This document shows positions 1-36,052 of a stretch of 36,052 nucleotides of DNA, in pieces. The translations under genes were made by a program, and so were the position numbers. The DNA is from a virus, in the IMG/VR virus record IMGVR_UViG_3300021197_000092, positions 1 through 36,052 of that record; one strand, written 5' to 3'. The notes beneath the pieces were generated by a model. It was not told where the DNA came from, did no database searches, and saw only the letters and a program-made list of their open reading frames with translations. The first letter of the stretch is position 1. Each line of letters opens with the position of its first letter.

Positions 1-1031
1 CAGATACTAAAGGAAACAGAAACGTAGCAATAGGTTATGCCGCTTTAGAAACCCAAAACTTTACAACTTCCACAAACTCTTACAATACTGCTGTAGGCGC
101 TTTAGCAGGTTTGTCAGTCACCACGGGAGTCAACAACGTATTAGTTGGCGGTCTTGCAGGAGATGCTATAACTGACGCCGATTTTAACGTCGCCGTTGGC
201 ACTGGGGCTTTAGGTACAAACCAGTTAGGTAGTAGATCGGTAGCCGTAGGCGAAGGTGCTTTATTAGTTCAAAACCCTGCTACAGCGGCAAATATGCACA
301 ACACCGCCGTGGGCTTTCAAGCAGGCACGGCAGTCACCACGGGCGTTAGCAACACCATCGTTGGCGCTTTAGCTGGCGATGCAATGACTACTGGAAGTAA
401 CAACACTTTCGTTGGCAGGTCTGCCGCAAGCGCAGGCATTGTTACTGGGAACGACAACACTGCAATAGGGTTTTTGGCTGGTGACTCTCTGACCTCCGGC
501 TCTAACAACCTTCTTTTAGGGCATGACGCAGGCATCACAGGAAGCCCCGGCGGTAACATCACAACAAGTAGTAATATCATTTCTTTGGGCGATGAAAGCA
601 TAGCAACTTTTAACTGCCAAGTAGCTCTAACCGTTGCTTCTGACGAGCGCGACAAAACTGACTTCGTTGACCTAGACCTTGGCTTAAACTTTGTAAAAGC
701 GTTAGAGCCTGTGACGTACTACTGGGACAAGCGTTCAAAATACGGCGATAAATCTGCGGAAGATTATGACCTAAACGCTCAGACGCCAGACGGTACTCAT
801 AAAGAAGACTGGATGGACATTGGTTTCAAGGCACAATCCGTACAGGCGCTTGAAGAAGCTGCTGGCTACAAGATTGCAGATAAGAAAAACTTGACTGTGT
901 CGCTATCTGGTGACGGAAAACAGTATGGTTTGCGGTACGAAAAGTTTGTACCAATCCTTGTTAAAGCCATCAAAGATCAAGACGCAATTATCACAGCACT
1001 AACTGCTCGTATTGAAGCATTAGAATCATAA
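1..1031 (+). CDS. Tail fibre, C-terminal part with S74 self-cleaving chaperone domain (continues from 33307)
   Basis: This is the 3' end of the receptor-binding fibre; the frame is open to base 1 and joins in frame to the gene at 33307-36052. Residues before about base 600 are repeats of the N-T/V-A-V-G ... A-G type seen in YadA-like heads and many marine phage fibres. The last 130 residues are a Peptidase_S74 intramolecular chaperone: the S-D-E-R-D-K motif at 639-656 holds the Ser and Lys expected for autocleavage, followed by G-L-N-F, P-V-T-Y-Y-W, and a terminal G-L-R-Y-E-K-F-V-P-I-L-V-K-A-I segment with a short coiled coil. In the family this domain trimerises the fibre, then cuts itself off just before the catalytic Ser. 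The cleavage and the receptor role are inferred from family knowledge. Confidence 0.9.
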   Translation, partial: DTKGNRNVAIGYAALETQNFTTSTNSYNTAVGALAGLSVTTGVNNVLVGGLAGDAITDADFNVAVGTGALGTNQLGSRSVAVGEGALLVQNPATAANMHNTAVGFQAGTAVTTGVSNTIVGALAGDAMTTGSNNTFVGRSAASAGIVTGNDNTAIGFLAGDSLTSGSNNLLLGHDAGITGSPGGNITTSSNIISLGDESIATFNCQVALTVASDERDKTDFVDLDLGLNFVKALEPVTYYWDKRSKYGDKSAEDYDLNAQTPDGTHKEDWMDIGFKAQSVQALEEAAGYKIADKKNLTVSLSGDGKQYGLRYEKFVPILVKAIKDQDAIITALTARIEALES

Positions 1032-1041
1032 GGAGGACATC

Positions 1042-1308
1042 ATGTCTGAAGAAGCAGTAGCCCGTACCGACGAAGAAAAAGCCAAGATGTACCAAGCCAT
1101 GTTAGATGGCGCGAATGTCATCACTAGTGTGCTTGACGCAGACAACGAGTTCTATAACGACATGACGAATGCTGAAAAGCAAGAGAAGGTTTTGCGTAGC
1201 TCTGGATACCTAGAGTATGGCAAGGCGCTAGGCGATTGGGGGTCAGAAGACTTCAGCGCCATTGACTCTGCTGTTACAGCCGCTAACACCTATGACCCAG
1301 AGGGATAA
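1042..1308 (+). CDS. Small acidic protein downstream of the fibre, unknown function
   Basis: This 88-residue protein has a very strong AAGGAGG Shine-Dalgarno site about 5 bases before the ATG, and it starts 10 bases after the fibre stop. It is acidic and predicted mostly helical, with no membrane segment or recognised motif. Its place directly after an S74 fibre suggests a fibre accessory or chaperone, but nothing in the sequence proves that. The next gene starts 1 base after its stop, so it is part of the late operon. Confidence 0.75.
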   Translation: MSEEAVARTDEEKAKMYQAMLDGANVITSVLDADNEFYNDMTNAEKQEKVLRSSGYLEYGKALGDWGSEDFSAIDSAVTAANTYDPEG

Positions 1309-1309
1309 T

Positions 1310-1471
1310 ATGCCATACGTAATTGATGCTTTTAACATTATCACTGCTTTAGTTGCTCTAGCGTCAGCCATTGCAGCAGTTACAGAAACACCTAAAGATG
1401 ATGCTCTAGTCGCTAAAGCATACAAGCTACTTGACATTATTGCAATTAATGTAGGTAAGGCTAAGGACTAA
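1310..1471 (+). CDS. Small protein with a hydrophobic N-terminal helix, possible holin-like
   Basis: The product is 53 residues. The ATG at 1310 sits one base after the previous stop, with GAGGGA upstream as ribosome site, so I prefer it to longer readings that would start inside the previous gene. Residues 4-24 form an Ala/Ile/Val-rich hydrophobic helix; the rest is a short amphipathic helix with Lys residues. It overlaps the next gene by one base (TAATG). It lies with another one-helix protein between the fibre and the internal proteins, so a lysis role is possible but unproven. Confidence 0.7.
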   Translation: MPYVIDAFNIITALVALASAIAAVTETPKDDALVAKAYKLLDIIAINVGKAKD

Positions 1472-1698
1472 TGAAACAAGAGCAAACGCAAACACTTGAC
1501 TTAGCTTTAGAAGCACTAGAAAAGATTGCTCAACACGAGAAAGAATGTGGTGAGCGGTGGGGTGAAGCTACAGCAGAGCTACGGCAGCTTAGAGAAATGG
1601 CGACAGCCCATGCTCGCAAGTGGGAGCGTCTTGCTTGGCTTGTTGTTACTGTTGTAGTAACAGGGGCAGCTTCTGTAATAACAACAGTAATAGTATAA
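1471..1698 (+). CDS. Coiled-coil plus C-terminal membrane helix protein, XhlA-like (putative lysis accessory)
   Basis: The product is 75 residues. Residues 5-50 are a charged amphipathic helix rich in Glu, Arg and Leu, and residues 54-74 are a Val/Thr/Ala hydrophobic membrane segment ending the protein. This layout matches XhlA-type haemolysin/holin accessory proteins, in which an N-terminal coil precedes one C-terminal transmembrane helix. It is translationally coupled to the previous gene (ATG overlaps the TAA). A spanin-like or signal-anchored role cannot be excluded. The endopeptidase gene (20393) and the larger holin (28251) lie far away on the same strand. Confidence 0.7.
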   Translation: MKQEQTQTLDLALEALEKIAQHEKECGERWGEATAELRQLREMATAHARKWERLAWLVVTVVVTGAASVITTVIV

Positions 1699-1711
1699 AG
1701 AGAATATAAAG

Positions 1712-2905
1712 ATGTCAGTTAATTTATTTGGAAACCAACAGCCTGTTATGCAGTCTCCTGTTACTGGAGGTGTTTCTCCAAGTATTGGACAGAGTCTTGC
1801 TGCAAGTGCTGTCAACGCCCCTTTACAAGGTCAAATGTCCCCAGCAGGCCCAAGCACTGGAGGCTTTCTTAATAATCTTGGAAACCTTGGGGATGCCATA
1901 GGCGGCTTTCTTGGTGGCACAGGTGGTCAGTTGATTGGTGCTGGTATGAGCATTGATGAACTTAACAAGATTACTGACATTGCACAAAAGTCAGCAGCAG
2001 AGCAAGCTAGGATAGGTAGAGAAGCACAAGCTGCTAGTGCCTTTAGGCCGTTTACAGTGTCCACAGGCTTTGGTGGTGTACAGGCAACACCTGAAGGTGG
2101 CTTTACTACTTCATTGTCTCCTGCACAAGCTGCACAACAACAGCAGCTACAAGCTCTCACAGGGGGCTTATTAGGTAGTATGGATGAAGGTATGCCCGAT
2201 GTATCAGGTATTCAACAGCAGGCTCTAGGGGGCGTAGGAGGCTTCCTAACAGGGACTATGGCTCCTATGGCACAGAGAGAAGCTGATGTCTATGAGCGCA
2301 TTAGAGCTGTACAGCGTCCCGGTGAAGAACGAGAACGTCTAGCTTTGCAAGATCAGTTATTGTCACAGGGGCGGCTGGGGCTACGTACAGCACAGTTTGG
2401 CGGCTCTCCAGAGCAGTTTGCTTTAGCACAGGCACAAGAGGAAGCTAAAAATAGGGCAGCTTTAAGTGCATTAGGGCAAGCACAGGCAGAACAACAGCAA
2501 CAGCTAGGGCTTGCACAGGGACTCTTTGGACTAGGCTCCGGTGCTGCTGCACTGCCTGCTTCGCTACAAGGCGCACAATTAGGCAACATTGGTTCTGCTT
2601 TAGGGTTACAATACTTACCTGAGCAACAATTATTAGGTGCCCTTAATCCTGCTGTTAACTTGGCTAATATTGCTGGCACAGGTCAGCGACAGGGCGCTGG
2701 TTATATGACTCAAGCAGGTATTAGTGGACTAGAGGACATACTACAAGCAGAGACTGTACGTAGCCAGAACCTACGTGATCTTTACTCTACACTCTTAGGC
2801 GCTCAAGCTAGTCAGCAGCAAGCGGCAGGGCAACAAGCTACAAACACTGGTTTGTTTAGCAGTATAGGTAACATTGGCAATGCCATTGTTGACTTGTTTA
2901 CATAA
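1712..2905 (+). CDS. Gln/Ala/Gly-rich probable internal virion protein
   Basis: The product is 397 residues and I recognise no domain. The N-terminus (about 1-60) is Pro/Ser/Gly rich and low in charge. A Gly-rich stretch with several G-G-F/L repeats follows near residues 45-75, then a long helical region very rich in Gln and Ala (about 125-390), including poly-Gln runs. Such composition is usual for podovirus internal core or ejection proteins. It begins a block of three large genes (397, 396, 717 aa) after the fibre, where T7-like phages often place inner-core proteins. Function is inferred from position only. Confidence 0.7.
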   Translation: MSVNLFGNQQPVMQSPVTGGVSPSIGQSLAASAVNAPLQGQMSPAGPSTGGFLNNLGNLGDAIGGFLGGTGGQLIGAGMSIDELNKITDIAQKSAAEQARIGREAQAASAFRPFTVSTGFGGVQATPEGGFTTSLSPAQAAQQQQLQALTGGLLGSMDEGMPDVSGIQQQALGGVGGFLTGTMAPMAQREADVYERIRAVQRPGEERERLALQDQLLSQGRLGLRTAQFGGSPEQFALAQAQEEAKNRAALSALGQAQAEQQQQLGLAQGLFGLGSGAAALPASLQGAQLGNIGSALGLQYLPEQQLLGALNPAVNLANIAGTGQRQGAGYMTQAGISGLEDILQAETVRSQNLRDLYSTLLGAQASQQQAAGQQATNTGLFSSIGNIGNAIVDLFT

Positions 2906-2914
2906 GGAAGACAC

Positions 2915-4105
2915 ATGGGACTTTTAGATAGAATAGGCGCATTTGATCGCTACAAGGTTTCACCTACTCAAGGTACTTCAGGCTTGCTGACAGGCGCTGG
3001 ACAACCTATGAGTCCCTTTGCACAACAAGCTGCTAGAAACATTGGTGGTTTGCTTGGGATGGACATGAGGACTCCGGGTGAAGTAGCTACACAGGCTATG
3101 TCTCAGATTGGTCAAGATGACCCTGAAAGACTACGTAAGATTGTAGAGATACAGCTACAGTCTGCTGTACGTGCTGGAGATACTACTAACGCAGCTAAGT
3201 ATGCTAATGTGCTTGAGAACATTAAGGCGCAAGAAGCAGACAAAGCAAAGCTAGCTACGCCTAAAGTTGTTGGTTCACAAACACAGTATTTAAGAGATAC
3301 TAAAGGTAATAACTACGCTAGGGTAATGGCTGTAGATGAAAAAGGTGTTGCAACTTTTGAAATACAACCTTTAGGAGATGCCCCAGAAAACCCAGTAGGT
3401 AAACTGTCTCCAACTGAAGGAGGCTTTACTATGCAAGAGCAAGTTGAGTTAGCTAGACAAGAAGCTGAAGCTCAGGCTTATGGTGCAGAAGCAGGAAAAC
3501 TGTTTGCTGAAACAGAAGGAAGTATTCTTAACGCAGGTTTGGCAGCAGCAAGTGAGTTACCCCAATTAGACCAAGTTTTAGATATTGTTAATGATCCTGA
3601 TTTTAATAGTGGTAAGTTAAGTGCTTTGTTGTCCAGAGGTAAACAAATACTAGGCGTAGAGACAGCAGATATAGGTAGGTTTAACAAAGCAACAGCAGAT
3701 ATTTTGTTAAAAGCGTTAGACAATTTTAAGGGTGCTATTAGTGAAGGTGAAAGAGCTTACTTGATACAAAACTTAGCCAACTTAGAACAATCTACGGACA
3801 TTAACAGAGCTTTGATTCAAGACTCTAGAGATATTTTGGAAAGAGCTAGACAAAGAGCAGAATACTACACTGAGCAAAAAGCAAAAGGTAAAAAGTGGGA
3901 CTCTGTATCTTGGTTTAACTATGTCAATGAAGATTATAAACAAGGCTACAAAGGAAGACCAGACGATATAGTTGCTATTGATACTGGACAACAGCCAAAT
4001 AACGGAGATTCTTCAGAAGATCCTAAAAATGATTGGGAGCTTTTTCAGCAGAGCAGGCAGAGCAGGCAGGGCGGTCAAATGGCTAATAGAAGACGAGGAA
4101 ACTAA
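2915..4105 (+). CDS. Probable internal virion/ejection protein, 396 aa
   Basis: The ribosome site AAGGAAG lies before the ATG, 9 bases after the previous stop. The protein starts with a G-L-L-D-R-I-G segment and a Gly-rich region, followed by mostly helical sequence with many Ala, Glu, Gln and Lys residues. The C-terminus is polar and ends Arg-rich (R-R-R). I see no enzymatic motif or signal peptide. One base overlaps the next gene (TAATG), so the two are translationally coupled. Together with its neighbours it probably forms the inner core or ejectosome; this is an inference from order and composition. Confidence 0.7.
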   Translation: MGLLDRIGAFDRYKVSPTQGTSGLLTGAGQPMSPFAQQAARNIGGLLGMDMRTPGEVATQAMSQIGQDDPERLRKIVEIQLQSAVRAGDTTNAAKYANVLENIKAQEADKAKLATPKVVGSQTQYLRDTKGNNYARVMAVDEKGVATFEIQPLGDAPENPVGKLSPTEGGFTMQEQVELARQEAEAQAYGAEAGKLFAETEGSILNAGLAAASELPQLDQVLDIVNDPDFNSGKLSALLSRGKQILGVETADIGRFNKATADILLKALDNFKGAISEGERAYLIQNLANLEQSTDINRALIQDSRDILERARQRAEYYTEQKAKGKKWDSVSWFNYVNEDYKQGYKGRPDDIVAIDTGQQPNNGDSSEDPKNDWELFQQSRQSRQGGQMANRRRGN

Positions 4106-6258
4106 TGGCTGAGAAATTTGAAACAGTGCCTTTACCTAACGGTAACACTATACAAGTTCCTGAAGGTACTTCTATTGAGGAGATCATAGAGTTTGCTGTA
4201 TACACAGGCAAAGCTACAAGAGAAGACTTTGAAGGGCCGGGATTAACGTCACAAGCAATGGGTCTTGTTGGTCAAACTGGAGACTTCCTTGGGGCTAATT
4301 TAGATTTACCCGGAGGCATCGCTGGCTCGTTGGCAGGCGCAGGGGCGGGGTTTGCCGTTGCAGGGCCAGTAGGCGCTCTAATTGGAGGCGTAGCTGGCGG
4401 TATGTTAGGTACAGCAGGAGGTGCTGTTGCTTCTGACTACATGGAAGGAGAAGACCCTGATTGGCAAGATGCTTTTGATAAAGCAATACTGTCAGGCGGA
4501 CTTGATATAGCTACTTTAGGCATTGGCTCTAAAATTAAACCTTTTATAATGACTGCTAAAACACTTGGCATGACAGCTAATGAAGCTGCTGAGATGTTTG
4601 TAAAAGAAGCAGCTATGGATGCTAAAGATCTTTACCTACAGCCGTTACTTAAACAAGCAGCTACTAGTGAATTAGCGGCACAAGCTGCTAAAACAGGACT
4701 ACAAGCAGGTTCTCCTGAGTCCCTTGCAGCTTCTCAAGCGATTGCTCAAGAGACAGGAGGTACACTTACTAGGACTCAAACAGGTAACGCTGGAGCTTTA
4801 GCTACTTTAGGTGAAGCTATATCAAACATCGGCTTAATTTCTAGTTCTGTAATGAAAACAAACACAGATAGAGTAAGCATGGCTGCTGAGAATGAGCTTA
4901 GTAATTTGTTTAGTAGACCTAGTATATATTCTAGTCCTGAAACTCTTGCATCAGAAGCAGCTAAAGTAGTAGAAACAGGAAGGTCTACTTTGTCTGTGCT
5001 ATACAATGAAGGAATTAAAAAAGTATCTCAAGATTTAGGCGACAAAAGAGTAAAAATAGGGCCATTAAAAGCATCTTTTACCAAGTTTATGCAGTCTAAA
5101 CAAGGAGAAGTGTTTAATGAACTTGCGCCTCAAACTCAAAACTTAATAAAAACTTATAAACAGTCTTTAGATACTGCTAAAGATGGTCAGATGAAGGCTA
5201 CTGAACTATTTACTTTAGACAGGATGTTAAACAGAGAAATATCTGACTTAGGTGGTTTTAACGCAACTAACCAAATGAGGTCAAGGGCTGCTGAACTAAC
5301 CAAACTATCCAAAAATGTAAGAGGTGCAATACAGCGATCTTTACAAAGAACAGACCCTAAAGTAGCAGCAGAATATGCTTCAATAAAAAAATCTTATAGA
5401 GAAGGGTTGCAAGCTATTGCTCCTAAAATAAATAGCAGTATTCTAGCTAATGCCTCAGAAGGTAATTTTAAGCAGTTAGGTGCTTTGTTAGCTAAAGGTG
5501 AATATTCATCTAGTCAGATTCAAGCGTTTATGAAAAGCCTAGATGAATCTTATGCCAATATAGCTAAACTAAGGGGAGTAGGTGGTGAAAGAGCTACTGC
5601 AGTCCGTAAAAGAATATCTGACCTTGAGTTTAAGACTCCAGCACAAGCTAAAGATTACATTAGAGAAGCATACATAGCTAATTTATTCCCTACTTTACAA
5701 AGGCAAACAAGAGTTACTGGAGGTGGGCCTCAACAGTTTAACATAGACGAGTATTCATCTTTAGCTAAACAGTTTGAGATACCTGACGAAGCTGCTCGTA
5801 TGTCTGCTGCATTAGGGGAGTATGCTCCTAGAGTCAAACAAGTAATGAATCTAATGGCTGAAGCATCTAGTAAAGTAGACTCTAACATTGGTAATATCAT
5901 GGTTAGATCTAAAGAGTATCAGTCTGTAGGACAACTTGCTCAGTTAGCCACTACTGGTATGGGAGTAACCGGAGCAGGTATTTTGGGGGGTATTGGTGGT
6001 TTAGGAGTTTTATTTACACCTGTTGTGTTAGCTAAGATAGCTACTAACCCTAGAGCAGTAAACCGATTGATTGCTTTTGAAAACAAAAAGTTTTTAGACG
6101 AAGAACAAATGATTCTTGCTGCTAACCAGTTACTGGCTGAAGCTATAGATGATATGACTTTAGCACAAAAACAAGAAGTTAGAGAAACCTTCAAGCAAAA
6201 TGTAGAAGATGATATTGTAACTAGAGGACAGAGGCAGCAACAAGCTGTTGGAATGTAG
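4105..6258 (+). CDS. Large probable ejection protein with glycine-zipper membrane segment
   Basis: The product is 717 residues. Residues 1-45 contain a P-N-G-N-T-I-Q-V-P-E-G-T segment and a short helical stretch. Residues 68-120 are a strongly hydrophobic Gly/Ala-rich glycine-zipper region, followed by W-Q-D and a second Gly-rich segment. The middle 400 residues are charged and helical. Another hydrophobic Gly-rich stretch lies near 625-650. Phage proteins with glycine zippers are often delivered with the genome to form a pore in the host envelope, so an ejection or channel role is plausible. It is the last gene of the rightward arm and ends 32 bases before the convergent nrdB stop. Confidence 0.7.
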   Translation: MAEKFETVPLPNGNTIQVPEGTSIEEIIEFAVYTGKATREDFEGPGLTSQAMGLVGQTGDFLGANLDLPGGIAGSLAGAGAGFAVAGPVGALIGGVAGGMLGTAGGAVASDYMEGEDPDWQDAFDKAILSGGLDIATLGIGSKIKPFIMTAKTLGMTANEAAEMFVKEAAMDAKDLYLQPLLKQAATSELAAQAAKTGLQAGSPESLAASQAIAQETGGTLTRTQTGNAGALATLGEAISNIGLISSSVMKTNTDRVSMAAENELSNLFSRPSIYSSPETLASEAAKVVETGRSTLSVLYNEGIKKVSQDLGDKRVKIGPLKASFTKFMQSKQGEVFNELAPQTQNLIKTYKQSLDTAKDGQMKATELFTLDRMLNREISDLGGFNATNQMRSRAAELTKLSKNVRGAIQRSLQRTDPKVAAEYASIKKSYREGLQAIAPKINSSILANASEGNFKQLGALLAKGEYSSSQIQAFMKSLDESYANIAKLRGVGGERATAVRKRISDLEFKTPAQAKDYIREAYIANLFPTLQRQTRVTGGGPQQFNIDEYSSLAKQFEIPDEAARMSAALGEYAPRVKQVMNLMAEASSKVDSNIGNIMVRSKEYQSVGQLAQLATTGMGVTGAGILGGIGGLGVLFTPVVLAKIATNPRAVNRLIAFENKKFLDEEQMILAANQLLAEAIDDMTLAQKQEVRETFKQNVEDDIVTRGQRQQQAVGM

Positions 6259-6265
6259 AGACAAA

Positions 6266-6282
6266 GGGGGCATTGCGCCCCC
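6266..6282. terminator. G/C hairpin between convergent arms
   Basis: The inverted repeat GGGGGC / GCCCCC (6266-6271 and 6277-6282) has a 5-base loop and lies between the stop codon of the rightward arm and the nrdB stop. It can form on both transcripts. The minus-strand transcript continues TTTGTCT; the plus side has no clear U run, so termination may be partial or need help. It is the only place where the two arms meet. Confidence 0.6.
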
Positions 6283-6289
6283 AGTCTTC

Positions 6290-7261
6290 TCAAGCTACAT
6301 TAGCAAACTTAACCTTACCTACGTCACCACGTAGTCCAGCCTTCATGTAGGTGGTAGCTCTGCCTTCAAAGAAGTTCTGATGCTCTACACCTAATACATC
6401 ATCAAGCCAGTTTAGTGGGTTGTCTTTAACCTCATAGTTAGGCTTGAGTCCTAGCTGTAACAGCCTACGATCAGCAATGTACCTAATGTACTGCTTCATT
6501 TCTTCTTTAGTTAAACCAGTAATATCACCTTGCTCAAACACCAAGTCCAAGAACCTATCCTCTAGGTCAACCATCTCACGACATGCCTGATAGATCTCAG
6601 CTTTGAAGTCATCAGTCCACAGGTCAATGTTCTCTTGTATAAACTCCCTGAATAGCTTGGTCATTGCCTCTACATGCAGTGATTCATCTCTGATGCTGTA
6701 AGTAATAATCTGCCCCATGCCCTTCATCTTGCCAAAGCGAGGGAAGTTCAACAGGATGATAAAGCTAGAGAACAACTGTAAGCCCTCAGTAAAGCCAGAG
6801 TAGATAGCCAGTGCTTTAGCTATGCTTCTCTTGTCGCCCTTAGTAACCTTTACAGAGTCTATGTACTCATGCTTGTCTGCCATAGCCTCATACTCTGCAA
6901 ACGCCTTATACTCCACCTCTGGCATCCCTACAGTGTCCAATAGCAGGCTGTAGGCGTGTTGATGGATAGACTCCATGTTGTTGAAGGCTCCCATCATCAT
7001 ACGTGCTTCAGGCTTTTTAAAGATCTTCATGTACCTGTCTACATAACCAGAGCTAACATCTACATCAGACTGTGTAAACAGACGAAAGATCTGTGTAAGT
7101 AGGTTCTTTTCTTCAGTAGTCATTGTCTGCCAATCTTTTACGTCATTGTGCAGAGGTACGTCCTCTGGGAACCAGTGCATCTGATTCTGTTGTGAGTAGT
7201 AGTCGAACATCCAAGGATGGTCAAACGGTTTGTAGTAATCTCTAGTATCTAGTAGGCTCAT
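6290..7261 (-). CDS. nrdB: Ribonucleoside-diphosphate reductase beta subunit (class I)
   Basis: The 323-residue small subunit of class I ribonucleotide reductase generates the radical used by NrdA to make dNTPs. The expected di-iron ligands are visible: D66, E97, H100, E159, E193 and H196. Spacing matches E. coli NrdB (D84, E115, H118), and Y104 sits four residues after H100, at the tyrosyl-radical position (Y122). The C-terminus is Phe/Lys rich. It is the last gene of the leftward arm, placed after a 2OG oxygenase-like gene rather than next to nrdA. A 20-codon frame overlaps its start. Marine podoviruses commonly carry this enzyme to recycle host nucleotides. Confidence 0.95.
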   Translation of the reverse strand: MSLLDTRDYYKPFDHPWMFDYYSQQNQMHWFPEDVPLHNDVKDWQTMTTEEKNLLTQIFRLFTQSDVDVSSGYVDRYMKIFKKPEARMMMGAFNNMESIHQHAYSLLLDTVGMPEVEYKAFAEYEAMADKHEYIDSVKVTKGDKRSIAKALAIYSGFTEGLQLFSSFIILLNFPRFGKMKGMGQIITYSIRDESLHVEAMTKLFREFIQENIDLWTDDFKAEIYQACREMVDLEDRFLDLVFEQGDITGLTKEEMKQYIRYIADRRLLQLGLKPNYEVKDNPLNWLDDVLGVEHQNFFEGRATTYMKAGLRGDVGKVKFANVA

Positions 7262-7323
7262 TAGTTTTGTTCCTGTCTATCTGTTAAGTTTAGTTCTACT
7301 TTGGCTTGTTTCCAAGTCGCCAT
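7261..7323 (-). CDS. Possible 20-aa leader-like reading frame before nrdB
   Basis: A short frame starts with ATG at 7323 and encodes 20 residues, mostly polar (M-A-T-W-K-Q-A-K...). Its TAA overlaps the nrdB ATG (TAATG), the same coupling seen at many junctions of this genome. A TATAAT lies just upstream (minus strand) without a good -35. The rest of the gap, 7324-7394, shows no gene. It could be a leader, a remnant, or chance. Confidence 0.3.
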   Translation of the reverse strand: MATWKQAKVELNLTDRQEQN

Positions 7324-7394
7324 GTCATTATAATCTGGTACTGTTATTTACTATACCACGCTTCATAGCCCATAGACTTATAAGGTGTATTAAT

Positions 7395-8096
7395 TCATCG
7401 CTCAATATTTTGCTCCACTGGAAAAGCATTTAAGTTAGCAGCTACTGTGCGGCGTTCTCCCTCGCCCTTGAAAGGATACACCATATGTTGTAACCAAGAG
7501 GGGAAGAAGTACATCTTACCTACCTCTGGCTTAATAACAACACACTGAGTGGGCTTTAGGCGCTCTCTATCCCATGTAGAGCTTTGACCGTAGCAAAAGG
7601 CTAGGTAGCCGTCACAGTCTCCTGTAGCCCCATACAGGTTGTACTCAGAGTTAGATGTACTTGGTTGATTCACTATCTGTTCAGGTACTTTAGTCCACGT
7701 AGTACAGCTAATACCCATGATGGTCTTAGTACCGTGATCGTGTATTGGATTGTAGTCACCTTCATAGCTATGTACAGACCATAGTTCATCAATCTCTATC
7801 TGTCTGTCACCGTCTAGCTGCTGACCTGTCATGCCAAAGAAGTTACTTACGTACTGTACAGCCATGTGCTGCGTGTACAGCCTAAACTCTTCTAGCTTAG
7901 GGTCAAAGTGATCCATCATTAGCTGCTCACCCTGCTGTATCTGACCAACAAGAGTACCTGCTGCTGACTTACGCTCTTCATCCTCTAAAAGATTGTCTAA
8001 ATAAACATTTAGATTATCAACATGCTTTTGAGGAACCTCTGCTTCCATGAGGAACAAAGAAGGCAGTGGCAGCATTTTAATCTCTATGTCACTCAT
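7395..8096 (-). CDS. Putative 2OG-Fe(II) oxygenase-like protein
   Basis: This 233-residue protein resembles phage members of the 2-oxoglutarate/Fe(II) dioxygenase (prolyl-hydroxylase-like) superfamily. The motif N-P-I-H-D-H-G (116-122) fits the first metal-binding loop. The distal motif F-P-S-W-L-Q-H-M-V-Y-P-F (198-209) gives the second His (H204), and R215/R216 in a G-E-x-R-R-T-V-A-A-N segment fits the 2OG carboxylate site. The HDH loop, rather than HxD, resembles the family's HxH variants. Substrate is unknown. It lies between nrdA and nrdB and overlaps the next upstream gene by 4 bases (ATGA), so it is co-expressed with them. Confidence 0.75.
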   Translation of the reverse strand: MSDIEIKMLPLPSLFLMEAEVPQKHVDNLNVYLDNLLEDEERKSAAGTLVGQIQQGEQLMMDHFDPKLEEFRLYTQHMAVQYVSNFFGMTGQQLDGDRQIEIDELWSVHSYEGDYNPIHDHGTKTIMGISCTTWTKVPEQIVNQPSTSNSEYNLYGATGDCDGYLAFCYGQSSTWDRERLKPTQCVVIKPEVGKMYFFPSWLQHMVYPFKGEGERRTVAANLNAFPVEQNIER

Positions 8097-8308
8097 TCTA
8101 CTTCATGTCCTGCCATAATTATTGCTTGCTTGAATACTTCCATCAAGTAGACGGTTTCCTTCAAGTCCATAGACTCTGTAGCCTTAGCTATCAGAGCATC
8201 ATCTTCCGTCCAGCCAATAACAAGTACGTGATTAAAGTCACCCTTGCAGTCCTCTAGGACTTCATCAGCGGTTGCCTGTGTAGGCATAAGGTTAATTACA
8301 TTACTCAT
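8093..8308 (-). CDS. Small acidic protein, unknown function
   Basis: The product is 71 residues. Residues 27-45 contain a V-L-V-I-G-W-T-E-D-D segment resembling a small alpha/beta fold; the C-terminal half is a helix rich in Glu, Lys and Met. I recognise no family with confidence, although short phage proteins with a predicted G-W-T-x-D-D core are common. It overlaps both neighbours (8 bases upstream, 4 bases downstream), so it is clearly part of the RNR operon. Confidence 0.75.
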   Translation of the reverse strand: MSNVINLMPTQATADEVLEDCKGDFNHVLVIGWTEDDALIAKATESMDLKETVYLMEVFKQAIIMAGHEVE

Positions 8309-8522
8309 TTATAAAATACTTCTCCAGTGTTATTAGTTTATCTTCAGACTCAGCTAGTTTAGCGACAAGCTGATCCATAGTCTCAATCAAGTTACCATGC
8401 TCACCTACGCCCACTGGGTTGTCCACATAGTTCTGAATCTCTGCTAGTTGTTTAGCTACATCACCCCTATATATTAACTCTAAGGCTTTAATCTTCTGGT
8501 CTAGCACTGTCCCATACTCCAT
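8301..8522 (-). CDS. Small coiled-coil protein, unknown function
   Basis: The product is 73 residues, largely helical, with heptad-like spacing of Leu/Ile/Ala in residues 8-30 and 42-70, consistent with a short coiled coil. The ATG at 8522 has AAGAGA as a weak ribosome site. Its start overlaps the upstream 59-codon frame by 35 bases and its end overlaps the next gene by 8 bases. No catalytic motif is visible. Confidence 0.7.
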   Translation of the reverse strand: MEYGTVLDQKIKALELIYRGDVAKQLAEIQNYVDNPVGVGEHGNLIETMDQLVAKLAESEDKLITLEKYFINE

Positions 8523-8667
8523 AAAATCTCTTGAATGAGTTTCTGTATCTTTTAAGATACACTTTGTAACTCATAGGTTCTTCTTGGTTTTCTTTTTTTC
8601 TTTCCACATACTCTGTCCACTGTTGTAGACAAAAGTTATTAAACTTTTCATCAGCATCATCCTTCAC
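8488..8667 (-). CDS. 59-aa basic protein after nrdA, GTG start
   Basis: This frame starts with GTG at 8667, inside the last codons of nrdA, and ends at 8488 inside the next gene. It encodes 59 residues with two Trp, many Tyr, Lys and Arg, and a helical look (for example W-T-E-Y-V-E-R-K-K). An internal ATG at residue 32 is an alternative start. It fills the only gap between nrdA and the next gene, and its composition looks coding. The start codon is uncertain. Confidence 0.55.
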   Translation of the reverse strand: MKDDADEKFNNFCLQQWTEYVERKKENQEEPMSYKVYLKRYRNSFKRFYGVWDSARPED

Positions 8668-10537
8668 AACTTAAACATTCTCCGTCTTCGAGGTTAATTC
8701 TTGGTATCTTGATGTTAACATTCTCTGTATTTCTAGCCGCTGTAGTTCGCAAGTAATACATAGATTTGAGTTTGTTAGCTCCTGTCCAATGCACATGATT
8801 AACATATTCCAAATATTCATCGTGTACCTCCTGTGGTGCAGTGGCCGGGGGTGGCTCAAAAAACAGGTTTACTGACTGCGCTTGGCAGACGTACTTCTGT
8901 CTTTGATAGGCGTGTTCGATGACCCAACGCTGGTCAAGTTCAATCGCTGTTTTAAATACCTCCTTTTCTTCTTCTGTGAGTCCTTCCAAGTCTTTAACAG
9001 ACCCTTCAGCAGCAGCAATATCTTTCCAAGTTTTTTCTGTGTTAATTCCTCTGTCTTCAAGCAGTTCCTCCAGATACTTATTCTTTACTTTGTATGACCC
9101 TGTGAGAGTTTTGTGCGTAAAAACATTAGCCCTTGTTGGCTCAATTGAAGGAGAAGTTCCACCGCAGATAATACTACTAGAGGCATTAGGAGCAATAGCA
9201 AGAAGGTGAGAATTACGCATACCACTACCAGCCATATCAGGTGCTTCGCCACGTAGCCCCCCAAGAAATTCACTTGCTTCATTGGCCTGCTCTTTGATAT
9301 GTTTAAAAGCTCTGTTATTGAAGGAGGAGGCGTACATGCCTTCAAAAGGAATGCTATTACGTTGTAGGTAGCTATGAAAGCCCATCGCTCCAAGGCCGAT
9401 TGCGCGTTCTCTATATGTACTATAAGCGGCTTTTGTAAACCCTGCTTTACTTTGTTCAACATAAGAAACAAATTCCTCTAATGTACTAACCTCTGTACAA
9501 GGACGGTCATGTACAGCGTTATCAATAAAGTGTTCAAGGATGTTGTCTAGCATAGTAACTAGATCAGCAATGAACATAGGGTGATCCTTCCATTCATCAA
9601 AGTATTCTAAATTAACACTAGACAAGCAGCACACTGCTGTACGCTCCTCACTGGTCGGTAAAGTAATCTCAGAGCATAGGTTACTCTGGCGCACCTCTAG
9701 TCCTATGTCCTTCTGTAACTGCGGTAGAGCCTCGTTACAGCGGTCTAGGTTAACAATGTAGGGTTCACCTGTCTCTGCTCTAGTATGCACTAGCTGCCAC
9801 CACAAGTCCCTAGCAGGGATAGTCTTGATAGCCTGCTTAGACTTAGGGTCAATCAAACGCCACTGAGCATCATTTTTAATGGCTGTGAGAAAGTCATCGT
9901 TAATAGTGATGCCGTTATGTAGATTAAGACACTTTCTATTAAGATCACCTCCAGTAGTCTTTCGCATGGCAATAAATTCTTCAACCTCTGGGTGGCTGAT
10001 GTCCATATAGGCGGCATATGATCCTCGTCTAGTTACTCCTTGGTTGAATGCCAGCATCTGACTGTCAACTACGTGCATGAAAGGGATAGAGCCAGTAGAC
10101 TGACTACCGTTAGAAGTTGAAACGCCATTACTTCTAACATCGCCCCAATATCCACCCAAGCCTCCACCTCCACTTGCCAACCATATGTTCTCGTCATAGT
10201 GATTAGATAGGCCACGCCTTGAATCAGGAACATAATTGAGAAAGCAGCTAATAGGTAGCCCACGGGTTGTACCCCCGTTGCTAAGTATAGGAGTGCTAAA
10301 GCCGAACCAGCCCTTACTTGAGTAATTATAAAGGCGCTGTGCAAGATCGAAGTCAGTATTTCCTTGATATGTTGCACCATAGACTGAGGCTCTTGCGAAT
10401 GCTTCTTGGGCATGGGTTTCTTCTCCCCATAGGTATCTATCTTTTAGTGTTTCAGTAGAAAAAGTATCAAGATCATCCTCCCTACTATAGTTAATCTCTA
10501 TCCCTAAGTAGTCCTGCTTGCCTACTTTACTTATCAT
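8657..10537 (-). CDS. nrdA: Ribonucleoside-diphosphate reductase alpha subunit (class I), short form
   Basis: The 626-residue catalytic subunit reduces ribonucleotides to deoxyribonucleotides. Visible features are P-I-S-C-F near residue 97 (substrate-reducing Cys), N-L-C-S-E near residue 288 (Asn, thiyl-radical Cys and Glu of the active site), a second redox Cys in C-C-L-S-S-V-N-L, and a C-terminal C-L-S-C pair for re-reduction by thioredoxin or glutaredoxin. The protein begins directly with the catalytic fold: the roughly 90-residue N-terminal ATP-cone of cellular NrdA is absent, so dATP feedback inhibition through that domain should be missing. It overlaps the DUF3310 gene by 11 bases. Confidence 0.95.
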   Translation of the reverse strand: MISKVGKQDYLGIEINYSREDDLDTFSTETLKDRYLWGEETHAQEAFARASVYGATYQGNTDFDLAQRLYNYSSKGWFGFSTPILSNGGTTRGLPISCFLNYVPDSRRGLSNHYDENIWLASGGGGLGGYWGDVRSNGVSTSNGSQSTGSIPFMHVVDSQMLAFNQGVTRRGSYAAYMDISHPEVEEFIAMRKTTGGDLNRKCLNLHNGITINDDFLTAIKNDAQWRLIDPKSKQAIKTIPARDLWWQLVHTRAETGEPYIVNLDRCNEALPQLQKDIGLEVRQSNLCSEITLPTSEERTAVCCLSSVNLEYFDEWKDHPMFIADLVTMLDNILEHFIDNAVHDRPCTEVSTLEEFVSYVEQSKAGFTKAAYSTYRERAIGLGAMGFHSYLQRNSIPFEGMYASSFNNRAFKHIKEQANEASEFLGGLRGEAPDMAGSGMRNSHLLAIAPNASSSIICGGTSPSIEPTRANVFTHKTLTGSYKVKNKYLEELLEDRGINTEKTWKDIAAAEGSVKDLEGLTEEEKEVFKTAIELDQRWVIEHAYQRQKYVCQAQSVNLFFEPPPATAPQEVHDEYLEYVNHVHWTGANKLKSMYYLRTTAARNTENVNIKIPRINLEDGECLSCEG

Positions 10538-10931
10538 TATCTGTTCCTTCTATAATATTCTGTAGCTTTCTCTCATACCACTGTGCCTTCTGTAAGTCTT
10601 TAACTGCACTTTCTTTATGTCTCATTCTCCACCTGTACTTGAAGGAGTTACCCCGCAAGTAGCCTATAAATTCTTCCTCTGAAAGCATAGCTTCCATAGC
10701 GTCTATACATTCTATAGATCCAGTATTATAGTGTGCCGGGTTGTTTACAGCGTCGTAGCTTTCTACCATATTTTTCTCAGCAGGCTCACCTTTTAACAGA
10801 ACTCCATTATAATAAACACCGCCCTGAGTATAATCTACAGGTGAAGCAACAGTAGCTTTAGATCTTTCATCTTTAATAGTTTTAAAACCCATCTTGTTCC
10901 ACTCCTCTGGTGTTGCGTCATCAATGCTCAT
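10527..10931 (-). CDS. DUF3310 protein (T7 gp1.7-related domain)
   Basis: The product is 134 residues. The C-terminal half (about 60-128) is a DUF3310 domain: N-P-A-H-Y, I-E-C-I-D-A-M-E-A, G-Y-L-R-G-N-S-F-K-Y-R-W-R, and D-L-Q-K-A-Q-W-Y. This domain occurs in T7 gp1.7, a nucleotide kinase, and in many phage proteins beside nucleotide genes. The N-terminal 55 residues look disordered. A role in nucleotide supply fits the position directly before nrdA, but kinase activity cannot be claimed from the sequence. Confidence 0.85.
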   Translation of the reverse strand: MSIDDATPEEWNKMGFKTIKDERSKATVASPVDYTQGGVYYNGVLLKGEPAEKNMVESYDAVNNPAHYNTGSIECIDAMEAMLSEEEFIGYLRGNSFKYRWRMRHKESAVKDLQKAQWYERKLQNIIEGTDNDK

Positions 10932-11121
10932 TTTCTTCTTCTATATCCTCTTGTTCTGTGTCATCGTCCACAGCTTCTTCAAAGAAGGTTAAACGATTAA
11001 TAAATTTATCTTCAAACCTGTCCAGCAGTTCCTCAGAAGTTATATCCAAGGCCTCCAACAAGTCTTCGGCATCGTACCTAGATAGGGCGCGTTCTCTGAC
11101 TTCATCCATTGTTAGTGACAT
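10921..11121 (-). CDS. Small very acidic protein, unknown function
   Basis: The product is 66 residues. A helical N-terminal part contains the sequence D-L-L-E-A-L-D-I-T-S-E-E-L-L-D-R-F, a motif common in small phage proteins beside endonuclease genes. The C-terminus is almost all Asp and Glu. Overlaps of 20 bases with endonuclease I upstream and 11 bases with the DUF3310 gene downstream mark it as a coupled operon member. Function is unknown; the acidic tail could mimic DNA or bind a basic partner. Confidence 0.75.
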   Translation of the reverse strand: MSLTMDEVRERALSRYDAEDLLEALDITSEELLDRFEDKFINRLTFFEEAVDDDTEQEDIEEENEH

Positions 11122-11491
11122 GATCTACATACTCGTCCACTGTGTAAAATTCAAAGCCTTCTTTATGGCACCACTGGCCCATAGTAATCTTGGAGCCTTT
11201 CCTAACCTTCTTGTTAGGATCTGACAGGACAAAGATTAACTTGATAGGGTTGATACTGTCACGTATTGAAGTGTACTTCTGTGTATCTCCTGCTCTAAAG
11301 AAACCCTTAGTCTCAATATAGTCTCCAGTCTTCTTGTCCACAAAGTCTGGTTTGTACTTCCTGTGCATCACATATGGTATATCATATGGCTCATAAAGGT
11401 ATCTACTTTTAGGTACAGACTTAGCAAATCTTTTTTCTAAGCCAGACCTATAAATACTTTGCTTACGTAATCTCTTGGACTTTAGGCTCAT
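11102..11491 (-). CDS. Endonuclease I (T7 gp3-like Holliday junction resolvase)
   Basis: This 129-residue protein matches phage endonuclease I. R-S-G-L-E-K-R-F-A (16-24) holds the catalytic Glu, Y-E-P-Y-D-I-P-Y-V is the family signature, Y-K-P-D-F holds the Asp, and Y-I-E-T-K-G holds the Glu-x-Lys of the PD-(D/E)XK core. G-Q-W-C-H-K-E-G-F follows. In T7 this enzyme resolves branched replication intermediates and degrades host DNA. It overlaps the exonuclease gene by 29 bases. Confidence 0.92.
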   Translation of the reverse strand: MSLKSKRLRKQSIYRSGLEKRFAKSVPKSRYLYEPYDIPYVMHRKYKPDFVDKKTGDYIETKGFFRAGDTQKYTSIRDSINPIKLIFVLSDPNKKVRKGSKITMGQWCHKEGFEFYTVDEYVDHVTNNG

Positions 11492-12329
11492 TCGCCACCT
11501 CCGTCAAGTAACGTGGCCCTGTAGAGTACAGGAAGGTACGTAGTTCAGGATAACAAGCATGTTTAAAGTGACAATAGGAACAGCCCATAGCCAGCTTCTT
11601 GTTGCCGGACTTTCCATCAGGAATTGTATCATGGCATAAAGGTGGCGGCTCTCTTTTCTGTACCATTTCTTTAACATAGATAATGCGTTCTTCTATGTCT
11701 TTCTTTAGAACCTCATAGACAGGAGCCTGCTCGTCCTCTAGGTCATACTTTAGGTAAGTCAAGTGACCATTGGCTTTGTCCATAGCCAGCCAGCCTACCT
11801 TTGTCTCACCCTCAGACCTAGCGTACCCTTTGATTTGATCTATGTACCCAAAGGGGTCATCAAATGCAAGTGTAGCATCTTTAAACTTCTTGAAGCCGTA
11901 GGTACTAGCAGACTTAACGTCAGTAACTATACCATCAATCTTACAGTCCATGCTACCTGAGATACCTTCTACAGTTGCCTGCGCTTGCTCATGTGTCACT
12001 GTATGGCCTGCTAGACGTACAAACAGTAGCAGCATCTCCTCAATCAAATGACCGTACATAAACTTCACAAGTGTATGTGGCTGCATCTTCTCCTTTGGCC
12101 CTACATTGTTGTAGTGATTCCAAAGGAACCTATCAGTCTTACCAATGTTGGACATGCGTAGCTTACGTGCATCAAACCTACCACGTTGGGTAAACTCTTT
12201 ACGCATAAGATCCTTGCAGGCTTCACCAAAATCATCTATGATTTGTTCAGCGTCCACTGAGCGATCAGGAGACTTGAACTTTACAAGATCATATATGTCA
12301 TCTATTAGTGTGTTAGTTGTTTTCATCAT
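11463..12329 (-). CDS. RecB/Cas4-like PD-(D/E)XK exonuclease with Cys cluster
   Basis: The product is 288 residues from ATG 12329, chosen because AAGGAAG lies just upstream; a TTG at 12344 would add five residues. The nuclease core shows G-H-L-I-E-E, then G-S-M-D-C-K-I-D-G-I-V-T-D-V-K-S-A (Asp and D-x-K) and Q-I-K-G-Y, the RecB-family Q-x3-Y motif. The C-terminus holds C-x2-C-x5-C, preceded by another Cys, which matches the iron-sulfur ligands of Cas4 and AddB nucleases. It sits where T7 has its gp6 exonuclease, so a role in end processing or host-DNA degradation is likely. Confidence 0.85.
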   Translation of the reverse strand: MMKTTNTLIDDIYDLVKFKSPDRSVDAEQIIDDFGEACKDLMRKEFTQRGRFDARKLRMSNIGKTDRFLWNHYNNVGPKEKMQPHTLVKFMYGHLIEEMLLLFVRLAGHTVTHEQAQATVEGISGSMDCKIDGIVTDVKSASTYGFKKFKDATLAFDDPFGYIDQIKGYARSEGETKVGWLAMDKANGHLTYLKYDLEDEQAPVYEVLKKDIEERIIYVKEMVQKREPPPLCHDTIPDGKSGNKKLAMGCSYCHFKHACYPELRTFLYSTGPRYLTEVANEPKVQEIT

Positions 12330-12894
12330 TATCTTCCTTAGCAAGAGCTTCGTTCAGTTTATAATCTATCAGTTTAACAAAGTAATCAAGATAGCCATTG
12401 TTAAACTGAGCATTCATAAACCACTCACCCTTACGTATGCAAAATTCTTCACATATTTTGTGAGCTATTTTTTCAGCTTCGCGCCTGTCTTCTACGTCTT
12501 TAGTATACACAAGTTTGTAGTCCCTGTGTGGGCTACCTGTCTGAAACTGCTTTAGCCTGTCCTCTGCGTCCACTGCCATGCCTACTTTAACCCAGTGTTT
12601 GTAGGAAGGGCTTATCATTATGTACACTTGTCCTTGCTTTGCAGTCTTGTAGTTGTCTAAAGACTCAAAGGCTGCATCCCCAAAGGACTTGTATTTTCCC
12701 GGCTTGTACAAGGGGTGTTTGAATGATATGTATTTACCATTGACATACATTCTAGTTTTATTCCAGTCTAATCTGCAATCATTACAAAGATATTTACGTC
12801 GGATAGCCATACTGCTTATCCAGTTTACTTCAATCTGTAAGGCTACTCCGCACCTTATACAATCTTTAGTGTGTGTCTGCCCAACTGCTTCCAA
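12313..12894 (-). CDS. T5orf172/GIY-YIG-type nuclease overlapping the polymerase end
   Basis: The C-terminal 110 residues match the T5orf172 branch of GIY-YIG: Q-V-Y-I-M, W-V-K-V-G-M-A, D-R-L-K-Q-F-Q-T-G-S-P-H, then E-A-E-K-I-A-H and G-E-W-F. An N-terminal Cys4 pair (C-I-R-C-G and C-N-D-C) looks like a zinc finger. The frame stays open to 13020, but that part runs inside the polymerase gene. I suggest the TTG at 12894, which has GGAG nine bases upstream and gives 193 residues, overlapping the polymerase by 29 bases. The true start is uncertain. It may be a homing-type or repair nuclease. Confidence 0.7.
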   Translation of the reverse strand: MEAVGQTHTKDCIRCGVALQIEVNWISSMAIRRKYLCNDCRLDWNKTRMYVNGKYISFKHPLYKPGKYKSFGDAAFESLDNYKTAKQGQVYIMISPSYKHWVKVGMAVDAEDRLKQFQTGSPHRDYKLVYTKDVEDRREAEKIAHKICEEFCIRKGEWFMNAQFNNGYLDYFVKLIDYKLNEALAKEDNDENN

Positions 12895-14581
12895 CCTTGT
12901 ACTCTCCTGTGAGCTTACAGTTGAGTCCAAGTTCAATTCCTGCTGCTTCCAAGCAGGAGACTGCGAGTCTTCCGTACTTGTCTGCTTGGTCTTCTCTAAC
13001 TTCTGCTTGTACTTCATCATGGATATTTCCTACAAAGTAATAATCTAACCCCCATAGTATAGCATACTCTTGTAGCAAACACAAGGCTTTTTTCATCACA
13101 ATTGCGCCCGCACTTTGGAGTAGGGTATTTAAGGCTGCATGTTCTGACCTGATATGTAACTGCCTACCATCTAGTCCATCGAGCCTACCGCATGCTGCCT
13201 TTTGTGCAACTCGTCCTTTAAGAGATGCAAATGCTGGGAGATTACACATAAATCGTTCTCTAAGCACTCTGCCATCTTTTGCGCCTCCTCCTGCCACTGT
13301 GCCAAGTTTAGAGTCTCCCGCTCCGTACAAGAGTGCATAGATGAAAGTCTTAGCCTGATCTCTTGATTCAAGCCCCGCAAGGCGCTGGTTAGCTGTATGG
13401 ATGTCTCCTCCAATGACTTCATTTGTATACTCCTTATCGTTCATATAATGGGCCAACATGCGTAGCTCTAATCCGCTGGCATCAAACCCTACAAGTTTAT
13501 ACCCAGTTCTGGCAGTCCAACACTGTCGGCATTCTTTGCCATACGGTGAGTATCCTGCCGGTACTTGAGCTAGATTAGGTTTAGAGTGTGTCATGCGTCC
13601 AGTGACGGCACCATTGGTGTTCACATATCCATGAACTCTATCTGTCTCTGGGTCAGCTCCATCTACCCATGATTGAACCTGTGCTACACGTTTTTGTAAC
13701 ATCAGGTACTCAGCGATCAACGCTGCCTGTGGTATGTCCTTGACCGTAGACAGTACTGCTTCATCTACTATAGGCTGACCTGTTGGTGTGTGCTTGCAAG
13801 GCTTCCATCCAAAGTCAATTAGGTACTCGCCTATCTGCTGCCGAGAGCCGAGGTTAAATGGCCTCAAGGCTTTACGCACAAAGGGAGTCCTATCTCCTGA
13901 CTTCTGTACCTTCTGGTATTCTTCATCAGTAAGTCCCACTTTAGACAAGCTGCCGTCCTTCTTGGTCTTTGGCACTACCTGTTTAACGTCCACCCACTTA
14001 GGCTTGAATACCTTGTGTACTTCGTCCTCCACTATTAGCTTGCGCTCTTTCAAGGTAGCCAGTAAGTCCATAGCATGTCGTAAGTCCAGTAGCCATCCAT
14101 TGCTTATCTGCTCCTGAATAATCCACTGTACTTCATGCTCAAGGTCAATAGACTCTTGCTTGAACTTACGTAGCTCTAGCTTTAGCTTGTTGTATGCCTT
14201 GGCTGTCACATGGACATCCTGCACACAGTAGTCCACCATCTCTCTTGACAGGCATGACCAATCATCATGGTTGCCTTTACCACCCCAGTTAGCTAACTTA
14301 TGGCCACCTTCACGCTGCGGATTGCCAAGTCTTGATAACACTAAAGTGTCCCTGACTCTACGCTTATCCACTGTGATGCCCCATAACTTGTCCAGCACTG
14401 GTAGGTCAAAGCCTATCAGGTTATGCCCTACTACCGAGAAGTCTCCTGAGAGAGCCTGAGAGAGGCTGTCACGGTCATAGTGCTCCTGTATCTCACCGTC
14501 CTGCATGGTCACTGCTACCCAGATGGTATCAGGATCAAGTCCATTAGTTTCTATGTCAAGGAACATGGGCTTATAGCTCAT
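12866..14581 (-). CDS. T7-like family A DNA polymerase
   Basis: The 571-residue replicative polymerase carries an intact 3'-5' exonuclease: F-L-D-I-E-T (Exo I, near residue 8), G-H-N-L-I-G-F-D (Exo II) and Y-C-V-Q-D-V (Exo III). Polymerase motif A is D-A-S-G-L-E-L-R (near 370), motif B is R-D-Q-A-K-T-F-I-Y-A-L-L-Y-G (near 410) and motif C is H-D-E-V (near 520). The residue equivalent to E. coli Pol I 762 is Tyr, as in T7; viral ecology work links Tyr/Phe here with lytic phages. ATG 14581 is chosen because AAGGAGG lies nine bases upstream; an ATG at 14590 would touch that site. Confidence 0.96.
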   Translation of the reverse strand: MSYKPMFLDIETNGLDPDTIWVAVTMQDGEIQEHYDRDSLSQALSGDFSVVGHNLIGFDLPVLDKLWGITVDKRRVRDTLVLSRLGNPQREGGHKLANWGGKGNHDDWSCLSREMVDYCVQDVHVTAKAYNKLKLELRKFKQESIDLEHEVQWIIQEQISNGWLLDLRHAMDLLATLKERKLIVEDEVHKVFKPKWVDVKQVVPKTKKDGSLSKVGLTDEEYQKVQKSGDRTPFVRKALRPFNLGSRQQIGEYLIDFGWKPCKHTPTGQPIVDEAVLSTVKDIPQAALIAEYLMLQKRVAQVQSWVDGADPETDRVHGYVNTNGAVTGRMTHSKPNLAQVPAGYSPYGKECRQCWTARTGYKLVGFDASGLELRMLAHYMNDKEYTNEVIGGDIHTANQRLAGLESRDQAKTFIYALLYGAGDSKLGTVAGGGAKDGRVLRERFMCNLPAFASLKGRVAQKAACGRLDGLDGRQLHIRSEHAALNTLLQSAGAIVMKKALCLLQEYAILWGLDYYFVGNIHDEVQAEVREDQADKYGRLAVSCLEAAGIELGLNCKLTGEYKVGSSWADTH

Positions 14582-16220
14582 TGACTGCATCCTCCTTTGG
14601 CTTGCTAGTCTCTGACATTCTACCAGTAAAGTTATCGTACTTCAGGTAACAACATGCACCAGTTAGCCCAGAGTAACGATTCTTGAGCACACGCACTGTA
14701 GTAGTGTTACGCCTCTCAGGGTTATCGTCCTGCTGGTCACGCTCCAAGCCTATCACCATATCAGACAACTGAGCGATAGCCTGTGAACCTCTTAATTCAC
14801 TTAGGCTAATCTGCCCACCATCCTCATGCGCTTTGCCTTGGGTACGCTTTAGGTGTGACACAAGGAACAAGCCTACGCCTAGCTCCTGCACCAGTGACCT
14901 TAGCTTGGTCATAATAGCGTCGATAGCCTTGCGTTCATCGCCATTATCCTGTGCGGATACTACGATAGACAGGTGGTCTAGGATGATCCACTTGCAGTCC
15001 AAAGCCTTAGCCATGTACCTGACCCTAGCTAGTAGATTGTCCTCACTAGTGCTACCCCAGTGATCGAACAGATAGAACCTGCCGGTGCCTAGGGTGTCTT
15101 CCCAGTAAGGGAACGCTAGTTCTGGATCAAGGTCTTCCTCAAGGTGCAAGGGACAGTCTGCTTCTACTGACATGATTCCCAGTGCAGTCCTAGCAACATC
15201 TTCCTCCAATGCTAGGATTCCAATGTTGTCTTCAGTTGCCCTGAGCAAGTAGTGCTCTAACTCCCGTACCATCTGGCTCTTGCCCATGCCCGACCCTGAC
15301 GTTATCGTCACTAGCTCGTATGGTCTAAATCCCTTCGTGTAGGTGTTGAGTCCCTGCCAAGGATAAGGTATTGACTTTACCTTGATCTTGTTAGTTAAGG
15401 CATCCCATGTATCGCTACCTTGGATTATGCCGTCAGGTTGATACACCTTAGCATTCCACCATGCACTTGTGAAGTCTCTAACCTTGTTAGCTACTAACAT
15501 CTCGTTAGCGTCCTTCAAGGGCAGCTTGACTATCTTTAGCTTGCTCGGTGAGAACAAGTCCTTGATGTCGTCCACGGCCTGCTGGCCTGCCTTGTCAGTG
15601 TCAAAGCAAACAACCACGTTATCGTAGCCTTCAAGAAAGTCTAGGTTCTCTTTTATCTCTTTAGCCGCTGATGATGCACCATTACGCAATGAAACTACGT
15701 CCCACTTGCGCTCGAACATTTCAGACACGCTGAGAGCGTCTACCTCGCCCTCTGTGATGGTTATGTACTTACCCTTACCCTTGCACGTTTGCTGACCAAA
15801 TAGACCTACATTAGTGGTCATGTCGCCTGTCGCGTGGAAGTCTTTAGTCTTCACACGGCGAACTTTAGTGGCCTTTAGTTCGTCGCTGTCAGTGCTGTAG
15901 TACGGGTAAATGTGTTTTGCTATCTCACCGGCTGCATTGTACTCCACCATGACGTTGTATTTTCTACACGTCTCTTGGCTAAGTCTTCTGTCCGGTATTG
16001 CTGCTATGACTCCCGATGCTGTCATGTCTTCTAATGGCCTCCTTGGTTGGGGCTGTAGTGTTACTACATTGCCATTTGATTGTTCGTGATGATTACACCC
16101 TGATGCAAAGCAATGCGCCGACCCGCTGCTATAGCGGGCCAGTGCATCCCTAGAGCCACACTTAGGGCATGGCTCATGCCTTACAAAGGGATCATCTTTC
16201 TGGTGCTTATAGGTCTGCAT
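14571..16220 (-). CDS. T7 gp4-like primase-helicase
   Basis: The 549-residue bifunctional replication protein unwinds DNA and lays RNA primers. A zinc-binding domain has C18, C21, C37 and C42 (C-P-K-C-G ... H-C-F-A-S-G-C). The TOPRIM primase fold shows I-T-E-G-E-V-D-A-L and C-F-D-T-D-K-A-G. The RecA-like helicase has Walker A G-S-G-M-G-K-S near residue 313, a Walker B with W-I-I-L-D-H, then S-H-L-K-R, and E-L-R-G-S-Q-A-I-A. The length is close to T7 gp4 (566). It overlaps the ssDNA-binding gene by 14 bases and the polymerase by 11 bases. Confidence 0.96.
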   Translation of the reverse strand: MQTYKHQKDDPFVRHEPCPKCGSRDALARYSSGSAHCFASGCNHHEQSNGNVVTLQPQPRRPLEDMTASGVIAAIPDRRLSQETCRKYNVMVEYNAAGEIAKHIYPYYSTDSDELKATKVRRVKTKDFHATGDMTTNVGLFGQQTCKGKGKYITITEGEVDALSVSEMFERKWDVVSLRNGASSAAKEIKENLDFLEGYDNVVVCFDTDKAGQQAVDDIKDLFSPSKLKIVKLPLKDANEMLVANKVRDFTSAWWNAKVYQPDGIIQGSDTWDALTNKIKVKSIPYPWQGLNTYTKGFRPYELVTITSGSGMGKSQMVRELEHYLLRATEDNIGILALEEDVARTALGIMSVEADCPLHLEEDLDPELAFPYWEDTLGTGRFYLFDHWGSTSEDNLLARVRYMAKALDCKWIILDHLSIVVSAQDNGDERKAIDAIMTKLRSLVQELGVGLFLVSHLKRTQGKAHEDGGQISLSELRGSQAIAQLSDMVIGLERDQQDDNPERRNTTTVRVLKNRYSGLTGACCYLKYDNFTGRMSETSKPKEDAVNEL

Positions 16221-16578
16221 CTATCCCACTGCTGTCTTCGGCCACTTCTACCACCCTGATAGCATTCAGGTAGGTGGGTGTACCGTGTACAGGGTGTGGA
16301 GTACCTGTCTTGTAGCTAAGGCGCACCACAGAACCTCTAGGAATGTTACCCACAAAGGCTTGATCGTTAGCATCAATGACCTTGACGTTGAACTTACTAG
16401 CAAACTTGCGTTGCTTGTCTCCATTGTAGTCCTTCAGCTTTACACCTTGTTCAGACAAGATCTGTGCATTGTCATCGTCCAAGGTTACAGTTAGGGTATA
16501 CCGTCCTGTGTCCTGTCCGTTATACACCTCTGTGCTGTCCAAGTGAGCGAATGCTGCTTTGCCACTTACTACTGCCAT
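16207..16578 (-). CDS. Probable ssDNA-binding protein
   Basis: The product is 123 residues with the alternating beta pattern of an OB fold (for example R-Y-T-L-T-V-T-L-D-D-D, and V-R-L-S-Y) and an acidic C-terminus (E-D-S-S-G-I-D-A-D-L), the usual protein-interaction tail of phage ssDNA-binding proteins. It precedes primase-helicase and polymerase, as gp2.5 does in T7. AGAGGT is a good ribosome site. The upstream leader, about 100 bases with a promoter at 16677-16703, makes this the first gene of the replication operon. Assignment rests on context plus fold pattern. Confidence 0.75.
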   Translation of the reverse strand: MAVVSGKAAFAHLDSTEVYNGQDTGRYTLTVTLDDDNAQILSEQGVKLKDYNGDKQRKFASKFNVKVIDANDQAFVGNIPRGSVVRLSYKTGTPHPVHGTPTYLNAIRVVEVAEDSSGIDADL

Positions 16579-16596
16579 GTTATCTACCTCTAAAGT

Positions 16597-16608
16597 TTAC
16601 TTAAGTTA
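16597..16608. promoter_or_regulatory. 12-bp motif shared with the divergent control region
   Basis: On the minus strand the leader of the ssDNA-binding gene reads TAACTTAAGTAA, centred on the palindrome ACTTAAGT. The identical 12-mer is on the plus strand at 19869-19880, upstream of the rightward promoter. The flanks here also repeat CTAAAG several times. It may be an operator or an A/T-rich coincidence. Confidence 0.3.
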
Positions 16609-16676
16609 ACTAAAGAAAACTAAAGATATATCATAATGATTAACATAATGTTTACCTTTGTTCTCTTTAGAGTACT

Positions 16677-16703
16677 AGTATATCATTATTTTCCTTCTGT
16701 CAA
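16677..16703 (-). promoter_or_regulatory. Host-type promoter for the replication operon
   Basis: Read on the minus strand, a perfect TTGACA (16703-16698) is followed after 15 bases by TATACT (16682-16677), with TG one base before it, making an extended -10. The -35 lies in the last codons of the 58-aa zinc-finger gene. The 15-base spacer is short, which the extended -10 may offset. It would start transcription about 100 bases before the ssDNA-binding gene. Confidence 0.6.
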
Positions 16704-16862
16704 CCTCCTCACCTCCAAAAGTTTGTTATACAATTCTTGGACATCATTATCTTGAACCTTTTGGTCTGGGAATCGAGCCTTTAAAGACTCTACATTACAA
16801 GGGTGACATAAATCCTGCTTGTCTGTGTCTTCTAACAGCTTGTCGCACGCTTTACACCGCAT
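16686..16862 (-). CDS. Small treble-clef-like zinc-finger protein
   Basis: The product is 58 residues. C-K-A-C (3-6) and C-H-P-C (19-22) form a Cys4 zinc site, followed by a charged helix ending R-R-L-T-E-G-K. Small phage proteins with this layout are frequent in early operons and may bind nucleic acid or a host factor. Its ATG follows the previous TAA with no gap, and its last codons contain the -35 of the replication promoter. Confidence 0.7.
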   Translation of the reverse strand: MRCKACDKLLEDTDKQDLCHPCNVESLKARFPDQKVQDNDVQELYNKLLEVRRLTEGK

Positions 16863-17102
16863 TTAATGTATCTCCTGTGACTCATTGCCTACCAATTGCG
16901 CATATAAGCCCTCTAAATCGCCCGTAGAGCGATTTTCAAGGTCATCATGTAGGTAAGCACTGCACATGGCTAACATCTCGCTAACGGCCATTATGTTGAG
17001 TCTGTATTCACTCAAGGTTTGCACTATCATGTCGCGTCTTTGCTGTTCTGGATCAGGCTCGTTACTGTCTGTAACATCTTCATTCCAACATGTTGTGCTC
17101 AT
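16863..17102 (-). CDS. Small early protein, unknown function
   Basis: The product is 79 residues. The first 20 are acidic and polar; residues 22-75 are predicted helical, with a hydrophobic centre (N-I-M-A-V-S-E-M-L-A-M-C-S-A-Y-L). There is no signal peptide or recognised motif. It overlaps the preceding gene by 4 bases (ATGA) and abuts the zinc-finger gene. Confidence 0.7.
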   Translation of the reverse strand: MSTTCWNEDVTDSNEPDPEQQRRDMIVQTLSEYRLNIMAVSEMLAMCSAYLHDDLENRSTGDLEGLYAQLVGNESQEIH

Positions 17103-17302
17103 TTGACCACCTGTTCATTAATAGTATTAGCTGACATAGCAGCAGTGGATTTAGTTTTAGTATCAATAGCAAACTGGAGCATCGCTGAGACGGCCTGTGT
17201 GACCGTTAGCGGCACTCCCTGCGCTGCCAGAACATCTCTTGCCTGTAGCGCCAAATCCTTGCTCATGGTGATTCTCAGCGGGTCTGACTTAAATCTGGGC
17301 AT
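17099..17302 (-). CDS. Small early protein, possibly ribbon-helix-helix-like
   Basis: The product is 67 residues with a very strong GGAGGT ribosome site, which fixes the ATG at 17302. The N-terminus reads D-P-L-R-I-T-M-S-K-D-L, followed by two helices separated by a V-P-L-T-V-T turn, which could be a short strand plus helix-turn-helix as in ribbon-helix-helix DNA-binding proteins. That fold call is tentative. The gene overlaps its upstream partner by 14 bases. Confidence 0.7.
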   Translation of the reverse strand: MPRFKSDPLRITMSKDLALQARDVLAAQGVPLTVTQAVSAMLQFAIDTKTKSTAAMSANTINEQVVK

Positions 17303-17462
17303 TGCGCACCTCCGTCAGTCCATTCCAGTCGTTTATTCTTAACTTTGCCAGCTTCCTGTCATGTGGTATATACCATGACCGTAAGCCAAGGTGCACACCA
17401 GTGTAACAGCGGCCCCTTGTGAGGCCGTAGCGGGTTTTTTCTTTTCGTAGTCTATAGATCAT
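17289..17462 (-). CDS. Basic 57-aa early protein, unknown function
   Basis: The frame starts at ATG 17462, which overlaps the stop of the zinc-ribbon gene (ATGA), and runs 57 codons into the next gene. The product is strongly basic, with many Arg and Lys, three Trp/Tyr-rich spots (for example R-S-W-Y-I-P-H) and one Cys. Length, tight coupling and absence of other coding potential in this 160-base gap support it. It could bind nucleic acid; no family is recognised. Confidence 0.6.
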   Translation of the reverse strand: MIYRLRKEKTRYGLTRGRCYTGVHLGLRSWYIPHDRKLAKLRINDWNGLTEVRNAQI

Positions 17463-17590
17463 TTCTTTGTATCCTTACGGGTTAATAGTTTGCCTGTATA
17501 GCATGAGACGCACTGTAGCGCCTCATTGGTTTTTACCATTAAATCTATGCGCTTGAGTGTACCACAAGTAACACATGGTTTTGTTTTCAT
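17459..17590 (-). CDS. 43-aa zinc-ribbon protein
   Basis: The product has C6-V-T-C9 and C27-V-S-C30, two C-x2-C knuckles 18 residues apart, the layout of a minimal zinc ribbon, with a Lys/Arg-rich tail. The ATG at 17590 overlaps the previous stop (ATGA), and its own TGA overlaps the next ATG. Such mini zinc ribbons are common in phage early regions and may contact host transcription proteins; this role is inferred. Confidence 0.65.
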   Translation of the reverse strand: MKTKPCVTCGTLKRIDLMVKTNEALQCVSCYTGKLLTRKDTKK

Positions 17591-17835
17591 AGTTCAATCA
17601 CTCTCTCTATATCATAGATAATTTTTGATAGCCTGTTGGCACGTTCCAGCAAAGACTGTGCAGATAATATAGCTTCCTTTTCGTTAACTGCTGACACTGT
17701 TAACTCTACAGTTACGCCGTACTCTTTAAGTTCTAGTTCTTCGCCATGTAGTGCCTCAATTGCGTTAGCGTCTGCTCGTTCTCTTGCTGTGTCTATGCCA
17801 CCGATGGCATGACCTAGTGTGTTGAATAAATCCAT
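17587..17835 (-). CDS. Small early protein, unknown function
   Basis: The product is 82 residues. The N-terminal half is Ala/Gly/Glu-rich helix; then a strand-like Y-G-V-T-V-E-L-T-V-S-A-V segment leads into a C-terminal helix with regular Leu/Ile spacing. This alpha-beta-alpha layout is not diagnostic. The gene starts 3 bases after the HTH gene ends. Confidence 0.7.
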   Translation of the reverse strand: MDLFNTLGHAIGGIDTARERADANAIEALHGEELELKEYGVTVELTVSAVNEKEAILSAQSLLERANRLSKIIYDIERVIEL

Positions 17836-17838
17836 GGT

Positions 17839-18048
17839 TTACTTTCCTGTTTTAGTTTTTTTTCGCCAGTCGCTATGCCTTATCACATAGCGTACTCTGT
17901 CTCTACTGATTCCCAGTTTCTCTGCTATTTGCTGATATGTCAACCTTTCAATCAGATATAACGGTTTTATTCTAGTTTCCTCAAAAGATCTTTGTGGTTG
18001 CTGGAATATCTCCAACCGCTTATCTTGTGCTTTTATGGCCTCAATCAT
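17839..18048 (-). CDS. Small helix-turn-helix DNA-binding protein
   Basis: The product is 69 residues from ATG 18048. Residues 36-57 read L-T-Y-Q-Q-I-A-E-K-L-G-I-S-R-D-R-V-R-Y-V, a textbook helix-turn-helix of the sigma-region-4/LuxR or Hin type, with a Lys/Arg-rich tail. The frame is open further upstream to 18237, but that part is the shadow of a membrane protein gene; ATG 18048 overlaps that gene's stop as ATGA, the rule in this operon. It is the best candidate for a phage transcription regulator. Confidence 0.75.
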   Translation of the reverse strand: MIEAIKAQDKRLEIFQQPQRSFEETRIKPLYLIERLTYQQIAEKLGISRDRVRYVIRHSDWRKKTKTGK

Positions 18049-18200
18049 GAGGACAACCCAAGAAGCATAGACCATATTAAATAAAACCCTAAAATAGCTG
18101 TAATCGCTACGCTGGCCCTGTTTAACACTGAAAAAATCAAATCCTCTTGCTGTTGTTCTTCGCGTTCCTCTCGTTTTGATTGTGTGAAGTCTTTTCTCAT
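18045..18200 (-). CDS. Small membrane protein with one transmembrane helix
   Basis: The product is 51 residues. Residues 1-20 are highly charged (K-R-E-E-R-E-E-Q-Q-Q-E-D) and 31-49 are hydrophobic (V-A-I-T-A-I-L-G-F-Y-L-I-W-S-M-L-L-G-L), a clear membrane segment at the C-terminus. Both its start and its stop share ATGA overlaps with the neighbours, strong support for this frame over the overlapping longer frame. In the early arm it may modify the host membrane or block superinfection; this is inference. Confidence 0.7.
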   Translation of the reverse strand: MRKDFTQSKREEREEQQQEDLIFSVLNRASVAITAILGFYLIWSMLLGLSS

Positions 18201-18442
18201 GCTTTAAAGTCTCCCTTTGTGAATCCATAGCGACCAAGAGAAGACACTAAGTGATTGGCCAGTATTTGCTCCTCGGTAAGCTCTGCCCTTGAGTTTCTGT
18301 CTGCGTCTGAGTGGGCTATCTGTAACCGATATTCTGGGCCTTTGTCTGTGTAGATCCTCACATTGTAAAAGGCTCCCCCCGGTGTGGTAACTGTTTTAAC
18401 CACTGCTAAATCTCCAAGGCTGTTAGTTGCTATTGCTCTCAC
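18197..18442 (-). CDS. Small early protein, unknown function
   Basis: The product is 81 residues. The first half is beta-rich with a D-L-A-V-V-K-T-V / F-Y-N-V-R-I-Y / Y-R-L-Q-I-A strand pattern, the second half is helical (L-T-E-E-Q-I-L-A-N-H-L). This suggests a compact alpha/beta fold. No family is recognised. It lies 5 bases after the preceding gene and shares an ATGA overlap with the membrane gene. Confidence 0.7.
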   Translation of the reverse strand: MRAIATNSLGDLAVVKTVTTPGGAFYNVRIYTDKGPEYRLQIAHSDADRNSRAELTEEQILANHLVSSLGRYGFTKGDFKA

Positions 18443-18447
18443 TGGTT

Positions 18448-18687
18448 TTATGCCTCCCCAACTAGGTTGTGCAGGTCATTTTGAGGCACTAACTCCACAC
18501 AATCAGAGACAGCCGCTAGCCACTTGTTAAGGTGCTTGCTGGTAGTTACTGACCATTTTTTCTCCGTGCGTATGTAGCGCCCTGATGGGAGCATTGCTGC
18601 AACTGGTGTTTCATAGCTAAAGAATACAACTGAGCCACAAGGCAGGCTAAGTTCTGTCTGGTTTGATGCTATCTGTCGTAGTTTCAT
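18448..18687 (-). CDS. Conserved small phage protein (T-P-V-A-A / T-T-S-K-H type)
   Basis: The product is 79 residues. It shows F-F-S-Y-E-T-P-V-A-A, then R-T-E-K-K-W-S-V-T-T-S-K-H-L-N-K-W-L, a pattern I recognise from small uncharacterised proteins in many phage early regions (the DUF8033-like group, from memory). Function is unknown. The gene has an unusually long leader (180 bases) containing folded elements, unlike every other gene in this operon. Confidence 0.75.
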   Translation of the reverse strand: MKLRQIASNQTELSLPCGSVVFFSYETPVAAMLPSGRYIRTEKKWSVTTSKHLNKWLAAVSDCVELVPQNDLHNLVGEA

Positions 18688-18735
18688 TGGTTCTATCCTT
18701 CTTTTGTTGTGTTGTAAAATCTAAGTAAGCAGTTT

Positions 18736-18773
18736 ACCGCCATGCTCAGGGCGCTTGTGTGACGCTTTGCGGT
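18736..18773 (-). other. Hairpin in the leader of the 79-aa gene
   Basis: ACCGC (18736-18740) pairs with GCGGT (18769-18773), and an inner GCG/CGC pair (18751-18753 with 18763-18765) sits inside. The hairpin lies about 50 bases before the ATG at 18687 on the transcribed strand. It may be part of a longer structured leader together with 18808-18857. Confidence 0.35.
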
Positions 18774-18807
18774 TATCCATCCTTCAATTAGTCAGGTAGA
18801 GCCGCGA

Positions 18808-18857
18808 GTCTGGACTATCTCAGCCAAAGGCTACGCCATCGAGGGCGCATACCAGAC
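18808..18857 (-). ncRNA. Possible three-way-junction RNA in the early leader
   Basis: On the minus-strand transcript GTCTGG and CCAGAC (18857-18852 and 18813-18808) close a 50-nt element. Inside are two hairpins: TGCGCC/GGCGTA (6 bp with one G-U, 6-nt loop) and AGCC/GGCT (3-nt loop). The region has no open frame. I recognise no known riboswitch or ribozyme. It is non-coding and foldable, but conservation is untested. Confidence 0.4.
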
Positions 18858-18868
18858 GAACCACACAA

Positions 18869-18919
18869 TAATGCTGCCACTGATGACCCCTGTATGCAAG
18901 GGCCATTGATGGGGCACTA
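18869..18919 (-). repeat. Folded 51-nt element, copy A
   Basis: This copy begins 4 bases after the stop of the 80-aa gene (minus strand). Ends TAGTGC and GCATTA pair (6 bp with one G-U). The inner stem AATGGCCC/GGGTCATC has seven pairs including one G-U, with an outermost A-C mismatch, and encloses the loop TTGCATACAG. It is 44/51 identical to copy B (19202-19252). The stem differences include a compensatory change. No U run follows, so it is not a classic terminator. Confidence 0.75.
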
Positions 18920-18923
18920 TCGT

Positions 18924-19166
18924 CTATGCCTCCGTTGCGTGTTCTAGGATCTCAGAAACCCTGACACAGTGAAGCCATGATGTCACTATGTCACCCAGTA
19001 GGCTGGCCGGTATGTTGTCCAGCAGGCTCTCCAATTCTCTTGTGATGGCTTCCTCTGTCAGGTTGTCATAGTCCCTGAGCATGTCCAGAGTGCCGTCGTT
19101 GTCCAGCCACAGAGCAGCCTGCCATGTCTCAAAGTTGCACCATCCGTTATATGTTGTATCGCTCAT
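18924..19166 (-). CDS. Conserved small phage protein (Y-N-G-W-x-N-x-E-T-W type)
   Basis: The product is 80 residues from ATG 19166, chosen because AAGAGGA lies about 10 bases upstream; a longer reading from 19232 would cross repeat B. The N-terminus T-Y-N-G-W-C-N-F-E-T-W-Q-A-A-L-W-L-D-N-D is the hallmark of a widespread uncharacterised phage and plasmid family (DUF7249-like, from memory). The remainder is helical and acidic. Function is unknown. It is flanked on both sides by copies of the 51-nt folded element. Confidence 0.8.
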   Translation of the reverse strand: MSDTTYNGWCNFETWQAALWLDNDGTLDMLRDYDNLTEEAITRELESLLDNIPASLLGDIVTSWLHCVRVSEILEHATEA

Positions 19167-19201
19167 TTTGTTAGATCCTCTTTGGTTGTGTTGTGATTGG
19201 C

Positions 19202-19252
19202 TAATGCTGCCACTGATAGCCCCTGTATGCAAGGGCTATCTATAGAGCACTA
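19202..19252 (-). repeat. Folded 51-nt element, copy B
   Basis: This copy begins 2 bases after the stop of the 55-aa gene. It has outer stem TAGTGC/GCATTA and a perfect 8-bp inner stem GATAGCCC/GGGCTATC (19233-19240 with 19215-19222), with the same 10-nt loop as copy A. The 3' end is 35 bases before the next ATG. The position just after a stop codon matches copy A. Confidence 0.75.
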
Positions 19253-19254
19253 GA

Positions 19255-19422
19255 TTATAACGCTGCAAACTCTTTTGCAATGGCTCTGGCTTCAGAGTCT
19301 GACATGCCATTGGGGTTTAAACAAACCTTCATTGGGTGTTTGATGATGTCTAAGGCTTCGCGTACCTTGGCAACATATGTAGGGTCTAGGGCTGCTACTC
19401 TTTTACGTTCGTTTAGTTTCAT
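19255..19422 (-). CDS. First gene of the early arm, 55-aa basic protein
   Basis: The ATG at 19422 opens 55 codons: a basic start (M-K-L-N-E-R-K-R-V), then two amphipathic helices, with A-R-A-I-A-K-E-F-A-A-L at the end. No family is recognised. The ribosome site is weak (GAGAC about 10 bases away). It is supported by the intact frame, its position at the head of the operon, and the folded element that follows its stop. Confidence 0.6.
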   Translation of the reverse strand: MKLNERKRVAALDPTYVAKVREALDIIKHPMKVCLNPNGMSDSEARAIAKEFAAL

Positions 19423-19553
19423 GTCTTGTGTCTCGTTTTGTTTAACTTGAAGCCATGATGCCGGAGCACTAACACAAATACAAGAAGTTTCTTAGATCAT
19501 TTGGTTATATTCAATTGGGTGCTTATGCCTACTTGGGAAGACCTTAGAGCTAC

Positions 19554-19584
19554 TATATAGACACTCACTCTTTAGCATTCTCAA
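19554..19584 (-). promoter_or_regulatory. Candidate leftward early promoter (weak)
   Basis: On the minus strand TTGAGA (19584-19579) is followed after 19 bases by TATATA (19559-19554), about 130 bases before the first early gene. The spacer is longer than ideal. A second TCTCAAG copy lies next to it. It is the best leftward candidate I can find in the control region. Confidence 0.35.
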
Positions 19585-19631
19585 GTCCTCTCAAGCTAAC
19601 CATTAGCCTACGTGGGGTATACCCATAGGCC

Positions 19632-19753
19632 CCTTAGTCTAACTGTTGTACTCTATTGCGCACCTAAGTCTAACCGTTACGCTATGGTGCGCCTAAGTCT
19701 AACTGTTGTAGTCTGTGGTGCGCCTAAGTCTAACTGTTGGGGCATGGGGCTAA
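19632..19753 (+). repeat. Four-copy iteron-like direct repeats
   Basis: Four imperfect copies of a roughly 31-bp unit, with core CCTAAGTCTAACTGTTG, start at 19632, 19663, 19692 and 19723 (spacing 31, 29 and 31). Copies differ by a few bases, and a TGGTGCG or TTGCGCA segment ends the unit. The spacing of about three helical turns suggests protein-binding sites, as in iteron origins or regulator arrays. It lies between the two arms. Confidence 0.7.
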
Positions 19754-19883
19754 CAGATCGGGTACGGGGGGCACCTGTGGCTACTGATGATTATTGTAGT
19801 AGGCACTCCAGTACTTAAAAGTGAAAATTAGAAAACTACAGTTAATTAATAAAAAAGTAAGTGTTTACTAACTTAAGTAACCT

Positions 19884-19923
19884 CTTGTATACACAAGAAA
19901 AACATAAAGTTTGACTTAGTCAA
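19884..19923. promoter_or_regulatory. Two inverted repeats upstream of the rightward promoter
   Basis: CTTGT-ATAC-ACAAG lies at 19884-19897 and TTGACT-T-AGTCAA, a perfect 6+6 palindrome, at 19911-19923. The second ends 21 bases before the -35. They look like operator half-sites; the binding protein is unknown, with the HTH protein at 17839-18048 a possible candidate. Confidence 0.4.
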
Positions 19924-19944
19924 GAAAATAACAGTAAAAAGTAC

Positions 19945-19973
19945 TTGACAAATACAAAAAAGTATGCTATAAT
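19945..19973 (+). promoter_or_regulatory. Perfect extended -10 sigma70-type promoter for the rightward arm
   Basis: TTGACA (19945-19950), a 17-base spacer, and TATAAT (19968-19973) with TG one base before the -10. It drives the AT-hook, endopeptidase and terminase genes. The 29-bp core matches the promoter at 25791-25819 except for one spacer base. Confidence 0.85.
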
Positions 19974-20010
19974 AAATAGGTATCTTAAAGAATGTTAAGG
20001 TAAATACATT

Positions 20011-20400
20011 ATGGATAATCAAGATGATCCTCCTAAGCGTAAGCGAGGTAGACCTAAGAAAGGTGAGATAGTCAAGAAGACTAATGGCACTAGAGGTAAG
20101 GTAGGTAGACCTAAAGGGGACGCTTCAATTATCAATGAATACAAAGCTAGAATGTTAGCTAGTCCTAAGTCTCGTAGAGTACTAGATAGTATATTTGATG
20201 CAGCACTTAATGATGACCATAAGAATCAGGCAGCAGCTTGGAAGCTAGTTATGGATCGTATGCTCCCCTTGAGTTACTTTGAGAAAGATAGTGCTAGTGG
20301 CAGATCTGCGGTATCTATAACAATCTCAGGTATTGGTGGAGGGACTGTTGAAACTGATGTTACTAAAGATCCTATAGAGGGTGAATATACAGATGTTTAA
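20011..20400 (+). CDS. AT-hook DNA-binding protein, possible small terminase
   Basis: The product is 129 residues. The N-terminal 40 hold two AT-hook-like motifs, K-R-K-R-G-R-P-K-K-G-E and K-V-G-R-P-K-G, which bind the minor groove of A/T-rich DNA. The middle is helical (A-R-M-L-A-S-P-K-S-R-R-V-L-D-S-I-F-D), the C-terminus acidic and Gly-rich. As the first late gene, three genes before the large terminase, it may be the small terminase that recognises the packaging site. Equally it could be a regulator. The small-terminase call rests mainly on position. Confidence 0.6.
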   Translation: MDNQDDPPKRKRGRPKKGEIVKKTNGTRGKVGRPKGDASIINEYKARMLASPKSRRVLDSIFDAALNDDHKNQAAAWKLVMDRMLPLSYFEKDSASGRSAVSITISGIGGGTVETDVTKDPIEGEYTDV

Positions 20401-20743
20401 GTACTTTACTAAAGACGAGTTTGTATGTAAAACTACAGGCGAGAATGAGATAGAAGATGAATTAATCTTTGCTCTAGATGAACTTAGAGAACACTGTGGT
20501 TTTCCTTTTGTAATTACAAGCGGCTATAGATCACCTGACCATCCTATTGAATTAAGAAAAAAACAACCCGGTACACATGCACAAGGCATTGCAGCCGACA
20601 TAGCTGTATCCTCTGGGCTACAAAGGTACATTATAGTAAAGAATGCTATTAAGTTAGGCTTTACTGGTATTGGTGTAGCTGGGGGTTTTGTGCATGTAGA
20701 CATTAGAGCTACTGATACACCTGTAATGTGGACGTATAGTTAA
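20393..20743 (+). CDS. M15-type zinc endopeptidase (endolysin)
   Basis: This 116-residue Peptidase_M15 protein would cut peptidoglycan cross-links at lysis. Visible motifs are S-G-Y-R-S-P (43-48), T-H-A-Q-G-I-A-A-D with zinc ligands H62 and D69, and F-V-H-V-D-I-R with H101 and catalytic-type D103. ATG 20393 is preferred to GTG 20381, because GAGG lies 12 bases before it and none precedes the GTG. It overlaps the previous gene by 8 bases and has no signal peptide, so release needs a holin. Confidence 0.88.
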   Translation: MFKYFTKDEFVCKTTGENEIEDELIFALDELREHCGFPFVITSGYRSPDHPIELRKKQPGTHAQGIAADIAVSSGLQRYIIVKNAIKLGFTGIGVAGGFVHVDIRATDTPVMWTYS

Positions 20744-20893
20744 ATGTTAGTAAGCACTAACAAAGACTACAAAAAAACCTTAGCACAGCAAGAAGATTTA
20801 AACTGGGACGGAGATCCTGATTTAGATGCTGAGTATGAGTGTGATGAAGAGAAAGATTTAGAAGAATATGTAGTTAAATACTTCTATGACTGA
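20744..20893 (+). CDS. 49-aa acidic protein between endolysin and terminase
   Basis: The ATG directly follows the endopeptidase stop with no gap, and the frame ends 8 bases inside the terminase start. The product is polar and acidic in its second half (D-A-E-Y-E-C-D-E-E-K-D-L-E-E-Y). No family is recognised. Tight coupling on both sides and lack of another explanation for this stretch support it. Confidence 0.6.
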   Translation: MLVSTNKDYKKTLAQQEDLNWDGDPDLDAEYECDEEKDLEEYVVKYFYD

Positions 20894-22136
20894 ACTAAAC
20901 ATACAACTACTGGATTGGCAAAAGCAAGTCTGGTCAGATGATACTAGATTTAAGATTGTAGCTGCTGGTAGACGTACAGGTAAGTCCAGACTAGCAGCAT
21001 GGATGTTGATAGTCAATGCTCTACAGGCAGACAAAGGCCATGTGTTCTATGTAGCTCCAACACAGGGACAGGCCAGAGACATCATGTGGCAAACACTATT
21101 GGAGCTGGCGCACCCTATAGTATCTTCCAGTCACATTAACAACCTACAGATTAAACTGGTCAACGGGGCAACCATTAGCCTCAAAGGTGCCGATAGACCA
21201 GAGACTATGCGTGGTGTATCACTAAAGTTCCTAGTGATGGACGAATACGCTGACATGAAGCCAGAGGTCTTTGAGCAGATCCTTAGACCTGCATTAGCTG
21301 ACCAAAAAGGTGGTGCATTGTTCATTGGTACACCTATGGGACGTAATCACTTTTACGACCTGTATAAGTACGCAGAGCTAGATGACGATGAATCGTATAC
21401 AGCATGGCACTTTACAAGCTACGACAATGAGTTATTAGACCCAGATGAAATTGACCTAGCTAAAAAGTCTATGTCCTCCTATGCCTTTAGACAAGAGTTT
21501 ATGGCATCCTTTGAAGCTAGAGGCTCAGAGATGTTTAAAGAGGACTGGGTTCAATTTGGTGAAACACCAGAGATAGGTGACTACTACATAAGCATTGACT
21601 TAGCTGGCTTTGAGGACGTAAGTAAAAAAAGAACTAAGAATTCTAAGCTGGATGAATCAGCCATTGCTATTGTAAAAGTAAATGAAAATGGTTGGCACTT
21701 AGAAAACATCATACATGGTAGATGGGACTTAGCGGAGACAGCTAGGAAAATCTTTGAAGTTGTTAGAGACTACAGGCCCATTAGTGTAGGAATTGAGCGT
21801 GGCATCTCCAAACAAGCTGTAATGTCACCTTTGATGGACTTGATGAAGCAGCGTGGTAGATTCTTTGTTGTAGAGGAGCTAACCCACGGCAACCGTAAAA
21901 AGACAGACAGAATTATGTGGGCCTTACAAGGCAGGTTTGAGAACGGTCAGATTACTTTAGGCAAAGGTGAATGGAACAGTAGATTCTTAGACCAGTTGTT
22001 TCAGTTCCCAGATGTATTAACACACGATGACCTTGTGGATGCCTTTGCTTATACAGACCAATTAGCTAAAGTAGCTTATTCATATGACTTTGAGATTGAT
22101 GATCTTGAGGTCTTAGACGCAGTAACAGGATATTAA
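20886..22136 (+). CDS. Large terminase subunit (DNA-packaging ATPase/nuclease)
   Basis: The 416-residue motor pumps genome DNA into the procapsid through the portal and cuts concatemers. The ATPase shows Walker A G-R-R-T-G-K-S (28-34) and Walker B F-L-V-M-D-E (near 115). The C-terminal RNase H-like nuclease shows I-S-I-D-L-A-G, G-I-E-R-G and H-D-D-L-V-D-A-F-A-Y. Length is slightly short for the family but all motifs are present. It lies 9 kb before the capsid gene, with portal following. Confidence 0.95.
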   Translation: MTELNIQLLDWQKQVWSDDTRFKIVAAGRRTGKSRLAAWMLIVNALQADKGHVFYVAPTQGQARDIMWQTLLELAHPIVSSSHINNLQIKLVNGATISLKGADRPETMRGVSLKFLVMDEYADMKPEVFEQILRPALADQKGGALFIGTPMGRNHFYDLYKYAELDDDESYTAWHFTSYDNELLDPDEIDLAKKSMSSYAFRQEFMASFEARGSEMFKEDWVQFGETPEIGDYYISIDLAGFEDVSKKRTKNSKLDESAIAIVKVNENGWHLENIIHGRWDLAETARKIFEVVRDYRPISVGIERGISKQAVMSPLMDLMKQRGRFFVVEELTHGNRKKTDRIMWALQGRFENGQITLGKGEWNSRFLDQLFQFPDVLTHDDLVDAFAYTDQLAKVAYSYDFEIDDLEVLDAVTGY

Positions 22137-22137
22137 C

Positions 22138-22311
22138 ATGGCAAAGTCAAGAGTCAATGAAGCCGGTAATTACACCAAGCCCACTATGCGTAAGAACCTA
22201 TTTAATAAAATCAAAGCAGGTACAAAAGGTGGAAAAGCTGGACAATGGTCAGCGAGAAAAGCCCAGATGCTTGCAAAAGAATACAAAGCTAAGGGTGGAG
22301 GATACAAATAA
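22138..22311 (+). CDS. Tiny Lys-rich protein 1 (57 aa)
   Basis: The ATG begins one base after the terminase stop. The product is strongly basic with a Gly/Lys middle (K-A-G-T-K-G-G-K-A-G-Q-W-S-A-R-K) and ends K-G-G-G-Y-K. This pattern is familiar from short uncharacterised proteins next to terminase and portal genes of marine phages. Its TAA overlaps the next ATG. It may bind DNA or be a head minor protein; function is unknown. Confidence 0.75.
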   Translation: MAKSRVNEAGNYTKPTMRKNLFNKIKAGTKGGKAGQWSARKAQMLAKEYKAKGGGYK

Positions 22312-22475
22312 TGAAAGGTGTAGCCCATTATACGAAAGAAGGAAAGGAATGGAAAGGCAGCACTCACAAGATGCCAAACGGACAATTGCATACGCATAAG
22401 TCTCATGGCAAGACCAGCCAACGCCTCTATCATTTTAAAGAACTAAGCAAGACTGCACAAAAGAGAGCTAAGTAA
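22311..22475 (+). CDS. Tiny basic, His-rich protein 2 (54 aa)
   Basis: The frame is joined by TAATG overlaps at both ends to its neighbours. The product has six His, thirteen Lys and a K-M-P-N-G-Q-L-H-T-H-K-S-H-G-K segment. It is polar with no membrane segment. Small proteins with a M-P-N-G-x-x-H-T-H pattern occur near structural genes of other phages. Function is unknown. Confidence 0.7.
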   Translation: MKGVAHYTKEGKEWKGSTHKMPNGQLHTHKSHGKTSQRLYHFKELSKTAQKRAK

Positions 22476-22732
22476 TGGCTTTAGCTAAATCACAAAAGTC
22501 CTTAAAAAACTGGACTAAGCAGAAGTGGCGTACAAAGTCAGGGAAGCCTAGCACTCAAGGCTCTAAAGCCACTGGGGAACGCTACTTACCAGAGAAAGCA
22601 ATTAAGTCTTTATCAGCTAAAGAGTACGCAGCCACCACCAAAAAGAAAAGAAAAGACACCAAGGCTGGTAAACAACACTCAGCACAGCCTAAAAAGATAG
22701 CAAAGAAAACTAAACGCTCACGTTCAAGGTAA
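22475..22732 (+). CDS. Small Lys-rich protein 3 (85 aa)
   Basis: The product has about 30% Lys+Arg. It shows W-T-K-Q-K-W-R-T-K-S-G-K-P-S, G-E-R-Y-L-P-E-K-A-I-K-S-L and a K-K-K-R-K-D-T-K-A-G-K tail, a family I recall as widespread in phages and some large eukaryotic viruses (DUF5872-like, from memory). It could condense DNA. It ends 5 bases before the portal gene. Confidence 0.75.
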   Translation: MALAKSQKSLKNWTKQKWRTKSGKPSTQGSKATGERYLPEKAIKSLSAKEYAATTKKKRKDTKAGKQHSAQPKKIAKKTKRSRSR

Positions 22733-22737
22733 AAATT

Positions 22738-24795
22738 ATGAATTATGGCGATAACGACGTACTTTCAAGTGACGATCACCTAGAAAGCTGGGTAATATCT
22801 AAGTGTGACTCATGGAGAGATCACTATGAGTCTAATTATGCAGAAAGATATGAGGAATTTTATCGTTTGTGGCGTGGAATCTGGGCAGCAGAGGACATGG
22901 AGCGCAAAAGTGAGCGTTCACGTATTATTTCACCTGCATTACAACAGGCTGTAGAGTCCAGTGTAGCAGAAATTGAGGAAGCAACCTTCGGTCGTGGTAA
23001 GTATTTTGATATTACCGACGATCTTGGGGACGCTGAAGCACAGGATGTCGTTTATTTGCGACAAAAGCTACATGAAGACTTTGAGAAAACTCAAATACGC
23101 AAGCAAGTAGGTGAATGTCTTATAAATAGTGCTGTATTTGGTACTGGCATAGCTGAAATAGTATTAGAGGAAGTCAAAGAAATGGCTCCTGCTGCACAGC
23201 CTATTATGGACGGACAGCTACAGGCAGTAGGTGTTAACGTCACAGACCGTACAGTAGTTAAGCTACGCCCTGTACTACCTCAGAATTTTTTAATTGATCC
23301 TGTAGCAACTACCATTGAAGACGCTGTAGGGGTCGCTGTAGACGAGTTTGTACCACGACACAAAGTACAACAACTACAGGAAGAAGGTGTCTACAGGGAC
23401 GTGTACGTAGGTCAGGCGGCTAGTGACTATGACTTAGAGCCAGATCAAGACTTAACAAGCTACGACGAAGACAAGGTACGCCTAACTAAGTACTACGGTC
23501 TTGTACCTCGTTATTTGCTAGAGATTGGTGAGAAGGAGGCAATGCTTGAAGACGATGAAGACATTGCTGATATTGAAGTAGAGGAGCCAGAGAACGATGA
23601 ACAAGATGCAAGCTACTACGTGGAAGCTATTGTGGTTATCGCTAATGGAGGCATCCTACTAAAAGCAGAAGCTAACCCGTACATGATGCAGGATCGTCCT
23701 GTAATAGCATTTCCTTGGGACGTAGTTCCCGGCAGGTTCTGGGGCCGTGGTGTATGTGAGAAAGGTTACAACAGCCAAAAGGCACTTGACACAGAGCTAC
23801 GGGCGCGTATTGATGCCTTAGCCTTAACTGTTCATCCAATGATGGCTATGGACGCTACAAGGCTTCCTAGAGGCTCTAGGCCAGAGGTACGCCCCGGCAA
23901 GATCTTGTTAACTAATGGCGACCCTAAGTCTGTCATTAACCCATTCAACTTTGGCCAAGTAAATCAAATTACCTTTGCTCAAGCAGCAGAGCTACAGAAG
24001 ATGGTTCAGATGTCTACAGGTGCTATTGACTCTGCTGGTATTCCCGGCAGCATTAATGGTGACGCTACGGCTGCTGGTATCAGTATGTCCCTTGGTGCAA
24101 TTATTAAGCGTCACAAGCGTACCTTGATTAACTTCCAGCAATCCTTCCTAATTCCTTTTGTTAAGATGGCTGCTTGTCGTTACATGCAGTTTGATCCAGA
24201 GAACTACCCTGTCAAGGACTACAAGTTTAACACTACATCTACTCTAGGCATCATTGCCCGTGAATACGAAGTAACACAGCTTGTACAGTTACTACAGACA
24301 ATGTCTCAAGAGTCTCCACTGTACAACACGTTGATTCAGTCAATTATTGACAACATGAACCTGTCTAACCGTGAAGAACTAATGGCTAAGTTAGCTCAGG
24401 CAGAGCAAGCATCGCAGCCCACACCTGAACAGCAGCAGATGCAACAAGCGGCTGCACAGGCACAGATGGCCTTCCAGCAGTCACAGACAGCAGCACTTAA
24501 CGGTCAGGCAGTAGAGTCTGAAGCTAGAGCGCAGAAGATTGCTGTAGAGACACAGCTTGCACCACAGGAGCTACAGATTGACCAGATTAAGGCAGTCACA
24601 GCTAACTTAAAGGCAGGCGACCAAGAGGACAAGGAGTTTGAGCGTCGTATGAAGATTGCTCAGACATTCTTGAAAGAGAAAGAGATTGACCTAAAGAATC
24701 AACCTCGGCAACAACAAGCACCGCAACCAGTGCAACCCATGCAACCCCTTCAATTACAACCAAGCAGCACAGCTGCGTCACCGCAAAACGGTTAA
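22738..24795 (+). CDS. Portal (head-to-tail connector) protein
   Basis: The 685-residue protein is the right size and place for a podovirus portal, between terminase and scaffold/capsid. It has R-S-R-I-I-S-P-A-L-Q-Q-A-V-E, R-P-V-L-P-Q-N-F-L-I-D-P, Y-V-E-A-I-V-V and G-R-F-W-G-R-G-V-C-E segments typical of the marine podovirus portal family. The C-terminus (about 560-685) is Gln-rich and helical, probably the crown or barrel. It would form the dodecameric ring through which DNA is packaged. Confidence 0.85.
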   Translation: MNYGDNDVLSSDDHLESWVISKCDSWRDHYESNYAERYEEFYRLWRGIWAAEDMERKSERSRIISPALQQAVESSVAEIEEATFGRGKYFDITDDLGDAEAQDVVYLRQKLHEDFEKTQIRKQVGECLINSAVFGTGIAEIVLEEVKEMAPAAQPIMDGQLQAVGVNVTDRTVVKLRPVLPQNFLIDPVATTIEDAVGVAVDEFVPRHKVQQLQEEGVYRDVYVGQAASDYDLEPDQDLTSYDEDKVRLTKYYGLVPRYLLEIGEKEAMLEDDEDIADIEVEEPENDEQDASYYVEAIVVIANGGILLKAEANPYMMQDRPVIAFPWDVVPGRFWGRGVCEKGYNSQKALDTELRARIDALALTVHPMMAMDATRLPRGSRPEVRPGKILLTNGDPKSVINPFNFGQVNQITFAQAAELQKMVQMSTGAIDSAGIPGSINGDATAAGISMSLGAIIKRHKRTLINFQQSFLIPFVKMAACRYMQFDPENYPVKDYKFNTTSTLGIIAREYEVTQLVQLLQTMSQESPLYNTLIQSIIDNMNLSNREELMAKLAQAEQASQPTPEQQQMQQAAAQAQMAFQQSQTAALNGQAVESEARAQKIAVETQLAPQELQIDQIKAVTANLKAGDQEDKEFERRMKIAQTFLKEKEIDLKNQPRQQQAPQPVQPMQPLQLQPSSTAASPQNG

Positions 24796-24805
24796 GGATA
24801 ACTTG

Positions 24806-24937
24806 ATGGTCGTAACACGTACAGAACTAACTCAAATAGTAGATCAAGTCAATAAAAAGTTTGCTGAACTAGAAGCTAAAATTAAAGAGTTAGAGGCACA
24901 GAATGTTAAGAAACTACCGAACAAGAAGGCGGCGTAA
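24806..24937 (+). CDS. 43-aa coiled-coil protein
   Basis: The frame runs from ATG 24806 to a TAA that overlaps the next ATG. The product is one amphipathic helix (V-D-Q-V-N-K-K-F-A-E-L-E-A-K-I-K-E-L) with a Lys-rich tail (K-K-L-P-N-K-K). It fills the 141-base gap after the portal gene. It may be a small multimerising structural or scaffold partner; unknown. Confidence 0.6.
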   Translation: MVVTRTELTQIVDQVNKKFAELEAKIKELEAQNVKKLPNKKAA

Positions 24938-25194
24938 TGCCTAGCCCACGTAAAGGTAAAGCTAAAGTAAAAGTAACGTCTAGCGGTAAGAAAGTATCTT
25001 ACGGGCAGGCAGGCCCAGCTAAAGGTGGTGGGTCTAGGGTAAAACCGGGAACTAGCAAAGGCGACAGCTATTGTGCTAGGTCACTAGGTATCAAGAAACG
25101 TCTTCCTAAAAAGAAGCAGAATGACCCTAATACACCTAATAACTTATCACGCAAGCGTTGGAAATGTTCCGGCGCAAAATCAAGGAGAAAGTAA
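24937..25194 (+). CDS. Small Lys/Arg-rich protein 4 with Cys (85 aa)
   Basis: The product has S-S-G-K-K-V-S-Y-G-Q-A-G, G-D-S-Y-C-A-R-S-L-G-I-K-K and D-P-N-T-P-N-N-L-S-R-K-R-W-K-C. The pattern C-A-R-S ... N-N-L-S-R-x-x-W-K-C is common in uncharacterised small proteins of phages close to portal genes. It is very basic. Its ATG overlaps the previous TAA. Function is unknown; DNA binding is possible. Confidence 0.75.
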   Translation: MPSPRKGKAKVKVTSSGKKVSYGQAGPAKGGGSRVKPGTSKGDSYCARSLGIKKRLPKKKQNDPNTPNNLSRKRWKCSGAKSRRK

Positions 25195-25195
25195 T

Positions 25196-25312
25196 ATGCC
25201 CGGTTATGGAATGAACTACGGTAAAAAAGCGACTAGTGGAAAGAAAAAAAAGAAGCCAATGAGGGCTAATACTACAGGCTCTCGTAAAATGAAGACCCGT
25301 AAGAGCTACTAA
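25196..25312 (+). CDS. Tiny Lys/Arg-rich protein 5 (38 aa)
   Basis: I place the start at ATG 25196, because AAGGAG lies 8 bases upstream and the previous stop is one base before; a longer frame from 25121 would run inside the previous gene. The product is almost wholly basic and Gly-rich (K-K-K-K-K-P-M-R-A-N and R-K-M-K-T-R-K-S-Y). It is the fifth tiny basic protein of this cluster. Confidence 0.65.
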   Translation: MPGYGMNYGKKATSGKKKKKPMRANTTGSRKMKTRKSY

Positions 25313-25317
25313 AAATT

Positions 25318-25782
25318 ATGATTATTGAGTCTGTTGCAGCAGCCAGTGCTATCCTAAGTTCCATAAATGGTTTAATCCAGAAGGCTAATGAAACTGGGTC
25401 TGGTGTGCAACAGCTTATGGGAACTATCTCTGATTTTGGAGAAGCTCTAAATAACTTTGAACTTGAAAGAAAGGCAAGTACCTTTAAACCTCTTAGTCAA
25501 AGTGAAATTTTAAAGCTCACCATGATTAAGAAAAGCTATGAAAGGCATTGGAAATCTGTATCTGATCTTCTTGCTATGGTAGATCCAGAAATGTTAGATA
25601 GCTTTAGGAAAGCAAAAATTGAGCAGGAGCATGCTCGTAAAAAACATTTACTGATGCTAGCTAAGAAGCAGAAAGAAAGAGATAAGCTAATGCAACAAAT
25701 AGCTATAGGTAGTCTTGTATTCATAATAGGAGCCGCTATTGCAATAGGTGCATTATCTATAGTAATACAAACATTTAGTTAA
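25318..25782 (+). CDS. Coiled-coil membrane protein, unknown function
   Basis: The product is 154 residues. An amphipathic N-terminal half is followed by a long charged helix (about 95-124, rich in Lys, Glu, His and Gln) and a C-terminal hydrophobic segment at about 128-150, predicted to span the membrane. Proteins of this layout, with a coil then one C-terminal helix, occur near the portal of marine phages. Spanin or ejection roles are both possible. It is the last gene before the second promoter. Confidence 0.65.
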   Translation: MIIESVAAASAILSSINGLIQKANETGSGVQQLMGTISDFGEALNNFELERKASTFKPLSQSEILKLTMIKKSYERHWKSVSDLLAMVDPEMLDSFRKAKIEQEHARKKHLLMLAKKQKERDKLMQQIAIGSLVFIIGAAIAIGALSIVIQTFS

Positions 25783-25790
25783 AAAAACGC

Positions 25791-25819
25791 TTGACAAATA
25801 CAAAAAAGTATGATATAAT
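25791..25819 (+). promoter_or_regulatory. Second perfect extended -10 sigma70-type promoter
   Basis: TTGACA (25791-25796), a 17-base spacer, TATAAT (25814-25819) and TG before the -10. It differs from the promoter at 19945-19973 only at the base before the -10. A repeated palindrome TACGTA (25823-25828 and 25832-25837) overlaps the expected start of transcription. It starts the capsid block. Confidence 0.85.
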
Positions 25820-25869
25820 ATATACGTACTTTACGTACATTTAGTATTCTTTAACAAAGGTAAAATACA

Positions 25870-26136
25870 ATGACTCAAGAGTTAGAAACATATTTCAACA
25901 ACTACTTTGCTATGTTTAGATCAGAAGGCTGGAAACAGTTAATCTCTGACCTACAAAGTAATGTTGGACAGATCAACTCAGTAGAATTGACTACGGATAA
26001 CGATAACTTGAACTTCCGTAAGGGACAGTTAGCTATCCTAGCAACTATACTAAATCTTGAAACACAGATCGACAACGCTCATGCAGAGGCAGAATCAGGT
26101 GAAGACACTGAGGAAGCTCTAGATGAAGCTGTTTGA
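25870..26136 (+). CDS. Small acidic protein, unknown function
   Basis: The product is 88 residues and begins T-Q-E-L-E-T-Y-F-N-N-Y-F-A-M-F, with G-W-K-Q-L and a helical, acidic C-terminus. I recognise it as a type of short protein often found before the capsid genes of marine podoviruses, but the function is unknown. Its last codons overlap the next gene by 14 bases. Confidence 0.75.
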   Translation: MTQELETYFNNYFAMFRSEGWKQLISDLQSNVGQINSVELTTDNDNLNFRKGQLAILATILNLETQIDNAHAEAESGEDTEEALDEAV

Positions 26137-26347
26137 CTTTAGATGTCCTTGCGGACAACTGTTTGAAGATTTAGTAAAGTCTGATGTCACAACTTCTAGG
26201 TGCAGTTGTGGCTTAGACGCTAAACGTGTTATCTCACCAGTAAGATCTAATCTAGAGGGCATTAGTGGAGACTTCCCTGATGCACATGATAGATGGGTTA
26301 AAAAGAGAGAACAACACATGGCATACGAGAGAAGGCAAACCTCTTAA
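26123..26347 (+). CDS. FmdB-like zinc-ribbon protein
   Basis: The product is 74 residues. C8-P-C10-G and C27-S-C29-G resemble the FmdB/regulatory zinc-ribbon family, and the C-terminus contains I-S-G-D-F-P-D-A-H-D-R-W-V-K-K-R-E-Q. The spacing here is C-x-C rather than C-x2-C, a small oddity. Similar proteins sit next to scaffold or capsid genes in other marine phages; the role may be regulatory or in assembly. Confidence 0.75.
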   Translation: MKLFDFRCPCGQLFEDLVKSDVTTSRCSCGLDAKRVISPVRSNLEGISGDFPDAHDRWVKKREQHMAYERRQTS

Positions 26348-26416
26348 ATAAGTAAAACTTATCTGTGAGAACCTTCATACTAAACATCTCCACAATACTA
26401 AGGTACGGAGTTAATA

Positions 26417-27202
26417 ATGGCTAAGATTATTGAACCTGAGCGTCAACAGGATAACCAAGACGAACAACAATTAGACATGTTTTCACATGTAGAGGAAGAA
26501 CAGGAGACTCCTGAAATACAGGAACCTGAAATACCAGACAAGTACAAAAACAAGTCTGCTGAAGAACTTGTACAGATGCACCAAGAAGCTGAGAAGCTAT
26601 TGGGTAGACAAAGTTCTGAAGTAGGTGAGTTACGTAAAGTTGTTGATACATATATCCAGACTCAACTCACTCAAGATCAACAAGAAGCACCCCAACAAGT
26701 CGAAGAAGTAGATTGGTTTACAGACCCTGATAAGGCTGTAGATAGGGCTATTCAAAATCATCCTAAGATTAAGGAAGCTGAAGAACTTACAAAGCAGTAT
26801 AAAGCAAGCACTGCAATGTCAGAGCTACAACGTAAGCACCCTGACATGCAAAGTATTTTGCAAGACACTAACTTTGCTGAGTGGATTAAAGCCTCTAATA
26901 TTAGGACTAGATTGTTTGTAGCAGCAGACCAGCAGTACGATCATGAAGCCGCTGACGAGCTATTTAGCTTATGGAAAGAGCGGCAGAGTATTGTACAGCA
27001 AACTGCTTCTGTAGAGCAGCAAGCTCGTAAACAAGCAGTTAAGGCAGCTTCCACAGGCAATGTCCGTGGGAGTACTGAATCAGCACCTAAGAAAATCTAT
27101 AGACGCGCAGACATTATTAACCTTATGAGAACAGACCCTGACCGTTACGCTGCTCTACAACCAGAGATTATGAAGGCGTATGAGGAAAAGAGGGTTAGAT
27201 AA
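26417..27202 (+). CDS. Probable scaffolding protein
   Basis: The 261-residue protein precedes the major capsid gene, as scaffolds do. It is acidic and Gln/Glu rich at the N-terminus, largely helical (for example S-A-E-E-L-V-Q-M-H-Q-E-A-E-K-L-L), with a more basic C-terminus (K-K-I-Y-R-R-A-D), the usual capsid-binding end. No enzymatic motif is visible. The leader holds a small A/T inverted repeat at 26348-26362. Confidence 0.75.
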   Translation: MAKIIEPERQQDNQDEQQLDMFSHVEEEQETPEIQEPEIPDKYKNKSAEELVQMHQEAEKLLGRQSSEVGELRKVVDTYIQTQLTQDQQEAPQQVEEVDWFTDPDKAVDRAIQNHPKIKEAEELTKQYKASTAMSELQRKHPDMQSILQDTNFAEWIKASNIRTRLFVAADQQYDHEAADELFSLWKERQSIVQQTASVEQQARKQAVKAASTGNVRGSTESAPKKIYRRADIINLMRTDPDRYAALQPEIMKAYEEKRVR

Positions 27203-27227
27203 CAAACCTTAAAAAGAGATATTTATT

Positions 27228-28193
27228 ATGACTGATTCCACATATCCCGCAACTGGCGGGTTCGTTGACAACACTAGTGCAGCTACTTTTATTCCAGAAA
27301 TCTGGAGTGACGAGATTATTGCTGCATATCAAAAGAACCTTGTCTTGGCAAACCTTGTCAAGAAAATGTCTATGGCTGGTAAGAAAGGGGACACCATTCA
27401 TGTACCTAAGCCTGTCCGTGGTGATGCACACGCTAAAGCAGAGAATACTGCTGTAACGGTACAGAACGCTACGGAAAGCGAAGTACAAATTTCAATCAAT
27501 AAGCACTTCGAGTACTCTCGTTTGATTGAAGACATCACCGACGTACAAGCTCTTAGCTCACTGCGTCAGTTCTACACGGAAGATGCTGGCTACGCTCTGG
27601 CGAAGCAAGTTGACACCGACCTGCACAGCTTGGCTACTGGCCTTGGCTCTGCTGGTACGTCTTCTACGACTTACCTCAACAATGGCGGTACGTTCTTTGT
27701 AGACGCTACTAATGGCTTGACTGTGTATGATGATGACACTGTAACCACTGCTGATGTATTCACTGACGCTGGTTTCCGTGGCATTATCCAGAAGCTAGAC
27801 GACGCTGATGTCCCTATGGAAGATCGTTGCTTCGTTATTCCTCCTTCAGTACGCAACACCATCATGGGTATTGACCGTTACGTAAGCTCTGACTTCGTAA
27901 ACAACGGCCAAGTCACCAATGGTCAGATTGGTCAACTGTACGGCATTGACGTATTTGTTAGCACCAACTGTCCTGTTGTTGAAGCAGCTAGTGCAAACTC
28001 TGCTTCTGCTGTAGACTCTCTGGGCGCACTGCTGTTCCAGAAGGATGCAATTGTAATGGCAGAGCAACTGGGTGTGCGCTCTCAGACTCAGTACAAGCAA
28101 GAGTTTCTTGCTAACCTGTTTACCTCAGACACTTTGTACGGCGTTTCCGTACTGCGTCCTGAGTCAGGTTTGACTTTGGTTGTTCCTAAGTAA
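27228..28193 (+). CDS. Major capsid protein
   Basis: The 321-residue protein is the best candidate for the shell subunit. It has the family-like N-terminus (F-I-P-E-I-W-S-D-E-I-I-A-A-Y-Q-K-N-L-V), then G-D-T-I-H-V-P-K-P, and a C-terminal domain with R-S-Q-T-Q-Y-K-Q-E-F-L-A and Y-G-V-S-V-L-R-P-E. Such segments occur in HK97-fold capsid proteins of marine podoviruses. It follows the scaffold gene and is followed at once by a strong terminator, which fits a highly expressed product. Confidence 0.88.
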   Translation: MTDSTYPATGGFVDNTSAATFIPEIWSDEIIAAYQKNLVLANLVKKMSMAGKKGDTIHVPKPVRGDAHAKAENTAVTVQNATESEVQISINKHFEYSRLIEDITDVQALSSLRQFYTEDAGYALAKQVDTDLHSLATGLGSAGTSSTTYLNNGGTFFVDATNGLTVYDDDTVTTADVFTDAGFRGIIQKLDDADVPMEDRCFVIPPSVRNTIMGIDRYVSSDFVNNGQVTNGQIGQLYGIDVFVSTNCPVVEAASANSASAVDSLGALLFQKDAIVMAEQLGVRSQTQYKQEFLANLFTSDTLYGVSVLRPESGLTLVVPK

Positions 28194-28204
28194 TAACCAT
28201 TTAG

Positions 28205-28237
28205 CTGGGGGCTGCTACGGTGGCCCCTAGTTTTATT
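28205..28237 (+). terminator. Rho-independent terminator after the capsid gene
   Basis: CTGGGGGC (28205-28212) pairs with GCCCCTAG (28223-28230), 8 pairs with one G-U, around a 10-base loop, followed directly by TTTTATT (28231-28237). It lies 12 bases after the capsid stop and would set a lower level for holin and tail genes. Confidence 0.85.
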
Positions 28238-28250
28238 GAGGTAGCTGAGT

Positions 28251-28640
28251 ATGAGCATAGTAGCTAGTTTGGTTGGCCCAGTATCAGGGTTACTTGATAA
28301 GTTTATTGAGGACAAAGACCAAAAGAATGCTCTAGCTCATGAGATTGCTACCATGTCTGAGCGTCATGCTCAAGAGTTAGCTAAAGGTCAGCTAGAAGTA
28401 AACAAAGTAGAGGCAGGACACTCTAGTTTATTTGTTTCTGGTTGGAGGCCTTTCATTGGCTGGACATGCGGACTGGGCATGTTCGGTAACTTTATCACAA
28501 TCCCGTTTTCTAACTTTGTATTGGCTTTAGCAGAAGTAAACATTATTATACCTTTAGTACCACTAGAGACTATGATGCCTGTCCTTATGGGCATGTTAGG
28601 TTTAGGCGCAATGCGTTCATTTGAGAAGACAAGGAAATAA
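28251..28640 (+). CDS. Holin (GTA_holin_3TM type)
   Basis: The 129-residue protein matches the three-transmembrane holin family of gene transfer agents and phages. It has a polar N-terminal half, then F-V-S-G-W-R-P-F-I-G-W-T-C-G and two or three hydrophobic helices (about 62-86, 90-106, 107-122). It would form the lesion that lets the endopeptidase (20393-20743) reach the wall. GAGGT about 9 bases upstream is the ribosome site. Confidence 0.85.
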   Translation: MSIVASLVGPVSGLLDKFIEDKDQKNALAHEIATMSERHAQELAKGQLEVNKVEAGHSSLFVSGWRPFIGWTCGLGMFGNFITIPFSNFVLALAEVNIIIPLVPLETMMPVLMGMLGLGAMRSFEKTRK

Positions 28641-28647
28641 GTAGCTA

Positions 28648-31155
28648 ATGGCTGTAAATCTTGATTTTAGTAACTTTAATGTTGACTTGTCTGGTCTAGG
28701 CGGCTTTAACTTTGATCCTTCTAGCTTGTCTTATCTTATGCAAGACACAACGGCTGATCCTAGTCCATTAGACATACGTAAGGCAGAGATTGCTGCGGAA
28801 GTAGCTGCTAAAGCAAGCCAACAGCCTGTACAATCTGTAGGACAAACTGCTGATTTATCTACTTACTATGACGCACTACGTCAAGGAACCACAGTATCTG
28901 ATGTAAATACAGTGGGTCAAAGTTACAATCAAGCACTTGCTGAAGCATTAGCAAATCAAGGAATTGTAGACACAGGTTATGCAGAAGGTGGTGGTGTAGC
29001 TGATAAACCAACCGTTAGTTCTTTTACTACGCCTGATTATGCTCCTAGAGAGCTAGGCGAGTTTCAAGGTAATCTTTCCGCACATACGTCAAGTTCTTTA
29101 GCTCAAATTAAAGAGTTCCAATCTCGACTTGAGCCTTTAATGGCTCCAGAGATAGCACGTTTACAGACAGTAGAAAAGTTAGACTATAGAGATGCTGTTG
29201 AACAGGCATATATACAGAACCCTGAAATTAAAGCACTGTATAACGCATACGATGTAAAACCTTTTAGAACTACTGAAGATGGCTCTATTTACCTATATGA
29301 CCCGTTTACTTTTGGTGAGATTAGAACACTAGAAGTAAAAGATAGAGATTTACAAAAAGCTCTAAAAGCAGTTTCTCAAATTGGCGCAAGCGTTGTTACA
29401 GGTGGTGCAGGAGCTGCTCTAGGACTTACAGGTGCTGCTGCTGCTGCAACAAGTGCCGCTGTATCAGGATTTACTACGGCTGCGTATGGTGGAGATAAAG
29501 ACGCTATCCTTAACTCTGTGTTAATAGCTGGCGGTACTTCTTTACTTAAAGGTGCAGTTGACAAAGTTAAGGAAGGTGTAGAGAACGTAGCTGAAGAAAC
29601 TTTACAGGCTGTTAGTCCAGAACTAAGTGTTGAGTTACCAGAGATAGTTCCTGCTGATGTTGTTGACACTGTTACTGGTACACTAACTGGTGCAGATAAT
29701 TTATCCGCTTCTTATGATGTTTTAGATAGAGTTATAGCAGACATTGGCGTAGATCGTCTTAATGCTATGTCCAATACTGATTTGTATAATTACCTAAGCA
29801 GTGCTGGTGATATAGCAGGTATCAATACTTTAGGTTTAACTCCATTTCAAAAAACTGTAGGTTTTATGAATGCAGCTAGACCTTTAAGACAAGATTTAAT
29901 TAGAGAAGGCATAACTAGTACTGGCCCATCATTTGCACCTGATATTTTTGGAGGTACTGCAACTGAAACTTTGCCATTTGAGTATACTCCTAGTAGAGTA
30001 GATTTTACTCTTCCCGATACTCCAATTCCAGAGCAAAGACCAACACCAGTAAGACCACAGCCTCCAACACAAACACCCGGAGGTGGTGGAGGAGCGTCTA
30101 GTGCAGCAGCATCAGCACCGGCAACGTCTGTAGTAGCTCCTTCTGCCCCTAGTGCAACTATAACACCCACTGTGCTACCTCCTATGTTAACCGCACCGGG
30201 ATCAGTTACTAATGCACTTTTAACTAATACATTATCTGCACTAGCATCATCAAGTTTTAGTGCTTCTAGTGCTCCTAGTGCTCCTAGTGCTTCTAGTGCT
30301 CCTAGTACTACTAGTGCGCCACGGCCTACAGTAGCTCCTCCAGTTACACCCGTGGCTACTACTGCTCCTACTCCTGAACCTACACCTGTAACAACTACAG
30401 AGCCTACAGACATCTTTGAGGACACTACTGCTGAAGATACTACTGCACAAGTAGAAGCGGAAGCGGAAGCACAGGCAGAGGCTCAAAGGCAAGCAGAGGC
30501 TCAAAGGCAAGCAGAGGCTCAAAGGCAAGCAGAGGCTCAAAGGCAAGCAGAGGCTCAAAGGCAAGCAGAGGCTCAAAGGCAAGCAGAGGCTCAAAGGCAA
30601 GCAGCTAGAGAGGCAGAGGCTGCTCGTTTAGCTGAAGAAGCTAGAAAAGCAGCGGAAGCTAGAGCAGCCGCAGAAGCTAAAGCAGCAGCAGAACAAGAAG
30701 CTATTGCTCAAGCAGAAGCTAGGGCAGTAGCAGCGGAAGCACGTTTAGCAGAACAACAAGCACAAGCTCAAGCAGATGCAGCCGCTGCTGAAGCTGCTAG
30801 GGCAGCAGATGCTCAAGCTCAAGCAGATGCTTTAGCAGAAGCTGTAGCGGCAGGAGAAGCTAGGTACGGAGAAGCTGTAGCGGCAGGAGAAGCTCTTGGT
30901 GAAGCAAAATATGGCGAAGGGCTGGGCACAGGCAGAGGCCAAGGCGCTGGAGCAGGGCTAGGCGCAGGATTAGGCTTAGGTCTTCTTGCTGGCATCGGTG
31001 GAGGCGCTGGAGGAACTGGAGGATACACACCACCAGAGTTTGAAGACTATCAGTTTAGAAAGACATATCAAGCCCCTGAGTTATTAGAGTTAGCACCACA
31101 ATATCAAAGTTATCAACCTCCTGCACTACAAGGGTTATTTAAAGGTTTAGTATGA
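28648..31155 (+). CDS. Large Ala/Gln-rich repeat protein, probable virion component
   Basis: The product is 835 residues with no recognised family. Order: folded N-terminal region (1-240), glycine-zipper-like hydrophobic segment (about 245-290), region to about 470, Pro/Thr/Ser-rich low-complexity stretch (about 470-590) with S-A-P repeats, long Ala/Glu/Gln coiled coil (about 600-740) containing seven perfect A-E-A-Q-R-Q units, a Gly-rich segment (about 760-800), and a Tyr/Pro tail. It sits between the holin and tail tubular protein A, so a virion, tail or ejection role is likely. The Pro-rich part could be a flexible tether. The 3' end overlaps the next gene by 4 bases. Confidence 0.7.
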   Translation: MAVNLDFSNFNVDLSGLGGFNFDPSSLSYLMQDTTADPSPLDIRKAEIAAEVAAKASQQPVQSVGQTADLSTYYDALRQGTTVSDVNTVGQSYNQALAEALANQGIVDTGYAEGGGVADKPTVSSFTTPDYAPRELGEFQGNLSAHTSSSLAQIKEFQSRLEPLMAPEIARLQTVEKLDYRDAVEQAYIQNPEIKALYNAYDVKPFRTTEDGSIYLYDPFTFGEIRTLEVKDRDLQKALKAVSQIGASVVTGGAGAALGLTGAAAAATSAAVSGFTTAAYGGDKDAILNSVLIAGGTSLLKGAVDKVKEGVENVAEETLQAVSPELSVELPEIVPADVVDTVTGTLTGADNLSASYDVLDRVIADIGVDRLNAMSNTDLYNYLSSAGDIAGINTLGLTPFQKTVGFMNAARPLRQDLIREGITSTGPSFAPDIFGGTATETLPFEYTPSRVDFTLPDTPIPEQRPTPVRPQPPTQTPGGGGGASSAAASAPATSVVAPSAPSATITPTVLPPMLTAPGSVTNALLTNTLSALASSSFSASSAPSAPSASSAPSTTSAPRPTVAPPVTPVATTAPTPEPTPVTTTEPTDIFEDTTAEDTTAQVEAEAEAQAEAQRQAEAQRQAEAQRQAEAQRQAEAQRQAEAQRQAEAQRQAAREAEAARLAEEARKAAEARAAAEAKAAAEQEAIAQAEARAVAAEARLAEQQAQAQADAAAAEAARAADAQAQADALAEAVAAGEARYGEAVAAGEALGEAKYGEGLGTGRGQGAGAGLGAGLGLGLLAGIGGGAGGTGGYTPPEFEDYQFRKTYQAPELLELAPQYQSYQPPALQGLFKGLV
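30475..30600 (+). repeat. Seven perfect 18-bp tandem repeats
   Basis: The unit gcagaggctcaaaggcaa occurs seven times without a single base change and encodes seven copies of A-E-A-Q-R-Q in the coiled coil of the 835-aa protein. Identity at synonymous sites means recent expansion. Copy number is likely to vary, by slippage or assembly error. A less exact 9-bp repeat, encoding S-A-P, lies at about 30260-30320. Confidence 0.9.
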
Positions 31156-31805
31156 GTACACAATATCTAACAATAGTCAATGAGGTACTTCGTAGACTAC
31201 GTGAAGACGAAGTATCCGCTGTAGCTAACACAGCTTACTCTAAAATGGTAGGAGACTTTGTAAATGATGCTAAACGTATTGTAGAAGATTCACATGACTG
31301 GTCTACGTTACGAACAACTATTGTTGTCCCTACGGTAGCAGACACTACAGAATATAGCTTGACAAACGCTGGAGAACGTGTTAAAATATACAGTGCTATT
31401 AATGATACATCAAACTTTTTTATGCGCTATGAGTCACCTAACTGGTTTAATAACGCATATTATATCTCTGGTGAAGTTACAGGCACTCCAGACTCCTATA
31501 CGTTCAGTGGTATAGACGGCAATGAAGACACTAAGATACAGGTGTACCCTAAGCCTGATGCAGTGTACTCTATGCGCTTTGACTTAATTGCTAGAGAAGC
31601 TGAACTATCTAACGATACAGACACTACAGTGTTACCTAAGAACGCTATTATCCACAATGCTGTAGCTTTGTTGGCTAGAGAACGTGGTGAAACAGGCGGT
31701 ACTACTGCGCAGGATTACTTCTTGATTGCAGACAGACATTTGTCAGATGCTGTTGCAATAGATGCCTACAAGAATCCTGAAGAATTTATCTACAGAGTAC
31801 CCTAA
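31152..31805 (+). CDS. Tail tubular protein A (T7 gp11-like)
   Basis: The 217-residue protein has the gp11 pattern: L-T-I-V-N-E-V-L-R-R-L-R-E, V-N-D-A-K-R-I-V-E-D-S-H-D-W, a beta-rich centre with I-Q-V-Y-P-K-P-D and a helical end L-L-A-R-E-R-G-E-T-G-G. In T7 gp11 forms the tail ring under the portal and contacts gp12 and fibres. It overlaps the next gene by one base (TAATG). Confidence 0.88.
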   Translation: MSTQYLTIVNEVLRRLREDEVSAVANTAYSKMVGDFVNDAKRIVEDSHDWSTLRTTIVVPTVADTTEYSLTNAGERVKIYSAINDTSNFFMRYESPNWFNNAYYISGEVTGTPDSYTFSGIDGNEDTKIQVYPKPDAVYSMRFDLIAREAELSNDTDTTVLPKNAIIHNAVALLARERGETGGTTAQDYFLIADRHLSDAVAIDAYKNPEEFIYRVP

Positions 31806-33310
31806 TGGCTCAAGAACGAAAAAGCATATATGTAGGAGCGCCGGGGTTTCGTGGATTGAATACTCAGGACTCTCCTGTAAATCAAGACTCCTCCTTTGCT
31901 TCTATAGCAGAGAATGCTATTATGGACAAGTTCGGCAGGATTGGTGCTAGAGAAGGTTTAAATAAACTTACTAGCTCTACTACACCTCTTGGCTCTAGTG
32001 TCGGAGTAGAATCTGTTTTTGAGTTTACTAAGCGAGATGGCAATACTATTGTATTCTCTACAGGTAACAATAAAATATTTACTGGCACTACTACATTAAC
32101 TGATGTTACTAATAGCATGACTATCAGTGCTAATAACTGGAAGATTGTCTCCTTTAACGGTGATGTTTATTTTTTTCAGAGAGGACATGACGCATTAGAG
32201 TACACTACAAGCGCAGGAACTATAGGAGTTTTATCTTCTAATGCCCCAGACGCTAATGAGGCTTGCGCTGCTTTTGGTCGTATATGGGCAGGAGATGTAA
32301 CAGACAATAAATATACTTTGTTCTTTTCGGACACTCTTGATGGCGATGATTGGACAGGAGGTACAGCAGGATCTTTAGACCTAACTACAGTATGGCCTAC
32401 AGGTTTTGATGAAATTGTAGCTATAAGAGAGTTTAACAACTTTTTAGTTATTTTCGGTAAGCAAAGTATTCTTTTGTACTCAGGAGCCTCTGCCCCTGCT
32501 AGTATGGTTCTTTCTGATGTCATCACAGGTATTGGCTGTGTAGCTAGAGACAGTGTACAGGACACAGGTACAGATTTAATATTCTTGTCGGACTCAGGTG
32601 TGCGTAGCTTGGGCAGAACTATACAAGAAAAGTCAAACCCTATTGGTAACGTGTCTAAGAATGTACGTGACGATATAATTTTTAATATAGGTGCAGAAAC
32701 TGGAAACATTAAATCAGCGTACAGCCCAGAGAATGCGTTTTATCTTTTATTCTTTCCTAGTAGTTCTCTTGTCTTTTGCTTTGACATGCGAGGCACATTA
32801 GAAGATGGAAGTAATCGTGTTACTACATGGCCTGCTACTAAAATTCTTTGTGGTGCTAGGGGGTCTGATGGTACATTGTATTTAGGGACAGTTAAAGGTA
32901 TCAATAAATACAGTGGCTACTTAGACGATACTTCTCCGTACACTATGAAGTACTATACGCAGCCCTTATCTTTTGGCGACCCATCAAGGCTAAAGATACT
33001 AAAAGAATTATCATTTAAAGTTATTGGTGGGCAAGGAGCTACTTTAGTTTTAAACTGGGGTTATGATTACACAGAAGCATACGCTAAAGAATCAATAACT
33101 ATTGCTAACTCTAATATAGCTGAGTATGGAATAGCTGAATATAATGTAGCCGACTCTGAATATAGCGCGTCTATTATTGTAGATAATGCTAAAGTTAAAT
33201 CAACAGGTTCAGGAACAGTAGCTACTATTGGAGTAGATGCAATAATTAACAATAGGTCTTTGTCAATACAAGAACTAAAGACTGAGGCACTTATAGGTAG
33301 ATTAGTATGA
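31805..33310 (+). CDS. Tail tubular protein B-like (nozzle) protein
   Basis: The 501-residue beta-rich protein begins G-A-P-G-F-R-G-L-N-T-Q-D-S-P, a signature shared by marine podovirus tail nozzle proteins, and shows repeated beta-blade-like segments. It is shorter than T7 gp12 (about 790 residues). It follows gp11 as in T7. The gene ends with GTATGA, so its stop overlaps the fibre ATG by 4 bases. Confidence 0.82.
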   Translation: MAQERKSIYVGAPGFRGLNTQDSPVNQDSSFASIAENAIMDKFGRIGAREGLNKLTSSTTPLGSSVGVESVFEFTKRDGNTIVFSTGNNKIFTGTTTLTDVTNSMTISANNWKIVSFNGDVYFFQRGHDALEYTTSAGTIGVLSSNAPDANEACAAFGRIWAGDVTDNKYTLFFSDTLDGDDWTGGTAGSLDLTTVWPTGFDEIVAIREFNNFLVIFGKQSILLYSGASAPASMVLSDVITGIGCVARDSVQDTGTDLIFLSDSGVRSLGRTIQEKSNPIGNVSKNVRDDIIFNIGAETGNIKSAYSPENAFYLLFFPSSSLVFCFDMRGTLEDGSNRVTTWPATKILCGARGSDGTLYLGTVKGINKYSGYLDDTSPYTMKYYTQPLSFGDPSRLKILKELSFKVIGGQGATLVLNWGYDYTEAYAKESITIANSNIAEYGIAEYNVADSEYSASIIVDNAKVKSTGSGTVATIGVDAIINNRSLSIQELKTEALIGRLV

Positions 33311-36052
33311 CAAATTATTCAAAGACAACTAACTTTACAGCTAAAGATTCTTTAGTATCTGGAGATGCTAATAAGATTGTTAAAGGCTCTGAGATTGATG
33401 TAGAGTTTGACAATATTGCAACAGCGTCAGCAACTAAAGCAAACATAGCTAGTCCTGTATTTACAGGTGTTGTTTCTTTTCCTGATGGCTCTGCCGGTGA
33501 TCCTTCAATTACAAATACTGGAGACACCAATACTGGACTGTTTTTTAGTGCAGCAGATACTCTTTCATTTACCGCTGCTGGAACCGCACAGTTTACTATG
33601 GGCGATGGAGTAATTGCTCCTGTCACTGACGCAGACGTAGACTTAGGTACATCTTCACTAGAATTTAAAGATGCTTATTTTGATGGGACAGTACACACTG
33701 ATGCTATTAACTTAAACGGTACAGCGATTACAAGCACGGCTGCTGAACTTAACATTCTTGACGGTGTAACGTCTACCGCAGCAGAAATTAATCTTCTTGA
33801 TGGCGTTACAGCCACTACAACAGAACTTAATTACACTGACACTGGTGCTGCTGTAGGTGTAGTAGTAGCTAGTAAAGTAGTTACAGCAGATGCTAATAAA
33901 GATGTAGCCAGCTTCCGTAACATTACCCTAACCGGGGAACTAGATGCAGGATCTCTTGACATTTCTGGAGATGCTGATATTGATGGTACGTTAGAGACAG
34001 ATGCTCTATCTATCAATGGCACAGCCGTAACTAGTACAGCAGCAGAGCTTAACATCTTAGATGGTGTAACAAGCACCGCAGCAGAACTAAATATTTTAGA
34101 TGGTGTCACAGCAACAGCAGCAGAACTAAATATTTTAGATGGTGTAACAAGCACCGCAGCAGAGCTTAACATCTTGGATGGTAAAGCATTCCTTGATGAA
34201 GACGATATGTCTTCCAACAGTGCTACAGGTATTGCTTCGCAACAGTCCATCAAAGCCTATGTAGACGCACAAATTACTGCTGAAGACTTAGACTTCCAAG
34301 CAGACTCTGGTGGCGCACTGAGCATAGACCTAGACTCAGAGACTTTTACGTTTACTGGAGGCACTGGTGTAGACACAAGCGGCTCTGGTAACGCTGTGAC
34401 CTTTGCTATTGATAGTACAGTAGCAACGCTTACTGGCTCACAGACTCTTACGAATAAATCATTAACTGCACCTACGCTAACAGGTACGGCTGTAGTGGCT
34501 TCTCTGGACATCTCAGGCGATATAGATGTTGATGGCACCACCAACCTTGATGTTGTGGACATTGATGGTGCTTTAACTCAAGACGGTGGGGCAGTATTTA
34601 ACGAAGCAAGTGCTGACGTAGACTTCCGAGTTGAATCAAACGACAACGCTAATATGCTGTTTGTGGATGGTGGGAATAATAGGGTCGGTATTGGTAGTAG
34701 TTCGCCTAGTGCTAGGCTAGAGGTAGACGGTGCTGCTTCAACTGATGGAATACTAATTATTAACCCGCTATCAGGCTCATTTTACAATGCAAAAGTAGAG
34801 TTTAGACGCGACAGCACAGCAGGCGGGGCTAAGATTCAAACAGAGCGTAATTCGGCTGGTGGTGTAGGCTTATCCTTTAATGTAACAGCAGACAATACAG
34901 CAGAAACAAACGGCACTTATAGTGAGGCTATGACGGTTGATAGGTCAGGCAATGTAATAATTGGATCTACAGGTGGTACACTTCAAACAGCTACAGCAGG
35001 AACAAGTAACTTCAGAGCAGGTGTCAACGCAGGTAACTCCATCACCTCTGGTGGCAACTACAACGTGGTTGTGGGCGATGAAGCGGGTACGGCTCTGACT
35101 ACGGGTGACAGTAACATTGCAATAGGTTATGAGGCGCTCAAGACTGAAGATGGGAATGGTGCAAATATTGCGATTGGGCAAGCTGCTCTTAAAGTTCTAA
35201 ATGCAGGTATAGACGGCAACAACGTGGCGATAGGTCATACTGCTGGCACTGCAATGACCACGGGAGTTAACAACACCATCATCGGTGGTCTTGCTGGCGA
35301 TGCTTTAACGTCTGGCAATAGTAATGTCGCTATTGGTAAATCCGCGCTTTCAGCAGACACGCTAGGCGATAGAAATGTAGCTATTGGTTTTGAAGCATTA
35401 CTCTCACAAAACTTTACCACTACCACTGACTCTTTAAATACGGCTGTTGGACATAGCGCGGGTAAAGCAATCACCACGGGAGTTCAGAACACCCTAATTG
35501 GTGGTGTTGCAGGGGACGCTCTTACTTCATCAGACGGAAACACAGCCGTAGGTTATGCTGCTCTCAGTGCAGCAACTACCGCAGATTTAAACACGGCAAT
35601 CGGTCATCGAGCCTTAACAACTAACATTCTTAGTGATCGAAATGTAGCCTTGGGATATGCCGCTCTTAGTACACACAACACTGCTACGAGCGTCGATTCT
35701 TACAACATAGGGATAGGCTATAACGCAGGTGGGGCAGTCACCACGGGAGTTGAGAACACTCTCATTGGTGGTCTTGCGGGTGATGCGCTTACATCAGGCT
35801 CTGGAAATGTTGTAGTAGGTAAGTCTGCGCTTACAGCAGATACGTTAGGTAAAGATAATGTTGCTATCGGTCAGAATGCTTTGTTTTCTCAAAACTTTAC
35901 AACCGCTACATCGGCTTACAACGTAGCTGTTGGTAAAAATGCTGGCCTTTCAATCACCACGGGAATCCAGAACACCCTTATCGGCGGTCTTGCTGGTGAT
36001 GCTCTCACAGACGCTGATTTTAATGTGGCAATAGGTATATCTACTTTAAGTT
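33307..36052 (+). CDS. Tail fibre, N-terminal and central part (continues at 1-1031)
   Basis: ATG 33307 opens a frame that runs off the edge. Joined across the ends it gives 1258 residues. The N-terminus (M-T-N-Y-S-K-T-T-N-F-T-A-K-D) suits attachment to the tail. It is followed by T-A-A-E-L-N-I-L-D-G-V-T-S repeats (four at 34030-34185), beta-structured segments, and then repeats of N-T/V-A-I-G type with a 72-residue superrepeat. The C-terminal S74 domain at 1-1031 completes it. It likely determines host range. Confidence 0.88.
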   Translation, partial: MTNYSKTTNFTAKDSLVSGDANKIVKGSEIDVEFDNIATASATKANIASPVFTGVVSFPDGSAGDPSITNTGDTNTGLFFSAADTLSFTAAGTAQFTMGDGVIAPVTDADVDLGTSSLEFKDAYFDGTVHTDAINLNGTAITSTAAELNILDGVTSTAAEINLLDGVTATTTELNYTDTGAAVGVVVASKVVTADANKDVASFRNITLTGELDAGSLDISGDADIDGTLETDALSINGTAVTSTAAELNILDGVTSTAAELNILDGVTATAAELNILDGVTSTAAELNILDGKAFLDEDDMSSNSATGIASQQSIKAYVDAQITAEDLDFQADSGGALSIDLDSETFTFTGGTGVDTSGSGNAVTFAIDSTVATLTGSQTLTNKSLTAPTLTGTAVVASLDISGDIDVDGTTNLDVVDIDGALTQDGGAVFNEASADVDFRVESNDNANMLFVDGGNNRVGIGSSSPSARLEVDGAASTDGILIINPLSGSFYNAKVEFRRDSTAGGAKIQTERNSAGGVGLSFNVTADNTAETNGTYSEAMTVDRSGNVIIGSTGGTLQTATAGTSNFRAGVNAGNSITSGGNYNVVVGDEAGTALTTGDSNIAIGYEALKTEDGNGANIAIGQAALKVLNAGIDGNNVAIGHTAGTAMTTGVNNTIIGGLAGDALTSGNSNVAIGKSALSADTLGDRNVAIGFEALLSQNFTTTTDSLNTAVGHSAGKAITTGVQNTLIGGVAGDALTSSDGNTAVGYAALSAATTADLNTAIGHRALTTNILSDRNVALGYAALSTHNTATSVDSYNIGIGYNAGGAVTTGVENTLIGGLAGDALTSGSGNVVVGKSALTADTLGKDNVAIGQNALFSQNFTTATSAYNVAVGKNAGLSITTGIQNTLIGGLAGDALTDADFNVAIGISTLS
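34030..34185 (+). repeat. Four 39-bp repeats in the fibre
   Basis: In-frame units at 34030, 34069, 34108 and 34147, each 39 bases, encode T-S-T-A-A-E-L-N-I-L-D-G-V with few changes. Related but more diverged copies lie at about 33730-33830. Such repeats are typical of phage fibre shafts. Codon differences between copies show older duplication than in the 18-bp repeats. Confidence 0.8.
35257..36052 (+). repeat. 216-bp superrepeat of the fibre, continuing at the left end
   Basis: The motif accacggg recurs at 35257, 35473, 35740, 35956, then 120 and 336 at the left end. Steps are 216, 267, 216, 216 (across the join) and 216 bases, so the unit is 72 codons with one insertion of 51 bases. Units encode T-T-G-V-x-N-T-L-I-G-G-L-A-G-D-A. 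The unbroken period at the join supports circular closure. Confidence 0.85.

Follow-up and report, generated by a model that had tools for sequence, protein, structure and literature searches.

An RNA hairpin family at the junctions of exchanged early genes in uncultured phages, with a possible role in RNase III-type processing

Integron cassettes are small genes that each carry a folded attC site and are swapped as units. HK022 put and lambda nut occur as one or two sites near early promoters and are bound by RNA polymerase or N protein. The promoter early stem-loops (PeSLs) of T4-type phages combine an early promoter with a terminator function. These intergenic elements accompany the modular shuffling of small early genes, to judge from the titles of Arbiol 2010 and Comeau 2014 cited in PMC4503421. 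For Cluster K mycobacteriophages, the sections of PMC3203893 that deal with ESAS describe 17-bp inverted repeats with a variable spacer located 5' of start-associated motifs (SAS); these occur at many non-structural genes, differ in repeat consensus between subclusters and are given as of unknown function, and RNA covariation or a T7-like geometry does not figure in those sections (PMC3203893). In T7 early mRNA, finally, cleavage by RNase III is proven for R1.1, a site that contains an internal loop (PMC6121014, PMC8708148) and maps to nucleotide 5887 (PMC8708148).

The sequence described here (the window, 36,052 nt) is a 36-kb uncultured tailed-phage record that encodes a T7-type DNA polymerase and primase-helicase together with a ribonucleotide reductase and endonuclease I, and its early and replication block runs leftward. 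The DNA polymerase is 48% identical to those of the Pelagibacter phages HTVC103P, HTVC104P and HTVC115P, while the capsid protein shows 25-33% identity to those of cyanobacterial podoviruses and HTVC011P; judged by sequence, the closest named relatives are remote. Related 124-nt repeats lie at the two ends of the record (1-421 and 35219-36041), like one repeat-rich gene that has been split; a circularly permuted or a circular genome is possible. On the plus strand, two 52-nt copies that are 85% identical (19936-19987 and 25782-25833) contain a rightward sigma-70-type promoter; the first reads TTGACA-17-TATAAT with a TG extension and matches the consensus at 12/12 positions. The divergent intergenic region at 19612-19760, which may be a replication origin or have a regulatory role, contains repeated CTAAGTCTAACTGTTG units; L004, L010, L041 and L066 have similar GC-rich repeat hairpins at the corresponding place. 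A GIY-YIG-like (T5orf172/MUG113) ORF on the minus strand (12313-13020), possibly a homing endonuclease, overlaps the boundary of the DNA polymerase gene. In addition, a 132-aa ORF of the early block (17839-18237, minus strand) has a weak match to sigma-70 region 4/HTH, and an 835-aa ORF of the structural block contains in-frame 18-nt tandem repeats (6 aa) at 30436-30616.

Two hairpins around an early gene

The original prediction had singled out two 51-nt copies of a folded RNA element on the minus strand that flank an 80-aa gene and start 2-4 bases past stop codons. Both the copies and their placement were confirmed: copy 2 begins 2 nt past the TAA of a 55-aa gene, copy 1 begins 4 nt past the TAG of the 80-aa gene, and the two share 44/51 positions (86%). 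The features of the region are as follows.

19255-19422, minus strand: upstream 55-aa cassette gene (family 18)
19202-19252, minus strand: copy 2 of the RNA hairpin element, the one transcribed first, with a CAUA tetraloop on an 11-bp upper stem and below this a 1x1 mismatch, 4 bp, a bulge and a 7-bp lower stem
19167-19201, minus strand: unstructured A/C-rich leader with a Shine-Dalgarno-like AGAGGA, giving 35 nt from hairpin to ATG
18924-19166, minus strand: 80-aa cassette gene between both copies (DUF7249, phrog_871; family 7)
18869-18919, minus strand: copy 1 of the RNA hairpin element, the one transcribed second, with a tetraloop on a 10-bp upper stem and below this a 2x2 internal loop, 4 bp, a 1x2 loop and a 6-bp lower stem
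18688-18868, minus strand: 181-nt spacer that separates copy 1 from the gene after it and has the usual leader, ACAACACAACAAAAGAAGGATAGAACC-ATG, at its end
18448-18687, minus strand: 79-aa gene (phrog_5643), 3' of the 181-nt spacer
16610-16670, minus strand: third hairpin of unrelated sequence, 61 nt (-18.4 kcal/mol, z -5.28)

All structures given here are thermodynamic predictions. On the minus strand, copy 2 folds at -28.5 kcal/mol (z = -5.30) and copy 1 at -24.6 kcal/mol (z = -3.75), values equalled by 0/200 shuffles in either case, while the plus-strand folds are much weaker (-18.7 and -15.6 kcal/mol, respectively). One detail of the original prediction needs a slight correction, since the proposed TTGCATACAG loop is a CAUA tetraloop that a UUG/CAG helix closes. 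The compensatory change from G-C to A-U and the change from G-C to G-U between the copies are real. The 181-nt spacer behind copy 1 is possibly a decayed cassette. The best-matching named record for the 79-aa protein that follows it is AG-345-L05, labelled Kyanoviridae. In relatives, homologues of this phrog_5643 gene have upstream of them either the element or a hairpin of the same shape with a different sequence.

A dispersed family under selection on the sense RNA

Beyond the window, the hairpin family recurs in more than 30 related uncultured phage contigs. Searching for the exact apical core returned 7 further true elements and a scan with the outer bases (TAGTGC-N24-40-GTGGCAGCATTA) about 30. 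The covariance model R1 added further ones, among them pairs spaced about 260-330 nt apart around one small gene, and two further pattern scans yielded more variants, most of which scored 41-75 bits with the model R2. The window copies scored 78.3 bits (copy 2) and 74.6 bits (copy 1) with R1, whose training set includes both. Chance is ruled out by this recurrence together with the excess of the 17-nt core, which with at most 3 mismatches is seen twice in the window against 0.05 expected. Describing the element as duplicated was therefore correct as to the two copies but understated, because both belong to a dispersed family that sits at the junctions of shuffled small-gene cassettes.

A near-identity search of cultured phages gave no match, and within the collection searched the clade is thus without a cultured member. 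None of the Rfam 15 covariance models reached its family threshold (best E 6.8 for SNORD66, which is not credible), and no named family had been recognised initially either; a tRNA identity was considered and rejected. Viral pattern matches of odd length (for example L015, L022, L028-L030, L033-L035 and L044) were dropped, as they lacked the element fold or had a coding-like context. The 50 pattern matches in cellular genomes were of chance quality and random spacing, with R1 scores of 14-26 bits despite preselection by the same pattern. L050 has no element; its replication and early region comes from another lineage, with an ssDNA-binding protein that is 36% identical. A loose genome-wide hairpin scan gave thousands of matches and was uninformative, and a stricter one served only to propose further candidates. 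The latter found 249 similar hairpins across the loci scanned, 179 of them within long ORFs; because generic hairpins are this common, shape alone is not specific.

In A2, an alignment of 31 distinct sequences that is biased towards the structure because it was made with a model of that structure, 97.9% of cells are standard pairs and 10/20 pairs are changed on both sides, leaving about 2% of cells broken. The same result was obtained with A1, a MAFFT alignment made without structure, in which 99.0% of cells are standard pairs and 7/20 pairs are changed on both sides. The covariation in A2 was reached by 0/500 shuffles and that in A1 by none either, and both values were lost when the partners were slid. 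Variants of the lower stem that keep their pairing include UAGUGC/GCAUUA, UAGUG/CACUA, AAGUAAUC/GAAUUAUUU and UAAUUGUA/UACAAUUA. In the main class, the lower stem and bulge retain much of their sequence (TAGTGC, GTGGCAGCATTA), while the apical stem and loop vary freely.

The structure is also specific to one strand. The window copies score 75-78 bits in sense against 24 bits in antisense orientation, and 39/41 elements are more stable as sense RNA, since G-U wobbles, conserved ones among them, form on the sense strand (142/860 pairs). Strand-specific selection on the RNA, as had been suggested from the two copies, is thus well supported. The search of related contigs with a covariance model brought both more elements and more covariation. 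Absence of the element from relatives and stem breaks without compensation, the two outcomes that would have counted against the original prediction, were checked for and did not overturn it, broken stems being confined to about 2% of cells.

Cassette junctions and the same shape from other sequences

In 32/51 rows the element opens with the stop codon of the preceding gene, which makes up its first three bases; in the remaining rows the stop lies mostly 1-11 nt ahead. The rows outnumber the independent elements, because some contigs overlap or are near-identical. The next ATG usually follows about 23-35 nt 3' of the element, after leaders that read GCCAAACACAACA...GAAGGA or similar. Longer distances occur where a further two small hairpins intervene (about 59-68 nt) and behind window copy 1, with its 181-nt spacer. 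The usual layout is small gene, hairpin, about 30 unstructured bases, ribosome-binding site and next ATG, always in the same orientation relative to the genes. The extra hairpins, GCAGCGAAGCTGC and GGTAGCTCTGCTACC, lie between element and leader in L026, L036, L014, L041 and L047.

Across these junctions, gene families combine many-to-many, with 16 of them on the upstream side and 14 on the downstream side. The 55-aa family of the window, for instance, precedes a different gene (family 2) in L039, and the family of the 80-aa gene comes after a different gene (family 6) in L013. We compared 27 pairs with a common upstream gene and 31 with a common downstream gene: identity was high on the common side and across element and leader, and at background level on the other side. 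Whole units come and go as well. One 288-nt gene-plus-hairpin unit, placed between the same two flanking genes, sets L017 and L018 apart, and another such unit does so for L178 and L177. Most cassette proteins have no match in Pfam.

In the sister clade, the same place is taken by hairpins of unrelated sequence. Ahead of the phrog_5643 gene, relatives at 55-60% protein identity have GTTGACTAATC...AGTGAGTCAAC (class 2), and a relative at 51% has GTTTAACAATGGGCATCT...; both fold to the plan of the element, with about 11 bp and a tetraloop, a small mismatch and a lower stem. Class 2 was seen in 31 contigs, where it lies a few nt from the upstream stop and 24-49 nt ahead of the starts of several different genes. 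The upper stem of class 2 covaries (6/20 pairs), whereas no variation was seen in the lower stem within this sample. L185, L189 and L202 have an insert of their own in this class, GCACCGCATAGGTGCGG. In all tabulated representatives, a tetraloop caps an upper stem of 10-14 bp, beneath which lies a 1x1, 2x2 or 2x1 mismatch. Because a short AU/AGU motif beside the mismatch is common to classes 1 and 2, the two may distantly share ancestry.

The third hairpin of the window ends 31 nt ahead of the ATG of a 123-aa gp2.5-like ssDNA-binding gene (16207-16578). In the window and close relatives (L004, L010, L017, L038, L049, L061, L119 and others) it has 24-26 bp and lies 30-31 nt ahead of the gene, and in more distant relatives the ssDNA-binding gene has different hairpins. 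Since both this hairpin and the sister-clade class are unrelated to the element in sequence, it is shape and position that are kept. A cousin hairpin, CTTACTGGTAGCCYTTAG....GTTAGCAGTAAG, with 9 bp, a mismatch, 9 bp and a tetraloop, is found shortly 5' of the ATG of a 137-aa gene family at four loci (L002 9314, L014 2667, L016 1839 and L020 2043).

Possible functions of the element

The most likely reading, to which we give about an even chance (roughly 0.5), is that the element is an intercistronic RNase III-type processing site in the leftward early transcript, by analogy with T7 early mRNA. The T7 sites R0.3, R0.5, R1, R1.1 and R1.3, folded here at positions that we take from the classic map, have a 9-13-bp upper stem, a 3-5-nt loop, a small internal loop and a lower stem. 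Like the element, they are repeated between early genes, near the upstream stop and with an ATG a short way on. The closest is R1.3, whose 13 bp, 1x1 mismatch and 4 bp are nearly those of the L039 element. The element has a stem of about 20-24 bp (16-24 bp overall among the tabulated representatives) with a small mismatch about one helical turn under what is mostly a tetraloop, so that it agrees with T7-type sites in stem and mismatch geometry, in its intercistronic position ahead of a start and in having its structure on the transcribed strand. It differs from them in lying where genes are shuffled and in having 1x1 or 2x2 mismatches in place of mostly larger, asymmetric internal loops, and there is no sequence match. 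No T7-like RNA polymerase was found among the window proteins scanned. The T7 analogy, one of three options originally put forward, is the best of them on anatomy, and cleavage is predicted from it.

According to this model, host RNase III would cut near the mismatch, leaving a stable hairpin on the 3' end of the upstream message, and the downstream message would then begin with a short leader, unstructured and containing a Shine-Dalgarno site. Even uncut, the hairpin would still insulate the initiation region from upstream sequence, and each cassette gene would become an independent translation unit. Because each gene would carry its own hairpin and leader, genes could be inserted, lost or swapped without disturbing their neighbours. 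The shared hairpin and leader would moreover supply short homology for the recombination that joins cassettes, a process suggested by the observed pattern of identity. Placement and the conservation of shape are the basis for a more modest claim, in which the hairpin belongs to a portable expression unit and insulates the leader that follows it.

Such insulation could also be the whole function: an uncut hairpin would block 3'-to-5' exonucleases and shield the next leader from upstream RNA or terminating ribosomes. This reading, which we regard as possible but rather unlikely, fits the position directly past stop codons and ahead of an A/C-rich leader with a Shine-Dalgarno site, the retention of shape as sequence changes, and the extra hairpins that sometimes stand between element and leader as if more structure were tolerated or useful; however, it leaves unexplained the mismatch about 10-14 bp under the loop that is kept in nearly all versions. 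That mismatch and its flanking wobbles might instead be read by a phage or host regulator, such as a translational repressor, or an antitermination factor or RNA polymerase as at nut or put. In favour of such a protein-binding RNA are the strongly conserved sequence in the lower part of main-class elements and the recurrence of AU/AGU beside the mismatch in classes 1 and 2. Against the RNase III reading, the lower stem and bulge of the main class keep more sequence than that enzyme needs, although recent spread by recombination would also explain it. We judge protein binding unlikely, as the apical stem and loop vary freely and only shape survives in distant relatives, and as the elements lie at several gene junctions rather than at one promoter-proximal site. 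With regard to put and nut, the elements lie in the early region, at several junctions, and may act in antitermination. No obvious RNA-binding candidate was found among the proteins scanned, many of which have no assigned function. The prediction of antitermination or specific protein binding is likewise weakened by the same shape, from unrelated sequence, at the same place in the sister clade.

The exact coincidence of the elements with the boundaries of exchanged cassettes, and the exchange of units as in integrons, would suit a recombination site folded as DNA, similar to attC, with RNA folding incidental. We find this very improbable, because the element has its structure on the RNA sense strand, where pairing uses G-U wobbles, and keeps a constant orientation to the genes; the core GTTRRRY/RYYYAAC is absent, the element ends reading TAGTGC and GCATTA, and the window proteins scanned yielded neither an integrase nor any other tyrosine recombinase. 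That recombination merely spread one intergenic sequence whose fold has no function is hardly credible: recombination clearly moves element sequences, but compensatory changes in upper and lower stems and the re-creation of the geometry from unrelated sequence argue against a relic. Equally little probability goes to an intrinsic terminator or a promoter-carrying stem-loop of the T4 type. The hairpin does follow a stop codon, and small early genes are shuffled in both cases, yet the U tract is absent, as had been stated from the start, and so is any terminator-like site; no promoter-like match lies in or beside either element, and the number of such matches in the region is that expected by chance. 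ESAS are comparable to the element in placement but, as far as the cited sections go, adjoin a conserved 13-bp motif at the start codon and differ from the element in sequence and host group; the 13-bp SAS motif GGGATAGGAGCCC is absent before the start codons here.

The element family, its re-creation in the sister clade and its role at cassette junctions were not found in Rfam or in the open-licence papers searched; the sequence family and the cassette-boundary role appear to be new, while the mechanism would be of a known kind. We tentatively propose, at somewhat less than even confidence, that hypervariable early genes of these phages come in a standardised plug-in format, each bringing along a hairpin, a leader and a ribosome-binding site. 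The first codon of the hairpin would be the stop of the preceding gene, hairpin and leader would serve both as RNA insulator and as homology for swapping, and the format would have arisen more than once in sister clades, each time with this geometry but from unrelated sequence. If true, this would join two subjects that are mostly treated separately, the independent expression of co-transcribed small early genes and the shuffling of those genes. The models R1 and R2 provide a signature for the junctions of fast-changing early genes, many of them probably directed against the host, in uncultured marine phages, and the set of hairpins with the same shape and different sequences offers a comparative test of what RNase III-like processing sites need.
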